This document shows positions 1-60,450 of a DNA stretch of 60,450 nucleotides, in pieces. Made by a program: the position numbers and the translations under genes. The notes beneath the pieces were generated by a model, which had not been told where the DNA came from, did not search any database, and was given only the letters and a program-made list of their open reading frames with translations. The stretch is from a virus: positions 1 through 60,450 of IMG/VR virus record IMGVR_UViG_3300017735_000007, one strand, 5' to 3'. How positions within the stretch are numbered: the first letter of the stretch is position 1; each line of letters opens with the position of its first letter.

Positions 1-329
1 GGGTAATCTTGATATCTTGCTTTCATAGCGAAGATAAGTCCTGTAGGACCAGTCATCGGTTGAACACCGCAAATGTCGTAAGCAACGAGATTTGGCATAG
101 CTCTACGCACTAAACTAATTAGGATTGGATCCCAGTTAGAAATGGCAGAACCAGTAGCATTTAAAGGTGCAGCTTCTGAAAGAGTAGCTCTATCTTCGTT
201 TAGGGCTTTCTCTTGGTTTTCAAGAATTACTGCTGTGACTGCTCTTTTGTAGTTGTCTTCGATTTTTGGCAAATCGGAGTGCTCTAGAATAGGGCTCCAC
301 TTTTCTTGTAAGTTTTCTGATAAAAACAT
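1..329 (-). CDS. 23: Major capsid protein gp23, N-terminal part (truncated by window edge)
   Basis: This is the N-terminal ~109 residues of the T4-type major capsid protein, the hexamer-forming shell subunit that is trimmed by the gp21 protease after assembly. The visible part begins MFLSENLQEKWSPILEH and contains the conserved segment around VRRAMPNLVAYDICGVQPM followed by GPTGLIFAMKARY, which aligns well with T4 gp23 (VRRAIPNLIAFDICGVQPM). The start is supported by a ribosome-binding AAAGGAAAT just upstream. The gene follows scaffold gene 22, as in T4, and a hairpin lies between the two (347-371). The rest of the gene is outside the window. Confidence 0.95.
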   Translation of the reverse strand, partial: MFLSENLQEKWSPILEHSDLPKIEDNYKRAVTAVILENQEKALNEDRATLSEAAPLNATGSAISNWDPILISLVRRAMPNLVAYDICGVQPMTGPTGLIFAMKARYQDY

Positions 330-346
330 TTTTATTTCCTTTAAAT

Positions 347-371
347 AACCTTAGGGTTTATCCCAAAGGTT
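347..371 (-). other. Hairpin overlapping the gene 22 stop, just upstream of gene 23
   Basis: The inverted repeat has arms AACCTT and AAGGTT, one A/A mismatch on the plus strand (T/T on the RNA-sense strand), an inner GGG/CCC stem and a 5-nt loop. It covers the last codons and stop of gene 22 and ends 18 nt before the gene 23 ATG. No T-run follows, so it is more likely an RNA-stability, processing or attenuation element than a simple terminator. I see no TATAAATA box between genes 22 and 23, so gene 23 is probably expressed by readthrough from the gene 22 promoter or from a promoter I cannot recognise. Confidence 0.55.
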
Positions 372-1737
372 TAAGTTTACTAATAGCAGAAGCGTACTGA
401 TTCATTGCAGGGTCAAGTCTGACTTCATTCTCTTCTGAGAAATCACCAGTTCCTTCTTCTACTACAGTTTCTTCTGCGATGTTTTCTTCTTTTGGAAAGT
501 AAGCGTTCTTTAGTTCTTCAACTTTATCACTAAAGTCTTCAGCACTAACGAAATCTACACCTTCTGCAAGAGAAACCATCTTCTCTGTTTGTGATTCAGA
601 TAGGTCTTTACAGGCCTCTGAAATCACGGTGCCTCTTTTGAGTTGGTCGTTCTCTGCAACAACTTCCATATTTTTAGATACTTCGTTGTCTAGTTTCTCT
701 TCCATCTCATCAAGACGATTTGCGAGTTCATCAATAACATTGTACTTATCTTCAGGCACTTCAACATAATGTTCTACGAACAATGCTTTCATACCTTCGA
801 TGAAGTTTTCTGTCATTTCTGACCTCAAACCTCTCTCAATTGCAAGTTCGTTTTCTTTCGTCCACTCTTCTGCACAATACGATAGATACTTATCAACTGC
901 TTCTGTTAGGTCGCCTTTGACAGTTTCTACTGAGGTTTTTAAATTTTCTGAATAAGTTGTTTCTAACTCTTCTTTTATTTCTGCAACTTTTGAAGTGACA
1001 GCAGCCTTAAAGATAGTTCTTGCCTTTTCAGAATTTTCTTCTGATAAGTCTAGAGCTTCTGAAATTTTTGATAGGTCGTCCTCTATCTCCATTTCAACGA
1101 GGTCTGAATCAATTTCTGAGGATTCTTTTACTTCTTCCTCATCATCTTCATCTTCATCATCTTCTTCGTCTTCTTTCTCTTCTTTAGTCTTAGCTTCAAT
1201 AATTGAATTGTAAGTTTCTTCGACTGTTTCTTCGTCTGAACTCTTTAAGAATTCTACGATGTTTCTCGCAATCTCTGCTTTAGTCAAGGATTCGTCAACC
1301 TTCTTTGAGTCTTCGTCTTCATCTTCATCGTCAACTTTCTTCATTTCTGAATACATTGCTGATAAATCTGATTTACTCATATCCTTCATAGCGTTGACCA
1401 TAGCCTTGATAGTTTGCATCTTAGAAGGTTTCTCTGATTCGGAAACTTCTTCTTCTTTAACATTCTTCAACTTAGGTTGCTTCTCGGCAGGAGATTCGCC
1501 TTTCTGTTGTGGGTCACCACTAACTTCTTTGGTTCCTTTCTCTGCGCTCTTAACTGATGCAACTGCTTTGTCAACAGGATTTTCTTCTGGTTTGACGACT
1601 TCAGCCTTACCACCATCTATTTTGGCGGCATCGGATGAACCTTGCTTAACAGGTTTTGAGTCACCTTTTTCGGCTTTCGAATTCGGCTGCATAGCCTCTG
1701 CGATTGCCTGTTCTAGGTTTTTTTCTAAATCTGCCAT
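358..1737 (-). CDS. 22: Prohead core scaffold protein gp22
   Basis: This is the major internal scaffold of the T4-type prohead, degraded by gp21 during maturation. It lies exactly between genes 21 and 23. The 459-residue product is longer than T4 gp22 (269 aa). Its N-terminal ~150 residues are charged and low-complexity (Lys/Glu/Pro-rich), with a run of almost pure Asp/Glu at residues 185-203. The remainder is predicted helical and coiled-coil, and it ends with RLDPAMNQYASAIS, typical of marine T4-like gp22 C-termini. The extended acidic N-terminal half is the unusual part. A late promoter (1773-1780) and an AGGAG ribosome site precede the ATG. Confidence 0.88.
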   Translation of the reverse strand: MADLEKNLEQAIAEAMQPNSKAEKGDSKPVKQGSSDAAKIDGGKAEVVKPEENPVDKAVASVKSAEKGTKEVSGDPQQKGESPAEKQPKLKNVKEEEVSESEKPSKMQTIKAMVNAMKDMSKSDLSAMYSEMKKVDDEDEDEDSKKVDESLTKAEIARNIVEFLKSSDEETVEETYNSIIEAKTKEEKEDEEDDEDEDDEEEVKESSEIDSDLVEMEIEDDLSKISEALDLSEENSEKARTIFKAAVTSKVAEIKEELETTYSENLKTSVETVKGDLTEAVDKYLSYCAEEWTKENELAIERGLRSEMTENFIEGMKALFVEHYVEVPEDKYNVIDELANRLDEMEEKLDNEVSKNMEVVAENDQLKRGTVISEACKDLSESQTEKMVSLAEGVDFVSAEDFSDKVEELKNAYFPKEENIAEETVVEEGTGDFSEENEVRLDPAMNQYASAISKLKPLG

Positions 1738-1772
1738 TTTTTTCTCCTGTTTGAGTTTTAGCTTAACTCTTT

Positions 1773-1780
1773 TATTTATA
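1773..1780 (-). promoter_or_regulatory. Late promoter TATAAATA for gene 22
   Basis: There is a perfect T4-type late -10 box on the minus strand. If its last base is -6, transcription starts about 30 nt before the gene 22 ATG, leaving room for the AGGAG ribosome site. It would serve genes 22 and 23. Confidence 0.75.
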
Positions 1781-1782
1781 TA

Positions 1783-2436
1783 TTATAGGTTCTCTACGAA
1801 CTTTTTCCACATGTTTAATTTGGTTTCTTCAAGTTTATTCATCTTTGCAGTCCTTAATTTGTTCTGCATAACTTCGATGTCTTGTGCTTTCAGTACACCA
1901 GATTCATAGACCCATTCTACACCTTCCATGATTCCTTCAACGAAGGCTTCTGGTGCGGAGGGGTCTGCAACGATATCAGCTGCGGTTGCAAGTTGAAAAT
2001 CGCCTTTAACATATTGGGCACCACCTCTTTGTTCGAGCGAACCCAAACCTCTTGATGATACGCCAAGTTTTGCACCATCATTAATCAAATTTCTTACGAT
2101 TTGACCGTTTGGGGTGCTTAAAATTTTTGCTCTTCCCATGAAATTAGAACCATCTTCTTCTAATTTTGTTATCATGTGAGATACTTTGTCTAAATTGATT
2201 GTTGGTCCGTCAGGATGTCCTAACTCACCAAATGCTCGTCCTTTCTCAACGAACTCTTTACAGTAGCGGTCTACTTCTTTTTTCATTACTTCTTTAGGAT
2301 AAACTCTGCCGTTTCTGTTTTTAATGTCGGCCTGCATGAATACACCTTCGATGAAGTAATCTTTCTCGCCCTTTTCGTTTTCTTCTACGATTACTGGTTC
2401 AATTGCGTAATCAACAAATTCAGATATTAGTTTCAT
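1783..2436 (-). CDS. 21: Prohead core protease gp21
   Basis: This is the serine protease that matures the prohead by cleaving scaffold and shell proteins. At 217 aa it is close to T4 gp21 (212 aa). Hallmarks are the conserved segment RNGRVYPKEVM at 41-51, the His-containing GELGHPDGPTINLDKVSHM (candidate catalytic His74) and the Ser-containing KLGVSSRGLGS near 123-133 (candidate Ser127). It sits between the small core genes and gene 22, as in T4. Its 5' end overlaps the upstream 102-aa gene by 17 nt, suggesting translational coupling. The catalytic assignments come from family pattern, not structure. Confidence 0.93.
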   Translation of the reverse strand: MKLISEFVDYAIEPVIVEENEKGEKDYFIEGVFMQADIKNRNGRVYPKEVMKKEVDRYCKEFVEKGRAFGELGHPDGPTINLDKVSHMITKLEEDGSNFMGRAKILSTPNGQIVRNLINDGAKLGVSSRGLGSLEQRGGAQYVKGDFQLATAADIVADPSAPEAFVEGIMEGVEWVYESGVLKAQDIEVMQNKLRTAKMNKLEETKLNMWKKFVENL

Positions 2437-2728
2437 TTATAACTCCTAAAATTTCTTCTAATGAGATGTCTTCTTCATTCATTTGTTTCATTACCATTTT
2501 AATATTCTTCATCTCTTTTTCAGCTTCTTTCATGTTTCTGTATGGGTCTCCCATTGAGACTGTATTAACATAAACATGAATCTTGCCTCGTTTATCTTCG
2601 CCGAATCTTATGTCCAGTGTTTTACTGCCTACTTTTTCAGTAGACTTCTTAACTTCTTTCTGTCCTGACGGAAGTTTAAACTTCGCCTCATTAAGAATCG
2701 TTGTTATCTGGTCCCAAGTTTTCGCCAT
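2420..2728 (-). CDS. Putative prohead core protein (gp68 position)
   Basis: The 102-aa charged protein occupies the position of T4 gene 68 (minor prohead core protein, 141 aa) between the gp67-like gene and gene 21. It starts MAKTWDQITTILNEAKFKLP, contains a probable beta segment (TLDIRFGEDKRGKIHVYVN) and ends in a helical Lys/Glu-rich region. It overlaps both neighbours, consistent with tight co-translation. The assignment rests on synteny and size; I do not see a diagnostic motif. Confidence 0.6.
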   Translation of the reverse strand: MAKTWDQITTILNEAKFKLPSGQKEVKKSTEKVGSKTLDIRFGEDKRGKIHVYVNTVSMGDPYRNMKEAEKEMKNIKMVMKQMNEEDISLEEILGVINETNI

Positions 2729-2873
2729 TCATCCAATCAACTGACATTTCGACTCTTTTCATGTCGACCTGGTCAGCAGCCTTTTGTTTGATACCCTTGA
2801 AAATAGAATCTTGAGCATCTTGTAATTTACCGGACTCTATTTGGTCCACTATGTTTTTTGCTATTTCTGACAT
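2691..2873 (-). CDS. Putative prohead core protein (gp67 position)
   Basis: This 60-aa hydrophilic protein directly follows the portal gene, the position of T4 gene 67 (80 aa prohead core protein). It starts MSEIAKNIVDQIESGKLQDA and has a pattern of an amphipathic helix followed by KAADQVDMKRVEM, similar to gp67-like proteins of marine T4-like phages. Its ATG overlaps the portal stop codon (TAATG), so it is probably translated by coupling. The assignment is by synteny plus weak similarity. Confidence 0.65.
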   Translation of the reverse strand: MSEIAKNIVDQIESGKLQDAQDSIFKGIKQKAADQVDMKRVEMSVDWMNGENLGPDNNDS

Positions 2874-4402
2874 TAAAAGTCTTCTCCTTCTTCACTATGT
2901 CCCTCTGAATCTATTTCGCCTTGTATTCTAGCGATATCATCTTCTGAGAAACGAAGTATATGTTTTCTGACATAATCGTCTGAAAAATACTTACCAATAA
3001 ATGATTCTGCCTGTGAAAGAATATCTAATCTTTCTCTGATAATCTCTCCCTCTTTTAACTCTTGGAAGTGATTGTCTGTTGCAAAATCATAATGTATAAA
3101 ATCTTTCATTGCATCAAACTCAGCGCCTGATACAATATTTTTTAGAACCATTTGAGTTCTAAGTAAATCAGTAAAGAGTCTTGCAAACTTAGTTTGTAGT
3201 CTCTTAGTGAACTTATTAAATTTAAGTTCATCTCTACTAATTTCTGATGCCCTACCCATGTTGAAACCATTATCTGCTTCAAGTCTAGATGTAGGTACAT
3301 TGAGAGAACGATATAGTTTCTTTTTAAAGTATTCTATATCTTCTATCTCTGCAAGGTTCTGACCACCTGGTAGTGTAGTAATCTCTGTTCCTCTACCACC
3401 TTCTCTTCTTGGTAACCAAAAGTCTTCTAACATTGACATGTGGCGTCTATCATCTTTGATTTCGCCTGTGTCTGCATTGTAAACAAGTTTATTTCTATAC
3501 TTGTTCATTGTATCTGCAAGGTATTGTTCTGCCTTTACTTTAGGTAAATTACCAACATCAATATAGAAGATTCTTCTTTCTGGTGCCCTTGATATTCTGT
3601 AAATAACAAGTGCATCTTCCATCATTGATAACTGATTTGCAGTCTTCAATGCCTTATGCAAATATCCGATTACAACATTCTTTGTGTAATCTAACATACC
3701 AGAAGTAGTATAACTTACTGCCTCTGGTGCAATCTTAACTGTGGCGCCTTCATTTGCGACACCTTTGTCGAATCCTTTGTCGTTAAACATATAGAATTCT
3801 TCAACTTTTTTGATTATATCTATTTTCGTTTTAGTGTCTTTTTCTTTTTCAACATTACGAACTTTCTTAATCTTTAATGGGTCAACATTTCTAATGTCAA
3901 CCATGCCTTGTTGTGGTCTTTTAGAATCTACAATCTTATGAAAGTAAATACGACCATCAACATACCATTTACGGAATAGTTCATGTGAATTTTGATGGAA
4001 TTTCATCAAGGTTAGAATCACCTTGAATTCTTCGTGCATCTTTTGTTTGATGCTGTCGGACAATTCTACATCTCTTAAATCTAATGAGACTACTCTATCT
4101 TGGGTATCTGAAACTATACATTCATTTACTATATCTTCGATAGCAATATCACATTCTGGCACAAGAGATGTCTCTCTGTATCTTCTAATGAGTGCGACCT
4201 CATTCTTGATACCTCCTTCCATATCAACATAGGAACCATATGCCCCACCTGATATGAAACCACCTGGCGACTGTTGAACAATGGGAGTTCCATCATCCTC
4301 GGCCGGTGCTACAAAAGAAGTCGCTGACTTCTTCTGTATATCTACATCTCGTAATTCGTCTTTCAACCCCTTACGATTTATTTCAAACCCAAAAATATCC
4401 AT
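2873..4402 (-). CDS. 20: Portal vertex protein gp20
   Basis: This is the dodecameric portal through which DNA is packaged and ejected and which initiates head assembly. At 509 aa it is near T4 gp20 (524 aa). Recognisable segments are EVALIRRYRETSLVPECDIAIEDIVNE (in part, residues ~65-92), YRISRAPERRIFYIDVGNLPK, the WLPRREGGRGTEITTLPGG tunnel/wing region and YRSLNVPTSRL, all diagnostic of T4-type portals. The ATG lies exactly 5 nt after a perfect late promoter box (4408-4415), and I see no ribosome site between them, so the late transcript may be leaderless. Confidence 0.96.
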   Translation of the reverse strand: MDIFGFEINRKGLKDELRDVDIQKKSATSFVAPAEDDGTPIVQQSPGGFISGGAYGSYVDMEGGIKNEVALIRRYRETSLVPECDIAIEDIVNECIVSDTQDRVVSLDLRDVELSDSIKQKMHEEFKVILTLMKFHQNSHELFRKWYVDGRIYFHKIVDSKRPQQGMVDIRNVDPLKIKKVRNVEKEKDTKTKIDIIKKVEEFYMFNDKGFDKGVANEGATVKIAPEAVSYTTSGMLDYTKNVVIGYLHKALKTANQLSMMEDALVIYRISRAPERRIFYIDVGNLPKVKAEQYLADTMNKYRNKLVYNADTGEIKDDRRHMSMLEDFWLPRREGGRGTEITTLPGGQNLAEIEDIEYFKKKLYRSLNVPTSRLEADNGFNMGRASEISRDELKFNKFTKRLQTKFARLFTDLLRTQMVLKNIVSGAEFDAMKDFIHYDFATDNHFQELKEGEIIRERLDILSQAESFIGKYFSDDYVRKHILRFSEDDIARIQGEIDSEGHSEEGEDF

Positions 4403-4407
4403 AATTA

Positions 4408-4415
4408 TATTTATA
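4408..4415 (-). promoter_or_regulatory. Late promoter TATAAATA for gene 20 (leaderless geometry)
   Basis: A perfect late box is followed by the 5-nt spacer TAATT and then the gene 20 ATG, so with the usual T4 geometry +1 is the A of ATG. A short inverted repeat (4415-4432, arms AACACC/GGTGCT) abuts the box upstream and lacks a T-run; it could be a weak terminator for the tail tube transcript. Confidence 0.75.
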
Positions 4416-4447
4416 ACACCCTAAATGGTGCTATTTTCACTTTATTT

Positions 4448-4945
4448 TTAAAGGACTCTTTCCCAATGCGAATACTGGAATTCAACATCAAATGTCTCCA
4501 ATGTGTCAACTGTCTCATAAGATAAGTCAATCGCACCAATACTAGTTGGAAACATGTTAAAGAATTCGTATCTCGCAAGGACGGAATCATCTTTGTTTAA
4601 TTGTTCAACAAATGCTCTGTCTACTAAGTAGTCAAGGTTTGTTTGTCCTTCACCACTGTCTAAGTCTTGAATGTCTGTTTGCCATCCTTCTAGTGCAGTT
4701 CTTGCTGAGAATTCTACATCATTAATAATTGTCACGGTCCAAGGTTCGAATGTTCTATCTCCTGCGAGTTTTAAAACATGTCCTCTGAACTGTTGTTCAA
4801 CAACACCTAATGTAGCAGCAGGAATCTGTGCTGATTGACATAAGAATTCAATCTTATTACCTGTTCTAGGTATAAAAACTCTAAAACGGTTAGCTCTTGG
4901 GCCACCACCTAGAAGTTGTGCTTTGAATTGGTCTATACTTGCCAT
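4448..4945 (-). CDS. 19: Tail tube protein gp19
   Basis: This is the inner tail tube subunit, stacked as hexamers along the tape measure and surrounded by the sheath. The 165-aa length matches T4 gp19 (163 aa). It starts MASIDQFKAQLLGGGPRANRF and contains the conserved CQSAQIPAATLG, PWTVTIINDVEF and GWQTDIQDL segments of T4-type tube proteins. It follows the sheath gene with an 11-nt gap, so sheath and tube are co-transcribed from the tandem promoters at 7011-7026. A paralogue lies at 58414-59103. Confidence 0.96.
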   Translation of the reverse strand: MASIDQFKAQLLGGGPRANRFRVFIPRTGNKIEFLCQSAQIPAATLGVVEQQFRGHVLKLAGDRTFEPWTVTIINDVEFSARTALEGWQTDIQDLDSGEGQTNLDYLVDRAFVEQLNKDDSVLARYEFFNMFPTSIGAIDLSYETVDTLETFDVEFQYSHWERVL

Positions 4946-4956
4946 CTAATTACTCC

Positions 4957-6960
4957 TTATACTGCGCCGTAAATTTCTTCAAACTGAACACCACTTCTAG
5001 CAGCAACAAAGTTTAAAGTTATGTAGTTAATTGATTTAGAAGGTTTCAAGAAGATAGAACATACAAATTCGTTTCTATCTTGTACAGCGTCTGTATTGTT
5101 TGTTTCGTCACAAACGACTGAGAAATCTACTAATCCTCTTCTGTTTTTAACATCTCTTAAGAAAGGTTCTACAGCAGCCCTAAACTGAGCCCTTGTGAAT
5201 GAATCGTTGAATTCAAACAATTGAGCCTTAGCAGCAGTTGAAATTGCCTTTTCTAAAGTGATGAATAGTCTTCTTACATTTATTCTATCAAATGCGGAAG
5301 GTGATGTTAATGCAGTCTTATCTCCAAATAGTACTGTTCCCTGTCCTGGGAAGGTAACTACTGGATTAATTCTTGCACGATATAGGTCATCTCTACTTGA
5401 CTGTTTCGGATTGAAAGCAAGTTTAGTGATACCTAAGTATTGTCCTCTTGAGAACCCAGCAGGCGAGAACCATGGGTCTTGAAGTAAGTCACTTCTTGCC
5501 ATAATTCCAGCAGTGTGTCCACATGCAGGTACCCAACAATATTTGTCATTGTACTTCTCGTATTGATAAGTCCAACCACTGTCGAATACTGCGTAAGAAC
5601 TAGATGTGCATGATGCGTAATCTGCCTTAACATTTGTTGATTGTGTTGACTCACTTGATACGCCAACTACTGAGGCTCTTCTTGGAGATGCAACTACTAA
5701 ACAGTCTTTTCTATTTTCTGCAATCTGTATTGCACTGTTTACTAGTGAATTGTGGTCTGCAAGAGTATCTTGAGCACCCTCTGAACCACCCCCAGCGTCA
5801 CTGGATGTTGACCCAACGACTAAGAAAGCCATATCTATTGTTTCTGCATCTGAGAAATGTTTGTCCCATGCATCGGTCTTTTGACCAACTGTTGGGTTTG
5901 CACGACCATCTGCACCACCTGTTAGTGATGAGATTTCAGGAAGAGCAGGTCTTGTGAAGACATTACCGACTGCAGCCTGTAATGTTCTGTTTTCTGCGAC
6001 TGTTAAGTCTGTTGCAGTTGAGTGACCTGACCACCAAACATACTTTGATTCTCTTTCGATTACATCTTTGTAGTAGTTTGAATTACCTGTAGAATTCTTT
6101 GCATCTGACCCTAGTGATACGAATGAGAATGACTCTAACACAGCGCCTTTAGTGCCTGTGAATAGACCATCTTCATCTTCAACAACAAGGTGAATCTCAT
6201 CATTTACTGCGCCAACTAATGTGGCCCCTGCTGATGTTCCTGGTGCTTTGTCGAATAATGCGTAATGTTCCCAATATCTATCAACTGATTCATCATCAAC
6301 AACAGCACTTGTAAGACCAGTACCTTCTGGTTGATTTAATGCCTTAAATGTCAATGTGTTTGTTGAAATACCAACTACTTGATAATGAGTTGTGTGATTT
6401 GCGAACTTAATGATGTCGCCAATTATAACAGCGGCGCCTGAATCTACTACAACTGATGTTGCTCCAATTGCGTAGCCTGACCCATTGTTGACTGCGGTAG
6501 CAGCGTCATTGAAATATGCGTTTGAAGAAGCACACATGTGAACTTTAATAGAATTACCTAAAGCCCCAGCGTGTCTTGCAACCCACTTACCGACTGTACC
6601 TGCTGCCCCACCTGATTTATAGGTGTTTACATAGTCGTCTGAATTTTTTAATAATGTTGCTGAGTTTCCTGTTTGGTTTGCGTTGAATAAACCAGTGTTA
6701 GAAATTCTAACTACTGATAATGAAGAACCATATCTCAAGAAAGACTCGGCAGTGTAGAAGTCTTCAACAGAGGCGTTATTGTCTGCTGGTTTGTAGAATT
6801 CTTCAACTAGTTGTTGTCCATCTGAAACTGTTTTTACTTCATCAACAGGTCCCCATTGGAATACGCCAGCGAATCCACCTCTTGTTGAGGATACTGCTGG
6901 AACAACATTCGATAAGTCAATCTCTTTGACCTGAACGCCTGGTGAAACTTGAAATGCCAT
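4957..6960 (-). CDS. 18: Contractile tail sheath protein gp18
   Basis: This sheath subunit assembles around the tube in an extended state and contracts on infection. At 667 aa it matches T4 gp18 (659 aa). The N-terminus MAFQVSPGVQVKEIDLSNVV and the following STRGGFAGVFQWGPVDEV are classical, and the C-terminal domain carries the subtilisin-like-fold sheath core (VVASPRRASVVGVSS, GHTAGIMARSD, GVQFEEIYGAV). The middle ~110-250 is a variable insertion with beta-rich sequence. Two abutting late promoters and a ~45-50 nt leader with CAGGAG precede it, fitting very high expression. Confidence 0.97.
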   Translation of the reverse strand: MAFQVSPGVQVKEIDLSNVVPAVSSTRGGFAGVFQWGPVDEVKTVSDGQQLVEEFYKPADNNASVEDFYTAESFLRYGSSLSVVRISNTGLFNANQTGNSATLLKNSDDYVNTYKSGGAAGTVGKWVARHAGALGNSIKVHMCASSNAYFNDAATAVNNGSGYAIGATSVVVDSGAAVIIGDIIKFANHTTHYQVVGISTNTLTFKALNQPEGTGLTSAVVDDESVDRYWEHYALFDKAPGTSAGATLVGAVNDEIHLVVEDEDGLFTGTKGAVLESFSFVSLGSDAKNSTGNSNYYKDVIERESKYVWWSGHSTATDLTVAENRTLQAAVGNVFTRPALPEISSLTGGADGRANPTVGQKTDAWDKHFSDAETIDMAFLVVGSTSSDAGGGSEGAQDTLADHNSLVNSAIQIAENRKDCLVVASPRRASVVGVSSESTQSTNVKADYASCTSSSYAVFDSGWTYQYEKYNDKYCWVPACGHTAGIMARSDLLQDPWFSPAGFSRGQYLGITKLAFNPKQSSRDDLYRARINPVVTFPGQGTVLFGDKTALTSPSAFDRINVRRLFITLEKAISTAAKAQLFEFNDSFTRAQFRAAVEPFLRDVKNRRGLVDFSVVCDETNNTDAVQDRNEFVCSIFLKPSKSINYITLNFVAARSGVQFEEIYGAV

Positions 6961-7010
6961 ACTTTTCTCCTGTTAATGTATTTTTACATTGTAAAAGTTG
7001 TTTACACTTT

Positions 7011-7026
7011 TATTTATATATTTATA
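7011..7026 (-). promoter_or_regulatory. Tandem late promoters for gene 18
   Basis: Two perfect TATAAATA boxes (plus-strand TATTTATA at 7011-7018 and 7019-7026) are directly adjacent. The downstream leader contains an AT-rich hairpin (arms TTTTACA/TGTAAAA) and then CAGGAG before the sheath ATG. This is the only tandem late promoter I find in the window. Confidence 0.75.
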
Positions 7027-7030
7027 ATAT

Positions 7031-8614
7031 CTAAGAACCCTTAGAGTACCATCTGTCGCCACTAGCGTCAACAAATGATTCGACTTCGCCTTGGTCCCCA
7101 AATACTCCCGCTGGTAACATGTCATCCTCTATCATTTTCTGTTGTTCAGAATATAATAAATCTTTAACAGCGGTGTCTGTTAAGTGTGTGAAGAACTCTG
7201 TGGTTACAAACCACGCAAAGAGTACACAATTCATTACCATGTCGTCATGATAACCTCTGTCTGCCTCGAATGAAGAACCTTTATTAACAAATGTCATAAG
7301 TTCTGTAATCGTTGCTCTATCTACTACAGATAGTCTGTTTTCTTCTAGTAGTTCCTTTAAAGTGGAACAACCAACTCTCTTAATCTTTCTAGACATTGTG
7401 ATACCAATGTCTTTCGCATGTGTCATACCTTGCACAAAGACATTTGGATATTCTATGTCATAGTGCAATTGTGTAGCGACCATTGAACCCTCTGCATTGT
7501 TTTCTATTATTACAAGTGCTTCATTATATCTACTACAGTACTTATTTATTAAATCCGGAAACAGCATGGGGCTAATCATGTTATCTCTGTATGTACAAAC
7601 CTGTTTAAATGGTCTTTGAGACACATCAAAGATACTAAAAGTAGAATAGTCGAACCCTCTACCTTGTGATACATCAACGGTTACAACATAGTTATGGTCT
7701 TGTTTTGGCGTATCATATACTATTAAACCATCTTTTTTCCATTCGCCATCTACTGCTCTCATACCCAATAATGTATCTGCATTGATAAGAGTATTACCAG
7801 TACCTAAGAAACTGTTGCCATATTCTTGTTCAAACTGTGCCTCTGAGGTGTTTGCAATAGTCTGTTTCTTCCACTCTTCATCACGACCTGGCACATCTTG
7901 CCAACCAATAGTGAATGATTTATACTCTGATTGGTCATGTATAGCACTTTCGTATATCTTATGAAACATATTACCCACACCATTTGCAGTAGATGTGATA
8001 ATAACTTTTGAATCTTTACCAGATGTGACAACAGGATATGTAGCAGTATAAAATGTCTCTGCATCTTCTACGAAAGCAAACTCATCAAGGTACAACATGT
8101 TAATTGACATACCACGAATGGACGATGAAGATGTGGCAGCTGCGACCAGTTTACTATCATTGCCGAACTCGATGTTTCCTTTGTTTAGAATCTTTACGCC
8201 TGGTTGTAAGAAGAATGGCACGGTCTCCAACATGGTTACAATACGAGACACCATCTCTCTGGCAATCGCACCTTTGTTCGCCAGAATCGCTGTGGTGACT
8301 TCTGGAGTGAACAATAGATACCATAAAAGATATGCACATGATGTAATTGATTTACCACTCTGTCTGGCGGCAAGAATGACACTGAATCTATTGTCATTAA
8401 AATGATTTATGAGTTTATCTTGATATCCACGAAGTTTAAACGGTACTAGACCTTCATCTAGTGATATAATCTGACAATAATTTTGTATAAAGTGGCAAGG
8501 ATCCTCAGAACATTTTTGATATTCTGCTATCTCTTCTGGTGTATACTTTGTTTCTACACCTGCTCTTTTGATTAAATTGTTACCTAAGTAACCTTCGTTC
8601 TTCGCTTGAACCAT
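7031..8614 (-). CDS. 17: Terminase large subunit gp17
   Basis: This is the packaging motor: an N-terminal ATPase and a C-terminal RNase H-fold nuclease. It is 527 aa (T4 610). Visible motifs are Walker A AARQSGKS at 82-89, Walker B MLYLDEFA at 173-180, the coupling motif TSTANG at ~208, and nuclease-domain acidic segments VVTVDVSQGRGFDYS, VIIENNAEG and RGYHDDMVMN. All catalytic elements look intact and there is no intein. It begins 3 nt after the gp16 gene. Confidence 0.97.
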   Translation of the reverse strand: MVQAKNEGYLGNNLIKRAGVETKYTPEEIAEYQKCSEDPCHFIQNYCQIISLDEGLVPFKLRGYQDKLINHFNDNRFSVILAARQSGKSITSCAYLLWYLLFTPEVTTAILANKGAIAREMVSRIVTMLETVPFFLQPGVKILNKGNIEFGNDSKLVAAATSSSSIRGMSINMLYLDEFAFVEDAETFYTATYPVVTSGKDSKVIITSTANGVGNMFHKIYESAIHDQSEYKSFTIGWQDVPGRDEEWKKQTIANTSEAQFEQEYGNSFLGTGNTLINADTLLGMRAVDGEWKKDGLIVYDTPKQDHNYVVTVDVSQGRGFDYSTFSIFDVSQRPFKQVCTYRDNMISPMLFPDLINKYCSRYNEALVIIENNAEGSMVATQLHYDIEYPNVFVQGMTHAKDIGITMSRKIKRVGCSTLKELLEENRLSVVDRATITELMTFVNKGSSFEADRGYHDDMVMNCVLFAWFVTTEFFTHLTDTAVKDLLYSEQQKMIEDDMLPAGVFGDQGEVESFVDASGDRWYSKGS

Positions 8615-8617
8615 ATT

Positions 8618-9013
8618 TTAGTCTTTGTTCTTCTTAAGGAACTTTTGTAATTCAGAAGTTGACCCAACATACAAATGATTGTGTTGTTGTCCTATCTTCT
8701 GTTGTTCTTCGCCCTCTAACTTCTTCAATTTACTCTGTAAATCTATAAGTTTCTCTGCTGTTTCACCTACTGTTTTAATTAACTGACCTGCAACTTCGTA
8801 TGCACGAGGGTGTTCTGTTTCTTTTGATAATTGTAGTATGCCTTCGATTGCATCTTGTCCTCTTTCTACGAGTCCATACAGATTTTCTCTAGCGTATTTG
8901 TAATCTGTTTCCATGTTCTCATGTCGAGAAGGAAGTTTAACTATCTTTGTTTCTTCTTTGATGTCCGATTCTATATTTAAAAGGTCATCTAATTTTTCAT
9001 CTATATCATTCAT
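8618..9013 (-). CDS. 16: Terminase small subunit gp16
   Basis: This 131-aa helical protein lies immediately upstream of the large terminase gene, the gp16 position (T4 164 aa). The sequence is rich in helix-forming residues with a central coiled-coil segment (YARENLYGLVERGQDAIEGI onward), as in the oligomerising core of small terminases. The C-terminus is Lys-rich. Its start overlaps the stop of the upstream oxygenase by 4 nt. The role would be DNA recognition and regulation of gp17; the assignment is from synteny and fold pattern. Confidence 0.85.
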   Translation of the reverse strand: MNDIDEKLDDLLNIESDIKEETKIVKLPSRHENMETDYKYARENLYGLVERGQDAIEGILQLSKETEHPRAYEVAGQLIKTVGETAEKLIDLQSKLKKLEGEEQQKIGQQHNHLYVGSTSELQKFLKKNKD

Positions 9014-9510
9014 GTTATTGCCTCGAAATAGTCTATATTCAGTACATGTCTATATTTTTTACTACATGTATTGGTTGTACCTGTGTGTTGTGTATGTCCA
9101 TCAAACATCAATATTCTATTCGCAACACTATCAATACATTCTATTTCATCTGATTCTTTTAGCATAGTATATCCATTATTTGTATTTAAGTATAACAATG
9201 CAGTTTTTAAATTTTTTGGTGCAGTCTCAATGTCCACATGAAATTCATTTTTTATAATTGTATCAGTTCTTGGCAACATATTAAGTTTACATCGCACTAA
9301 AGAACAAACATTTAATTTATCTAATAATGGTTCAATCCACTCATATGCATCACTCTGAGGTTGATTGTCAAAGTATAATGCATGTACAAATTGTATCTCA
9401 TCACCATCTCTATTGACTGTATTTAAAAAATATGGAAAAGTTGGATGAGTAAATTTATCTACTAGTTCATTAAAGTAGTTTTGGTCTAATGCATTATCTA
9501 TTATTTTCAT
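9010..9510 (-). CDS. 2OG-Fe(II) oxygenase-like protein in the neck/terminase block
   Basis: This 166-aa protein has the double-stranded beta-helix iron-binding pattern H-x-D...H...R: FHVDIE (His91, Asp93), FDGHTQHTGT (His142 or His139) and a downstream Arg (R154). Such small 2-oxoglutarate/Fe(II) dioxygenases are common in marine T4-like phages. The substrate is unknown; virion or host proteins, or glycans, are possible. It sits between genes 15 and 16, overlapping gene 16 by 4 nt and 15 nt from gene 15, so it is an insertion into an otherwise T4-like order. It has many AT-rich codons relative to its neighbours. Confidence 0.8.
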   Translation of the reverse strand: MKIIDNALDQNYFNELVDKFTHPTFPYFLNTVNRDGDEIQFVHALYFDNQPQSDAYEWIEPLLDKLNVCSLVRCKLNMLPRTDTIIKNEFHVDIETAPKNLKTALLYLNTNNGYTMLKESDEIECIDSVANRILMFDGHTQHTGTTNTCSKKYRHVLNIDYFEAIT

Positions 9511-9525
9511 CTATTTCATTCATAA

Positions 9526-10563
9526 TTAACTATTGTCTTCTTCACTGTAATCATCTTTGACACCATCGTCATAGAAAGATACATTCTCTGCAACAACGAA
9601 AGTATCGTCTGCATCGACTGAACCAACAAAGAGTAATTTATTACTAGCATCGGTCATGTTCACAGCAGCCGAAACTGTTATTTGTTCTCTGTTAGTTGCA
9701 ATTGTGGTTATTGTGGGATTGGTATCTAAGTTGGTACCAAATACTTCATCTCCTACACTTATCTTACTATTTATTGCACTAGGGAAGGTGATTATGTTTA
9801 GGTCACTTACTGCATTTGATAACTCTTGGAATGCAGGTTCATAGTGTTTAACTTCTTTAACAAGTCCTGATACACCTATATTTGATGATGTAAATGTTTT
9901 ATTGCCATCTCCAATATAAGTTCTTTCAATAACATTCTTAATGATATTGCCTGTATAGATAGGACCAAAGAAGTATGTCTTCATTGTAAAGTCTAAAGTA
10001 TATTCTATAACTCTTCTATCTTCCATTGAACCCTCATAGTCATCTTGAAATGATACTGAGTTTAATATTATGGGTACATCTCTATGGTCTGCCATATCAT
10101 CAACCATCTTCATGGTGACTGTATATTCTGGTTGAAAGTAAGGTAGTATCTGTTCTACGATTTGCAATGCATCATTCATATTCTTAGTTAGAATAGTTAA
10201 TGTGAAGTTTAGATTGTAAGGTGCAGGTGCGTATTGAAAACCTTTTTTACCATTTGTTTCCATTATAGGTTTGACTGCCCTTATGAGTTTGTTCTGTTGT
10301 CTCTGTACATCATATTCAAAACCTGTCAATTCAAATGCCATCCTTGGCAACGATATTGCACTCCTATTTCTATCTGATAGATTCGCCTCTTCAGCAATTC
10401 TATCTAAAAACTTTTGTTTAGGACCATATGATATTGGTACCATAGGAGAAGATAAGACTGTTCCGTCTGATTTGATTTTCTTGAATTGAATGTTATTAAA
10501 CATTGTACCAAATACTGATACGCATCGTTTAATAGTTTCATTGTAAAAATATGTACCGAACAT
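9526..10563 (-). CDS. 15: Tail sheath stabiliser / tail completion protein gp15
   Basis: This hexameric ring caps the tail and joins it to the head. The N-terminal ~205 residues match gp15 (MFGTYFYNETIKRCVSVFG, FNNIQFKK, VPISYGPKQKFLDR, LPRMAFEL, APAPYNLNFTLTI, YTLDFTMKTYFFGPI). At 345 aa it is longer than T4 gp15 (272); the extra ~100 residues are a C-terminal beta-rich extension (THxFTS/VGDEVFGT-type segments) resembling small modules also found in gp14 here (VGDVLNGANGATF). Start and stop overlap with gene 14 as TAATG. Function follows the family; the extension is unexplained. Confidence 0.93.
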   Translation of the reverse strand: MFGTYFYNETIKRCVSVFGTMFNNIQFKKIKSDGTVLSSPMVPISYGPKQKFLDRIAEEANLSDRNRSAISLPRMAFELTGFEYDVQRQQNKLIRAVKPIMETNGKKGFQYAPAPYNLNFTLTILTKNMNDALQIVEQILPYFQPEYTVTMKMVDDMADHRDVPIILNSVSFQDDYEGSMEDRRVIEYTLDFTMKTYFFGPIYTGNIIKNVIERTYIGDGNKTFTSSNIGVSGLVKEVKHYEPAFQELSNAVSDLNIITFPSAINSKISVGDEVFGTNLDTNPTITTIATNREQITVSAAVNMTDASNKLLFVGSVDADDTFVVAENVSFYDDGVKDDYSEEDNS

Positions 10564-11414
10564 TATGGTTCACCAAATGGGTTTGTTTCTGATAAGTCTA
10601 AGTATGATGAATCTTTATTCTCAAAGTCTAAGTTCTGAGCGGCTGCATCATTGTTGAATGTCATTCTATCGTCTATAGATGAGATAGTAAATGTTGCGCC
10701 ATTGGCACCATTTAATACATCGCCAACTTGTAGTGTTGTTGTGATATCTTTTGCGAGAAGTTTACTTGTCGGTTGATTCCAAGATACAACTTCTGCAACA
10801 ACTGTACCATTGAGTGCGAGAGTTTCATTCGCAATATAGTCTGTTGCATTACCATTGTTCATTGTCATATTCAATGAGTATGCTTGTTCATCTTCTATCA
10901 AGTCTATGTCACCAATTCCAGTATCGAAATCTTCTTGACTGTATTCAAACAGTTCACATCTTAGTTTAAATACAAACAGTTTACCTACTTGATAGAAAGG
11001 GTCTTCATGTTCTACAAATTTAATTTCAAACATAGAACCACTAAGAGGGAAGTAGATTAAATCTCCTTCGTTTGGTCTAAATGATGTTGCGAGATTTGAG
11101 TCTAGTGAGATGAATCTTTCCCAACTTCTTAATGATATAACAAAGGTCGCCTGGTCTCTAATCTGTAAACCAAACTTAGACATAAGGTCGCCTTCGCCTT
11201 CGAAACCATCTGTATTCTCAATGTACATTTCAACTGAGTATGCATCACCAAATTTAGATTGCACATCTTCATTGAGTATACTATCCTCTTCGATAACTTG
11301 TCGAGGTAGATACATTGTCTCGTGACCATACATTCTTAAAGACTCAACAACTAAATCTTCATAGAGATGTTGTTCAGAATTTACTGCATGATTAAAAAAT
11401 ACATTTGTTGCCAT
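10563..11414 (-). CDS. 14: Neck protein gp14
   Basis: This neck protein bridges portal/connector and tail; 283 aa compared with 256 in T4. Conserved features are the N-terminus MATNVFFNHAVNSEQHLYEDL, the segment ESLRMYGHETMYLPR, and GDLIYFPLSGSMFEIKFVEHEDPFY, all typical of gp14. A short insert around residues 200-245 (VVSWNQPTSKLLAKDITT...VGDVLNGA) is a beta module of a kind repeated in baseplate proteins of this phage. It is translationally coupled to gene 15 by a TAATG overlap. Confidence 0.95.
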   Translation of the reverse strand: MATNVFFNHAVNSEQHLYEDLVVESLRMYGHETMYLPRQVIEEDSILNEDVQSKFGDAYSVEMYIENTDGFEGEGDLMSKFGLQIRDQATFVISLRSWERFISLDSNLATSFRPNEGDLIYFPLSGSMFEIKFVEHEDPFYQVGKLFVFKLRCELFEYSQEDFDTGIGDIDLIEDEQAYSLNMTMNNGNATDYIANETLALNGTVVAEVVSWNQPTSKLLAKDITTTLQVGDVLNGANGATFTISSIDDRMTFNNDAAAQNLDFENKDSSYLDLSETNPFGEP

Positions 11415-11420
11415 AATTTA

Positions 11421-12236
11421 TTAGCCCATCATGTCCATGGGTAACATGTCATGATTTAGTCTTGCCTCTTCTTCGAGTCTTGTTATTTCTTCTTGTGCCT
11501 CTTGTTTCATCTGTTGTCCATCTAGTGTCACACCACCTGGTAATGCGATACCTGAGAATTTAGATAAGTTCTCTCCCCACTGATATTTACATAATGCAGT
11601 TGCATATTTTTTTAACCACATGTCATTGTATACATCTGTAAAGTTATTTGGGTCTATCTTTCTATAACATTCAATAACAATATACTCACCTTCATGTACA
11701 AAGTTTGAGTCCATGTGTAAGTATAATCTGTTTTGATGTTGATTGTAATTGATTGGTGTTCTACCAATAAGAATGTGATTCATTGTTTGAATCTGTTGTT
11801 GAACCATTTCATAGTGCAACATGTTAGTAGCGTTCATACTATATAAATCATTTAATCTTAACTGATATCTAATGTCCCACATGTTGAGCGCTGACTTATC
11901 ATTGAATGGAAATATGTTCATAACTGCCATAACAAACTCTGGAAGAACAATGTAATTTTGTTGTTGTTTGAATTGTTCGTCTGTATATGCGTGAGTACCA
12001 GCTGCGCTTTCAGTGAATGATTCATCACTCTTCATTGTTTGTTTTTTGGTACCTGTCATCTGATGTTTTAGATAACATTTAATCGTTCCATCGTAATGAT
12101 AATTGTAGAAGTATTGAAGTGCTTCGTCTATTCTATCATCAAACTGGTCTTCATCGATGTTGATTTCCAGAACAGGTGCACCAAGTTTTCTTTTGATGTA
12201 CTCTTTGAATGTTGCTTTACTGTTTGGAGTTGCCAT
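11421..12236 (-). CDS. 13: Neck protein gp13 (head completion)
   Basis: This neck/adaptor protein is needed for joining heads to tails; 271 aa (T4 309). It begins MATPNSKATFKEYIKRKLGAPV followed by EINIDEDQFDDRIDEALQYF, an almost invariant gp13 N-terminus. The central YQLRLNDLYSM and IVIECYRKIDP segments are also typical. A perfect late promoter (12261-12268) and an AGGAAA ribosome site precede the start, so genes 13, 14, 15, the oxygenase, 16 and 17 probably form one late unit. Confidence 0.95.
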   Translation of the reverse strand: MATPNSKATFKEYIKRKLGAPVLEINIDEDQFDDRIDEALQYFYNYHYDGTIKCYLKHQMTGTKKQTMKSDESFTESAAGTHAYTDEQFKQQQNYIVLPEFVMAVMNIFPFNDKSALNMWDIRYQLRLNDLYSMNATNMLHYEMVQQQIQTMNHILIGRTPINYNQHQNRLYLHMDSNFVHEGEYIVIECYRKIDPNNFTDVYNDMWLKKYATALCKYQWGENLSKFSGIALPGGVTLDGQQMKQEAQEEITRLEEEARLNHDMLPMDMMG

Positions 12237-12260
12237 AGTAGTATTTCCTGTTTATACTAC

Positions 12261-12268
12261 TATTTATA
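12261..12268 (-). promoter_or_regulatory. Late promoter TATAAATA for gene 13
   Basis: Perfect late box on the minus strand with a ~19-nt leader that contains an AGGAAA ribosome site before the gene 13 ATG. Conventional leadered geometry, unlike genes 20 and 25. Confidence 0.75.
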
Positions 12269-12274
12269 TGAATT

Positions 12275-12535
12275 CTAATCTTGGAAAAAAGTTTTTGTTT
12301 GTAGTCTATCTATCTTCTCATCTATACGCTCTATAGAATCGATAATTCTCTGAAAAGACTTCTCCATCTGTTCTCTAGTGACATAATCCTTGGCGATTTC
12401 TTCTCTTGTTTTATTGATAAGAATATCCATTCTCTTTTGTTCAGCAAAGATTCCTCGAATCATCCATCCGACAGGAACTACTACAACAGTAAGAACAATA
12501 TTCCAAAGTAAGTGTGGGTCTATGACTATATCCAT
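12275..12535 (-). CDS. Small single-span membrane protein with coiled coil
   Basis: This 86-aa protein has one clear transmembrane segment (residues ~9-30, LLWNIVLTVVVVPVGWM) followed by a charged helix with heptad-like spacing (REQMEKSFQRIIDSIERIDEKI). Similar small proteins sit near gene 13 in marine T4-like phages, but I know no proven function. Size and topology would also fit a holin- or spanin-type lysis accessory, or an inner-membrane anchor; this is only a guess. Its ATG lies exactly 5 nt after a CATAAATA box, predicting its own leaderless late transcript. Confidence 0.75.
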   Translation of the reverse strand: MDIVIDPHLLWNIVLTVVVVPVGWMIRGIFAEQKRMDILINKTREEIAKDYVTREQMEKSFQRIIDSIERIDEKIDRLQTKTFFQD

Positions 12536-12540
12536 ATTGT

Positions 12541-12548
12541 TATTTATG
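12541..12548 (-). promoter_or_regulatory. Late promoter variant CATAAATA for the 86-aa membrane protein
   Basis: One-base variant of the late box, followed by ACAAT and the ATG (5-nt spacer). The geometry equals that of genes 20 and 25, which supports it as a real promoter. Confidence 0.55.
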
Positions 12549-12555
12549 AATATGA

Positions 12556-13266
12556 CTACTGTATCAACTTACCAAATCTATCTGTTCTGAACACTAAACC
12601 CATGTTTTCTTTATGCCATTCTTCGCCATTCTCTTCAATAAGAGTTTCTCCATCGGGATGTTGAATCTCTATATTAAACGATATACTATATCTATCTTTA
12701 TCTGTCGTGTTTGGTTCAACCATATGCATGGTGCCACTAGGAAATAAAAGTATGTCTCCAGTTTTTGGTTGCCAACCCCAAGATTCTTCCATTCTAGGTG
12801 AAGATAGAGCCATTCCAACATAGTGTTTAGTTGTTTCTATAAACTTAATATCTCCCTCGTCTCCGTCTGCCCTAATATAACATGCACCAGAATAAGTACA
12901 ACCATTATGTAAATGTGGTGCATTATATCCACCTGGATAGTTTATGTTTCCCCATGAGTTATGCATAACACATTGAGCAGTTCCTTTTTCAAATCCACAA
13001 TAACCCATAATCTCTTCCGTCACTGTTCTTTTAATTTGTCTCATCAACTTATTGAATATGGGATTGTTATCGATACCATCGTTTGATTGCCAACCGAGAC
13101 CTTTATTAGACCTTCTTCTACCTTCACGGTCTCTAGTTCTCATAGCGTCCATTTCATCCTTCAACATTTGAAAATACTCTGGCGTCAATCCTTCCACTTT
13201 GTCTTCTGGATTATATAACCATTCTCTAATACAAATTACTGCTGGACTAAATAATTTAATCGCCAT
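12556..13266 (-). CDS. 2OG-Fe(II) oxygenase (TIGR02466-like)
   Basis: This 236-aa protein resembles the putative 2OG-Fe(II) oxygenase family typified by TIGR02466/PF13759. It has SWGNINYPGGYNAPHLHNG (iron-ligand region, His118 and/or His120), SGACYIRA, then PKTGDILLFPSGTMHMVEP (His181) and DRYSISFNIE with an Arg (R192) that would bind 2-oxoglutarate. Members are frequent in marine phages and bacteria; substrates are not known. It overlaps the next gene by 11 nt, making it part of an accessory run between gene 13 and the fibre cassette. Confidence 0.82.
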   Translation of the reverse strand: MAIKLFSPAVICIREWLYNPEDKVEGLTPEYFQMLKDEMDAMRTRDREGRRRSNKGLGWQSNDGIDNNPIFNKLMRQIKRTVTEEIMGYCGFEKGTAQCVMHNSWGNINYPGGYNAPHLHNGCTYSGACYIRADGDEGDIKFIETTKHYVGMALSSPRMEESWGWQPKTGDILLFPSGTMHMVEPNTTDKDRYSISFNIEIQHPDGETLIEENGEEWHKENMGLVFRTDRFGKLIQ

Positions 13267-14092
13267 CTATTTCTCCTTTATGAAATGGACACTCTGGTGG
13301 AGGTTCCATTTCTTTGAAATTCTTACCTTTTTGTTTCCAATGTCCTTCACTTCTATATGCACCCATATTGTTGGGTTTCTCTTTTAATAGTTTATCGTAC
13401 TTCTCTCTGTTTACTTGGTCCATGCTAGGAAGTTCTTGTACTCTTTCTTCGGTTCTATCTTTGTGCCATCCAGCAGTGTCTTTTAACTGATAAGTCGATA
13501 CCCATTCTTCTCTTTTAAAAGGTATAACTTGAACTAGGGGAGTTCCTTTTGGTATAACAAACGAATGACTAACTTTAGGATAGAAAATAATTTGTGAATT
13601 GTCTTGATTGATATTAAAGTCATCTGTATCTATAACACCTTGCCATGTTGCAAAATGATTGTTTTGAAATAAAAAGGGGTCTAAATAGAAACAAGAATAA
13701 CCTTTTGGCGTTATTATATTCCAAGCATTTCTCATTTTAAATGCATCTTTAATTGGACCTTCTTCCCCCAAATAACTGAATGAGTGTGCAAACTGAGCTG
13801 CAGGATGAGAAGGAGATGCTTGAGATTGTGAAACCTCTTTGCCAAATTCTTGAGTATATGTTTTGCCGTTATCAAAAACAACTTCCATATCTCTATTTGC
13901 AAGAATATACCAACCAGATTTTAACCAATCATCCATTGCCGGACAAGCACGAATAGTCTGTATTCTTTGTCCTCTATCGTGTTGAAAGACTTTCATCTTT
14001 TTCCACCAATCAGGACTTAACGATTTAGCAAGAACTGGTTTCCAGTCTCTAAGACTCTCTTCGTTAAATGTAGTGAAATCTATCGTTGGCAT
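13256..14092 (-). CDS. DUF6065-like protein, function unknown
   Basis: This 278-aa protein is rich in Trp, Phe and Pro. Segments such as RACPAMDDWLKSGWYI, MRNAWNIITPKGYSCFYLDP, WQGVIDTDDF and FVIPKGTPLVQVIPFKREEW resemble what I recall of the DUF6065 family, a cupin-like group that often accompanies 2OG oxygenases in marine viruses. The C-terminal ~50 residues are Lys/Pro-rich and end with a Cys/His pair (ECPFHKG). It overlaps oxygenase genes on both sides (11 and 29 nt), so the three are likely translated together and may modify the same target. Family naming is from memory and needs a profile search. Confidence 0.6.
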   Translation of the reverse strand: MPTIDFTTFNEESLRDWKPVLAKSLSPDWWKKMKVFQHDRGQRIQTIRACPAMDDWLKSGWYILANRDMEVVFDNGKTYTQEFGKEVSQSQASPSHPAAQFAHSFSYLGEEGPIKDAFKMRNAWNIITPKGYSCFYLDPFLFQNNHFATWQGVIDTDDFNINQDNSQIIFYPKVSHSFVIPKGTPLVQVIPFKREEWVSTYQLKDTAGWHKDRTEERVQELPSMDQVNREKYDKLLKEKPNNMGAYRSEGHWKQKGKNFKEMEPPPECPFHKGEIDGD

Positions 14093-14798
14093 TATATAAT
14101 TCTTCCTTATCTACTAGTTCTATCTCGTCACCCCTAAGTACGATAGAACATCTATCTGCATATCGAGCTCGTTCTGTTGGTGCATCTGCACCATGTGGTA
14201 TTCTTCCATCAAACATTAACAATCTGTTTGGTTTAAACTCTATACTTCCTATAGAATGTTTTTCTATGTGTTCTTCTCTTCCATCTAAACCGGCTTGATA
14301 AACACCTTTATCATAAAATCTTAAATCTCCACCCCATGCAGGATTCCAGAATTTATTGTAGTAATATAGAAATGATAGGTTCCATTCATCTTGTTCATCA
14401 CAATCACAATGAGTTGTACCATGTTGACCATGAGTTTGAGAATTGGTTCCCATATACTGAAATCTTTTCCATTTAAAACCAAAGTCTGTACATATTCTTC
14501 TGTTCAACCATCTAGCGTGTTCTACACTTTCGGTTGTTTCTCCATATTCCATTTCTGGATTACCATAATCATCTGTTTTAAAGAATGATGCACCCCAAAG
14601 TTGATGATGAGGTAAACCTGTGGGATGTTGTGCGTTTACTTGATTTTGTTTAGCCCACCTAGGACCCTCAGAAGTTTTACGATGAATCCATCGATGTATA
14701 GAAGTCTCTAAGTAATCATCGATTACATAGACTTTATTTCCTAAAGGAAAGTCTTTAATAGTAAAAGGTTTATCTACCTTGACTATTTCTAGGGACAT
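14064..14798 (-). CDS. 2OG-Fe(II) oxygenase, prolyl-4-hydroxylase-like
   Basis: This 244-aa protein carries the jelly-roll iron-binding pattern: GTTHCDCDEQDEWNLSFLYY (His130, Asp132), GGDLRFYD, then NRLLMFDGRIPHGADAP (His202) and a downstream Arg. The spacing is that of P4H-like phage oxygenases. Prolyl or glycan hydroxylation of virion fibres is one possibility given the very Pro-rich fibre proteins next door, but nothing in the sequence proves a substrate. It overlaps the DUF6065-like gene by 29 nt and is 3 nt from the upstream gene. Confidence 0.82.
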   Translation of the reverse strand: MSLEIVKVDKPFTIKDFPLGNKVYVIDDYLETSIHRWIHRKTSEGPRWAKQNQVNAQHPTGLPHHQLWGASFFKTDDYGNPEMEYGETTESVEHARWLNRRICTDFGFKWKRFQYMGTNSQTHGQHGTTHCDCDEQDEWNLSFLYYYNKFWNPAWGGDLRFYDKGVYQAGLDGREEHIEKHSIGSIEFKPNRLLMFDGRIPHGADAPTERARYADRCSIVLRGDEIELVDKEELYNANDRFHYI

Positions 14799-14801
14799 AA
14801 A

Positions 14802-15353
14802 CTACTCTATTAATGCTTTTTGTGGAGGTGGGAATCTATTAATATATTCTTCTACATCTGGAAGTAAATCTTCTCTAGTTGATTTTACATCATTCATAAC
14901 ATTTACATAGATGTTCCACAGTACATCATAGTATTCCAATACTCTTCTTGCATCTGACCTTAAAGGATGATTTGAACCATCTCTACCTGCAGCCATAACA
15001 TCTACCAGACTTTCAAATCCATAAGATTGAATTTGTTGGTCTAAGTAATTTCTACCAACATCATTAATTTGTTGACTGTATTGATTGGATAATGTCACAT
15101 CGGAAGGTGGAACAGAATTTTCAATGTAGTTTTCGATTGCATCTAACTCAACATCTGTTAATGAAATTTTTTCTTGTTCATCAAACTGAACATTGTCTTT
15201 CCATTCCATAATCTTGACTTCGATGTCATCATAGATAAGAACATCATACTCAAACCCCAAATTAGGTTTATCGACATTATCATGTCTCCATTCTAGGCCA
15301 TTTGGTTTTCTAATAGTGAGATGACCATTCTCACAATAAATTAACATATTCAT
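14802..15353 (-). CDS. Putative tail-fibre assembly/chaperone-like protein
   Basis: I do not recognise this 183-aa protein with certainty. The N-terminal half is beta-rich (LIYCENGHLTIRKPNGLEW). The C-terminal half is helical with SQQINDVGRNYLDQQIQSYGFESLVDVM and HPLRSDARRVLEYYDVLW. The latter resembles the helical C-terminal part of phage tail-fibre assembly or DUF4376-type proteins (Ala-Arg/Tyr/Trp pattern), and the gene lies beside the fibre cassette. An alternative is a structural accessory protein. It lies between the GT8-like gene and an oxygenase, with gaps of 14 and 3 nt. Confidence 0.45.
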   Translation of the reverse strand: MNMLIYCENGHLTIRKPNGLEWRHDNVDKPNLGFEYDVLIYDDIEVKIMEWKDNVQFDEQEKISLTDVELDAIENYIENSVPPSDVTLSNQYSQQINDVGRNYLDQQIQSYGFESLVDVMAAGRDGSNHPLRSDARRVLEYYDVLWNIYVNVMNDVKSTREDLLPDVEEYINRFPPPQKALIE

Positions 15354-15367
15354 AACAACTCCATAAT

Positions 15368-16915
15368 TTAGTTTTGATGTTTGTTTTTAAATCTTTCATA
15401 CATATTTAGGTGTTCTATTTCAGAAGTATCCATACCTTCAATCCAAGGACCGCCTCTAGTATAATGTATAGCACAAGCACGCCACTTTTCTTCTTGTGTA
15501 TCATGCCCCTCAGTTATAACATACCATTCTGGTATTTCTGATATCTTATCTGTCCATTCAAATTGATGTAGATATTTACCACTTTCAGTATTGATAACTT
15601 CTGGTGTAAGTTTTTTACAGTCTTCATGACCATTATTAAATATCATTAATGATGACCAAAGTTTTTTAGGATAAGATACATTCTTTTCACCGTTAAATTT
15701 TGTTTCAGCATAAGTATCAAAATCATACTGAACACATGCAACTGCATCATCTAAATCTAAGTAGTAGAACATTGGTAAGATACTTTCATTGAATAGTATA
15801 TCATCATCAATAAAAATACTAAATCCTTCATAGTTTTCTAAGTAAGGAATTAAGAATCTACTATATGTGAACTCTGTTGATTGAGCTGCATACTCTCTAT
15901 TATACTCTGGAATCTTTGATATGTCAAGAAACTTTATCTCAGGAGTCCAATCTCCTAATATATCATGTACATCACCACGACCTGCTCCAAATAATATACT
16001 ACTCTTAAGACATTTAGCACTTAGTTCTGCAATGTCTTTGTGTCTACTATCATATCCGACATAGATTGTCAAGGGTTTGCCAGCAGAAAGTTTATTTACT
16101 TTTTTATTGAAGTCTGTCACATCTCCTCTGAAGTTCATCTTCAATAAGTCACTATGTATTTCTAAATATCCACGAGTGAATGAAAACGACATTGAGTAGT
16201 GGGCTGCATTTCTTTCTACAAGTTGCGACTTCATTTCCTCAATCATTTCATCTATGGGTGTTTCTGGAAGAGGTATAGCATCGTGGTCATCCCATATCCA
16301 TAAATCTAAGTCTGGGTCATCCATAGTTTCGAAAACACCTGAACGAACAGAACCTGGATGTATAGATAATTGATACATTCGTTCATCTCTGGAGTTCATA
16401 CCTGCTGTAGCTACAGTACCTTGAATTGCATTCCATAGACCTTCTTTTCTGATACTATCGACTAACCAATGTGCCTTTGCACCATGATAATATACAGCAT
16501 TAAGACTACCATCTTGTTGTTCGCTTAACTTAGTACCTGTAAATTCTTCTATCTTTTGATATTCATCATTTGAATTTTTAAAATCCATACCTGCAATTCC
16601 TGGTTTTGGATTTTCGGGTGGTGCAGTGTATCCTTTAGAAAGAAAGTAATGATATGCCCATGAATGAGATTGTAGTTTGTTCCAACCAAGAAACTTTTGT
16701 TCCTTGATTAACTTAGTCATATCACCCCATTTGACCTGTTTTAATTTTCCTGTTTTGTTCGCTGTCACCCATTTTAAAGATTTATATGCTTCTGTTTCTT
16801 TATAATCTTTTGATACATCAAAAGAACCCAACTGAACATGTGTGTTCTTATCTGTTGGATCCCAATCTTTGAGAAGTTCCTTTGTGTGCTCGAGTGAGTC
16901 TGATTTTACGCTCAT
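15368..16915 (-). CDS. GT8-like glycosyltransferase with N-terminal HPG domain
   Basis: This is a 515-aa two-part protein. Residues ~280-500 look like a GT8/GT-A glycosyltransferase: LTIYVGYDSRHKDIAELS at the start, YSRFLIPYLENYEGFSIFIDDDILF with an Asp triad (370-372) for metal/nucleotide-sugar binding, and a late AIHYTRGGPW segment as in GT8 acceptor/His motifs. Residues ~145-265 contain LVDSIRKEGLWNAIQG, IHPGSVRSG and WIWDD, a module also present in the 291-aa protein at 56899-57774. The N-terminal ~130 residues are of unknown fold. It may glycosylate virion fibres or host surface. A promoter variant (16943-16950) and AAGGA ribosome site precede it. Confidence 0.75.
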   Translation of the reverse strand: MSVKSDSLEHTKELLKDWDPTDKNTHVQLGSFDVSKDYKETEAYKSLKWVTANKTGKLKQVKWGDMTKLIKEQKFLGWNKLQSHSWAYHYFLSKGYTAPPENPKPGIAGMDFKNSNDEYQKIEEFTGTKLSEQQDGSLNAVYYHGAKAHWLVDSIRKEGLWNAIQGTVATAGMNSRDERMYQLSIHPGSVRSGVFETMDDPDLDLWIWDDHDAIPLPETPIDEMIEEMKSQLVERNAAHYSMSFSFTRGYLEIHSDLLKMNFRGDVTDFNKKVNKLSAGKPLTIYVGYDSRHKDIAELSAKCLKSSILFGAGRGDVHDILGDWTPEIKFLDISKIPEYNREYAAQSTEFTYSRFLIPYLENYEGFSIFIDDDILFNESILPMFYYLDLDDAVACVQYDFDTYAETKFNGEKNVSYPKKLWSSLMIFNNGHEDCKKLTPEVINTESGKYLHQFEWTDKISEIPEWYVITEGHDTQEEKWRACAIHYTRGGPWIEGMDTSEIEHLNMYERFKNKHQN

Positions 16916-16936
16916 AATATAGTTCCTTAATTTCTA

Positions 16937-16951
16937 CACTAATATTTAGTG
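16937..16951 (-). promoter_or_regulatory. Late promoter variant ACTAAATA inside a palindrome, for the glycosyltransferase gene
   Basis: The minus-strand ACTAAATA box (16943-16950) lies within a perfect palindrome with arms CACTAA/TTAGTG and a TAT centre. The leader is ~22 nt and contains AAGGA before the ATG at 16915. The same ACTAAATA variant recurs at 27524 and 28115. Confidence 0.45.
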
Positions 16952-16952
16952 A

Positions 16953-18419
16953 TTAGGAATTAACAGGTGTTCCTGGCCATGTTTGTGACAATGAACCATC
17001 CCAACGGATAACAGGTGTTTGACCTTGTCTAGCATATGTACTAGGTGACCTATGTTGATAAGTCGTTGGTGTCTGACCTTGTCTAGCATATGTAGAAGGA
17101 CTTCTATGTTGATAAGTCGTTGGTGTTTGACCTTGTCTAGCATATGTAGAAGGACTCTGATGTTGATATGTAAGAGGTGTCTGACTATTTGCAGGATTTC
17201 TGTAAGTAAACGGACTTCTATGGTCATATGTTAAAGGAGACCTGTGGTCATATGTCAACGGACTTCTATGGTCATATGTAAATGGAGTCTGATTATTTCT
17301 TATAAACGGATTCTGAGCATTTACAGGATTCTGATAGTTCGCTGTTGTTTGTCTGTTTCTAATATTAGGTTCTTGTTGAGCTCTAATATTAGGTTCTTGT
17401 TGTGACCTTATGTTTGGTTCTTGAGCATTTCTAATAAACGGATTTTGTGCATTAGCAATATACGGAGATTGTGCATTTCTAATATTAGGTTCTTGCGTTA
17501 CCGTTTGACCTGAACGAATATTAGGTTCTTGTTTTGCCCTAATATTAGGTTGTTGAGCATTACTAGGTGATTGAGCATCTCTAATATTAGGTTCTTGTTG
17601 ATTCTTAATAGTAGGTTGTTGAGCACTCTGCTGTTTGTTTCTAATATTAGGTTCTTGTTGTGACCTTATGTTTGGTTCTTGTGCTGACTGTTGCGCTGAA
17701 CGAATATTAGGTTCTTGTTGTGACCTTATGTTTGGTTCTTGTGCATTTGAAGTGGTTTGTGCGTTTGCAATATAAGGTGTTTGTCTGTTTCTAATATTAG
17801 GTTCTTGTGCATTTGCAGTGTTTTGTCTGTTTGCAATATAAGGTGTTTGTGCATTTCTGATATTAGGTTCTTGAGCTGCACTAGCCCCTTGTGCATTAGC
17901 AATGTAAGGAGTCTGAAAGTTTCTGATATTTGGTTCTTGAGCAGACTGTTGAGAATCTCTTATATTAGGTTCTTGTTTGTTCTTAATTGTAGGTTGCTGA
18001 GCATTACTAGGTGACTGAGCATCTCTAATATTAGGTTCTTGTTGGTTTCTAATATTAGGTTGTTGTATGCTTCTAATATTGGGTTGCTGATTGTTCCTTA
18101 TATTAGGTTCTTGATTATTCGCAATGTATGGACTCTGGAAAGTATAAGGTTGTTGACCAGTATAAGGAGTCTGACCATTCTTAATAGTAGGTTGTTGATT
18201 ATTTCTAATATTAGGTTGTTGATTATTCGCAATATAAGGACTCTGGAAAGTATAAGGAGTCTGACCAGTATAAGGAGTCTGACCAGATGCAATATATGGC
18301 GACTGATATGTAAATGGTTGTTGACCAGTATAAGGTTGCTGGCCATTAGCAATAGACGGAGTTTGCACATTAGAAGTGCTTGGCGATTGAGCGATGCCAA
18401 TTAGAGGTTGCTGTGGCAT
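16953..18419 (-). CDS. Proline-centred repeat protein, Q-type (fibre-like)
   Basis: This 488-aa protein is almost wholly made of short units with a Pro at position 3, mainly QxPxIRNx, QxPYIAN and QxPYTG/F, and toward the C-terminus RSPxTYDH and QTPTTYQH. Units are 8 or 6 residues long, so repeat lengths change by two. Composition is dominated by Q, N, P, R, I and Y, with almost no acidic residues. There is no signal peptide or membrane span. The C-terminal ~20 residues (PVIRWDGSLSQTWPGT) break the pattern. Its place in the fibre cassette suggests a fibrous virion component; the function is unproven. See 18460-20562, 28127-29221 and 29228-30829. Confidence 0.75.
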   Translation of the reverse strand: MPQQPLIGIAQSPSTSNVQTPSIANGQQPYTGQQPFTYQSPYIASGQTPYTGQTPYTFQSPYIANNQQPNIRNNQQPTIKNGQTPYTGQQPYTFQSPYIANNQEPNIRNNQQPNIRSIQQPNIRNQQEPNIRDAQSPSNAQQPTIKNKQEPNIRDSQQSAQEPNIRNFQTPYIANAQGASAAQEPNIRNAQTPYIANRQNTANAQEPNIRNRQTPYIANAQTTSNAQEPNIRSQQEPNIRSAQQSAQEPNIRSQQEPNIRNKQQSAQQPTIKNQQEPNIRDAQSPSNAQQPNIRAKQEPNIRSGQTVTQEPNIRNAQSPYIANAQNPFIRNAQEPNIRSQQEPNIRAQQEPNIRNRQTTANYQNPVNAQNPFIRNNQTPFTYDHRSPLTYDHRSPLTYDHRSPFTYRNPANSQTPLTYQHQSPSTYARQGQTPTTYQHRSPSTYARQGQTPTTYQHRSPSTYARQGQTPVIRWDGSLSQTWPGTPVNS

Positions 18420-18459
18420 TAGATTTTACTCCCTAATCTTAATTTAATTATCATCTTCA

Positions 18460-20562
18460 TTATTTTTGCCCAATTGGTAGACCTTGGTTGTTAAAGTTAT
18501 GTGCTAACATTCCATTAACAAAGAAGTTCGAGTTATCTTCAATATCAGTTAAGTTATAAACTTCCATTTCTGAATGTTCTTCTACTGATACTATCTCTAG
18601 TCCCATTTCATCTTGTCTATCAAACATTATTCCATCTAACATACTGAATACACTATCTCCAACTGTAAGTTCATGTGTTTCTATATCTTCCATCCAACTA
18701 TGTTCTTTGACTGATTTCTCAACATCAAATGCACCCCATTCGCCATTTGGTAGCATCAATGGGTGAGTATCAGTCATCTGTAGAATTCTACCATCTGAGA
18801 ATGTTATATCCCATATAGAACTGATTGGTTGAGGATTAATTTGTTGTATTCTCTTAGGTTCAAGTAATTTAGTACTTTCGTTCCAAGACATGACCCATTG
18901 ACCAATAACACATGACTCGATAGGTGCATGTGAACCATCGCCTAACCATATCATTGAACCTGGAGCGAAGCAACCTCCGCCTCCTCCTCCACCACCAAAG
19001 GTAAACGGATTTCTGTATCCATAAGATGCAGGAGACTGATTGTTTGCAATCGAAGGCGTTCTATGTTGATAAGTGAAAGGATTTCTTCCACTAAATGGGT
19101 TTCTAGCAGAGTTTGGTTGTCTTGCCTGATAAGTGAACGGTTGTCTTGCACTAAATGGTTGTCTAGCACTATTCGGTTGTCTTGCCTGATATGTACTAGG
19201 TGACCTGTGATTATATGAACTAGGCGACCTATGGTCGTATGTAAATGGTTGTCTTGCACTAAATGGGTTTCTAGCAGCGTTAGGTTGTCTTGCCTGATAT
19301 GTACTAGGTGACCTATGTTGATATGTACTAGGCGACCTATGGTCATATGTATATGGTGACCTGTGATTATATGTAGTAGGTGACCTATGGTTGTAAGTAA
19401 ACGGATTACGATATGTAAACGGTGACCTATGGTCATATGTAAATGGCGACCTATGTTGATAAGTAAACGGACTTCTATAAGGTGACCTATGGTCATATGT
19501 ACCAGGTTGTCTATTGTTGTAAGTACTAGGATTCTGGTAAATACTTGGCGACTGATGCTGATAACTACTAGGTTGTCTGTTCTGATAGGTACTCGGATTC
19601 TGGTAAATACTTGGCGACTGATGCTGATAAGTACTAGGTTGTCTGTTCTGATAGGTACTTGGATTCTGATAGATACTCGGTGACTGATGTTGATAAGTCA
19701 ACGGACTTCTATGCTGATAAGTGAACGGACTTCTATAAGGCGACCTATGGTCATATGTCAACGGACTTCTATGGTCATATGTAAACGGACTTCTATAAGG
19801 TGACCTATGGTCATATGTTAAAGGAGACCTGTGATTATAAGTAAACGGATTACGATATGTAAACGGTGACCTATGGTCATATGTAAATGGTGACCTATGT
19901 TGATAGATGAACGGACTTCTATAAGGAGACCTATGGTCATATGTATTAGGTTGTCTATTACTATATGTAGAAGGTGACCTATGGTCATATGTAAATGGTG
20001 ACCTATGTTGATATGTCAACGGACTTCTATGTTGATATGTCAACGGACTTCTATGATTATATGTAGAAGGATCCTGATATGTTCTAGGGTCTCTATATGT
20101 AGAAGGCGACCTATGTTGATATGTGCCAGGTTGTCTAGCATTTCTAATATTAGGTTCTTGTTGTGACCTAATATTTGGTTCTTGTTGATTTCTAATATTA
20201 GGTTCTTGTGCATTTACTGGATTTTGATAAATCGCAGGTTGTCTTCTATCTCTAATATTAGGTTCTTGTGCATTAGCAATATAAGGATAAGGATTCTGTT
20301 TGTTTCTTATATTAGGTTCTTGTGCATTAGCAATATAAGGATAAGGATTCTGTCTGTTTCTTATATTGGGTTCTTGTGCGTTTGCGATATAAGGATAAGG
20401 TTGTTGAACACTCTGTTGTCCAGAAGCATTATTCCAACCGGTAGGCGTCTTTACATAAATCTGGTCTGCAGCTTTCCATGTGCCTGAGTCTGTTTTTACC
20501 CATGCACCTCGGGTTGCATTCCAACCGGTTGGTGTTTTTACCTTTTGTGAGCCTGTCGCCAT
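18460..20562 (-). CDS. Proline-centred repeat protein with C-terminal intein-like Hint domain
   Basis: This is a 700-aa three-part protein. Residues 1-50 hold two copies of KTPTGWN, like phage tail/adhesin N-terminal motifs. Residues ~52-520 are proline-centred repeats, first QEPNIRN type, then mostly RSPxTYDH/QH, with 4-, 6- and 8-residue units. A poly-Gly run of eight leads to Cys531, the start of a Hint domain (531-689): CFAPGSMIWLGDGSHAPIE (block A), TDTHPLMLPNG (block B TxxH) and FFVNGMLAHN (blocks F/G ending His-Asn). The +1 residue is Phe, and only 11 residues follow. Cleavage is more likely than splicing. A late-like box (20589-20596) and AAGGA precede the ATG. Confidence 0.8.
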   Translation of the reverse strand: MATGSQKVKTPTGWNATRGAWVKTDSGTWKAADQIYVKTPTGWNNASGQQSVQQPYPYIANAQEPNIRNRQNPYPYIANAQEPNIRNKQNPYPYIANAQEPNIRDRRQPAIYQNPVNAQEPNIRNQQEPNIRSQQEPNIRNARQPGTYQHRSPSTYRDPRTYQDPSTYNHRSPLTYQHRSPLTYQHRSPFTYDHRSPSTYSNRQPNTYDHRSPYRSPFIYQHRSPFTYDHRSPFTYRNPFTYNHRSPLTYDHRSPYRSPFTYDHRSPLTYDHRSPYRSPFTYQHRSPLTYQHQSPSIYQNPSTYQNRQPSTYQHQSPSIYQNPSTYQNRQPSSYQHQSPSIYQNPSTYNNRQPGTYDHRSPYRSPFTYQHRSPFTYDHRSPFTYRNPFTYNHRSPTTYNHRSPYTYDHRSPSTYQHRSPSTYQARQPNAARNPFSARQPFTYDHRSPSSYNHRSPSTYQARQPNSARQPFSARQPFTYQARQPNSARNPFSGRNPFTYQHRTPSIANNQSPASYGYRNPFTFGGGGGGGGCFAPGSMIWLGDGSHAPIESCVIGQWVMSWNESTKLLEPKRIQQINPQPISSIWDITFSDGRILQMTDTHPLMLPNGEWGAFDVEKSVKEHSWMEDIETHELTVGDSVFSMLDGIMFDRQDEMGLEIVSVEEHSEMEVYNLTDIEDNSNFFVNGMLAHNFNNQGLPIGQK
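18496..18972 (-). other. Hint (intein-like) autoprocessing domain
   Basis: This is the coding segment for residues 531-689 of the repeat protein. Intein core motifs are all present: N-terminal Cys with GS/GDG loop, TxxH in block B, and a C-terminal His-Asn. No homing endonuclease is inserted (~159 aa, mini-intein/bacterial-intein-like size). The following residue is Phe rather than Cys, Ser or Thr, so standard splicing is not expected. N-terminal thioester cleavage or ligation to a nucleophile, or Asn cyclisation, would remain possible. Confidence 0.8.
18973..20410 (-). repeat. In-frame tandem repeat tract (RSPxTY/QxPxIR units)
   Basis: This is a DNA-level repeat tract inside the Hint-bearing gene. 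Near-identical 24-bp words such as GGTGACCTATGGTCATATGT recur many times between 19.2 and 20.1 kb, together with TAATATTAGGTTCTTG words between 20.1 and 20.4 kb. The words are shared with 16953-18419, 28300-29200 and 29850-30760. The tract is likely to recombine and to collapse in short-read assembly. Confidence 0.85.
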
Positions 20563-20588
20563 ATTATATAGTCCTTAAAATACTATTC

Positions 20589-20596
20589 TATTTATT
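20589..20596 (-). promoter_or_regulatory. Late promoter variant AATAAATA for the Hint-bearing gene
   Basis: One-base variant of the late box overlapping the stop of the upstream 884-aa gene. A ~21-nt leader contains AAGGA before the ATG at 20562. Confidence 0.45.
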
Positions 20597-23249
20597 AAGA
20601 GTAAAGAACCCATAAATCGCCAACTGCGCCATCACTTCCGCCTGGTGCTGATGTTGACTGATATATGTTTCTCGCTGTGCCACCACTGTTTGTTGCATTT
20701 GTAATTGTCAATGCGCCAGTGTTTACTGCACTTGGGGTAATCGTTAAATCACCTGTTGATGCACCTGTAAATGTTCCTGTTCCGAATGTGACTGCATCAG
20801 CACTTTCATCCCAACCAATAAATACATTGGCATCACTTCCTCTTTCGATAACAAAACCTGAATCGCCTGAAGCAGAACCACTATTACCTGTCCCTAACTC
20901 TATAAGTTGGTCTTCGATAGTTGTATTTGTTGCCGAATTGGTTACTGTTGAACCATTAACTGTTAAGTCGCCTGTGAGAACTAAGTTTCCAAATTGAACA
21001 TTACTTGATGTTCCAACTGCCTGTCCAATAGAGATTGTTGCGGTTGCACCTTCTCCAGAACCACTTACTGAGACACCAGTTCCTTGACTTACACCTGCAA
21101 TATAATTACCTGTTGTGTCTGTTCCAAGTGCGACTGAGTTAGCAGCGACTGTAGTAGAGATACTAACATCACCTAAATTGGTCATTGTAGCAGAACCTGT
21201 CACATCGCCTGTCAAGGATATTGTTGGGTCACTAACATTCAAATCAATTGTGCCATCTGCATCTTGATATGTTGCAGTAATACCACTTTCAGTATTACTT
21301 GAGAACATCGCCCCAGCGATATCTTGTACATTCTCTGTTGATAATTGAGTGTTAGTTGTTGTGACTGAACCACCCAATGCAACTGATTGACCATCAATTG
21401 TTATCGTACTATTAGCAAGTTTTGCGTTTGTAATTGAACCTGCAAGTTTGGATTGATTGATTGACCCTGCCAACATGGCATTAGTAATGTCGTTATCACC
21501 AATAACAAAGTCAAGATTACCATTTGTATCATCGTATGATACTGAGATACCTGTTTCGGTACCATCTAACATACCACCAACAATGTCTTCGACTTGTTCT
21601 GTTGTTAATTGTGTATTTGTTGTAGTTATATTACCACCAAGTGATACTGCTGTACCATCAATAGTGATTGAAGAATTAGCAAGTTTTGCGTTTGTAATAC
21701 CACCTGCAAGTTTGCCTTCATTGATAGACCCTGCCAACATGGCATTTGTGACACCAAGTGCTTTTACTTGAACTGCATCTGAATCTAATTCGATTGAACT
21801 ATCGTCAACCCCTACTGCAAGAACACCACTTGAGAATGAAAGACCATTACCAGCGACTGAAGAAGACAATGCGATATCATTTGCGTTTGCAGTAATACCG
21901 TCTCCCCCAATAACATTAACTGTCACATCACCAGAAGTTCCCCCACCAGTCATACCAGTTCCAGCAACTACTGAAGAAATATCACCAGCATCGTTTGTGA
22001 AACTAATTACACCAGTTGAACTGTTGTATGATAAGTCACCACCAGCAGATATTAAACCTCTAACATGTGATGTTGATACTGCAAGGTCGATTGCACCATC
22101 GTTTGCATCGTCATAAGATGCAGTAAGACCTGTATGTGTACCATTGGTTGCAATTTGAGCACCAACTGTATCTTGTATATTCTCGTAAGGTACTCTAATC
22201 TCTAAACTTCCATTTGCATCGTCATATGTCATAGCGACATTGACACCAGAAGTTAGTAGAGCATCTACTCTATCGTCTACTCTTTCGTTTGTGAAGTATA
22301 GGTTACTTGAACCTTCTGTAATCTCGTCTGTATTATCTTTACCTGCAACTGAAGAGTCTACATATGCCTTGATTGATTGTTGCGTTGCAAGATGAGTATT
22401 ACTATTAGAAGCCATATTGTCTTGGTCTAAGACAGCAGTACCCGAAACTGTTCCATTTAGAATTGGAGTCGTTATTGTTTTGTTTGTTAAGTTTTGTGCA
22501 GTAGTTAAATCTGCTGTTATCGAAGTATCGATTGTCACATCGTTTGCATTTGCGATAAGACCATTACCTGCAACAACATTTACAGTGACATCGCCACTTG
22601 TTCCGCCACCTGTTAGACCAGTTCCTGAGACTACACTTGTTATGTCTCCAGTTGGAACTGTTGCAACTTGAGCGTCAACATATGCTTTAACTGATTGCTG
22701 ACTTGGAAGTTTAGTAGCACTATTACTAGACATATCATCTTCATCAACTAATGCGTTTGTAATTCTTGCATCTGCTCTTGTATTTGTGAAGTATAAATTA
22801 CTTGAACCTTCTGTAATCTCGTCTGTATTGTCTTTTGTTAGAATACTTGCATCTACATATGCTTTAATTGATTGTTGAGTAGCGGCATGAGTTGCTGAGT
22901 TTGAAGACATGTCATCTTCATCTTTGAAGTTGACTGCAATATCGTCTGCATTTACAGTAATACCTGTACCAGCACCAATGTTTAGTGTTGCATCACCTGA
23001 ACTTGCAGTACCAGTTAAACCAGCACCAGCGTTCACACCTGTGATGTCACCTTGTTGTCCGTTAATTGTTAGTGTGCCAGCAGCGTCATCATATGTTAAT
23101 GAGATACCTGTTCCAGCAGTTAGTAGAGAATCAACTCTATCGTCAACTGCCTCGTTGACAGCGGCGCCAGTAATTAAACCAGCAGATGTTATGACCTCAG
23201 TAGTTCCTACTGTTAGACCATTTTTGATTATGAAATTTTTACTTGTCAT
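20595..23249 (-). CDS. Large beta-rich tail fibre protein
   Basis: This 884-aa Ser/Thr/Gly/Asp/Val-rich protein is typical of marine T4-like fibre proteins. It is built of recurrent modules: three copies of a DxMxSNSxTxxxxQQSxKAYVD unit (near residues 115, 165 and 275), repeated LTxxVEDIVGAML/GITATYxDxxGTIDL units and VVxGTGLTGGGTSGDVTVNV units. The C-terminus (TARNIYQSTSAPGGSDGAVGDLWVLYS) resembles fibre tip domains of marine phages. Its ATG overlaps the stop of the 72-aa gene (TAATG), so the two are coupled. Role inferred: shaft and tip of a long or short tail fibre. Symmetry and target are unknown. Confidence 0.75.
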   Translation of the reverse strand: MTSKNFIIKNGLTVGTTEVITSAGLITGAAVNEAVDDRVDSLLTAGTGISLTYDDAAGTLTINGQQGDITGVNAGAGLTGTASSGDATLNIGAGTGITVNADDIAVNFKDEDDMSSNSATHAATQQSIKAYVDASILTKDNTDEITEGSSNLYFTNTRADARITNALVDEDDMSSNSATKLPSQQSVKAYVDAQVATVPTGDITSVVSGTGLTGGGTSGDVTVNVVAGNGLIANANDVTIDTSITADLTTAQNLTNKTITTPILNGTVSGTAVLDQDNMASNSNTHLATQQSIKAYVDSSVAGKDNTDEITEGSSNLYFTNERVDDRVDALLTSGVNVAMTYDDANGSLEIRVPYENIQDTVGAQIATNGTHTGLTASYDDANDGAIDLAVSTSHVRGLISAGGDLSYNSSTGVISFTNDAGDISSVVAGTGMTGGGTSGDVTVNVIGGDGITANANDIALSSSVAGNGLSFSSGVLAVGVDDSSIELDSDAVQVKALGVTNAMLAGSINEGKLAGGITNAKLANSSITIDGTAVSLGGNITTTNTQLTTEQVEDIVGGMLDGTETGISVSYDDTNGNLDFVIGDNDITNAMLAGSINQSKLAGSITNAKLANSTITIDGQSVALGGSVTTTNTQLSTENVQDIAGAMFSSNTESGITATYQDADGTIDLNVSDPTISLTGDVTGSATMTNLGDVSISTTVAANSVALGTDTTGNYIAGVSQGTGVSVSGSGEGATATISIGQAVGTSSNVQFGNLVLTGDLTVNGSTVTNSATNTTIEDQLIELGTGNSGSASGDSGFVIERGSDANVFIGWDESADAVTFGTGTFTGASTGDLTITPSAVNTGALTITNATNSGGTARNIYQSTSAPGGSDGAVGDLWVLYS

Positions 23250-23467
23250 TAGATAGTGCCTCCATCAATGGTGGCGTTAGATAGTCTCGTATCAAATGAA
23301 GAGTTGAATCTTGAAGTAGTCATATACAGGTTAGTTGAACCTTCTGTTATATCGTCTGAATCCACATTGGATAACGCACCTGGTACGATTTTTCCACTTG
23401 AATTTATGACTTCAGATGACCCTACTGATAACCCATACTCGATTACAAATGTTTGTGTTGTTGCCAT
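23249..23467 (-). CDS. Small fibre-cassette protein ending IDGGTI
   Basis: This 72-aa protein's N-terminus (FVIEYGLSVGSSEVINSSG) parallels that of the downstream 884-aa fibre (FIIKNGLTVGTTEVITSAG), so the two share a head domain. It also has a SSNLYMTTSRFN-like segment seen in the larger fibre, and ends with ATIDGGTI, a terminal tag also found on the 544-aa and 80-aa proteins. It could be a stand-alone attachment unit or a relic after recombination. It has a perfect late promoter with a leader hairpin and its stop overlaps the next ATG. Confidence 0.65.
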   Translation of the reverse strand: MATTQTFVIEYGLSVGSSEVINSSGKIVPGALSNVDSDDITEGSTNLYMTTSRFNSSFDTRLSNATIDGGTI

Positions 23468-23487
23468 TGCTTGTGTCCTTTTGTAAA

Positions 23488-23506
23488 AGTATTAGTAATT
23501 AATACT
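23488..23506 (-). other. Leader hairpin of the 72-aa/884-aa unit
   Basis: Perfect 7-bp inverted repeat (AGTATTA/TAATACT) with a 5-nt loop, beginning essentially at the predicted +1 of the late promoter at 23509-23516. A 5'-terminal hairpin of this kind would stabilise the mRNA; this is inference. Confidence 0.45.
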
Positions 23507-23508
23507 AT

Positions 23509-23516
23509 TATTTATA
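23509..23516 (-). promoter_or_regulatory. Late promoter TATAAATA for the 72-aa/884-aa fibre genes
   Basis: Perfect late box with a ~36-nt leader containing a hairpin and an AGGACA ribosome-site-like sequence before the ATG at 23467. Confidence 0.7.
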
Positions 23517-23576
23517 GATTGGTGTCGTTCTAAAGACCTCATTTTCCCTAATAAAATTCAATTAGTTATAACTATT

Positions 23577-24395
23577 TTATACAGCGTGGTCTATTCGCTT
23601 AAAATTATAAACTGTGGAGTTTGTACTGGCAGAAGTGACTCTCAATCTGAGATTGCCCGAGTTGATATCTACTGAGAAACTTCCTAACTCACTAGATGTA
23701 CCTTGTAGGACTGTACCAAACTGCGTTATACTTGCGTTAGTACCGTCGTGTATTACATGAACCTCTGTTATCTCATAATCACCACCAGTAGCGTCTGAGA
23801 CTGTTATAGTATACTTTGCACCTCTATAACTTGCAATCGCCATTGTATCTAAATTTGTGATAGTAGTCGATGTTGTAGTCACTGTACCAGAAGTAAGTCC
23901 TGAACCAGCATCTTGAAAAGATAAAGTACCAGAACCATTAGTCATTAAGACTTGGTTGTTAGAACCATCTGAAGTTGGATATAATAATCCACCTGCTGTT
24001 AGTGTTGAAGAAGTTAAATCTCCAAGTTTTAAATCAGCAAGTGCATAACCAGAACCACTAGTATTAACTGTAGTTCCTGGTTCTACCTCTAAACCATCGA
24101 ATAATGTCCATGTAGAATCCGATGCATCTCTGAATAGACCTGTGTACTCAGATGCACCACCATCTGATAAACCATCGTTGTAGTTTCCGTAGAAACCAAT
24201 ATCGATTAGGTCTGAACTAGTATTTTGATTTGCGAACTCAAACATTGAGTCGCCAACAGATGTCGTTGTAGAATTGACTGTTAAAGTTGTCCCTGTAACC
24301 GTTAAGTCACCTGCAACTGTTAAATCGCCATCTACTTGGGTGTTTAGTTTTGACTGTACACCTAAATCTGCGAAAAATTTTACTTTCGATGCCAT
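23577..24395 (-). CDS. Fibre protein with YRGAKY-type C-terminal domain
   Basis: This 272-aa fibre-like protein has, in its N-terminal part, a LTVAGDLTVTGTTLTVNSTTTSVGDSMFEFA shaft motif (in part) as found in marine phage fibres. The C-terminal ~90 residues, from SYRGAKYTITVSDATGG through EVHVIHDGTNASITQFGT to STVYNFKRI, form a domain also found at the end of the next two proteins (136 and 274 aa). This suggests interchangeable receptor-binding tips. The ATG lies 5 nt after a CATAAATA box, again leaderless geometry. A strong terminator separates it from the 136-aa gene. Confidence 0.72.
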   Translation of the reverse strand: MASKVKFFADLGVQSKLNTQVDGDLTVAGDLTVTGTTLTVNSTTTSVGDSMFEFANQNTSSDLIDIGFYGNYNDGLSDGGASEYTGLFRDASDSTWTLFDGLEVEPGTTVNTSGSGYALADLKLGDLTSSTLTAGGLLYPTSDGSNNQVLMTNGSGTLSFQDAGSGLTSGTVTTTSTTITNLDTMAIASYRGAKYTITVSDATGGDYEITEVHVIHDGTNASITQFGTVLQGTSSELGSFSVDINSGNLRLRVTSASTNSTVYNFKRIDHAV

Positions 24396-24400
24396 GGTGT

Positions 24401-24408
24401 TATTTATG
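24401..24408 (-). promoter_or_regulatory. Late promoter variant CATAAATA for the 272-aa fibre gene
   Basis: The box is followed by ACACC and the ATG (5-nt spacer). It lies just downstream of the terminator at 24424-24455, which makes an independent start here likely. Confidence 0.6.
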
Positions 24409-24423
24409 TAATTTATCTACCGA

Positions 24424-24455
24424 CAAAAAAAAGGGGACTCTAAAGTCCCCCTTTT
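24424..24455 (-). terminator. Rho-independent terminator after the 136-aa gene
   Basis: 7-bp GC-rich stem (GGGGACT/AGTCCCC, 24433-24450) with a 4-nt loop, followed on the minus strand by a run of eight T (A run at 24425-24432). It ends the transcript of the 136-aa, 274-aa and further upstream fibre genes. A shorter T run on the other side gives weak bidirectionality. Confidence 0.85.
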
Positions 24456-24473
24456 CATAATATATTACTGAAT

Positions 24474-24884
24474 TTAAGCTTCGACTGTAGTTCTGTTAAA
24501 CTTAATAACCGTTGAGTTTGTACCCGCCGGTGTACATAGTAGTCTAACATTGTCTCCATTAATGTCTGCATCAAATGTCGCTAAGTTAGTATCTTTAAGC
24601 GTTCCGTATTGTGTTAATGTCACGGTAGAACCGTCATGTACTAACATTATCTCTGTTGAGTGGAAATTACTTCCCTCTGACATCGCCACGATATATCTCG
24701 CAGCTCTATAGGTAGCATGAGCAAAGTTATCAAGTGAGAATTCAGTAGTAGCAGTTTTAGTGATACCACCTGTTGTTGTATTCTCGTCTTGAATCTCTTT
24801 ACCTGTTTCTATTCTATCTGTACTAGAGTTATAAGACATGTGACGGATGAATTCAGCGAGTTTAAAACTTCTTGTTATAGCCAT
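24474..24884 (-). CDS. Short fibre protein consisting mainly of the YRAARY domain
   Basis: This 136-aa protein has only ~50 residues before the shared C-terminal domain (TYRAARYIVAMSEGSNFHS, EIMLVHDGSTVTLTQYGT, DNVRLLCTPAGTNSTVIKF). It is therefore close to an isolated copy of the domain that ends the flanking 272-aa and 274-aa proteins. Its N-terminus (MAITRSFKLAEFIRHMSYN) differs from both. A ribosome site GGGGGATAG precedes the ATG, and a terminator follows the stop. The likely role is a fibre tip or decoration protein, by context. Confidence 0.68.
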   Translation of the reverse strand: MAITRSFKLAEFIRHMSYNSSTDRIETGKEIQDENTTTGGITKTATTEFSLDNFAHATYRAARYIVAMSEGSNFHSTEIMLVHDGSTVTLTQYGTLKDTNLATFDADINGDNVRLLCTPAGTNSTVIKFNRTTVEA

Positions 24885-24895
24885 TTTCTATCCCC

Positions 24896-25720
24896 CTATG
24901 ATTGTCTTATTTGGAAAGTATTAACCGTTGTGTTGGTGTTAGCAGGTGTACATAAGAGTCTCATGTTTCCTGAATTAACATCAGCTGTCAACGAAAATAA
25001 TGAAGCAGTACTGAATATATCGCCATATTGAACGAAATATGCATTGGATCCATCATTGATTAATAATACTTCGGCTGAATGTGTTCCTGCACTCGCATGA
25101 GTGGCAGTAATAACATATTTAATACCTTTATTAGATACTGCATTACTTGATAATACTTGATTAGCAGTAGTTGCACTAAAGACACTATTTGTATAGTATC
25201 CTTGTACTAAATTAGCAGCGGTAACTGCTACTACTTCTAATGTATCACCTGCAATTGCATTTTCTTCCAGTGTGATTGTTGTGGTGTTGGTTGCAGTATA
25301 ATCTGCACCAGCATCAACTAACTTAACACCATTAAGGAATACTTGTTCTGAACCTACAGTGTAAGACAATGCATTACTGTCATCATCGTTACCTGTAAAT
25401 ACAGTTTGGTTACCCGAAACGGTGTATTTGTAAATTGAAACACCTGAACCACCTAAAGTTGCAAATGAAACTGTTCCTGAACCATTGGTTTGAAGAACTT
25501 GTCCATTTGAACCATCACTGGTTGGAAATGTTATAGCGTCATTAATCTGTAGAGATGTTGGGTTAGACCCAATCTCTACAACAGCAGCAGAACCATCATT
25601 CTTCTCGGTATAAAATCTACCGTGATAAGTATTGACAGCCAATTCCCCTAGTGATAAATCACCAGTACCAGGAACTGCGTTCTGAGTCGAACTTCTTTTA
25701 AACTGTATAACTGTTGCCAT
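24896..25720 (-). CDS. Fibre protein with MATVIQFKRSS head and shared C-terminal domain
   Basis: This 274-aa protein has an N-terminus (MATVIQFKRSSTQNAVPGTGDLS) matching that of the 544-aa protein (MATVIQIKRSTG), a head motif common in marine phage fibre proteins. It continues with LGELAVNTYHGRFYTEKNDG. In the middle is a QTVFTGNDDDSNALSYTVG-EQVFLNGVKL beta module. The last ~85 residues (NKGIKYVITATHASAG, EVLLINDGSNAYFVQYGD, GNMRLLCTPANTNTTV) are the domain shared with the two following genes. This is a clear mosaic. No promoter box is visible just upstream. Confidence 0.72.
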   Translation of the reverse strand: MATVIQFKRSSTQNAVPGTGDLSLGELAVNTYHGRFYTEKNDGSAAVVEIGSNPTSLQINDAITFPTSDGSNGQVLQTNGSGTVSFATLGGSGVSIYKYTVSGNQTVFTGNDDDSNALSYTVGSEQVFLNGVKLVDAGADYTATNTTTITLEENAIAGDTLEVVAVTAANLVQGYYTNSVFSATTANQVLSSNAVSNKGIKYVITATHASAGTHSAEVLLINDGSNAYFVQYGDIFSTASLFSLTADVNSGNMRLLCTPANTNTTVNTFQIRQS

Positions 25721-25757
25721 TTCTATCTCCTATTGAAAGTGTGTTAAAGAATATTAA

Positions 25758-27392
25758 TTAAAATGTTCCACCGTCAATAGCAGTAATGGTAACTGCACCA
25801 CTTGATACTGTAAAGTTAGCACTAGCAAAACTAGCGATACCTTTATTAGATGTCGTTGCATCTTCTCCAGTAATGGTTGCTGTACCACCTGAGTACGCTA
25901 CATCCATACCTTCGCCAGCAGCGACAATTACAGAACCTAAGTTAGAAGCAGTTGATACTTCAGCAGCAATCGTAATTGCACCTGCACCATTAGTGATATC
26001 AATACCATCACCAGCAGTAAGAGTAGCAGCATCCATTAAACCTGAAGATGTGTCACCAATTAAGATTTGACCATCTGTAGGAGCTGAACCTGCATAACTG
26101 TCAATACTTCCACTCATACTTGCGTTAGCAAGAGTTAAGTTTCCGAATTTACCTGCCATAGCAGTTCCAGAGAATACTGAAGAACTATCTGTTGCACTTG
26201 TTAGAGCGACAAAAGAACCATCTGTATCATCCATACCAAAGAAACCAATTTTAGCACCACCGGAGTTGTACTTAAATTTAATACCTCTGTCTAGGTTATC
26301 GTCTGAACTATCTGAACCAATTTCGAATACAGGGTCAGCGATATTTACTGTTGTTGAGTTTACTGTTGTTGTAGTACCATTAACTGCCAAGTTTCCTGTG
26401 ACTGTTAAGTTACCAGATGTTGTTAAAGTTGCAGTTGTAATATCGTCTGATATTAAGTTTCCTGAAACTGTTAAGTTATTTGCGACTGTCACATTGTTTG
26501 GAAGACCAACTGTTAAAGTTTGTCCTGACATTGATGTTTCAATCTCGTTTGCTGTACCAGCGATTGTTAGTGACTGAGAGTCTAAGTCTACTGCACCTGT
26601 TCCACTGTCACCAGCCATATCTAAGTCTGAAGCGGTTACACTACTGTCTACATATGCTTTTACTGATTGTTGAGAAGGAACTTTAACTGCTGAGTTAGAA
26701 GCCATGTTGTCTTCGTCTACAAAGAAGTTAATCTTATCTAATGTCACATTACTATCTAAGATAGCTGCAGTATCTACTGCATCATCTGCTAATTTAGCAG
26801 CGTTGATAGCGTTGTTTGCGATTGTCATAACACCTGTGTCGGCCATAGTGGCGTCACCAGACATTACATTGTCAATCCATTTTGATGTTCCTGTATCATA
26901 TAATAACATCGCACCATCACCTGCGGATGTGATGTTTACATCACTACCACCAGCAAGGGTTGAAGTTGTTGAAGCGAAAGAAAGATTTCCTGAACCATCT
27001 GTTGCTATAACTTGGTTAGCAGAACCGTCTGCGGTAGGCAGCGTGAAGGTTACTGAAGAACCAAGAGTATCTGCAGCTTTAAGACCAACGAAGTTTGTTC
27101 CGTTATCGGAATCTTCCATGATTTGTAAAGTTGCACCAGCAGTAGAACCATTACCAACTTTAAAGTTAGCAGGTGTTGCTGAAGAACCAGCAAGCATATC
27201 AGTATAATACTTACCACCAATCGCATGGATTAGGGCTGTAGAATTATCTGAATCTACTGATTCGATGAATAGTTTAGCAGATGCACCAGAATTACTTCTA
27301 TCTTGTACATACGCCAATTCACCTTCCGATAAATCTGATATCGCCGGAGCAGATGCGCCTGTACTTCTTTTGATTTGAATTACTGTTGCCAT
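25758..27392 (-). CDS. Long fibre protein ending IDGGTF
   Basis: This 544-aa beta-rich fibre protein starts with the MATVIQIKRSTGASAPAISDL head. It contains VGNGSTAGATLQIMEDSDNGTNFVGLKA, one DNMASNSAVKVPSQQSVKAYVDS unit (shared with the 884-aa fibre), a LTVSGNLISDDI...VNGTTTTVNSTTVNI shaft, and the terminal AIDGGTF tag. It is transcribed from a late-like box (27524-27531) through an unusually long ~125-nt leader with several hairpins. Likely role: fibre shaft protein. Receptor specificity is unknown. Confidence 0.75.
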   Translation of the reverse strand: MATVIQIKRSTGASAPAISDLSEGELAYVQDRSNSGASAKLFIESVDSDNSTALIHAIGGKYYTDMLAGSSATPANFKVGNGSTAGATLQIMEDSDNGTNFVGLKAADTLGSSVTFTLPTADGSANQVIATDGSGNLSFASTTSTLAGGSDVNITSAGDGAMLLYDTGTSKWIDNVMSGDATMADTGVMTIANNAINAAKLADDAVDTAAILDSNVTLDKINFFVDEDNMASNSAVKVPSQQSVKAYVDSSVTASDLDMAGDSGTGAVDLDSQSLTIAGTANEIETSMSGQTLTVGLPNNVTVANNLTVSGNLISDDITTATLTTSGNLTVTGNLAVNGTTTTVNSTTVNIADPVFEIGSDSSDDNLDRGIKFKYNSGGAKIGFFGMDDTDGSFVALTSATDSSSVFSGTAMAGKFGNLTLANASMSGSIDSYAGSAPTDGQILIGDTSSGLMDAATLTAGDGIDITNGAGAITIAAEVSTASNLGSVIVAAGEGMDVAYSGGTATITGEDATTSNKGIASFASANFTVSSGAVTITAIDGGTF

Positions 27393-27531
27393 TTTTATTT
27401 TCCTATAAAAATTAAATTAATTGTTGTGACTCAGCACTCCTGAGTCGTGAATACATAATATAAAACTGTCCTCTCACAATGAGGGTCGTTGTCTCACTGG
27501 TCGACAACCTTGATTTGTACTATTATTTAGT
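27393..27531 (-). promoter_or_regulatory. Late promoter variant ACTAAATA and structured leader of the 544-aa fibre gene
   Basis: The box at 27524-27531 would start transcription near 27518. The ~125-nt leader then holds, in transcript order, a 6-bp hairpin (GTTGTC/GACAAC), a short hairpin around CTCATTGTGAG, and a perfect 7-bp hairpin GACTCAG/CTGAGTC with a 5-nt loop, followed by an AU-rich stretch and an AGGAAA ribosome site. This is the longest non-coding stretch in the window. None of the hairpins has a T-run, so they look like leader structure rather than terminators. Confidence 0.5.
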
Positions 27532-27534
27532 GTT

Positions 27535-27777
27535 TTAGAATGTTCCGCCGTCTATCGTAGTGGTGGTTGTCCACTTATCAGTTGACTGGTCATATGAGAG
27601 AAGACCATCATCTGTTTCAGATGCGTTTACATCTGCAAGTTCATTGATAGATTTAGCAGATAAGTCTGTTGCACCGCCTGGGTTACCAACAGTCACTTGT
27701 TTTGCTCTTAGATTTGTTGTGTTAGATAATACGCCACCTATGGTAGCGACTCTTGATACTACGCCTTTTATTGCCAT
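27535..27777 (-). CDS. Small fibre-cassette protein ending IDGGTF
   Basis: This 80-aa protein has a KQVTVGNPGGATDLSAKSINEL segment, an ELADVNASETDDGLLSYDQST segment resembling the NDQILVQTGS/DHVLLYNDTT units of the 810-aa fibre, and the terminal TTIDGGTF tag shared with two other cassette proteins. Its ATG overlaps the stop of the 110-aa gene (TAATG). It is probably a small structural or adaptor component. Confidence 0.62.
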   Translation of the reverse strand: MAIKGVVSRVATIGGVLSNTTNLRAKQVTVGNPGGATDLSAKSINELADVNASETDDGLLSYDQSTDKWTTTTTIDGGTF

Positions 27778-28109
27778 TATCTGGTTACTCCTGGTGTGAC
27801 TATTGCTTGACCTTCTACAACTCTTGTTGTTATACCACCAGCACTTGTTATGTTCATATCATACACATATCTTCCAGGTTCTAATGCTGATGTTTGAGTA
27901 TCAGTCAAAGATAATGTCACTTTACCGGTAACATTCTCATTACTGGTAGTGAATGTGGCAGATATGGTTGAAGAACCATAGGTCTTTCTTATTTGTCCTG
28001 CTGATGTATAACCAGAGAGATTTAAAACCTGTCCTGTTGAATCGGAAACATCTACAGCAACTTGAAAGTCTGTTCCCTGGTCGATAAATAAATTTGCGAT
28101 TATAGCCAT
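27777..28109 (-). CDS. Small beta-sandwich virion protein (110 aa)
   Basis: This compact beta-rich protein (FIDQGTDFQVAVDVSDSTG, LNLSGYTSAGQIRKTYGSS, LEPGRYVYDMNITSAGG) is of a type seen in fibre regions of marine T4-like phages. The pattern of GxxF...L.SGY..AGQIRK..GSS..A.F is a recognisable conserved family, but I know no proven role. It has a leaderless-type promoter (ACTAAATA, 5-nt spacer) and is coupled to the 80-aa gene. Confidence 0.65.
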   Translation of the reverse strand: MAIIANLFIDQGTDFQVAVDVSDSTGQVLNLSGYTSAGQIRKTYGSSTISATFTTSNENVTGKVTLSLTDTQTSALEPGRYVYDMNITSAGGITTRVVEGQAIVTPGVTR

Positions 28110-28114
28110 ATTAC

Positions 28115-28122
28115 TATTTAGT
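28115..28122 (-). promoter_or_regulatory. Late promoter variant ACTAAATA for the 110-aa gene (leaderless geometry)
   Basis: The box is followed by GTAAT and the ATG at 28109, the same 5-nt spacing as four other minus-strand genes. Confidence 0.5.
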
Positions 28123-28126
28123 CATC

Positions 28127-29221
28127 CTATTCGTCAAACGGCAAAGCAGGTACCTGATGAATTTTCTCAACTGTTGAACTATCTTTCTTAACAAAGACTT
28201 TAGTTGAAGCTTTTACAACACCATCACTATCTTTTATAAAGACTCCTTTCACTTTTGCAACTGGCGTTATTGGTCGATTAGAGTTCTCTGTTGCTTGAAA
28301 TATAAACGGAGACCTGAATCCATATGGTTGTTGTCTGTTTTGTTGAAAACTATAAGACGCCTGACCTTGTGCAATATATGGTTGTCGACCAATAGTAGGA
28401 TTTCTGTAAATAGAAGGACTTCTATATGAGAAAGGATATGTAAATGGTTGCCTTCTAATAACAGGGTCTTGTCTATTGTGAGTATTAAGATATTGTGCGT
28501 TATGTGCTGAAGGTGTTCTCTTATTTCTAATATTAGGTTCTTGTTGACTTCTAATATTAGGTTGTTGTTTATTTTTAAGCGCTTGTCTAATAGAAGGTGT
28601 TTGTGCGCTTCTAATATTAGGTTCTTGTTGACTCGCTGGTGTTCTTGTTATAGAAGGAGTTTGTTTACTCGCTTGATAAGCAGACTGTTTGTTTCTTATA
28701 ACAGATTCCTGTTTATTTTTAATAGTAGGTTGTTGTTGATTTCTAATAAAAGGATTCTGCGTATTCGCTTGTGCATCTGCGGTGTAAGGACTTTGAGCGC
28801 TTCTAATATTAGGTTCTTGAGCAGTCTGTTGGGCGCTTCTTATACTAGGCGCCTGTTTGTCTCTAATAACAGGTTCTTGTGCGTTTGCAGTATACGGAGT
28901 TTGATGAGCTCTTTCAACCGGATTTTGTCTGTTTCTAATATTAGGTTCTTGTTGATTTCTAATATTAGGTTGTTGATTACTTTCCTGCTGATTTCTTTCA
29001 AACGGATGTTGTTTGTTTCTAATATTAGGTTGTTGATTACTTTCCTGCTGATTTCTTTCAAACGGATGTTGTTTGTTTCTAATAACAGGTTGCTGTGCCT
29101 GATGCTGTCGATTTCTTTCAAACGGATGTTGTTTGTTTCTAATAACAGGTTGTTGCGCTGGTTGTTGCACCTGTGTAGCAATAGGATGTTGGTATATGGA
29201 TGGTTGTTGTCCTACTGGCAT
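28127..29221 (-). CDS. Proline-centred repeat protein, Q-type, with short C-terminal domain
   Basis: This 364-aa protein has residues ~1-310 built of proline-centred units, mainly QQPNIRNx, QHPFERNx, QQPVIRNK and QEPNIRNx, with 8- and 6-residue lengths and a few degenerate units. The sequence then changes to a basic ~50-residue tail (PVAKVKGVFIKDSDGVVKAS, VFVKKDSSTVEK) that resembles the KTPTGW-type N-terminal segment of the Hint-bearing protein in size and charge. It has no Hint domain. It follows the 533-aa repeat protein by 6 nt and is in the same unit. Confidence 0.72.
   Translation of the reverse strand: MPVGQQPSIYQHPIATQVQQPAQQPVIRNKQHPFERNRQHQAQQPVIRNKQHPFERNQQESNQQPNIRNKQHPFERNQQESNQQPNIRNQQEPNIRNRQNPVERAHQTPYTANAQEPVIRDKQAPSIRSAQQTAQEPNIRSAQSPYTADAQANTQNPFIRNQQQPTIKNKQESVIRNKQSAYQASKQTPSITRTPASQQEPNIRSAQTPSIRQALKNKQQPNIRSQQEPNIRNKRTPSAHNAQYLNTHNRQDPVIRRQPFTYPFSYRSPSIYRNPTIGRQPYIAQGQASYSFQQNRQQPYGFRSPFIFQATENSNRPITPVAKVKGVFIKDSDGVVKASTKVFVKKDSSTVEKIHQVPALPFDE
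28300..29215 (-). repeat. In-frame tandem repeat tract (QxPxIR/QHPFER units)
   Basis: The words TAATATTAGGTTCTTG and TTTCAAACGGATGTTGTTTG recur in the reading frame. One ~75-bp segment is repeated almost exactly around 28975-29065, showing recent unit duplication. Confidence 0.75.
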
Positions 29222-29227
29222 ATCACA

Positions 29228-30829
29228 TTACTCCTGGTTATTATCATCGTTTTCATCGTCTTCTGGTGCTTCGTTTTCGTAATACAGAGTCACTTTTAGC
29301 GATATTGTATGAGTTCCCATATTAGCATCTGGACTTGTAAATGTAAATGTATTAGTTGTCTCGTACTCCTTAACATCTCCACCGCTAGCATTATCACATT
29401 TCCACTTGGTAAAAGTACCATTAGTTGTACCAAAACTCCAAGAAGTGCTAGTTATTGCAGTGCCTGTAGAAATGTTTCCGCTCAGAGTACCCTCATTGAA
29501 GGTACTATGGGGTGAGGTAATTCTAGCAACAGAATAATTAGTTCCAGCATCGTCTATTTTGTATAGAAGAACAGCACTATTTGCATTAATGCTTTGCTGC
29601 TGACCATTTTGAGTACCGCCGGTATTTGTTTCTTCCAGATATGCATCAGCATTCTGTCCAGGTGGTATACCATCAGATGAAGCATAAACATATACATTAA
29701 CATCATTACTTGATTCAACACAATATAATACAATCCAAGGTTCTAGACCGCTATGGTCCACAACTGAAACCTCACAATGAACTTCAGTATATGGAGCAGT
29801 CGTAGTACCAATGTTTTGCTGTTGTAATTCACTAAAGATAAACGGTGTTCGTGCATTTCTTGAGTTTTGTGTATTGACAATTACTGGAGTTGTAAATGGT
29901 GACCTATGTTGGTAAATACTCGGCGATTGATGCTGATAAATTGACGGACTTCTAAATGGTGAACTATGCTGATAAGTACTTGGCGATTGATGCTGATAAA
30001 TTGACGGACTTCTAAATGGCGACTGATGCTGATAAGTACTTGGCGATTGATGCTGATAAATTGACGGACTTCTAAATGGCGACTGATGCTGATAAATCAA
30101 CGGACTTCTATGGTCATAAGTGTCTGGACTTCTATGTTGATAGATACTAGGTTCTCTATTATCGTATGTAGAAGGTGACCTATGGTCATATGTAAATGGT
30201 GACCTATGTTGATAAGTAAACGGACTTCTATAAGGCGACCTATGGTCATATATTAAAGGTTCTCTATTTTGATATGTAGAAGGTGTTCGAGAAGGACTTT
30301 GGTGGTTATATGTTGAAGGACTTCTGTGGTCATATGTAAAAGGACTTCTATGTTCATATGTTAAAGGTTGTCTATTTGTATAGATGCTAGGCGTTCTAGT
30401 CTGAGTCGGTGTACGATATATCAAAGGACTTCTATGTTGATATGTAGAAGGTTCTCTATGTTGATAATTTAACTGATAAGTAAACGGTGACCTATGTTGA
30501 TATGTCAACGGACTTCCATGTTGATATGTAGAAGGTGTTTGAATATTGTATATTGAAGGCGCCCTACTTGTGTATATAGCAGGCGACCTGTGATTATAGG
30601 TTTTTTGTGCGACACCTTGAGCAATTATTGGATTTTGTGCATTACTAGGCGTCTGAACATTTGTAGGTGTTCTACTTTGATATGTAAATGGTTGTGTTCC
30701 TTGAGTAGTAACCTGATAAATTCTTTGTGCGATATTCGGTTGTTGACCGGCTGCAGGTACTCTGGCTAAAAAGGGTTGCTGAAAAGTTCCACCATTCTTA
30801 TCATGTTTTATAAAAATATCGTCTGACAT
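29228..30829 (-). CDS. Proline-centred repeat protein, R-type, with beta-rich C-terminal domain
   Basis: This 533-aa protein has residues ~15-335 composed of RSPxTYDH/QH, QSPSxYQH and QTPSxYxx units with even lengths (4, 6, 8). Residues ~336-520 are a non-repetitive beta domain (EVHCEVSVVDHSGLEPWIVL, SVARITSPHSTFNEGTLSG, NTFTFTSPDANMGTHTISLKV) resembling PKD/Ig-like fibre domains, and the C-terminus is acidic (PEDDENDDNNQE). The N-terminus (MSDDIFIKHDKNGGTFQQPF) recalls KVGGTW/W-type adhesin starts. It is a plausible fibre with a globular head or foot. Confidence 0.72.
   Translation of the reverse strand: MSDDIFIKHDKNGGTFQQPFLARVPAAGQQPNIAQRIYQVTTQGTQPFTYQSRTPTNVQTPSNAQNPIIAQGVAQKTYNHRSPAIYTSRAPSIYNIQTPSTYQHGSPLTYQHRSPFTYQLNYQHREPSTYQHRSPLIYRTPTQTRTPSIYTNRQPLTYEHRSPFTYDHRSPSTYNHQSPSRTPSTYQNREPLIYDHRSPYRSPFTYQHRSPFTYDHRSPSTYDNREPSIYQHRSPDTYDHRSPLIYQHQSPFRSPSIYQHQSPSTYQHQSPFRSPSIYQHQSPSTYQHSSPFRSPSIYQHQSPSIYQHRSPFTTPVIVNTQNSRNARTPFIFSELQQQNIGTTTAPYTEVHCEVSVVDHSGLEPWIVLYCVESSNDVNVYVYASSDGIPPGQNADAYLEETNTGGTQNGQQQSINANSAVLLYKIDDAGTNYSVARITSPHSTFNEGTLSGNISTGTAITSTSWSFGTTNGTFTKWKCDNASGGDVKEYETTNTFTFTSPDANMGTHTISLKVTLYYENEAPEDDENDDNNQE
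29880..30765 (-). repeat. In-frame tandem repeat tract (RSPxTY units)
   Basis: Between about 29920 and 30110, a ~63-bp unit containing GATTGATGCTGATAAATTGA is repeated three times nearly exactly. Between 30160 and 30380 the words are identical to those in 19.2-20.1 kb of the Hint-bearing gene, so the two loci can exchange sequence. Confidence 0.8.
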
Positions 30830-30839
30830 ATTTTGTTCA

Positions 30840-33272
30840 CTATATTAAAAAGAAAAGATGACCTATCTCTTTTCCACTACCACTAGGAAGACCACTAGAT
30901 AAATCTGAGTCTGTTATCACACTATAATCTAACTCTATGTCGTTACCATCTAGAGTGATACCATTACTCACTGAAGCTTCTAATGTTATCTCACCATCTG
31001 TAGTTGTATTAGTACCACCGTCTGGATTATCATTGTAGGTGAGTTTTATACCTTTATTTAGTTCAACATTTGCAGTACCATTTTGAGCTATTGTTCCATC
31101 ACCACTTGCATCGAACTTAAATTGTTTAGCGACTCTGTTGTCTGTAAAGAACACAGCAGAAGCGTCTTCAGTTAAATTACTAGTACTACCAGCTTGGTCA
31201 CCAGGGTTCCAAGCAGAACCACTCCATATTAGTATTTGACCAGTACTTGCACCACTATTGACATTTGCTAAATCTTCTAAGTCGATTGATGGTAAGTCTG
31301 ATAGAGTTAAAGCAGTAAGAGTAGTTGCAATAGATACATTACCCTTTGCAGTCTGAGTCTGGGTACCAGTGACTGCACCTGTTAATGTGAAAGTTGAATT
31401 TGCAATTGTTAAATCTATTGCACCATCAGCGTCATCGTCATTGTAAGTTGCTGTAAGACCTGTATGTGTACCATTGTTTGCAATCTGAGCACCAGTAATG
31501 TCTTGTACTTTCTCGGTGAGTGTGACATTTGACCATGAAGAACCAGTTTGAACTAAAATTTGGTCATTAGTATTGTTTGCATCTGAAACATCGTATAAGT
31601 CATTTAGAGCAAGTTCGGTAGAAGTAATATCTCCTTTAGTCAAAGCTCTAAGAGTAGTTGCAATTGTCAAATTACCTTTTGCAGTCTGAGTAGCAGTACC
31701 TGTGACTCCACCTGTTAATGTGAAAGTTGAATTGTCTACTACTAGATTTGTTTTGCCTGTATCATCGTTGTATGTGACTGATAGACCTGTTTCAGTATTA
31801 CCAGCGAACATTGCACCAGCGATATCTTCAACTCTTTCTCGCATGGGTGTGTTTTCCCATTGGTCTGTGGTATCATTATACAGTAAAACATGGTCTTCTG
31901 CAAGCGCAATAGGATGGTCTACATTTGCAAGATAATCTATATTCTTTAATGCGATTCTAGCGTCTGCTCTTGCATCTGTATAATATAGATTAGAATTATG
32001 TTCTGTTAAGTTTTGTGTTGTGTGGTTTGCAATACTTGAAACTGTACCAGTCAAAGAACCTGCGTTTGCATTACTGTCGTGGTCAGATGTTGTATCTAGT
32101 ATTGTGTGAGTACCAGCAAAGTTTTTAATGTTATTAACTACAGAACTACCTGATTTGAATACTGAGTTAGTATCACCTGTTATATCATCGACACTTGTAA
32201 TGTCGCCACCAGTGATATTCAATGTACCATCTGTTAGAGTTCCTACTGTTGCAGTTCCTGATACATTTGATAAGTTTGAATATACATTTGACCATCTCTT
32301 TGATGTTAAACCCAATGAATATGTATTAGTTGTTTCTGGTCTTAGATGAGAGTTTGCATAACCTGTGAATGTAATTGTATCACTAGCGGCGTTACCTAAT
32401 GTTGTGTTTCCGTCTACTGTAAGGTTTGCATTTAAGGTTGTATTATCAACTACTTGAAGTGTTGATTGCATATGCACATCACCATCAATGTCTACAGCAT
32501 CTAAATGAGATGTACCATTTACATCGATGTTGCCTTCGATATCTAAGAATCCTGAGAATGTTCCGTTGACTGCGCCTGTTATAGAACCACTGTTGATACT
32601 CATTGTAGAATCAGTGATAGTAGGTGCAGTTAGTGTCTTGCCTGTTGTGAGTAAGATATCATCTTCTGCAAATGTCTTACCTGCAAGTTGTATTGTATAT
32701 CCAGATTCTAGTAGAGTTGTTGGTGATGAACTATCTCCATTTATAATAACACCGTTTGCATTGGTGTTATAGATTGTGTTCTCAACTGTTTTCTGGAAGA
32801 ATGATGCAACTGAGTTTGCAATATTTGTTCCTACAAATGCACCAGTGTATGAGTATACATGAAGTCTATCGTTAGTAGACATTGCATTTGCTTGACCAGA
32901 TGCATAAGTACCTGTTAGTGTGATACCCTCATGCGAACCTGTACCAGTAGGATTAGAAATAATGAAATCTACATCTTCTATCAAATGTCTTTCGTTTTTA
33001 AATACTTGAATCTTATCTTTTACAAAAATTAAGTTATTTGCAAACTCATCGTTACCTGTAAATAGTGTTTGGTTTGTTGATGCAACGAATACGAACTCTT
33101 GGAAGAAAAACTGTTTGTCTTCTAAAACATTGACAGCATCAACTAGTGTTCCGTTGTTTCCAGATTTTAATCCTTCCCTTAGACCAGAAACTTCACCCAC
33201 ATCATATGCGAGTTCGTTATAGGTAGTTCTAAAGTCTTCAATTGTTGCGAAGTTGTCTACTGTTTTAGCCAT
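30840..33272 (-). CDS. Large tail fibre / baseplate-attached fibre protein (810 aa)
   Basis: This 810-aa beta-rich protein starts MAKTVDNFATIEDFRTTYNELAYDVGE, an N-terminus common to marine T4-like fibre proteins that dock near the DUF4815 protein. A QTLFTGNDEFANN...VFKNERHLIEDVDF module follows (~60-110), then a LDIEGNIDVNGTSHLDAVDIDGDV shaft, an S-to-Y segment YANSHLRPETTNTYSLGLTSKRW with IGSxxxRWxxVYS-like character, and several repeated EDIAGAMFAGNTETGLSVTY / TLTGAVTGTQTQTAKGNVSIATTL units. It overlaps the 73-aa coiled-coil gene by 8 nt. The likely role is a long fibre protein attached to the baseplate. Confidence 0.75.
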   Translation of the reverse strand: MAKTVDNFATIEDFRTTYNELAYDVGEVSGLREGLKSGNNGTLVDAVNVLEDKQFFFQEFVFVASTNQTLFTGNDEFANNLIFVKDKIQVFKNERHLIEDVDFIISNPTGTGSHEGITLTGTYASGQANAMSTNDRLHVYSYTGAFVGTNIANSVASFFQKTVENTIYNTNANGVIINGDSSSPTTLLESGYTIQLAGKTFAEDDILLTTGKTLTAPTITDSTMSINSGSITGAVNGTFSGFLDIEGNIDVNGTSHLDAVDIDGDVHMQSTLQVVDNTTLNANLTVDGNTTLGNAASDTITFTGYANSHLRPETTNTYSLGLTSKRWSNVYSNLSNVSGTATVGTLTDGTLNITGGDITSVDDITGDTNSVFKSGSSVVNNIKNFAGTHTILDTTSDHDSNANAGSLTGTVSSIANHTTQNLTEHNSNLYYTDARADARIALKNIDYLANVDHPIALAEDHVLLYNDTTDQWENTPMRERVEDIAGAMFAGNTETGLSVTYNDDTGKTNLVVDNSTFTLTGGVTGTATQTAKGNLTIATTLRALTKGDITSTELALNDLYDVSDANNTNDQILVQTGSSWSNVTLTEKVQDITGAQIANNGTHTGLTATYNDDDADGAIDLTIANSTFTLTGAVTGTQTQTAKGNVSIATTLTALTLSDLPSIDLEDLANVNSGASTGQILIWSGSAWNPGDQAGSTSNLTEDASAVFFTDNRVAKQFKFDASGDGTIAQNGTANVELNKGIKLTYNDNPDGGTNTTTDGEITLEASVSNGITLDGNDIELDYSVITDSDLSSGLPSGSGKEIGHLFFLI

Positions 33273-33486
33273 GTAATTTCTCTACTATATCTTTTAATAA
33301 GTCTTTAATTTCTGTTACCTCTTTCTTAAGAGTATTTATTTCATTCTTTTGAGTTTTTAAAAACTCTCTTCTTCTCATTGTCAACCTATACTGTTCTTCG
33401 TTAGTATTGATAATGGCATGAGAGGATTCATCCCTAATTAGGTCTGAAAATCCTTCCACTTTATGTACTATCTTACGCAAGAGCAA
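33265..33486 (-). CDS. Small coiled-coil protein between baseplate and fibre genes
   Basis: This 73-aa protein has a conserved-looking central part (NTNEEQYRLTMRRREFLKTQ) and a C-terminal heptad region (INTLKKEVTEIKDLLKDIVEKL) that predicts a short coiled coil. Similar small proteins occur next to fibre genes in marine T4-like phages. It overlaps the 2328-aa gene by 14 nt and the 810-aa gene by 8 nt. It is possibly a trimerisation or docking factor for the fibre, which is inference from position. Confidence 0.6.
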   Translation of the reverse strand: MLLRKIVHKVEGFSDLIRDESSHAIINTNEEQYRLTMRRREFLKTQKNEINTLKKEVTEIKDLLKDIVEKLHG

Positions 33487-36400
33487 TACACCTCAATGCA
33501 GTCACTAGTGGTACAATCGAAGTATTACTTGATTGACCAACTATCTTAACTACAAAACCTGTGAACTCTGGTAAACCTTCAGCAGTATATTCATACTCTT
33601 TAAAGTTTCTTGCATCTTTTTCGGTCACCACATCTGGTTCTCCATCTCCATTGAAGTATTCGAACCCTAAGTCATCGATAGGTGTTGTCTCGTCATTCTT
33701 TAATATCTTAAACATGAATTTTAAATCAGATTCAGGTGGTCTATAGTTATCTGCAATAACTTTCAATGTAGTTGCAGGATTCTTAAGATTCACTTTTCTA
33801 GTGATATAGACCATGGCGTTATTATCGCCATCTGGTTCAGTTGAAGGCACATGAATCATAGAACCAGTTGAACCACCAGGTAGGTCATTAGCAGAATCAA
33901 TATTATTGATTCTATTCATGATACCCAAACAACCAATCGTACCAATATCAATTACTGGAGATAAGTTCTGGTTAGCACTAGTAAACTGTAATCTACATTC
34001 AAATGATTTATTATTTGTGCCACCAGTCTGTTCTTCTGATTCATTAATACTCGATGCGATAATACTAGGTCTTTCGAAATAGTTATTGTCATTTAATGTA
34101 ATGAATTCATTCTTTGAGCGTAATGTAAATGTTGAATCTAAATTATTATCTTCAGGTGAATTAGTTCCTGTTCTTCTAACACTTGACAATAATGTTGTGT
34201 CTTTATATGTTAAAGAAGGTATCATTGTATGCAATACATCATAGTACATGTTAGTAGTTGCATATGCTTGGTCACCACCAGCAATAGTTGATTCAACTGC
34301 ATTGGTATATGATAAGTGATATGATGATAAGTCTGGTGTACATGCAAATGAGTCGATACCATAATTATTGATACTACTGAATACTTTATTAATTGAATCT
34401 ACAGGGAAACCACCCAATGTATCTCCAACACTTGATAATGTTATAGTTGCATTGTTTGAACCATCATAGTTATTAATAGTGATAGATTCGTTTGCAGTAT
34501 AACCTACACCTGGGTCTTTGATTGTCACTGAACTAATTTGATTTCCACTATTAACTGTTATTGTATCAATCTTAAGTCCTGTACCAGTACCACTGTAGGT
34601 ATATCCTGTGGAATCCCAATTGGCGCCACTATTGTTATATGTACCAGCAGTTGGAGTTCCTGTTGTTGAACCTGCTACAGTTAATACACCATTCTTCTTA
34701 TCTCCTTCTACGCCATATATAACAACATTCGATTGATTGTCGTACATACCATGTGAGTAAGAGTATACTCTAAAGAATGATTGATTAGAAAAAGTTTCTA
34801 TTGAATTATTCTGCAATTTCTTAGGTGGTAAATGTGCGTTGTTAAACACGATGTTTGCAGCTGTAGTTGTATTAAACTTAGCGACTCTCATATTAAACTT
34901 CAAGTCATCTGTTTGTTCTGCTGTCCATGTAGATGCGTTCTGAGACATGAACAATGAACCAGCGTATGGTTGTCCTGATATTGTCTGTCCAGTAATTAAA
35001 TCTGTTTCGCCCATTCTGGAAATGAAACACTCGTAATCTGTTGAGTTAGTATACACAACAAAACAATATTCATGTTTGTCTTCTAGGTATACAGGTGACT
35101 CAAATGTAAATGTAGTTGCGGATGAACCATCATCTGAAGTATTGACTTCATCTGGATTCTTTGTCACAATTGAGAATGGTATAGTTGTCTGTCCTGGATA
35201 TCCATTTATCATATTTCTGATTTCTACTGATACAGGTAAACTAGTTGCCTTACTCTTAAAGAATACATCTATAGATGTTAGGAACATACCGCCATCAGAT
35301 TCTACCATGAATGATTCTGCTAATGGGTCTTGCCAACCTCTTGGTTCTACTGGAATATCAAAGTCAAATATTCTTCTGTCTTCTCTTGGAAGAACCATTA
35401 AATCAGCGGGTGGGAACCTTGGAGGTAATGGTACAGGAGGTGGTACAGGAACAGGCACCGGCGGTGTAGGCACAGGCACAGGTACCGGAACTGGTACAGG
35501 GACTGGCACAGGCACAGGCACCGGATTCGGCACTGGCACATATACCGGAGTTGGTGGCATAGGTGGTGGTGTCGGTGGTATTGGTGGAGGCGGCGCAATA
35601 GGTGGTGGTGGGGGTGGTAATGAACCATCTCCTGTCACATTTAATCTTTCACCTCTTCTTGTAATTGTTCTTTCGCCTGATAATCTTTCTGTCACCACTC
35701 TACCATTTCTAGTAGATACTATTTCTGTTTGTGAACTATTTAAGAGACCTTGTGCTTGATAAATCTCTGCACCCATTGAATCTGGATTACTTTGATTCGA
35801 TGACTGAGATGTTATCTTTAATTCTCTTTGTCCTGTTGGGAATCTTTGGAAGTTGTCATTAGGTATTAAGAACTTACATTCTACTTTACCATTACCATTT
35901 GTTTTTATTCCAACACCCTTGTTTGTTGTTCCGTCTTGTGAGAAGTCAGCACTACTAGGTGTGACATAACCATCTACTCTGATACCATCAAAGTATACAA
36001 AGTGTTTTGTGTTTGGTTTTAAGTTAGTTCCTACTGCGGTTATCTCTCTACTTCTAATGAAAGGTATAACACTGACACTAACAACTCTATCATTTCTTGT
36101 TTCTACAAAGTCTTCAACTACTGAAGTATTAACACCTTGTCTTGATTGAATTTCTGGTGTTTCGGTAATCTCTGTTGTTATGATTGTACCTTGAACCCAT
36201 TCACCACCTTGAGCAGGGTCACCAGACCAATTGCCAGGAACAGCTGCATCTACTGAAGAACTAACTACGGTTGGTTCACCAACCCATGTTGTCTGCCAGT
36301 TATTCCATATTGTTCCAAGTGAGTTTTGATTCTCTGCAAGAACAGCGTCAAAGTTTCCTTCTCTGTTGATTCTAACTTCTGGTAATTGTTCTGTATCATT

Positions 36401-39400
36401 CCATATATCAGAACCAGGAGTTAATTTGACATTACCTATAAATGCAAATACATGATATGGATTAACATTGACATGTCTAGATGCCTTATCCTGATTTACA
36501 TATGATACTTGTGAGTAAGGTAATGTAATTAAATCACCAGTCTGCTGATAACCAGTTGAACCAGATGCATTTAATTCTATATCAAAGAAGTTTGATACTG
36601 ATTCTGGTCTTAATTGTCCCAATTTAGTATCTATACCAACATGATAATCAGGATGAGATACATCACCAATTTTGTGACCTCTGAAGTTATCTACTAAGAA
36701 ACCAGATTTGAATCTATCGAAACCTTGTGCATCTAATATCTGTTTTGTTTGTGTGTCTTTCTCTAATAAAGACAATGCAGTAATTCTTTCTAAGTTTGTG
36801 ACTCTCTGATTGATTTTACCAATGTCGCCCATTGTAAATCTTCTGTAGTCTTTTGTTTTTACTTGTATTTGTTTTACATTTCTTGTAAATGCAGGTATAA
36901 ACAATTCGAACATTTCTAAAGAATCATCAATTGAATTTGGTCTTTGTGGTGTTAAGGTCGGATTACCTTGTGCAACTTCGAATTTACCACTTCTATGTAA
37001 GAATACTTTATCGATTCTAGGCACATAGAACTCTATGTTTGACTTAATCATTGATGTTGGCAAAGGACATCTTGAATATGATGAATGTGCTGTCGTAATA
37101 TCAGCAGTAGATACTCCTAATAGATTATCTCTAGAGGATTCAAAACTTCTTGCTTCATATGCAAATGGAGATATTAAGTGACCTGTACCATCACCACTAC
37201 TGTAGTCTGATACATCTAATATACTTGCAATATTGAATACATAACTCTGACTAACTAAATCTGCATTACCAAATAGTTGACCAACTGATGGTCTAAAGTC
37301 TACTGCATCTGCAAGTTCAAATTGTCCATCTGGTTCAAAACCACCCAAGTCTACTTTGTTTGGTGAGAAGTTAGGAATGTCTTTATATGAAATACTATTT
37401 GTATATGAATTTACATCATAGAAATCACCAGAACCACCTACAAACATATCAAATAATACTGTTATTTGATTATTTGGTGTTGTCTGTCCTTGTTTTAAAA
37501 TAAGTTTTGCGTGGTCATAATAACCATCTCTTTGACCATTGTCTAAAGAGTATCTATTTGTTATTTCAGGAGATTGAACTCCTAATGATGTTATGGTTGC
37601 AATTCCACCTGTTGTTTCATCTACTACTGTTTCGCCTGCGGTAAACTTTTCGGTTCCTAAGTAGTAAAAATAACATGTTTGCGTATCAGTAAACTTCATA
37701 AGTTTAGCACGAACACCTGTTGTAGCACCTTTAATTATATTTCCTGTTGTACTTGTACCAGATGTTAGAGTTATAACTGCATTTGGTGGTGTTGCAACAC
37801 CACTTGTATCTGTTCCTGGAACTGCCTCAAATATGCCTCTGATTTTGTATACATCTGAAACACCAAGAGATAGTTCTTTGTGGTCATATGCAGTACCATA
37901 GAATGGATTATCTGCATGTGCATCGTTCTTAGTGAATCTTAATGCACGAAACTCTCTTAAGTTCTTTGATTTCGATGTTGGGTTAGTGACACTAACTGTA
38001 TATGTCGCCCTTACGATTGCACCATCGTCAGCAGCTGCACCCAATACAACTTCACCAGATGATGTATTGACTGAAGAGACATCATCGCCTCCTAATACTA
38101 CACCATTAGCTCTTGTTGGACTTCCTGTCGCTTCTTTGACAATTGCGAACTGATAGTTGTCGTTGTTTTTTGGTTCAAATGATTCGTTTGCTTCTTTTGT
38201 GAGTGTTATCTCACCAGAAGTACCAACTTCAAATTCTTTTTGATACTTAACTGTAATCTCTGTAGGTGTTGATTTACTTACATGGTCTCTAGGGAATGCA
38301 AATACTGTAGAAGATTGGTCTTGATTGTAAAGTTTTGCTCTTCGTCTGAGTAGTCCAACTTGTTTAATGTTAGTTCCGGCAGCAACTAGTGTTGCATTTG
38401 AATTGTCTGTCACGGATGCAATAAGTTGTTCAGCACCATTACCATCTAAGACTATATCACCCTTTCTTAGTTCAGTCAAGAAATCAGTACCAACACCTGT
38501 TAAAGCTGTACCAGTTATTGTTGTTAGACCCGATATAACTTTGTCGTTGTCTAATGCAATATTGGCAGTAAAGTTTTGTGTTCCTGTTGTTTCAGAAGAC
38601 TTAGTTTGACCAACACTTCTTGCATCTTCTACTTGAAAACTACGAACAGCAGTAATACTAAAATCTACTTTTACTTTACCTGTTCCAGTTCCTGCAGCTG
38701 CAGCCGTGAAAGTAGAACCTACTGCGTATGTCTGACCAGAAGTGCCTGCGGCCGTATTCCACTGTGCTTGAGTTGTGTTTCCAAGTTCCGTTATTATATA
38801 TGGAGTAGTTGAAACAAAACTTCCAGCATTGACTATAATCGTACCGCATGTACCTTGTCCCTTTAGTGAAAGGGTATCTGTTGTTTTGAATGTACCAACA
38901 ACATCATGTACCATAATATGATTGTTTGTAGTATCTGCATATGCAACAATACCTACTGCGCCAGATGCTGAACCTGTGACTTTATCACCAACTTTGAAGT
39001 TGTTTGTCGCAACTGTAGTACTTAACATTGTGAACATCTTGATATCAAATAGATATAGATTTTCAAAAGCAGTTGAGTGTTCGTCAATGTTTCTTACTCT
39101 TGCAAAACCGATATGACCAACTGTTGTTGTTGATCCAGTGCCTGCATATGCATTAAGTGTGCCTGGTGTTGCAGTTGCCTTATCAAATAGTTGAATTGCT
39201 TTATATGATTCTGTATTTGTAGAATCACCAATCTCTGGTTGACCATGTGAATCTTTAATTCTTAATTTGTTTCCTAGTCTTGCAGGTGTGTTTGCGTTTG
39301 TAAGCGCCTCTGTTGTTCTTGCCTTGTTTAATGTTAAATTCGTTGTGCCTGTTTTATCAATAGAGTAACCTTTAACATATGCTTTACCAGGAGAGACTTG

Positions 39401-40459
39401 CATAACAAATTGACTCTCATCTCCACCTTGATACGCTTCATAGAATCCTCTATTGAATCCGTCTAGTAAATGTTCTCTAAATGAATGTGTGAATTGTCGT
39501 ATTACAAAATCACCATTCGCATCAAATGTTCTTTGTGCAAGTGTGTTTTCTATATGATTGTATACTGGTCTTTTTACTTCTAATTCTATAACACCATTAC
39601 TAACTCTTCCCAACTCTACAAAGTTTGTATCTGTTGTAGCAGTTAGTGCGAACTTAGCAAGTGTTAATGTGAACTTAAGTCTATCTGCACCAGCAGCGTT
39701 TTCATTTGTTGTTCCTTGTGAATTGTCTAGTAGAGTTGTATCAGTGCCAGAACCAACAAGTTCTTCTACAATGTCTAGACCAATTCTATAAGAAGGTTTA
39801 CCATTATACTTTTCTAATACAATTGTTTGTGCATCTACTTTGACGAAGTATCCTCTTAAGAATACAACACCCTCATTTATACTTGCAATAGATGAACGGC
39901 CGACTGGTGAAAGACCAAGTGCAGCTACTTTGAATTCATTGTTATTTGATGCAGTGGTTATTGCACCAGCGGCACTAACATTAACTTCACTTATCTCTTC
40001 AGAAGGACTAAATCTTTCTGAAGGATTTGTTGTTGCAGTTTCGTCTGTACCATGTTGTAAATATCTTACAATAATAGTTGCTAAATCTGTTCCTGTAGAT
40101 GCAACTGTTTTTACTATCTCTGCAACGACTCCAGTTGTCTCTCCTTGAATTAGTTTACCTGTGAAACCACTTAGATATGTAGCGACATCAGCTGTTCCAG
40201 TAGAGTTAGGATTAGTTGCCTCGACTTTAACATATTCGACATCCATATCGATGTCTGTCTCTGCACCATTGACAATCGAACCCTCTTTGAACATGTGACT
40301 ACCAAATTTTTGTATTTGGTTTTGTAAGATTGATTGTGACTGAGTTAGTTCTCTTGCCTGTAGGGGTCTACCTGCTCTGAAGAGTACTTTGTGATAATTG
40401 TTATCCTCATTGTAGTCATCGTAGTATGGTGATATATTTAAGTCTGTTTTTTCTGACAT
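33473..40459 (-). CDS. Giant baseplate/fibre protein, DUF4815 type (gp9-gp10 position)
   Basis: This 2328-aa protein is the largest in the window. The N-terminus (NISPYYDDYNEDNNYHKVLF, GRPLQARELTQSQSILQNQI) is the DUF4815 signature of marine T4-like structural proteins. Its middle has several beta modules (for example FKVGDKVTGSASGAVGIV). Residues ~1611-1684 are a Pro/Val-rich hinge with alternating Pro-Val. After it, WQDPLAESFMVESDGGMFLT begins a jelly-roll-like domain and the C-terminus carries a long beta region. It sits between gene 8 and the fibre cassette, the place of T4 genes 9-12, so it probably anchors fibres at the baseplate rim. A terminator lies upstream of its start. Confidence 0.78.
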   Translation of the reverse strand: MSEKTDLNISPYYDDYNEDNNYHKVLFRAGRPLQARELTQSQSILQNQIQKFGSHMFKEGSIVNGAETDIDMDVEYVKVEATNPNSTGTADVATYLSGFTGKLIQGETTGVVAEIVKTVASTGTDLATIIVRYLQHGTDETATTNPSERFSPSEEISEVNVSAAGAITTASNNNEFKVAALGLSPVGRSSIASINEGVVFLRGYFVKVDAQTIVLEKYNGKPSYRIGLDIVEELVGSGTDTTLLDNSQGTTNENAAGADRLKFTLTLAKFALTATTDTNFVELGRVSNGVIELEVKRPVYNHIENTLAQRTFDANGDFVIRQFTHSFREHLLDGFNRGFYEAYQGGDESQFVMQVSPGKAYVKGYSIDKTGTTNLTLNKARTTEALTNANTPARLGNKLRIKDSHGQPEIGDSTNTESYKAIQLFDKATATPGTLNAYAGTGSTTTVGHIGFARVRNIDEHSTAFENLYLFDIKMFTMLSTTVATNNFKVGDKVTGSASGAVGIVAYADTTNNHIMVHDVVGTFKTTDTLSLKGQGTCGTIIVNAGSFVSTTPYIITELGNTTQAQWNTAAGTSGQTYAVGSTFTAAAAGTGTGKVKVDFSITAVRSFQVEDARSVGQTKSSETTGTQNFTANIALDNDKVISGLTTITGTALTGVGTDFLTELRKGDIVLDGNGAEQLIASVTDNSNATLVAAGTNIKQVGLLRRRAKLYNQDQSSTVFAFPRDHVSKSTPTEITVKYQKEFEVGTSGEITLTKEANESFEPKNNDNYQFAIVKEATGSPTRANGVVLGGDDVSSVNTSSGEVVLGAAADDGAIVRATYTVSVTNPTSKSKNLREFRALRFTKNDAHADNPFYGTAYDHKELSLGVSDVYKIRGIFEAVPGTDTSGVATPPNAVITLTSGTSTTGNIIKGATTGVRAKLMKFTDTQTCYFYYLGTEKFTAGETVVDETTGGIATITSLGVQSPEITNRYSLDNGQRDGYYDHAKLILKQGQTTPNNQITVLFDMFVGGSGDFYDVNSYTNSISYKDIPNFSPNKVDLGGFEPDGQFELADAVDFRPSVGQLFGNADLVSQSYVFNIASILDVSDYSSGDGTGHLISPFAYEARSFESSRDNLLGVSTADITTAHSSYSRCPLPTSMIKSNIEFYVPRIDKVFLHRSGKFEVAQGNPTLTPQRPNSIDDSLEMFELFIPAFTRNVKQIQVKTKDYRRFTMGDIGKINQRVTNLERITALSLLEKDTQTKQILDAQGFDRFKSGFLVDNFRGHKIGDVSHPDYHVGIDTKLGQLRPESVSNFFDIELNASGSTGYQQTGDLITLPYSQVSYVNQDKASRHVNVNPYHVFAFIGNVKLTPGSDIWNDTEQLPEVRINREGNFDAVLAENQNSLGTIWNNWQTTWVGEPTVVSSSVDAAVPGNWSGDPAQGGEWVQGTIITTEITETPEIQSRQGVNTSVVEDFVETRNDRVVSVSVIPFIRSREITAVGTNLKPNTKHFVYFDGIRVDGYVTPSSADFSQDGTTNKGVGIKTNGNGKVECKFLIPNDNFQRFPTGQRELKITSQSSNQSNPDSMGAEIYQAQGLLNSSQTEIVSTRNGRVVTERLSGERTITRRGERLNVTGDGSLPPPPPPIAPPPPIPPTPPPMPPTPVYVPVPNPVPVPVPVPVPVPVPVPVPTPPVPVPVPPPVPLPPRFPPADLMVLPREDRRIFDFDIPVEPRGWQDPLAESFMVESDGGMFLTSIDVFFKSKATSLPVSVEIRNMINGYPGQTTIPFSIVTKNPDEVNTSDDGSSATTFTFESPVYLEDKHEYCFVVYTNSTDYECFISRMGETDLITGQTISGQPYAGSLFMSQNASTWTAEQTDDLKFNMRVAKFNTTTAANIVFNNAHLPPKKLQNNSIETFSNQSFFRVYSYSHGMYDNQSNVVIYGVEGDKKNGVLTVAGSTTGTPTAGTYNNSGANWDSTGYTYSGTGTGLKIDTITVNSGNQISSVTIKDPGVGYTANESITINNYDGSNNATITLSSVGDTLGGFPVDSINKVFSSINNYGIDSFACTPDLSSYHLSYTNAVESTIAGGDQAYATTNMYYDVLHTMIPSLTYKDTTLLSSVRRTGTNSPEDNNLDSTFTLRSKNEFITLNDNNYFERPSIIASSINESEEQTGGTNNKSFECRLQFTSANQNLSPVIDIGTIGCLGIMNRINNIDSANDLPGGSTGSMIHVPSTEPDGDNNAMVYITRKVNLKNPATTLKVIADNYRPPESDLKFMFKILKNDETTPIDDLGFEYFNGDGEPDVVTEKDARNFKEYEYTAEGLPEFTGFVVKIVGQSSNTSIVPLVTALRCIALA
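35410..35628 (-). repeat. Pro/Val-rich hinge tract in the giant baseplate protein
   Basis: The segment encodes runs of PPPPPP and alternating Pro-Val (residues ~1611-1684). At the DNA level this is a GT/GGT-rich microsatellite-like tract on the plus strand with repeated GGTACAGGAACAGGCACC-like words. It would form an extended polyproline rod between two folded halves. Confidence 0.8.
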
Positions 40460-40488
40460 AGTTTAATCTTCTTTAAATTTAAGAATGT

Positions 40489-40510
40489 AAAAAGGGGGAG
40501 TTAAACTCCC
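40489..40510 (-). terminator. Rho-independent terminator after gene 8
   Basis: A palindromic stem GGGAGTT/AACTCCC (40496-40510) is followed on the minus strand by CC and five T. It lies 5 nt after the gene 8 stop and upstream of the giant baseplate gene, so it may separate baseplate-wedge and fibre transcription. I see no late box between it and the 2328-aa gene. Confidence 0.75.
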
Positions 40511-40514
40511 TATA

Positions 40515-42017
40515 TTACATTTCAATAATTAGTTTAATATCTTCAATTTGGTCAGCGGCTCTTGAAACTGCGCCTCTATTTTCAACATAGAGAATTTGAC
40601 CTGTAAATCTTTGCATTTCTGGATGAGCAGAAGAGACACCAGATGCGGTAACATCAGCAACTTTTGTGCCAGCTTTATAGACTTCATCATCATTTGCAAA
40701 TGCGATATATTCGCCACCTGAATTAGCAACAGGTAAGGTTTTTAGAGTATTACTTGTCTTAGATACAACTCTTACTTTAGCAGTGGTTGCTGATTCAGAT
40801 GAAGCATCTGTAAGTAAGTCATCAACATTAATTGAAGAAGCATTATCAACTGTCAACATATTTGTTGCAGTCATTGTTGCATCTCCAGAAACAGCACCAG
40901 ATGATGCTTTTACTGGATTCTTAATAAGACCAATTCTTCTGAAGTCATTGTCTGTTGGGAAATCACTAAACCCACCATCAAGACCTTCACCAAACTCTAA
41001 TCTAGAGTTTACGATTGCATAGTTACCACCCATTTCTTCGATAGGGTTAGCACCATGACCATTAATTGGCGACATTATAATATGAACTGTAGCACCTGAA
41101 CCACCTGCAATACCTGAAACATTGGAGTCTAATGTAGGTAATGATGCTCTTTTATAACCTGTTCCCCAATAACTAGTACCAGAACGATGATATGCTTGTT
41201 TTAAATTACCTGAAACGAAACTTAAAGTGACTTCTGCACCAGAACCATCTCCCTGTACAGGAACATTAACTGTAAATGTATTTGATGAACCACTTGTGTA
41301 ACCAGAACCGGCAGCGGTTACGACATAATGATAAACTGCGCCGTCTACGGCAGCGTTTTCAACATCCCATTGAGCAGAACCATCATCATCAGCAGTTGAA
41401 CCAAACCCACCATTTGTACCAGAACCTACTACAGCAGATTTAGCACCAAGTGATTTTACTGGTATAAAGTCGTTAGTGACAAACTTAATAACATCTGAAG
41501 CGGTAACTGAGTACATAAATTTCCACATATATCCTAAAGATGCATTTGCATCTGCGGTCACTTCAGGAACTGTTGTTGAAATAGTTATTGGTTTAACTGT
41601 AGAATTTATAGTTGCACCATTTGAATCAACACCTGTTCTTAAACATTTGTATACTTTAAATTCGTCTGTAATTACATAACCTCTTCCATCGAAGAAGTTA
41701 GATACATTTGTGACATTGGTTGTATTGGAAGCAGAATAGTTATCTCTGTATTCATCATACTTAGTACCATCTGTCCAATTATATCTTACCAATCCATGTG
41801 AGATATCAGTTGAAGCGACTGCCTTTAGGGCAATCATGTCTTCATATACACCGATTTCTTCTGATTCTGAGTTTGCAGGAGGAGGTGGTTGTGTGTCATC
41901 TGCCCATGCATGTGAACGACCAATAAAGACATAGTTCTTTTGACCACTCTCTGAGAAGTCTTCAATGAACTGCCTTGCATTGTGCGTTCTAAATTTTTCT
42001 GTGATTATTGCTGCCAT
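40515..42017 (-). CDS. 8: Baseplate wedge protein gp8
   Basis: This 500-aa protein matches the T4 gp8 pattern: IITEKFRTHNARQFIEDF at the N-terminus, FIGRSHAWADD, YVITDEFKVYKCLRT, and LGYMWKFMYSV followed by ASDVIKFVTNDFIPV, all equivalents of T4 gp8 segments (VTSKFRT, GRSEPW, VYRCL, YVWEYLFEIP). It is longer than T4 gp8 (334 aa) because of inserted beta modules in the middle (VTAAGSGYTSGSSNTFTVNV). It is a dimeric wedge subunit linking gp7, gp10 and gp6. A late promoter overlapping the gene 7 stop precedes it. Confidence 0.85.
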   Translation of the reverse strand: MAAIITEKFRTHNARQFIEDFSESGQKNYVFIGRSHAWADDTQPPPPANSESEEIGVYEDMIALKAVASTDISHGLVRYNWTDGTKYDEYRDNYSASNTTNVTNVSNFFDGRGYVITDEFKVYKCLRTGVDSNGATINSTVKPITISTTVPEVTADANASLGYMWKFMYSVTASDVIKFVTNDFIPVKSLGAKSAVVGSGTNGGFGSTADDDGSAQWDVENAAVDGAVYHYVVTAAGSGYTSGSSNTFTVNVPVQGDGSGAEVTLSFVSGNLKQAYHRSGTSYWGTGYKRASLPTLDSNVSGIAGGSGATVHIIMSPINGHGANPIEEMGGNYAIVNSRLEFGEGLDGGFSDFPTDNDFRRIGLIKNPVKASSGAVSGDATMTATNMLTVDNASSINVDDLLTDASSESATTAKVRVVSKTSNTLKTLPVANSGGEYIAFANDDEVYKAGTKVADVTASGVSSAHPEMQRFTGQILYVENRGAVSRAADQIEDIKLIIEM

Positions 42018-42058
42018 TTTCTTTATAACTCCAAGTTATTTTTTATAATTCGTTCTAT

Positions 42059-42066
42059 TATTTATA
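42059..42066 (-). promoter_or_regulatory. Late promoter TATAAATA for gene 8
   Basis: A perfect box overlapping the end of the gene 7 coding region, with a ~36-nt leader containing TTGGAGT before the ATG at 42017. Confidence 0.7.
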
Positions 42067-45000
42067 ACAATGCCAAGGCACTATTTGTAATATTTGATGA
42101 ATTAACATAGGAACTAAATGCAATATTAGTTCTTCTTCTCTGTTTTTTATCTATCTCTTCGACATATAAAAGACCTGTCAGGTCACTCATCTGTTTAATT
42201 GTTAGTCCGTCTTTTTCAGAATCTTCTGAAAGTAGACCACTTATGCCATCTTCTAATAAGATTTTGTCTTCTTCATTTGCACTAGAAGTCTCATCTAAGA
42301 TATAATGAGATATCTTATAACAATTTTGGAATGCAATCTTATTTAGGGTTTTTAAAGTCGGACCAATTGGAATGAATGTATGTACCTCTTCGCCTGACTC
42401 TTCATCTACTATAGGAACACCATCTTCAAATACTATTCTAGAATTGTCTTCCATATACATGTAAGAATTGTCTAGTTCAATTGACCTTTCAGTCACAAAA
42501 TACTCTCTAGTCTCAGGTACAGTTTCATCTTCTAGTAAGAAACTACCTGAACCATCTTCCATTAAAATCTTTTCACCATATAAGTCTCTATCGAATGGAT
42601 CGAATCTTACATAGTTTAAAGGTTCTTCGTTTAAAATCTTTGTGCCGTCTTCATGTATCAATACTTCTTCTGACGGATGCCAGAACTGAAATACTTTACC
42701 AGAGTCAGCAGGTCTTATCGCAACATTACCGTATTCACTTGTCAATGGAACATTTGAATTATTCACATAGTAATCGTGGTCGGCAGTGTCGAGATTTAAT
42801 ACAGTCACAGCGCCATCTCTTCTTGGAGATTTTTGTATGAATGTATTGAATTCTGTTATTGTTGGTCTTCTAATTGATGATACAGTACTTGGGTCATTAT
42901 CTATTTTAGTATCTAATGCACTTGTTATAAACTCTTTTCTGTTTAGAATGTTTAAATGACCTGCACCCTTGTGTTTATCTGTTGATATGTTTGTACCTGA
43001 TGCCTCACGATATTGAAGTATCATGTCTTGATTTTCTACTTCAGCAGAAGTTGTATGGAACAACATGAGAGTTTCTTTACTTAGATGTGCTACATTGTCT
43101 CTGGAGTCTTCATTTTCTAACAGATGACCGTCTTCAGTTAAAACTCTAACTGATTTATCTCTAGTAGATTCTTCGAACAACATATTGTCTGTTGGGTATG
43201 CCTGAATGACAATTGTGGGAACAAACTCTGTAGAAATAATTCCCATTTTGTTCTGTTCATTAACATCAAATGGTATTTCTTTAACACCATCTAATGATGA
43301 ACCTAGAAGTTGAGACTTGAGTGCAACCTCACCAAAGAATAAGTGACCTGATGGATGAACTAAGTCTTTAACTATAGAACGATACTTATTGATTGACTCA
43401 CCAACTTTAATAACATAAGAGTGAGACTGATAGAATTTACTATCTTGTATGTTTGCAACTTTAGAAGATAGATAACCTTTGTCACTTAAGAAACCATCGT
43501 TTATTAAACCTTCACCAGCAACTTTACCTCTTGCAGTATATGGGTCATTCTTAAGAATTAAGAAACTATCTGAACCCTCATAAGTTACCTTTTCATCATT
43601 GATGAACATACCCTTTAAGTTTTTATACTTGAGTATTTGTCTGATTGTATCGTAATTTTGAACTGTTGCAGTAGCACCAGAAATTACACCAGTAATTGTT
43701 ATGCCTTTGTTTAGATTACCTGATGGTGTAGTTATCAACATATTATGGAAAGATGTTGCTTCGTCTAATACTGCATCTGAATCAAACTTACTACCTTGGT
43801 CTAGTAAAGTTACCTTCTCAATACCACCAATCCTAGATGACCATGCGAAGAACTTAGCACCTGTACCATCTGATACCTTGGCACTACTACAAACTTTAGT
43901 TGTAGAAGAATTTCCCCCTACTATGTTTTCGCCATCTTGGAAAACACCAGTATCAGTACTGAATCTTTTAATTACGATTCTGTTCTTTTTCGGTTCTAGT
44001 CTTAAAATTGTACCTGTAGCGTTTGAAGTAGAACCTGTAATAGTTTCACCCTTTTGGAATCCTGTCGTATCTTTAAAGTATAGATAACCACCTGGGAATG
44101 CTTGAGGCAGTGTTTCATATCCTGCACCACCACTTGTTATTTCGACTCGTCTTACTCTTTGGTCTGTTGATACAATTGAACCACCATCAGTATTTTGATA
44201 TGCATTGATTAACATCTCTGTACCATCTTCGTACAGTAATCTACTCTTATCGGTAAATATCTCTACTCTTTCTCCGCCACTTAAATTTGGATTTGTTGTG
44301 AATGTTATCTTTTGTGGTTCTATACTATATGTTGATTGTGATTGAACTATGCCATCGATGTGAACTTCTAATGCACCGTGAAATCTGTTAATTGAAATTG
44401 GTTTGCCATGGTCATCTAATACATTATCGAATCTATTTCCATTTTGTATTACACCACCAAATACAGTTTGGTTTGCAACTGCGGTTATTTCATACTGTTC
44501 ATCTGCATGAGCATCTTCTAAGATTATCTCATCACCGACTGCACCAATGATACCCTCTGCACCACCTCCGCCTGTACCTTCGTCATCGAATACTACAATA
44601 TCTCCACCACTGTAAGTTTGACCAGTAGTTTCTATATAAATCTTTTCTACAGGACCTCTAGTTAGTCCTGTCACATTACCTAATGCCCTATTTGCATCTG
44701 TATCTGTTTTTGAACCAGTGAAGTTGATGAAGTCTTGAGGACTATACATAGAACCAATTGAAGTTTCTTCATGTAGTAATCCATTTCCATCTTCGTCTAA
44801 TATAGAACCAGTTGAGTCTTCTAATGAGAAATAGATTGAACCGTTTGTTGGGTCTACTGTAGATACAATACCCTTAACTGTTCCGATATACTCGGTGACA
44901 CCATCTCTATCTAATACTTTTGCCTCTTTGTTGAACTCAAATGTTCCTCTGTGGTCTTTCGATATAGAGAGTGAATACTCATTGTTTGCTAAATCTATTG

Positions 45001-45868
45001 GTGATACTTGTTCTACGACTGCCTCTGCTGTCACAATACTAGCATCGTTAATGTCATATTGTCTTATTCTATCAGTTGCTGACGGTACAGCTTGTGATAG
45101 ATTCATTGAAATTGCAAGTCTTCTATCTTCACCATATCCTGATTCGGATGCGAATACAGTTTCGTCTATGGGGTAAGATATCTCGGCATCTTCACCATAT
45201 AATAATCTCATCAAGAACTTAACAGAATCAGCAGTACCCTTTTGTTTGTACAGTGTTCCGATATTCTTAATAGTTAATCTTGCGTTTTGTGTCTCTTTTA
45301 AATCTAGAGATGGTACGAAATCTTTTTGGAAATACTGTAAAAATGTTTCCAATGTTTGGTCTATATCTGAATAATCTAATAGTCTGTTGTTTGCGACTAC
45401 TTGGTTTTCTTTATATGTCTTAACTACACCAGTCTGATTACCATCTCTTCCTGTGATTGTTTCTGTCTCTGAGAAACCTGTACCTGATATAGTGTCTACT
45501 ATTAATGTTAGACCATTAATAACTTTAATCTTTGCAACTGAACCACTTTTGTTTCCGTAGATGTATTCACCCACTGAGAATGGTTCTATTTCTCCCTCTT
45601 GTATTAACTTAGATGTTAATATATCGGGAGCAGAGGTTTCGGTACCTTCTTCAATCAGCACTGAAGAGGCTGTCTCAGAGGTACCGTCCTCGTATCGTAT
45701 TCCTGTTAATTCACCTTTCGATGTCAGGACTATGATTTCGGATTCTAGGTACTCAAAATATGATTGTAGAAACAACTCAAATACTGGTGCCTCATCTCTG
45801 ATATACTCAGGAAGAAGACTTGGTAGTCGAGTAGATAATCTATCTACAATGTGTTTTTCATGTGCCAT
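42062..45868 (-). CDS. 7: Baseplate wedge initiator gp7-like
   Basis: This 1268-aa protein (T4 gp7 1032 aa) lies between genes 6 and 8, as in T4. It begins with the marine gp7-type N-terminus RLSTRLPSLLPEYIRDEAPV, FELFLQSYFEYLE. It contains many beta modules, including a VANQTVFGGVIQNGN...VHIDGIVQSQSTYSI unit, and at least seven EDG/LLEDG-type acidic turns (YEDGTSE, LYEDGTEM, LTEDGHLLE, IHEDGTKI, LMEDGSGS, FEDGVPI, LLEDGISG). The wedge role follows from synteny and N-terminal similarity; most of the middle is unlike T4 gp7. Confidence 0.75.
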   Translation of the reverse strand: MAHEKHIVDRLSTRLPSLLPEYIRDEAPVFELFLQSYFEYLESEIIVLTSKGELTGIRYEDGTSETASSVLIEEGTETSAPDILTSKLIQEGEIEPFSVGEYIYGNKSGSVAKIKVINGLTLIVDTISGTGFSETETITGRDGNQTGVVKTYKENQVVANNRLLDYSDIDQTLETFLQYFQKDFVPSLDLKETQNARLTIKNIGTLYKQKGTADSVKFLMRLLYGEDAEISYPIDETVFASESGYGEDRRLAISMNLSQAVPSATDRIRQYDINDASIVTAEAVVEQVSPIDLANNEYSLSISKDHRGTFEFNKEAKVLDRDGVTEYIGTVKGIVSTVDPTNGSIYFSLEDSTGSILDEDGNGLLHEETSIGSMYSPQDFINFTGSKTDTDANRALGNVTGLTRGPVEKIYIETTGQTYSGGDIVVFDDEGTGGGGAEGIIGAVGDEIILEDAHADEQYEITAVANQTVFGGVIQNGNRFDNVLDDHGKPISINRFHGALEVHIDGIVQSQSTYSIEPQKITFTTNPNLSGGERVEIFTDKSRLLYEDGTEMLINAYQNTDGGSIVSTDQRVRRVEITSGGAGYETLPQAFPGGYLYFKDTTGFQKGETITGSTSNATGTILRLEPKKNRIVIKRFSTDTGVFQDGENIVGGNSSTTKVCSSAKVSDGTGAKFFAWSSRIGGIEKVTLLDQGSKFDSDAVLDEATSFHNMLITTPSGNLNKGITITGVISGATATVQNYDTIRQILKYKNLKGMFINDEKVTYEGSDSFLILKNDPYTARGKVAGEGLINDGFLSDKGYLSSKVANIQDSKFYQSHSYVIKVGESINKYRSIVKDLVHPSGHLFFGEVALKSQLLGSSLDGVKEIPFDVNEQNKMGIISTEFVPTIVIQAYPTDNMLFEESTRDKSVRVLTEDGHLLENEDSRDNVAHLSKETLMLFHTTSAEVENQDMILQYREASGTNISTDKHKGAGHLNILNRKEFITSALDTKIDNDPSTVSSIRRPTITEFNTFIQKSPRRDGAVTVLNLDTADHDYYVNNSNVPLTSEYGNVAIRPADSGKVFQFWHPSEEVLIHEDGTKILNEEPLNYVRFDPFDRDLYGEKILMEDGSGSFLLEDETVPETREYFVTERSIELDNSYMYMEDNSRIVFEDGVPIVDEESGEEVHTFIPIGPTLKTLNKIAFQNCYKISHYILDETSSANEEDKILLEDGISGLLSEDSEKDGLTIKQMSDLTGLLYVEEIDKKQRRRTNIAFSSYVNSSNITNSALALL

Positions 45869-45887
45869 TTATGAATCCTATTTGGTA

Positions 45888-46376
45888 TTATATACCAGCT
45901 ACTGTTGAATTTGTTCCAACGATTGAGAGTGGATGCCAAACTAATGACCCCTCTGAACCCAATGCGATACAAATCACTGCACCACCAGTCTCTAAAAGAA
46001 TCTGAGGAGTGCCTGATGTATCTTTCCAACCTTCAACGGTAATATCTGCATTATATGAAACACCATCATCATTTCTTACGATGATTTTGATTTGTCCAAC
46101 TGAAACACCTCTAGCAAGTGAAAACTGAACATCACCGCCTTCGCTGGTCATGTCTAGTGTTGTCACTGCTTTAGTATTACTGATTGCACCTGCATCTGTT
46201 AATGCTTCAACATCATCAAATGCAATGTAAGTTGGAAGATTGTTAAACATTCTTGCCAAACTCATTTTTTTATTAACCGGAGTTCCGCCTGGGTTATCAA
46301 CCACATGTAGTAAATCTACACTGTTGACATCACCTGCCGCTATCTCTGTTAATGCTGTTATTTTCTTATCTGCCAT
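45888..46376 (-). CDS. Conserved virion protein between gp6 and gp7
   Basis: This 162-aa protein begins [28 protein letters not shown], a widespread N-terminal motif of phage head/tail decoration and fibre proteins. The second half is a beta sandwich ([60 protein letters not shown] in part). Proteins of this sort occur in the baseplate block of marine T4-like phages. Role unknown; a decoration or fibre-tip protein is plausible. It has its own AGGAGG-like ribosome site. Confidence 0.65.
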
Positions 46377-46416
46377 TCTATTTTCCTCCTATAATCCAAT
46401 TGAATGGGAAACTACT

Positions 46417-46432
46417 CATGGCATAAACCATG
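46417..46432. other. Intergenic hairpin between gene 6 and the 162-aa gene
   Basis: 5-bp perfect inverted repeat CATGG/CCATG with a 6-nt loop, followed on the plus strand by ACCACTTTTTT. On the minus (transcribed) strand no T-run follows, so it would act as an RNA structure, not a strong terminator. Low information content. Confidence 0.3.
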
Positions 46433-46450
46433 ACCACTTTTTTCATATTA

Positions 46451-48322
46451 TTAATAATTTGTACTAGATGTAGATACGAAACCTACCCCAGCACTACTCT
46501 CACCACTACTAATGGTGTCGACTTCGCCACTAACCCTAATGTCGTCAATGCTGATGTCAACTAGAGAACCCCTAATTGCAACAACATCACCACTTGAAGG
46601 TATAACAGTGAAGTCTATCGATGTGTCACTATTTACTGTTGAAGTAAATTTGATGGCATCAATCGAAATCTTTCCACTGGCATAATCTATAGTACCAGCA
46701 CTTTGGTCTGCGAACACTCTTGTACCACTATCTAATGAATATCGTCTGACATTACCAGAACCGTCATCATCAAAGAAGTAGGTATTGACTATATCGCCCT
46801 CGACCTTAAAACCTGTTGATGTTAAAATGCCCCCAGCAGCCTTGTTATGGCCGTCATGAGGATGATAAAAACCATTTCCGAAGATAACATTAAAACCTTC
46901 TGTAAGGCTTATCTTAAGATGTTTTCGTTTTTGCAATCTAACATTGGTTACATTGGATAGTATTGCGACATTCGTTTCATCAATCGCCTTGGCGAGATTT
47001 GAATGTCTGAATATACTATCGAAGTTGTTTAAATTTGTATTATCAAAAGAGACTATGCCATTTCTTACTATGGTTTCTAACTCTCCTTTTGATAATGTAG
47101 TATCTGCTTCGTTATATTTGAATACAGTAGTCAATAAAATTTTAACTATCTCTGCATCTACAATTACAGGTCTAACAGTCAACATATTAAGTTGATTCAA
47201 TTTATTCTGTACTTGATTTTTTTCTACAGTTGATAAGTAATCTGAATTTTGTGGTTTAAGTGTTATGAATACTTTACCATACTCAGGTGGATCGTTGTCT
47301 TCACCACCCCATACTGCAACTGCATCAGCGTTGGGATAGTATTCTTGTACCTTTGCTTTATAGTCATTCAATGTGACTAATCTATTTTGTGATGTATAGA
47401 ACTTTGTTGCTTTGAACTTAATTGATTCGATAGATTCTTTCTCTGCACCGCCACCAGCAATCGTCAAAGTCGTGATAGTAGCGTTTGAGAATCCATTGAT
47501 TGTATCTATAGATGAGAATATTCTTGCACCATCAGCATGAATATCATCAACTGCAATATAAGTGGCACTTATAACATCGCCATCATTTAAACCATTACCC
47601 AATACACCATCACCAAAGTATATCTCTAAAAATCCTTCTTCGTTTTCTTGTGCATAGAATACACGAGATGAACTTGTAATTGTTGACACTTCTGTTGAGA
47701 GTGAATACTTTGATACTGAACCGTTTGAGTTTACAGATATTTCTAATCTGGATTTATCAACTCTTCCATTTGACAATACAAACTTTGCATTTTTAATCTG
47801 GTTATCAAATACAAATGAATCTGTCACATACTGACCTTGAATGATATCTACCAATGGATAGGTGAATACTTGATTATCTCTAATAGGTACTACTGAAGAT
47901 GCATTAACAAAGTTATATGATACACCATCGAATGTTGTAGAGAAGTTGTGACCTCTGTTTAGGGTCATGTCATTCGCTGTTGGTATAGTTCCGTTTGCGT
48001 TAGAGATATTAGTAAGTTTAACTTCAATCTGAGCAGCCGTAGCTCTTTCAGATGCAGGTGTAAACCCTAAGTCTTTTGCACGAGATACGACATTCTTTCT
48101 TAATTGTGCTGAGTCTAGAAACATTTCTGATGCAGCCAGGTTTGTGTTTAGACCACCAATGTGTCCTGCATATGCCAACATGTCAATAAGTACCGACATA
48201 TTAGAACCTTCGAAGTCATAATCTTTAAATTTTTCTTGACCTCTAAGGTAGGTCTTGATATTATCGCCAATTTCTTCGAAATCTAGGTCTGTTGCGTTTA
48301 TTTGTGAACTTTTTATTGTCAT
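46451..48322 (-). CDS. 6: Baseplate wedge protein gp6
   Basis: This is the wedge backbone protein of T4-type baseplates, a baseplate J-like fold. At 623 aa it is close to T4 gp6 (660). Conserved segments include LDFEEIGDNIKTYLRGQEKFKDYDF (in part), VLIDMLAYAGHIGGLNTN, LRKNVVSRAKDLGFTPAS, NEEGFLEIYFGDGVLG and KVQEYYPNADAVAVWGGED. All are typical of marine and enteric T4-like gp6. Its ATG overlaps the gene 25 stop (TAATG). Confidence 0.95.
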   Translation of the reverse strand: MTIKSSQINATDLDFEEIGDNIKTYLRGQEKFKDYDFEGSNMSVLIDMLAYAGHIGGLNTNLAASEMFLDSAQLRKNVVSRAKDLGFTPASERATAAQIEVKLTNISNANGTIPTANDMTLNRGHNFSTTFDGVSYNFVNASSVVPIRDNQVFTYPLVDIIQGQYVTDSFVFDNQIKNAKFVLSNGRVDKSRLEISVNSNGSVSKYSLSTEVSTITSSSRVFYAQENEEGFLEIYFGDGVLGNGLNDGDVISATYIAVDDIHADGARIFSSIDTINGFSNATITTLTIAGGGAEKESIESIKFKATKFYTSQNRLVTLNDYKAKVQEYYPNADAVAVWGGEDNDPPEYGKVFITLKPQNSDYLSTVEKNQVQNKLNQLNMLTVRPVIVDAEIVKILLTTVFKYNEADTTLSKGELETIVRNGIVSFDNTNLNNFDSIFRHSNLAKAIDETNVAILSNVTNVRLQKRKHLKISLTEGFNVIFGNGFYHPHDGHNKAAGGILTSTGFKVEGDIVNTYFFDDDGSGNVRRYSLDSGTRVFADQSAGTIDYASGKISIDAIKFTSTVNSDTSIDFTVIPSSGDVVAIRGSLVDISIDDIRVSGEVDTISSGESSAGVGFVSTSSTNY

Positions 48323-48750
48323 TATCGTACCCTACTTACTGTAAAATCTACACTTGATTGTTTTAATCCGTTTCTAATGACATAACTGACTCTTACATCT
48401 ATGTTGTTTGCCTCTGAATCACTTATATCTACTCTTATATTGCCAATTCTAGGTTCTAATATTGATAATGATTCTATTATGTCTTTTGTTATTCTCTTTT
48501 TTGCACCAATACCATCTAATTCGAATAGTTGAGACCTCAAATTTGCACCAAAATTTGGTTTAAATGGTCTTTCATAGTGATTGGTTAACAAAATGTTTCT
48601 TACTGACCTCTTAACTGCATCTGAATCCTTCTTAGTTGTGATATCGCCTGATATAGGATTCGCACTAAATAGTATATCTAAGTCTGTATACTCGTTCTTC
48701 TGAGCATTTACTTTAGAATTAGGTTTTGAGTAGTCGTTTAGATTTGCCAT
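48322..48750 (-). CDS. 25: Baseplate wedge protein gp25
   Basis: This is a small GPW/gp25-family wedge component that starts sheath polymerisation. The 142-aa length is close to T4 gp25 (132). Key segments: DLDILFSANPISGDITTKKD, VKRSVRNILLTNHYERPFKP and NFGANLRSQLFE, plus LEPRIGNIRVDI, the canonical family core. Its ATG is exactly 5 nt after a perfect TATAAATA box, so the transcript is predicted to be leaderless. It is coupled with gene 6. Confidence 0.96.
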   Translation of the reverse strand: MANLNDYSKPNSKVNAQKNEYTDLDILFSANPISGDITTKKDSDAVKRSVRNILLTNHYERPFKPNFGANLRSQLFELDGIGAKKRITKDIIESLSILEPRIGNIRVDISDSEANNIDVRVSYVIRNGLKQSSVDFTVSRVR

Positions 48751-48755
48751 ATATC

Positions 48756-48763
48756 TATTTATA
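48756..48763 (-). promoter_or_regulatory. Late promoter TATAAATA for gene 25 (leaderless geometry)
   Basis: A perfect box followed by GATAT and the ATG. The 5-nt spacer puts +1 on the initiator A under the standard T4 late-promoter geometry. Confidence 0.75.
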
Positions 48764-48774
48764 CATCTCCGTTA

Positions 48775-50652
48775 TTATATTTTAAGTATTGATACACTTT
48801 CATTCTCTAAAGGCATCGAATTGAAAACTATTTTGCCATCTGAGATTCTATAATCACCTGTACCCAAGAGACCTAGGGTCTGTTCTACGCCATTTTTAAA
48901 CACTTTTAAATCTCCAGACGAAGTTGGAATGGTAAATCTATCTGTTTCTCCGTCTGTTGTCTGAAAATTAACTTCGTTATCAATGTTTACATCATTACCA
49001 CTTGGTCTAGGTGACACTGGTGTGTTTCTTTGACTAGTAGACATGACGCCTGCGATGCCAGCAATTCCAGGAATCGTAAATGGCATACCGATTAGTTTTA
49101 GAAAGTCGCACCATGTTAAGAACATGAACTCAAATATCTTACCTAAACCTATTGCACTGAAAAACTTCTTAACAATCTTAACCCATGCAAAGAGAATCTT
49201 TTTATGCCAGTTCAATTTAAAGTCCTGAAATTCTAAAGAAATCTCTGCAATCTTTTCTTCTATAGATTCAGTGGTGGATTCTATTTTACCACCTATCATT
49301 TTTAGAATATCATAACCAAAAATACTTATCTCTGATATAGAATCTAATATACCTTGATGAAAATCTCTAACTTCTTTTAGAAGTTCGTCTTCTAATTTTC
49401 TTTTCTCTTCTTCTTTCTTGTCTAACTCTTCTGATAATTTTATATGGTCATCCATACTAATGTTATCATCTGCCATCTTTGTTTTGATTTCTTCAATTTC
49501 TTTCTTAAGTCGATTTATGTCAACAAGCATTCCTGCTTTTGTTTGTTTGAACTTCTCTTTGATTGATGCAATCTTTGCCTCTATCAATGCACCAATATCT
49601 AAATTCATAATAGCAATCAATTCTGAGAAAGGTAATTTAGGTAAACCAAGTAAGTCCCAAATTTCTTTAAATACCTTTATGAGTTTTTCAAATGCTTTGA
49701 CATGTGCATTTTGAACCCATTCTTTGATTTCAGTCTTAATGTACTTCCAAGATAACTTGGCTTTTGCCTCATCATCTATAACACCAAACTCACCATCAAA
49801 GTTTCTAAACTCTTCTGGTATCATGTTGAAAAACTTATCTACAAGTTCTTTTTTTGTTATGTATAATGCATCTATTTCTTCTTGCAGTTTGTTTATCTGG
49901 TCTTGTAAGTCTGCATGTTCATCTAAAGTTAAATCAGGATTCTTTTGTTTCTCTTTTAAGTCTGCAATTTGTTTTTGTTTAGCAACTATTTGAGTGACAA
50001 AATTCTTACCTGCAAGTTGGTCTTGCAACTCTGTACGATAACTAGGACTGGTAACTAGTTTTAAAATGTTGATTGATAGTCCCATAATATTGATATTGAA
50101 ATCAAACGGTACTAACTTACCAACTAACTCTGCAATCTTTACTGGTATGTAAGTATGAAACTCTGCAAGTAATTCTTCAAAGGCATCTTTCGCCTCTTTT
50201 TGCCAATCTCTATTTTGTTTATCCTCAGTTTTAGTCCAATATGGCGACAATGCTTTTTCTAATGTTTCTACAAATTCTTCTATTGTCTTTACAACTTCAT
50301 CTATCTCTTTTTGCATTCCTTCTACTAATGCTGTCTGAATGTAGTTTTCTTTCTTTTCAATCTCTGCTTGTATTTCTGCAATCTCTTCTTCTGACAACTC
50401 AGGATTCTTTATGAGTTCTTGTAGTTCAGCAATTTCTTTTTCTCGTTTTGCTTTATTCTCTTGAAATTTTGCTTGAAGTTCACCAGGTATGGCAGCGATT
50501 TCATTAAATGCGTTTGTGATATCTGCTCTAGTTGGTAGAGAGAATATGTCTCCTTCTGGACAAGGAAATTTATCAGCAATACTCTTAGATGATTCTGTTT
50601 CTAATTTCTGCTCTTCTACTTGTTTCTCTAAGACTTCTGTTAGTGTTGTCAT
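48775..50652 (-). CDS. Long coiled-coil baseplate/tail protein, candidate gp29-like or baseplate coiled-coil
   Basis: This 625-aa protein sits between genes 25 and 5. Most of it is charged helix with heptad-like patterning (NPELSEEEIAEIQAEIEKKE, NPDLTLDEHADLQDQINKLQ, DDNISMDDHIKLSEELDKKE recur as three related coiled-coil hairpins), plus a hydrophobic stretch near residues 530-550 (KLIGMPFTIPGIAGIAGVMS). The last ~60 residues form a fibre-type beta module (DLKVFKNGVEQTL...DYRISDGKIVFNS). Length is close to T4 gp29 (590 aa), but I see no clear homology. Tape-measure or baseplate-hub function is a hypothesis, and the beta tail argues for a baseplate/fibre role. Confidence 0.55.
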   Translation of the reverse strand: MTTLTEVLEKQVEEQKLETESSKSIADKFPCPEGDIFSLPTRADITNAFNEIAAIPGELQAKFQENKAKREKEIAELQELIKNPELSEEEIAEIQAEIEKKENYIQTALVEGMQKEIDEVVKTIEEFVETLEKALSPYWTKTEDKQNRDWQKEAKDAFEELLAEFHTYIPVKIAELVGKLVPFDFNINIMGLSINILKLVTSPSYRTELQDQLAGKNFVTQIVAKQKQIADLKEKQKNPDLTLDEHADLQDQINKLQEEIDALYITKKELVDKFFNMIPEEFRNFDGEFGVIDDEAKAKLSWKYIKTEIKEWVQNAHVKAFEKLIKVFKEIWDLLGLPKLPFSELIAIMNLDIGALIEAKIASIKEKFKQTKAGMLVDINRLKKEIEEIKTKMADDNISMDDHIKLSEELDKKEEEKRKLEDELLKEVRDFHQGILDSISEISIFGYDILKMIGGKIESTTESIEEKIAEISLEFQDFKLNWHKKILFAWVKIVKKFFSAIGLGKIFEFMFLTWCDFLKLIGMPFTIPGIAGIAGVMSTSQRNTPVSPRPSGNDVNIDNEVNFQTTDGETDRFTIPTSSGDLKVFKNGVEQTLGLLGTGDYRISDGKIVFNSMPLENESVSILKI

Positions 50653-50654
50653 GA

Positions 50655-51692
50655 TTAACTGTTAGGTCTAAATTTCTGTGCTTGTACAATAACCTCTTTA
50701 CCAGATTTCAAAGTAATGTTATCACCAGCTGATAATTCTAGTTTACCAGAGACATCAATCTTACCATCGTTATAACCTTTGATGTCTACTTTACCATTTG
50801 CGTGTATCTTCGCATCACCTAAAACTCTAACATTGACATTACCACCAACGAATAGGTCGTTATCTTTACATATAACTGTATAGTTGTCATTCACTACTCT
50901 ATGAATCTCATTACCGTCTGCATCTATTTCATAGAAAGTACCTGTTCTATGTTCTACTGAGATTCTCTCATTGCCTCTTGTATCATCTAGTTCTAAGATG
51001 TGACCAGATTCAGTGTACAATGCTTTGTTGAAAGGATACATAGGGGTTGCATTTGACTTAGCATTTGTGATATACTCGGACATATCCCTTGAGTCATACT
51101 TTGCATCACCTGTTGTAAATACATTTACATCTGTTGCATCTTTGACTAAAGGATAGTAAGGCAACTCTTTATCTGCCTCTGTAAATTCTTCTCTCTTTGA
51201 ACCTGCCCCACCATATGTTATGCCGGCATCTTTAAGTAATTGTGGAGATTTTTCTAGTGAAAGAGATAATGAGTTTGGTCTTTGTGGAGCACTAGGTGGA
51301 TTTAAACCATCATTCGTTCCACTGTAATCTGCCTCAGTCTTTCTTCTAGGGTCATTGAAACCTTTATCTACACTACGAAGAATTAATTCATCGGTTATAG
51401 TTTCTTTATATCCTTGTTGTGAGATACCTTGTTGAACACCCATGACAACAAAGTCTTGCATGTCTTCATCTCTCCAGAAACCAAATACAGTAGTTCCCTC
51501 TACGAGAGAATGTTGAATACCAAAACCACCAAGACCAGCATTTGTTGTGGGCATGATAACATGTGACCAAGGTAAGTCTGGTGAGGATATTTTATTCTTA
51601 TCATCCGTATGACAACCATGAACACGAACTCTAACACGACCAATCTTCAGTGGGTCGTTTCTATCTTCTACTATGCCGTAATACCAATCCAT
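50655..51692 (-). CDS. 5: Baseplate hub/tail spike protein gp5 without lysozyme domain
   Basis: This is the central spike of the baseplate. The N-terminal OB-fold is clear: MDWYYGIVEDRNDPLKIGRV, RVRVHGCHTDDK, LPWSHVIMPTTNAGLGGFG, GTTVFGFWRDEDMQDFVVMG. The C-terminal ~75 residues form a short triple-stranded beta-helix (LFVGGNVNVRVLGDAKIHAN, GKVDIKGYNDGKIDVSG). T4 gp5 (575 aa) has a lysozyme domain between these parts; this 345-aa version does not, as is usual for marine relatives. It is coupled to the upstream hub gene (TAATG). Confidence 0.93.
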   Translation of the reverse strand: MDWYYGIVEDRNDPLKIGRVRVRVHGCHTDDKNKISSPDLPWSHVIMPTTNAGLGGFGIQHSLVEGTTVFGFWRDEDMQDFVVMGVQQGISQQGYKETITDELILRSVDKGFNDPRRKTEADYSGTNDGLNPPSAPQRPNSLSLSLEKSPQLLKDAGITYGGAGSKREEFTEADKELPYYPLVKDATDVNVFTTGDAKYDSRDMSEYITNAKSNATPMYPFNKALYTESGHILELDDTRGNERISVEHRTGTFYEIDADGNEIHRVVNDNYTVICKDNDLFVGGNVNVRVLGDAKIHANGKVDIKGYNDGKIDVSGKLELSAGDNITLKSGKEVIVQAQKFRPNS

Positions 51693-53176
51693 TATGATGC
51701 CTCTGGTTTAGATACTTTGTCTAATGGTTTATATGTTGTTATATCTACACCATAACTTTCTTTGATTGTTTGTAATGTCAACTTTCCTGTGTTCGCTAAT
51801 GGGTTTATACTTACAGTCATCTTACCTATTAAATATCTATTATCCATCATTTCATCTCCAGGTTGGTCATCATCCTTTTTCTCATGTGTTGGTAGAGTCA
51901 ATTTGACTACAGTGCCAACTGAGATATCACTTCTAAATGGTATAACAACTTTAACTACATTTTGTTCAAACATAGATAATAATGCTCTTCTTTCAAGTGG
52001 TCCAGAATCTCTGTATTCTTGTCCCTTTTGTTGTGTTATAGATTTATTGCCACTAGCGTCTACTAATTTTGCTTCATCTGAAAATGCATTTGTCATATTT
52101 ACTTTGTGCATGACATAAGAATCGTATGATACATCGGGTGCATAGTCTATAGTTTCTTCACTGAACTCTGGACTATCAGCAGAAGAAATCATATCATCTG
52201 CTTTGTAAATTGTTTCGGGTGAAGAAGTTCTTATCATAGGAAACTTAGATACATGTCCGTCATCGTTTCCTCTCTCAAAGACTTTTGTTATAGAGTATAC
52301 ATTTTCTTCTTCTAGTTTTCTAACTGGATCATAAGTTTTTAACATCGATGCATATGAACCATGAGATACACCTTTCATTGTATTGAATCTTTGAGGCATT
52401 TCATAATTTATTATTTGAGTATTCAATCCAATGTATTCTTCATTTAAGTCGTGGTCTTCAGTAGAAACATTGTTTCTTGGATAGAAGTCAAACCCTATAG
52501 GAAATTCTCTTGCAACCATACTCTGAAAACCATCAAATCTAAATTCACCACTAAGAGTTTGATAAAAGAACATACTATTCTTCCAAGATTTGTTTGATTT
52601 CAACTCTGCATTTTCACATATAAAACTTATGAACTTATTAATGTTCCAATTTGGTACAACTACTTGATGATGTCCTGGTTCTGTTTCGTCCCATTTATCA
52701 TAACCAACTTTAGGAAGTGTTTTGAAACCTCCGTTCTCTTCTAAGACTTGTAGCAACATATTAGAATATGAACCACGAAGAGTTTGATTAATTTTAGTCT
52801 TATGACATATAAAGAATTTGGGGTCTACAAAATGTAGTACATATGATTTAGTAATTTGGTCAATTGTTTTAATGTTAGTGACACTGTAAATTCTGAATAC
52901 TTTATCAATAGAAAATTCTGGTGATGACATCTCATCATTTGAACCTTCTCTTTGTCTCACTTTAATTGTGAGTGATTCTTGACCAACTAGTTTATAGTTT
53001 TTGATAATATCTAAACCATCAACAACAGTTATACGACCAGACAAGAATGGTTTATCTATTGATTCGTATATGGTTATGTTAGATGTTAATCCAAGTATAT
53101 CTACTGATTCCTTTTCTGGATTTACTATAGATACTGAATCAACAACAAGTTCGCCTTGTTGATAATTATTACTCAT
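51692..53176 (-). CDS. Baseplate hub protein, gp27-like
   Basis: This 494-aa protein immediately precedes gene 5 in the transcript. The segments LTSNITIYESIDKPFLSGRITVVD (in part), SLTIKVRQREG, YVLHFVDPKFFICHKTKINQ, VVPNWNINKFISFICENAE and FFYQTLSGEFRF match the hub fold of gp27-like proteins (T4 391 aa), which form the trimeric ring around gp5. The C-terminal VVIPFRSDISVGTVVKLTLP and NRYLIGKMTVSIN are also characteristic. Assignment is by context and pattern. It overlaps gene 53 by 4 nt. Confidence 0.8.
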   Translation of the reverse strand: MSNNYQQGELVVDSVSIVNPEKESVDILGLTSNITIYESIDKPFLSGRITVVDGLDIIKNYKLVGQESLTIKVRQREGSNDEMSSPEFSIDKVFRIYSVTNIKTIDQITKSYVLHFVDPKFFICHKTKINQTLRGSYSNMLLQVLEENGGFKTLPKVGYDKWDETEPGHHQVVVPNWNINKFISFICENAELKSNKSWKNSMFFYQTLSGEFRFDGFQSMVAREFPIGFDFYPRNNVSTEDHDLNEEYIGLNTQIINYEMPQRFNTMKGVSHGSYASMLKTYDPVRKLEEENVYSITKVFERGNDDGHVSKFPMIRTSSPETIYKADDMISSADSPEFSEETIDYAPDVSYDSYVMHKVNMTNAFSDEAKLVDASGNKSITQQKGQEYRDSGPLERRALLSMFEQNVVKVVIPFRSDISVGTVVKLTLPTHEKKDDDQPGDEMMDNRYLIGKMTVSINPLANTGKLTLQTIKESYGVDITTYKPLDKVSKPEAS

Positions 53177-53910
53177 GATGTCATTACTTTTTCAAATCTT
53201 CTCACTATGTTGTTTATGATATTGGGTGAGATGACTTTTATATGTCTCTTAGATTCGTTTAAATCGTATTCGCAATCATAGATTGTTTTTGAAGTGTAGC
53301 CTACAGCGGATTGATTCTTTCTAAGACCGTCTGCGTTCTCATAATACTTTACGCCATCTCTATGATTGATTACTGAACTTGGTGTAAATGTTCTTGTTGA
53401 AACTTTACCTGTTATTGTTTCGCCTGAGACAAAACTTCCTGATACAGTCTCAATTGCAATTCTGTATTTTTCAGGTTCAACAGTTATAATTCTTCCTTCT
53501 GCTGATACACTTGTGACCTTTTCGCCTAGTAAAAACTTATTAGCATTATCACCTGTAAATGATTTGGCAGATACAATCTCAGTAGTTGTAGTTCCTATGG
53601 CATACTGACCTGGATATTTTTTATCAATGTATCGTTCAAATGTACCAACATCTTTATGCCAATCATAATAGTTTTCTATGTCATTGACAAGAAAAAATGT
53701 CCAATGTAGATTACCATTACCATACATCTTCGTTGCAAGTGTGTCTGGTCTTTCACCATCGGTCAATGAGTATAGTTCATACTCTACTAATGAGTTTACT
53801 GATTCTTGTTCTATCTTAGACTTTCTAAAGAAGTCTTTGATGTATACAATCTTACCATCAGAAAGTTGATATTGAATCTCTGGAAAATTACTAAAAAATT
53901 TATCTGCCAT
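53173..53910 (-). CDS. 53: Baseplate wedge protein gp53
   Basis: This 245-aa protein has a gp53/LysM-type wedge core: FFSNFPEIQYQLSDGKIVYI, KDFFRKSKI, YELYSLTDGERPDTLATKMY and GNGNLHWTFFLVNDIENYYD, diagnostic of gp53. T4 gp53 is 196 aa; the extra ~50 residues come from a beta insert (ANKFLLGEKVTSVSAEGRII, SGSFVSGETITG) of the same type as in genes 14 and 7 here. It overlaps the hub gene by 4 nt and starts directly at the end of gene 48. Confidence 0.93.
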   Translation of the reverse strand: MADKFFSNFPEIQYQLSDGKIVYIKDFFRKSKIEQESVNSLVEYELYSLTDGERPDTLATKMYGNGNLHWTFFLVNDIENYYDWHKDVGTFERYIDKKYPGQYAIGTTTTEIVSAKSFTGDNANKFLLGEKVTSVSAEGRIITVEPEKYRIAIETVSGSFVSGETITGKVSTRTFTPSSVINHRDGVKYYENADGLRKNQSAVGYTSKTIYDCEYDLNESKRHIKVISPNIINNIVRRFEKVMTS

Positions 53911-55131
53911 TTATCGAGGTCCTCCAAATGTTCCGCCGAAGTTTGGTCTACCTACTGGTGTACTGCCACCTGAACCTTGTTCTGGTTTGTCTATCGTGTC
54001 TTTGTATTCTTCGTTTGAACTTGACGATGCGTTAAATGCTGTATCGGTTGTGTATGGTCTACTACCATCATAAACAGCAGTAGGACTAATTGATTCATAA
54101 TTACCAAGAGTCATAGTCTTAATCTCTAAGAAGTTAAGTGTCAACTGTATATGAACAGGATTACCATCAGCAAATGTTGAGAACTTCTGACCACCAGTAT
54201 AGTCTACCTGTGCGTTTGTACAAACAGCAGGTAAGAAACCATCTACTTTACTTCCCATTGGACCTTCAAATGATATTTCAAATACATTCGGATAATTAAA
54301 ATAACTTGCGTTTAGGTCCGCATCTTTTACTACCTGTTTCATCTTAGGGTCAAAATCTTTACCAAACATACCTTCACCATCTTTTAATATATCAAAACTT
54401 TCTGAGTATGCATCTGGTAACATAGAACTTCTGAATGTGTAGATAATTTCGTTTACCATTGCAGCTTCGTCTGCTGATTTGGCCCAAAAGTCAAATGTAA
54501 AATCCCATGACCTAAAAGGAACACCATCTAAGAATTGTTCTTGTAATGGATTACTTGCACGACCAGCTTTTAGATTCGTTAAACCACCTTGCATGGTGTT
54601 GACTGCATTTTGTAAGAACTTTGTTCCCATTTTCTTAGCGCCTTCAGTAATACTACCATCGAATCCTTCGAAATTAGTTATCAAATCATCTATAGTTCTC
54701 TGAAATGTATTAACACCCTCGTTTCTATATGTCACGGCAGCCTGTGATATAACTGCATCTGGAACATACAATGCAATTGTTCTGTTTTTATGCACAGCAT
54801 GAGATACAAATTCTCCTCTTGCCTTTCTTGGTCTGATATCAAAGACTAAGTAATTCTCTAATCTGTCATGAAAGGGATAAACTATATTAGTTCCCCTAAC
54901 AGAAGGTGGTTTAGCAGAATGACCTCTGGCCATACCAGAAGAACTTAATTGTTTTTCTAGTGAACTTCTTCTACTGTTGATTAAATCTTCTGCAGCTCCT
55001 TTCTCAAGACCCAAAGCATCGATAGCTGTTGTGTAGTTGATAGACTGAATTTTACTCTGAATACCTTTAATGCTGTTGACTGCATTTTTTACTTTGTTGA
55101 ATTTGTTCAGGAGTTTGTCGATATATGCCAT
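53911..55131 (-). CDS. 48: Baseplate-tail tube cap protein gp48
   Basis: This 406-aa protein (T4 gp48 364 aa) matches gp48: an N-terminal helical region, YPFHDRLENYLVFDIRPRKA, TIALYVPDAVISQAAVTYRN and FTFDFWAKSADEAAMVNEII, with the tube-like C-terminal domain VFEISFEGPMGSKVDGFLP and HIQLTLNFLEIKTM. It finishes the baseplate and, with gp54, starts the tail tube. The promoter is a CATAAATA variant (55164-55171). It is divergently oriented to gene 4 across 37 nt. Confidence 0.92.
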   Translation of the reverse strand: MAYIDKLLNKFNKVKNAVNSIKGIQSKIQSINYTTAIDALGLEKGAAEDLINSRRSSLEKQLSSSGMARGHSAKPPSVRGTNIVYPFHDRLENYLVFDIRPRKARGEFVSHAVHKNRTIALYVPDAVISQAAVTYRNEGVNTFQRTIDDLITNFEGFDGSITEGAKKMGTKFLQNAVNTMQGGLTNLKAGRASNPLQEQFLDGVPFRSWDFTFDFWAKSADEAAMVNEIIYTFRSSMLPDAYSESFDILKDGEGMFGKDFDPKMKQVVKDADLNASYFNYPNVFEISFEGPMGSKVDGFLPAVCTNAQVDYTGGQKFSTFADGNPVHIQLTLNFLEIKTMTLGNYESISPTAVYDGSRPYTTDTAFNASSSSNEEYKDTIDKPEQGSGGSTPVGRPNFGGTFGGPR

Positions 55132-55138
55132 ATAAATA
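55131..55138 (+). promoter_or_regulatory. Late promoter TATAAATA for gene 4
   Basis: A perfect plus-strand box whose first base is the last base of the gene 48 start codon complement. The leader to the gene 4 ATG is ~25 nt. Confidence 0.7.
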
Positions 55139-55163
55139 CTCTTAGATTAATCTTTAATATAGT

Positions 55164-55171
55164 TATTTATG
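55164..55171 (-). promoter_or_regulatory. Late promoter variant CATAAATA for gene 48
   Basis: A minus-strand variant box whose CAT is the complement of the gene 4 start codon. The leader to the gene 48 ATG is ~27 nt. It mirrors the gene 4 promoter. Confidence 0.6.
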
Positions 55172-55609
55172 TCATACAGTGGAAGGTTCAAACCAAAGAA
55201 CTACAAAAAATATAAAGGAGACCCAACAAAAATCTTTTATCGTTCTCTTTGGGAGAGAAGATTTATGGTTTATTGCGATGGAAGTGCTTCTATATTAGAA
55301 TGGGGTAGCGAAGAAGTAATCATACCTTACAGGTCACCTCTCGATAATAGAATCCATAGATACTTTCCAGACTTCTATATTAAGTATAAGAATAAACAAG
55401 GTAAAATTATTCGTGAAATCATAGAGGTGAAACCTAAAAAATATCTTTCGCCACCTAAAGAACCCAAAAGAAAAACCAAAAGATACTTAACAGAAGTATC
55501 TAACTATGCAGTAAATCAATCAAAGTTCAAAGCTGCCGAAGAGTTTTGTGCTGAAAGAAAACTTGCATTTAGAATATTAACAGAGGACCATTTAGTACCA
55601 AAAAAATGA
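55169..55609 (+). CDS. 4: Head completion protein gp4
   Basis: This 146-aa protein is strongly conserved with T4 gp4 (150 aa): MSYSGRFKPKNYKKYKGDPT, KIFYRSLWERRFMVYCD, ILEWGSEEVIIPYRSP, HRYFPDFYIKY, and EIIEVKPKKYLSPPK. The PDFY/EVKP pattern with upstream E is that of a PD-(D/E)XK-like nuclease fold (catalytic candidates D in PDF and E-x-K in EVK). It is thought to finish filled heads. It is the first gene of the plus-strand block and overlaps the next gene by 4 nt. Confidence 0.93.
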   Translation: MSYSGRFKPKNYKKYKGDPTKIFYRSLWERRFMVYCDGSASILEWGSEEVIIPYRSPLDNRIHRYFPDFYIKYKNKQGKIIREIIEVKPKKYLSPPKEPKRKTKRYLTEVSNYAVNQSKFKAAEEFCAERKLAFRILTEDHLVPKK

Positions 55610-56202
55610 AGAAACTTTATATGTTCGACCTCGATGGCGTTCTCATCGACTCGAAGAAAAACATGAACATGTCTTGGGACATAGTTAAACTAGAACACAA
55701 AGTAGAACCCACCTTCGAAGACTACTTCAAACATGTGGGCAAACCATTCAAAACTATATTAACAGAAATAGGTATAACCGAAAATCAATGTGCAATCAAA
55801 AAGACTTATGATGAAGCATCATTAATGTCTTGTGAGTTAGTGTCTATATATCCTGGTGTAGTAGAAACACTAAACAAGTTGAAAGAAGATGGCCATAAGA
55901 TTGCCATTGCCACCTCAAAAGATATAGACCGAACAAAGGTAATGATAAAAGACTTACCTGAGTTTGATTGTGTTGTTAGTCCTAAATCTGGACTAAGAGG
56001 CAAACCTGCGCCTGACCAATTACTATTTGCAACGGCGATGTGTAATGTAGACCCACTAGATACTTATTATGTCGGTGATATGCAAACTGATAAATGGGCT
56101 GCTGAAAGAGCAGGTATAAAATTCATTCATGTGAAATATGGATATGGACAAGTGAAATGCGAAATCTCTCTAGACCGAATAGAACAGATAATCACACTGT
56201 AG
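55606..56202 (+). CDS. HAD-superfamily phosphatase
   Basis: This 198-aa haloacid dehalogenase-type hydrolase has motif I MFDLDGVLIDS (Asp8 nucleophile, Asp10), motif II IAIATSKD, motif III Lys in RGKPAPDQL, and motif IV YVGDMQTD with acidic residues. The segment between motif I and II (~residues 16-75) is a helical C1 cap as in phosphoglycolate phosphatase-like enzymes, so it is not an obvious KdsC (capless). The neighbour kdsB and the HPG-domain gene suggest a sugar-phosphate substrate. ATG overlap with gene 4 (4 nt) and a 46-nt overlap with kdsB indicate one operon. The substrate is unknown. Confidence 0.85.
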   Translation: MKKLYMFDLDGVLIDSKKNMNMSWDIVKLEHKVEPTFEDYFKHVGKPFKTILTEIGITENQCAIKKTYDEASLMSCELVSIYPGVVETLNKLKEDGHKIAIATSKDIDRTKVMIKDLPEFDCVVSPKSGLRGKPAPDQLLFATAMCNVDPLDTYYVGDMQTDKWAAERAGIKFIHVKYGYGQVKCEISLDRIEQIITL

Positions 56203-56906
56203 GGTTAATACCTGCACGATGGGAATCAACTAGATTTCCTGGTAAACCTCTAGCACTAATAAATGATGTGCCTATGATTAGACGAGTGTATGAACAAGCT
56301 GCAAAGTGCCAAGAACTTGACAGCATAGTTGTTCTTACAGACGATGAACGAATCAATGATTACTGTTCTAAGAATGAGATGCGTTGCGTGATGATAGTAG
56401 ACGATGTGCGTTCTGGTACAGACAGATGTGCGAAAGCACTAGAGCTGCTAGACGGAAATATATTCGTCAACATACAAGGCGATGAACCCCTAATCAATCC
56501 TGATGCAATAGATAAATTAATTTGTCATCATACTGGTGGCGTATCAAATGCATATGTAAATGTAAAAGATGATTACAAGTTGCACGATAGAAATGTGGTC
56601 AAGGTTACTACAGGTACTAATCTACATAATGGTGCATTGTATTATTCTAGGTTGCCTATACCATACAATCAAAAAGAGAAGTCTATATTCAAACAACAAT
56701 TAGGTTTGTATGTGTTTGATAGAGAAATGTTAGAGATGTTTCCTATGTTACCTATAGGCGAAAATGAAAAATCGGAGTCTGTTGAGATGTTTAGATATAT
56801 CGAAAACGGATTTAAAGTAAGAATGGTTCTAGTTGATGATGAAGGTCTATCAGTAGACACACCAAAAGACCTACAAAGAGTCGAGGAGTATATAAAAAAT
56901 GTTTGA
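56157..56906 (+). CDS. kdsB: 3-deoxy-manno-octulosonate cytidylyltransferase (CMP-KDO synthetase)
   Basis: This 249-aa enzyme is close to E. coli KdsB (248 aa). It would activate KDO with CTP to CMP-KDO for lipopolysaccharide inner core or capsule synthesis. Motifs: GLIPARWESTRFPGKPLA, near-identical to the KdsB nucleotide loop; RSGTDRCAKAL; VNIQGDEPLINP; QLGLYVFDREML; SVEMFRYIENG; VDTPKDLQRVEEYI. All expected active-site segments are intact. The start at 56157 is the only ATG/GTG/TTG ahead of the first motif and it overlaps the HAD gene by 46 nt. Host-derived auxiliary metabolic gene; an alternative is activation of a related ulosonic acid. Confidence 0.9.
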   Translation: MRNLSRPNRTDNHTVGLIPARWESTRFPGKPLALINDVPMIRRVYEQAAKCQELDSIVVLTDDERINDYCSKNEMRCVMIVDDVRSGTDRCAKALELLDGNIFVNIQGDEPLINPDAIDKLICHHTGGVSNAYVNVKDDYKLHDRNVVKVTTGTNLHNGALYYSRLPIPYNQKEKSIFKQQLGLYVFDREMLEMFPMLPIGENEKSESVEMFRYIENGFKVRMVLVDDEGLSVDTPKDLQRVEEYIKNV

Positions 56907-57774
56907 AGAAGAATCTAAAGAAGAGATAGAGTATAAAAAATCCACATGGTTTCACTTTCATGAAAAGACTGAGGAAGAGATATCAGAAGAAGTTGCAAAA
57001 GCAAAAGAACACTTCGACTGGATTAGTAAAAACTCGCACAAGCCCTATCTAGTTACCCTAAGAGACTGCGAGGAAAAAGAACTCATAGGTGAAAAAAGTG
57101 GAAGATATACCGATGCAATCTTGAATCAATCGGTAACAAGACTACTTAACAACATAGACGGTACACCAATAGAACAAAAAACTCTAACAAAGATTACAGG
57201 TGAAAATGAAATTGACAATCACTCATATCATACATGTAAAATAATGTATCTTGTAGACCAATATAGAACTGTTGGACTAGATTCTACTATACAAGGACTA
57301 ACAGAAGGCAAGTATATCTTTGTTCATCCAGGCATGTCTCGTATTCATGCATTATGGTATCTAAAAGCAAGAGAGGAGAAGATAGTTTTGTGGGATAATG
57401 TAGGGCATTTTGAAAACAAAGCGCCTCTCCGCTTCGAAGAATGGGTAGATATCTTCACTGTAGAAGGCAAAACTAATTTTTACAGTAATATGGATGGTAA
57501 GATAATGGAATGTCACATGCAAGAAGACAGACCAAGTATTGCAGGTTCGGTAGAATTGATTCGTACAATGTTCGATAGAAAATTACCCGTACTCATTGGC
57601 AATCCGGATGATGATGTAAAACAGTATGTACGAACAGAAGGTTCGACAGGTGTAGCGATTGAAACCAAAAATGATTATACTCTAAAGCTAGCTGACCTCA
57701 CGGAGATTTTAGGACTTTATCCTGAGTCTTGCGAAAGAATCGAAAAAGAAAACTTCAATATCTATAAAATTTAA
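56899..57774 (+). CDS. HPG-domain protein of unknown function in the KDO insert
   Basis: I do not recognise a named family. This 291-aa protein shares a domain with the N-terminal part of the glycosyltransferase at 15368-16915: LVDQYRTVGLDSTIQG (118-133), FVHPGMSRIH (His143-Pro-Gly, Arg148) and VLWDN (165-166), in the same order and spacing. Later KLPVLIGNPDDDVKQYV resembles the start of that enzyme's GT domain (KPLTIYVGYDSRH), but the protein ends soon after and lacks the Asp triad. The N-terminal ~60 residues are Glu/Lys-rich. It overlaps kdsB by 8 nt. A ParB-like or nucleotide-sugar role is a guess. Confidence 0.6.
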   Translation: MFEEESKEEIEYKKSTWFHFHEKTEEEISEEVAKAKEHFDWISKNSHKPYLVTLRDCEEKELIGEKSGRYTDAILNQSVTRLLNNIDGTPIEQKTLTKITGENEIDNHSYHTCKIMYLVDQYRTVGLDSTIQGLTEGKYIFVHPGMSRIHALWYLKAREEKIVLWDNVGHFENKAPLRFEEWVDIFTVEGKTNFYSNMDGKIMECHMQEDRPSIAGSVELIRTMFDRKLPVLIGNPDDDVKQYVRTEGSTGVAIETKNDYTLKLADLTEILGLYPESCERIEKENFNIYKI

Positions 57775-57782
57775 CATAAATA
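57775..57782 (+). promoter_or_regulatory. Late promoter variant CATAAATA for the 210-aa gene
   Basis: The box overlaps the stop region of the previous gene and is followed by ATAGGC (6 nt) and the ATG, leaving at most one nucleotide of leader. Confidence 0.5.
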
Positions 57783-57788
57783 ATAGGC

Positions 57789-58421
57789 ATGGAAAGTCTA
57801 TTAGATATTTTAAGAACTGAAAAACCTGTCGAACTAGAACAAAGGTCTTTACAAGCATTGACTTGGTTTAGACAAAGAGTTCAGACCATGAAGTTATCTG
57901 GTGAAGGTTTTTATAGACAATCAGAATTAAGAAAAGCGAAAAGATATTTAGAAGGTAGAATGTATCTTTTCTTTTATGATGCAAAGACTAAAGATAAACT
58001 TCCTTATTGGGATAGATTTCCTTTAATCTTTATATTAGAGATTACACAGGACGGATTTACAGGACTTAATTTGCATTATCTTCCGCCTAGACTTCGTGTT
58101 AGATTTTTGTATGAGTTGTACAAGTATGAGATACAAGAACCAGACGAAGAGATACTAGGTCAAGGAGACAAGTTGGATATGTACCATGCTGAACTTATGC
58201 GTTCAAAAATTAGAATGACATATGAGATGATATCAAGTATCAGAAAACTAAGATACTTTAAGGCGTGTTATAGAAAATATCTAACAACACAAATTATAAA
58301 CAGACCACTTGAGGTGACTCCTGATTATTGGGACTCAATTGCAATGTTACCACTTGCCCAATGGCAAAAGAAAGAACAAAAAGAAATATGGAAAGAAAGT
58401 CTGGAGAAAATAAATGGCTGA
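57789..58421 (+). CDS. Conserved T4-like virion assembly protein (210 aa)
   Basis: This is a 210-aa protein without a name I can assign with confidence. It has FYDAKTKDKLPYWDRFPL, FILEITQDGFTGLNLHYLPP, RLRVRFLYELY and YFKACYRKYLTTQIIN, then a helical C-terminus. The pattern is strongly conserved in marine T4-like phages near the hub genes, and a DNA-end-protector or hub-accessory role has crossed my mind, but I have no firm basis. The gene opens the hub unit with its own leaderless-type promoter and overlaps the 54-like gene by 8 nt. Confidence 0.65.
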   Translation: MESLLDILRTEKPVELEQRSLQALTWFRQRVQTMKLSGEGFYRQSELRKAKRYLEGRMYLFFYDAKTKDKLPYWDRFPLIFILEITQDGFTGLNLHYLPPRLRVRFLYELYKYEIQEPDEEILGQGDKLDMYHAELMRSKIRMTYEMISSIRKLRYFKACYRKYLTTQIINRPLEVTPDYWDSIAMLPLAQWQKKEQKEIWKESLEKING

Positions 58422-59103
58422 TAGATTAAACATAGATAAACTAAGACACAACTTTGACCAAGGTGCCAGAGCAAATAGATTTCAAGTAAATTTCTTTTGC
58501 GATACTCTATTTGGTGCAAAGTCTTTTGAGGGACTAAGATGTATCACCGCATCATTACCAGGCAGACAATTAGAAACTGCTGATTGGTCTGAATATGGAC
58601 CAACTAGAAAGTTGCCTTACAACTTAACACATGACGGAGGTGAAGTATCATTCACTTTCTTATGTGACTCAACATTTGCTGATAGATATGTAATAGAGGC
58701 ATGGCAGGCCGCAGTGTTTAGAGGAAAAGATTCCGGAACTTCAATCAATCCACAATTCTCATACTATAACGATTACATTGGTGAGATTGAAATATCACAA
58801 ATAACAAATTCAGATAAAGACTCATTGGTCTATAAACTTTACGAAGCATATCCAGTATCTTTTGCACAACAAGAATTGAATTCTGAGAGTGGAGATATAA
58901 TGAGATTTGAATGTACCTTTGCATTTAGAACATTTACAACAGATTATAAAAAACCTAACTCTGTAAGTGGCATAAATAAAGGAAGAAGATTCTTAGATGT
59001 ACTTAATGATTTAAGAAATTTAAGAAATGGCGGCAACTCTAGTAGTGATGCCGGACAAAGATTTCAAGATAGACTTGCTAGACTAGACGGTCTTTTTGGA
59101 TAG
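58414..59103 (+). CDS. Tail tube-like protein, probable gp54 (tube initiator)
   Basis: This 229-aa protein has a gp19-type fold: LRHNFDQGARANRFQVNFF (compare ARANRF in gp19), CITASLPGRQLETADWSEYG, GEVSFTFLCDSTFADRYVIE and AWQAAVFRG. It is a paralogue of the tail tube protein at 4448-4945. The extra C-terminal ~50 residues (GRRFLDVLNDLRNLRNGG) are basic and helical. In T4 the gp19-like paralogue acting at the tube-baseplate junction is gp54 (320 aa). Position near the 26-like hub gene supports this. Alternative: another tube-like junction protein. Confidence 0.72.
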   Translation: MADRLNIDKLRHNFDQGARANRFQVNFFCDTLFGAKSFEGLRCITASLPGRQLETADWSEYGPTRKLPYNLTHDGGEVSFTFLCDSTFADRYVIEAWQAAVFRGKDSGTSINPQFSYYNDYIGEIEISQITNSDKDSLVYKLYEAYPVSFAQQELNSESGDIMRFECTFAFRTFTTDYKKPNSVSGINKGRRFLDVLNDLRNLRNGGNSSSDAGQRFQDRLARLDGLFG

Positions 59104-59131
59104 TATATAATAAATTAGGAGAAACTACATT

Positions 59132-59839
59132 ATGGGTTTACCGATACAGACTGCACCCTCGTATAATTGCGAATTACCAGTCAGCAAAACAAAGGTCAAG
59201 TACAGACCTTTCCTTGTTAAAGAACAAAGTTTTCTTTTACAGGCAAAAGAAAGTGCCGAAGCTTCTGATATTTTCAGTGGCATATTAGACTTAATTAAAT
59301 CAGTGACGGACGGAAAGGTTGATGCGAACAAGATACCAATTGCTGATTTAGAATATTTGTTTTTACAGATAAGGTCTAAATCGATTGGAGAAAGTGTGAC
59401 TCTTCCTTTAATCTGTCAAGCATCTCCAGATTGTGATGGCATATCTAATCAAGAAATAAACTTGGGTGATATCAAAGTCGACACAACTGGTATGCAAGAT
59501 AATAAAGTAAAACTGAACGAGAACTTAATCGTTGAACTTCAACCACCTCTAACTAAACTAGTAATGAAGTTAGAAGGTTTAGATGAAGCAGAAACAATCT
59601 TACCAGTTTTAAGAGAGTGTATGGTTAGACTCTTCGATGATGAGAATGTATTTGAGTTATCTGAGTATAGAGATTCAGAAATTAATGAATTTATCGAAAG
59701 TTTAACAGTGACACAATTTGAAAAGATATCTGAGTATTTTGATGCAGTACCATCACTTAAACATAAAGTGGAATGGACTTGCCCAAAATGCAAAGAAGAA
59801 ACTTCAGTAGAATTACAAGGGCTTAACAATTTTTTTTAA
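59132..59839 (+). CDS. 26: Baseplate hub / tail assembly protein gp26-like with zinc-ribbon cysteines
   Basis: This 235-aa protein resembles the T4 base plate family PF12322 (gp26, 208 aa): MGLPIQTAPSYNCELPVSKT, KVKYRPFLVKEQSFLLQAKE, PIADLEYLFLQIRSKSIGES. It has two cysteine pairs, C95/C101 (CQASPDC) and C217/C220 (CPKC), which could form one zinc site. It ends with ...LQGLNNFF and its last two codons are TTT TTT, part of a slippery run of eight T just before the stop. It is followed with a TAATG overlap by a 62-aa ORF in the -1 frame. An AGGAG ribosome site precedes the start. Confidence 0.8.
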   Translation: MGLPIQTAPSYNCELPVSKTKVKYRPFLVKEQSFLLQAKESAEASDIFSGILDLIKSVTDGKVDANKIPIADLEYLFLQIRSKSIGESVTLPLICQASPDCDGISNQEINLGDIKVDTTGMQDNKVKLNENLIVELQPPLTKLVMKLEGLDEAETILPVLRECMVRLFDDENVFELSEYRDSEINEFIESLTVTQFEKISEYFDAVPSLKHKVEWTCPKCKEETSVELQGLNNFF

Positions 59840-59858
59840 TGTCCCTTTCGCATGAGAG
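59830..59858 (+). promoter_or_regulatory. Candidate programmed -1 frameshift site (T TTT TTT)
   Basis: Eight T at 59830-59837. In the gp26-like frame the heptamer reads T TTT TTT (59830-59836) with the stop TAA immediately after. A -1 slip reads TTA ATG and continues into the 62-aa ORF, giving a 298-residue fusion. A weak 5-bp hairpin (CTTTC/GAGAG, 59845-59858, one G-T pair) begins 8 nt after the slippery site. Six other TAATG junctions in this window lack such a heptamer. Confidence 0.6.
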
Positions 59859-60027
59859 TATAGTTAATTATTATACAACTAACTTTCAGATGATGCAACA
59901 CCATAAGTATTCATTGTCGGAGTTAGAAACAATGATACCATGGGAAAGGGAAATATATATCAAGATGCTGTTAAATCACCTTGAAGAAGAAAAGGAACGC
60001 CAGAAGGCGCAACAAAATAGGAGATAA
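59839..60027 (+). CDS. Small tail-assembly partner (62 aa), possible frameshift product
   Basis: This 62-aa helical protein (SLSHESIVNYYTTNFQMMQH, HKYSLSELETMIPWEREIY, IKMLLNHLEEEKERQKAQQ) lies in the -1 frame relative to the gp26-like gene. The motif IPWEREIYIKMLLNHLEEE resembles the E-prime/GT type C-terminal extensions of phage tail assembly chaperones and small proteins following gp26 in marine T4-like phages. It can start at its own ATG (TAATG overlap) or be made as a fusion through the slippery site. T4 gp51 (249 aa), the assembly catalyst, is not visible elsewhere in this window. Confidence 0.7.
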   Translation: MSLSHESIVNYYTTNFQMMQHHKYSLSELETMIPWEREIYIKMLLNHLEEEKERQKAQQNRR

Positions 60028-60029
60028 TT

Positions 60030-60401
60030 ATGGCTAAAGATAACGATAGTAATGAAGTCGAAATTGACCTGGATAAGTATATGGCCCTCATCGAAAAACT
60101 CGATGAACAAGAAGACCAAATCAAGGAGATGAAAGAGGATGCAATCGCAGCCAGAAATCAACTTGAACCAAAGAAGAGAACATTTGGAGACTTATTCTTA
60201 GATGACAATGATGTGAATGAAAAATCAATTATTGGTTTTATATCATTCTTCTTAATGGTCGTATTTGGCATTACAGATTTAGTGACTGCTCTAGTTTGGG
60301 ATATGGACCTAAAAGTATCTGAAACAATCTACACATCATTTGTAGTTGTGACATTGGGTGCATTTGGAATATCAGAAGCTGGAAAAGCGTTCGGAAAGTA
60401 A
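60030..60401 (+). CDS. Two-span membrane protein with N-terminal coiled coil
   Basis: This 123-aa protein has residues ~10-45 as an acidic coiled-coil helix (DKYMALIEKLDEQEDQIKEM), then two hydrophobic spans at ~66-90 (SIIGFISFFLMVVFGITDLV) and ~98-118 (TIYTSFVVVTLGAFGIS). Such topology fits a holin-like or inner-membrane anchor protein; the location in the hub/tape-measure region also fits a tail-associated membrane protein. No family recognised. Ribosome site AGGAG upstream; no promoter box before it. Confidence 0.65.
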   Translation: MAKDNDSNEVEIDLDKYMALIEKLDEQEDQIKEMKEDAIAARNQLEPKKRTFGDLFLDDNDVNEKSIIGFISFFLMVVFGITDLVTALVWDMDLKVSETIYTSFVVVTLGAFGISEAGKAFGK

Positions 60402-60407
60402 AGAAAG

Positions 60408-60415
60408 GATAAATA
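60408..60415 (+). promoter_or_regulatory. Late promoter variant GATAAATA before the last gene
   Basis: The box is followed by GATTAT (6 nt) and an ATG, the same near-leaderless spacing as at 57789. It overlaps an AAAGGA that could alternatively be a ribosome site for readthrough transcripts. Confidence 0.4.
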
Positions 60416-60421
60416 GATTAT

Positions 60422-60450
60422 ATGCCATTACCAAATCCCAGCGCTAATCA
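60422..60450 (+). CDS. Start of the next gene (truncated by window edge)
   Basis: An ORF begins ATG CCA TTA CCA AAT (MPLPNPSAN...) and runs off the window. By analogy with other contractile tails, where the chaperone pair precedes the tape measure, this or a nearby gene could encode the tape-measure/hub protein. Only nine residues are visible, so this is context inference. Confidence 0.4.

Follow-up and report, generated by a model that had tools for sequence, protein, structure and literature searches.

A conserved poly-T slip site and two predicted lengths of a tail assembly chaperone at a gp26-like locus of a T4-like phage

Introduction

Is a 62-residue open reading frame (ORF) that overlaps the stop codon of a gp26-like phage gene a gene of its own, or is it the end of a longer protein reached by a -1 frameshift? 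The question is raised by a 60,450-nucleotide stretch of viral DNA, IMG/VR record IMGVR_UViG_3300017735_000007, which we refer to as the window. An earlier note, made from the letters alone, proposed a programmed frameshift after the manner of lambda G/GT. We examine the site itself, the two domains that it would join, its conservation in relatives, and the RNA downstream. The locus is, with high confidence, a T4-like tail assembly chaperone locus where a -1 slip on T TTT TTT would add a long form, TAC-NC, to the short form, TAC-N.

The slip site and its phase

Read directly from the window, the gp26-like ORF (59132-59839, 235 aa) ends in ...AAC AAT TTT TTT TAA. The slippery heptamer T TTT TTT lies at 59830..59836 (+) within the 0-frame codons AAT TTT TTT, and is followed at once by the TAA (59837..59839, +) that terminates the short form and that a -1 slip would bypass. 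The heptamer is in X XXY YYZ phase, closes the 3' end of the short gene and, with the first base of the stop, makes a run of eight T's (AAT TTT TTT TAA TG). Reading across the junction in the -1 frame gives N-F-F-L-M-S-L... without interruption, for a product of 235 + Leu + 62 = 298 aa. On both points, the phase of the heptamer directly before the TAA and the gapless passage into the 62-aa ORF, the letters agree exactly with what the earlier note had read. Eight nt upstream of the heptamer, the sequence AAGGG (59817..59821, +) can be seen directly and is a possible internal Shine-Dalgarno-like stimulator; purine-GG is frequent at this place in relatives, though not strict.

How uncommon is such an arrangement? 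An in-phase 3' heptamer with a long open -1 extension is found in 2 of the window's 132 ORFs of at least 60 aa. The second is A AAA AAA followed by TGA (55600-55609), and precedes a 198-aa HAD-like ORF in the open -1 frame. The absence of a heptamer from the window's other TAATG overlaps had been offered as an argument against chance; it holds to the extent that the second site is an ATGA and not a TAATG overlap, but is weakened by the presence there of an in-phase heptamer with an open -1 frame. Such a site, taken alone, could therefore be chance, and the window sequence by itself would not be decisive for a frameshift at 59830-59836.

The A-run stands directly before the TGA of a gp4-like head closure gene, is retained in the related loci L002-L007, and in L010 is located one codon further on. 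An A-rich coupling site is one possibility, a second slip site another.

Two domains of a chaperone

The upstream protein, TAC-N (gp26-like tail assembly chaperone, short form, 235 aa; 59132..59839, +), matches PF12322 T4_baseplate in a profile search (168.6 bits against a cut-off of 24.5; E 2.1e-49) as well as phrog_150 (gp26, baseplate hub; E 1.2e-51). Its AlphaFold2 model (pLDDT 88) resembles gp26 proteins from many phages in a structure search. Among solved structures only the HK97 tail assembly chaperone 2ob9 stands out, with a Z of 7.3 (next chain, 2.7) that, like any Z below 8, is on its own no proof. By this match, which covers residues 1-85 (83 residues aligned, rmsd 3.9), the model of TAC-N carries the HK97 tail assembly chaperone fold. 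A sequence-based search of solved structures returned nothing relevant.

The 62-aa domain matches phrog_634, 'baseplate hub assembly catalyst' (gp51), over positions 58-118 of 121 (E 9.3e-28), and the extreme C-terminal part of phrog_150 (positions 237-277; E 1.2e-4). On these matches and on alignment, the -1 frame extension (Leu + 62 aa; 59836..60027, +) is TAC-C, the gp51-like C-terminal domain of TAC-NC. The T4 proteins have the same parts: T4 gp26 aligns to the TAC-N profile, and the gp51 proteins of T4 and Aeromonas phage 25 align as TAC-N then TAC-C in one reading frame, with a separate gp26 as TAC-N alongside. The in-frame fusion in T4 gp51 and the 2ob9 fold match both back the proposed analogy with tail assembly chaperones.

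The locus had also been placed just before the tape measure gene, and this needs amendment: a 123-aa ORF (60030-60401) intervenes, with a coiled-coil-like start, a hydrophobic C-terminal half, and no family match in profile searches. The tape-measure-like ORF starts at 60423, and the window ends after its first codons (60423..60450, +). A longer contig, L131, shows it at 653 aa, with a partial, low-complexity match to the phrog_23574 tape measure family (E 2.4e-7).

Conservation across relatives

We compared gp26 loci drawn from IMG/VR, together with named phages, and reduced them to a non-redundant set of 85 junctions (<90% identity). Setting aside the in-frame gp51 of the T4 group, T TTT TTN is present in the gp26 frame at every locus with both domains detected, and at all these junctions TAC-C occupies the -1 frame, with a fixed spacing from the heptamer. 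Retention of the T-run in relatives that keep both ORFs had been named beforehand as the test on which the proposal could fail; the run is retained throughout, a decisive result in its favor. The heptamer is TTTTTTC in 43 of the 85 junctions, TTTTTTT in 31, TTTTTTA in 9, and TTTTTTG in 2; its last base is free, tolerating both Phe and Leu, and the six T's are invariant. The 0-frame stop follows at 0, 1, 2, 3, 8, or 9 codons. Six T's and a -1 register that are kept while amino acids and stop position drift form the pattern predicted by frameshifting, and not by separate genes.

The codon that leads into the run is AGT, AAT, GAT, TCT, GGT, or GCT, ending in T in 85/85. In the gp26 bodies the same codon families end in T 2433 times and in C 749 times (24% C). 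A T-run due to chance or codon bias can be dismissed, given a preceding wobble base that is always T and amino acids that vary.

At five loci (L062, L089, L090, L106, and L125) the 0-frame runs 8-9 codons past the slip site, and both frames are coding there. T TTT TTN is absent at gp26 in Stenotrophomonas phage IME-SM1, Klebsiella phage May, and Vibrio phage D509; these three are outside the counts, as the TAC-C profile found no such domain in them. In May (L035, about 2720-2900) and D509 (L046, about 2700-2880), gp26 is directly followed by a -1 frame that contains an 'MPW' motif like that of TAC-C, and Ackermannviridae-like phages such as these may use another slip site.

The same comparison bears on how an extra base might be gained. 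RNA polymerase slippage on the 8-T run could add a U to some mRNAs and fuse the frames, and transcriptional slippage is known at run lengths near eight T's. In most relatives, however, the run stops at six T's before a C or A, and it always keeps to T TTT TTN; transcriptional slippage would not require a single ribosomal phase of this kind. We regard polymerase slippage as extremely improbable, and ribosomal slippage as the reading to carry forward.

A start codon that many relatives dispense with

Might the 62-aa protein instead come from a normal gene of its own, its translation begun through stop-start coupling at TAATG and the T-run merely coding a conserved NFF end? In the window phage the ATG (59839..59841, +) directly overlaps the stop; the TAATG overlap is shared by close relatives, G-x-x-F-F is conserved at the protein level, and many databases annotate two genes. 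Against this, the ATG lacks a Shine-Dalgarno sequence and is not conserved. It is kept in the nearest relatives of the window; relatives only a little further off, which share the T-run and the immediate stop, have ATC (L052), GTA (L053), or ATA (L057, Methylophilales phage Melnitz-1) at this codon. Across the set, the first nine TAC-C codons are free of ATG, GTG, and TTG in 45/85 relatives, contain GTG or TTG only in 19/85, and include an ATG in 21/85. Where there is no start codon, TAC-C is expressible by frameshift only. The T-run moreover survives a change of the second Phe to Leu (TTA, TTG) and variation in the preceding residue, and the stop drifts while the -1 register stays fixed. A separate gene is thus very improbable; since the ATG is not conserved, the 62-aa 'ORF' is, from the sequences compared, best read as the C-terminal domain of a fusion.

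A mixed arrangement would combine the two routes, with a frameshift fusion and, in the window's clade, a C-terminal domain also made on its own from the ATG that overlaps the stop. The ATG in this clade and in the 21/85 relatives speaks for it, and its lack of conservation speaks against it, as does a search for Shine-Dalgarno-like sequences at these ATGs, which found them in 0/21. We think it unlikely, and take frameshifting into a fusion as the preferred reading of TAC-C expression.

RNA structure downstream of the slip site

The earlier note had pointed to a weak 5-bp hairpin 8 nt after the heptamer. That hairpin is present (CUUUC-GCAU-GAGAG, 59845..59858, +; 59845-59849 pairing with 59854-59858), but a much stronger fold competes with it: the 120 nt 3' of the heptamer have a folding energy of -33.9 kcal/mol, a z of -5.0 relative to dinucleotide shuffles. 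In this fold a candidate long-range stem pairs 59842-59849 with 59944-59951 and 59851-59854 with 59939-59942. Its 5' arm (59842..59854, +) begins 5 nt after the heptamer, and its 3' arm (59939..59951, +) lies inside the codons of a PWERE motif.

Covariation supports the long stem. Over 80 ungapped relatives 72% of cells are paired, and 65 cells are changed on both sides, compared with 33 in shuffles. The covariation score is 0.223 against 0.149 in shuffles (0/500 reach it), and versions of the stem slid along the alignment score at most 0.194. The wobble-wobble pair +8/+113 ranks first of 990 third-position pairs, and +11/+110 ranks sixth. The stem is in the minimum-energy fold of 48/85 relatives, against 33% expected from codon-shuffled versions. 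The 120-nt fold has a z of -1.86 over relatives at the site, and gp26 control windows give -0.64 to -1.09 under the same null, so that -1.86 is not a strong signal by itself and only the excess counts. Given these stable controls and the share of 48/85, the stem is probably lineage-specific. It is a likely stimulator in the window's clade, as far as folding and covariation can indicate.

The 5-bp hairpin can be set aside as a general stimulator: its mean z across relatives is -0.34. It is strong in some lineages. Just after the heptamer, L072, L082, and L091 have local stems of up to 7 bp with 4-nt loops (GACUAUC/GAUAGUC, GACUCUC/GAGAGUC, GGCUCUC/GAGAGCC), the 7-bp hairpins being perfect in L082 and L091 and similar in L072. 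These stem-loops carry compensatory changes between lineages, and offer an alternative stimulator to the long-range stem.

Synonymous changes give a more equivocal picture. Between the window and L010 (comparison 59132-60024), the last gp26 codons carry 15/31 synonymous differences and the first 40 codons of TAC-C only 2/38; the opening 47 codons of gp26, at 4/41, are likewise low. Across all pairs the contrast is weaker (about 0.31-0.38 vs 0.37-0.53), so recombination may account for part of the low divergence, and the near-identity of 2/38 loses force as a sign of strong RNA constraint. Either RNA constraint or mosaic recombination may lie behind it. We hold only tentatively, as something less than an even prospect, the full proposal: a conserved long-range stem of about 12 bp, with a 5' arm beginning 5 nt past the slip site and a 3' arm some 90 nt on that coincides with the codons of the signature PWERE motif, stimulates the frameshift in this branch.

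Relation to known systems

The earlier note knew of no such arrangement described for a T4-type gp26 locus, but one was published in 2022. Vladimirov, Gautam, and Davidson (2022, Virology 566:9-15) reportedly found frameshifting conserved in several T4-like groups, with T4 itself using genes 26 and 51. Papers that cite the 2022 study refer to it for -1 frameshifting at gp26/gp51 (PMC12846349, PMC10885494), for poly-T slippery sites in TAC-N genes of T4-like phages (PMC12846349), and for T4-like phages with separate short and long genes instead (PMC10885494). For cyanophages, literature searches for a prior description turned up only papers citing that study. To judge from these citing papers, the window locus is a well-supported new example of the TAC-N/TAC-NC system already reported for T4-like phages, and no new phenomenon.

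Compared by way of PMC12846349, the 2022 system and the window share the same proteins, the -1 strategy, and a poly-T site in TAC-N; as far as that citing paper shows, the window differs in its uncultured marine lineage and candidate long-range stem. As far as could be seen, what is new here is this candidate stem, covarying across relatives and with a PWERE-coding 3' arm. T4 itself has corresponding domains, gp26 being TAC-N and gp51 TAC-N plus TAC-C, but its two forms are separate, divergent genes that involve no frameshift. The TAC locus of the Vandenendeviridae/Andersonviridae (phage Adele, PMC12846349) likewise has a -1 frameshift at a T-rich site at the TAC-N 3' end, with a GTTTTT motif in place of T TTT TTN.

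Lambda G/GT is a more distant parallel. Its heptamer is GGGAAAG, in contrast to T TTT TTT in the window, and we saw no sequence homology between the lambda and window proteins. Lambda has a siphovirus tail, the window phage a contractile T4-like one, and in the window one 123-aa gene separates the chaperone from the tape-measure-like gene.

Proposed mechanism and implications

We propose that most ribosomes on the gp26-like gene stop at the TAA and yield the 235-aa TAC-N. In a minority, both tRNA-Phe would re-pair on UUU UUU after a shift of one base backward at T TTT TTT, and translation would continue to the 298-aa TAC-NC with its gp51-like C-terminal domain; we infer both the slip and its rate. 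RNA structure about 5 nt downstream probably helps the slip, by way, in the window's clade, of the long-range stem closing on the PWERE codons. As with lambda G and GT, TAC-N and TAC-NC together would then form a coat on the tape measure protein and bring in tail tube subunits.

If the stem stimulates frameshifting, the PWERE-coding stretch would be under both protein and RNA selection, and the stem is a testable RNA stimulator. The reading of the locus as one chaperone would also connect the separate genes 26 and 51 of T4 with the frameshift arrangement. Finally, it would correct the annotation of a very common marine T4-like gene pair, a baseplate hub subunit and a 'baseplate hub assembly catalyst', to one chaperone in two lengths, whose second ORF is unable to start alone in more than half of the relatives examined.
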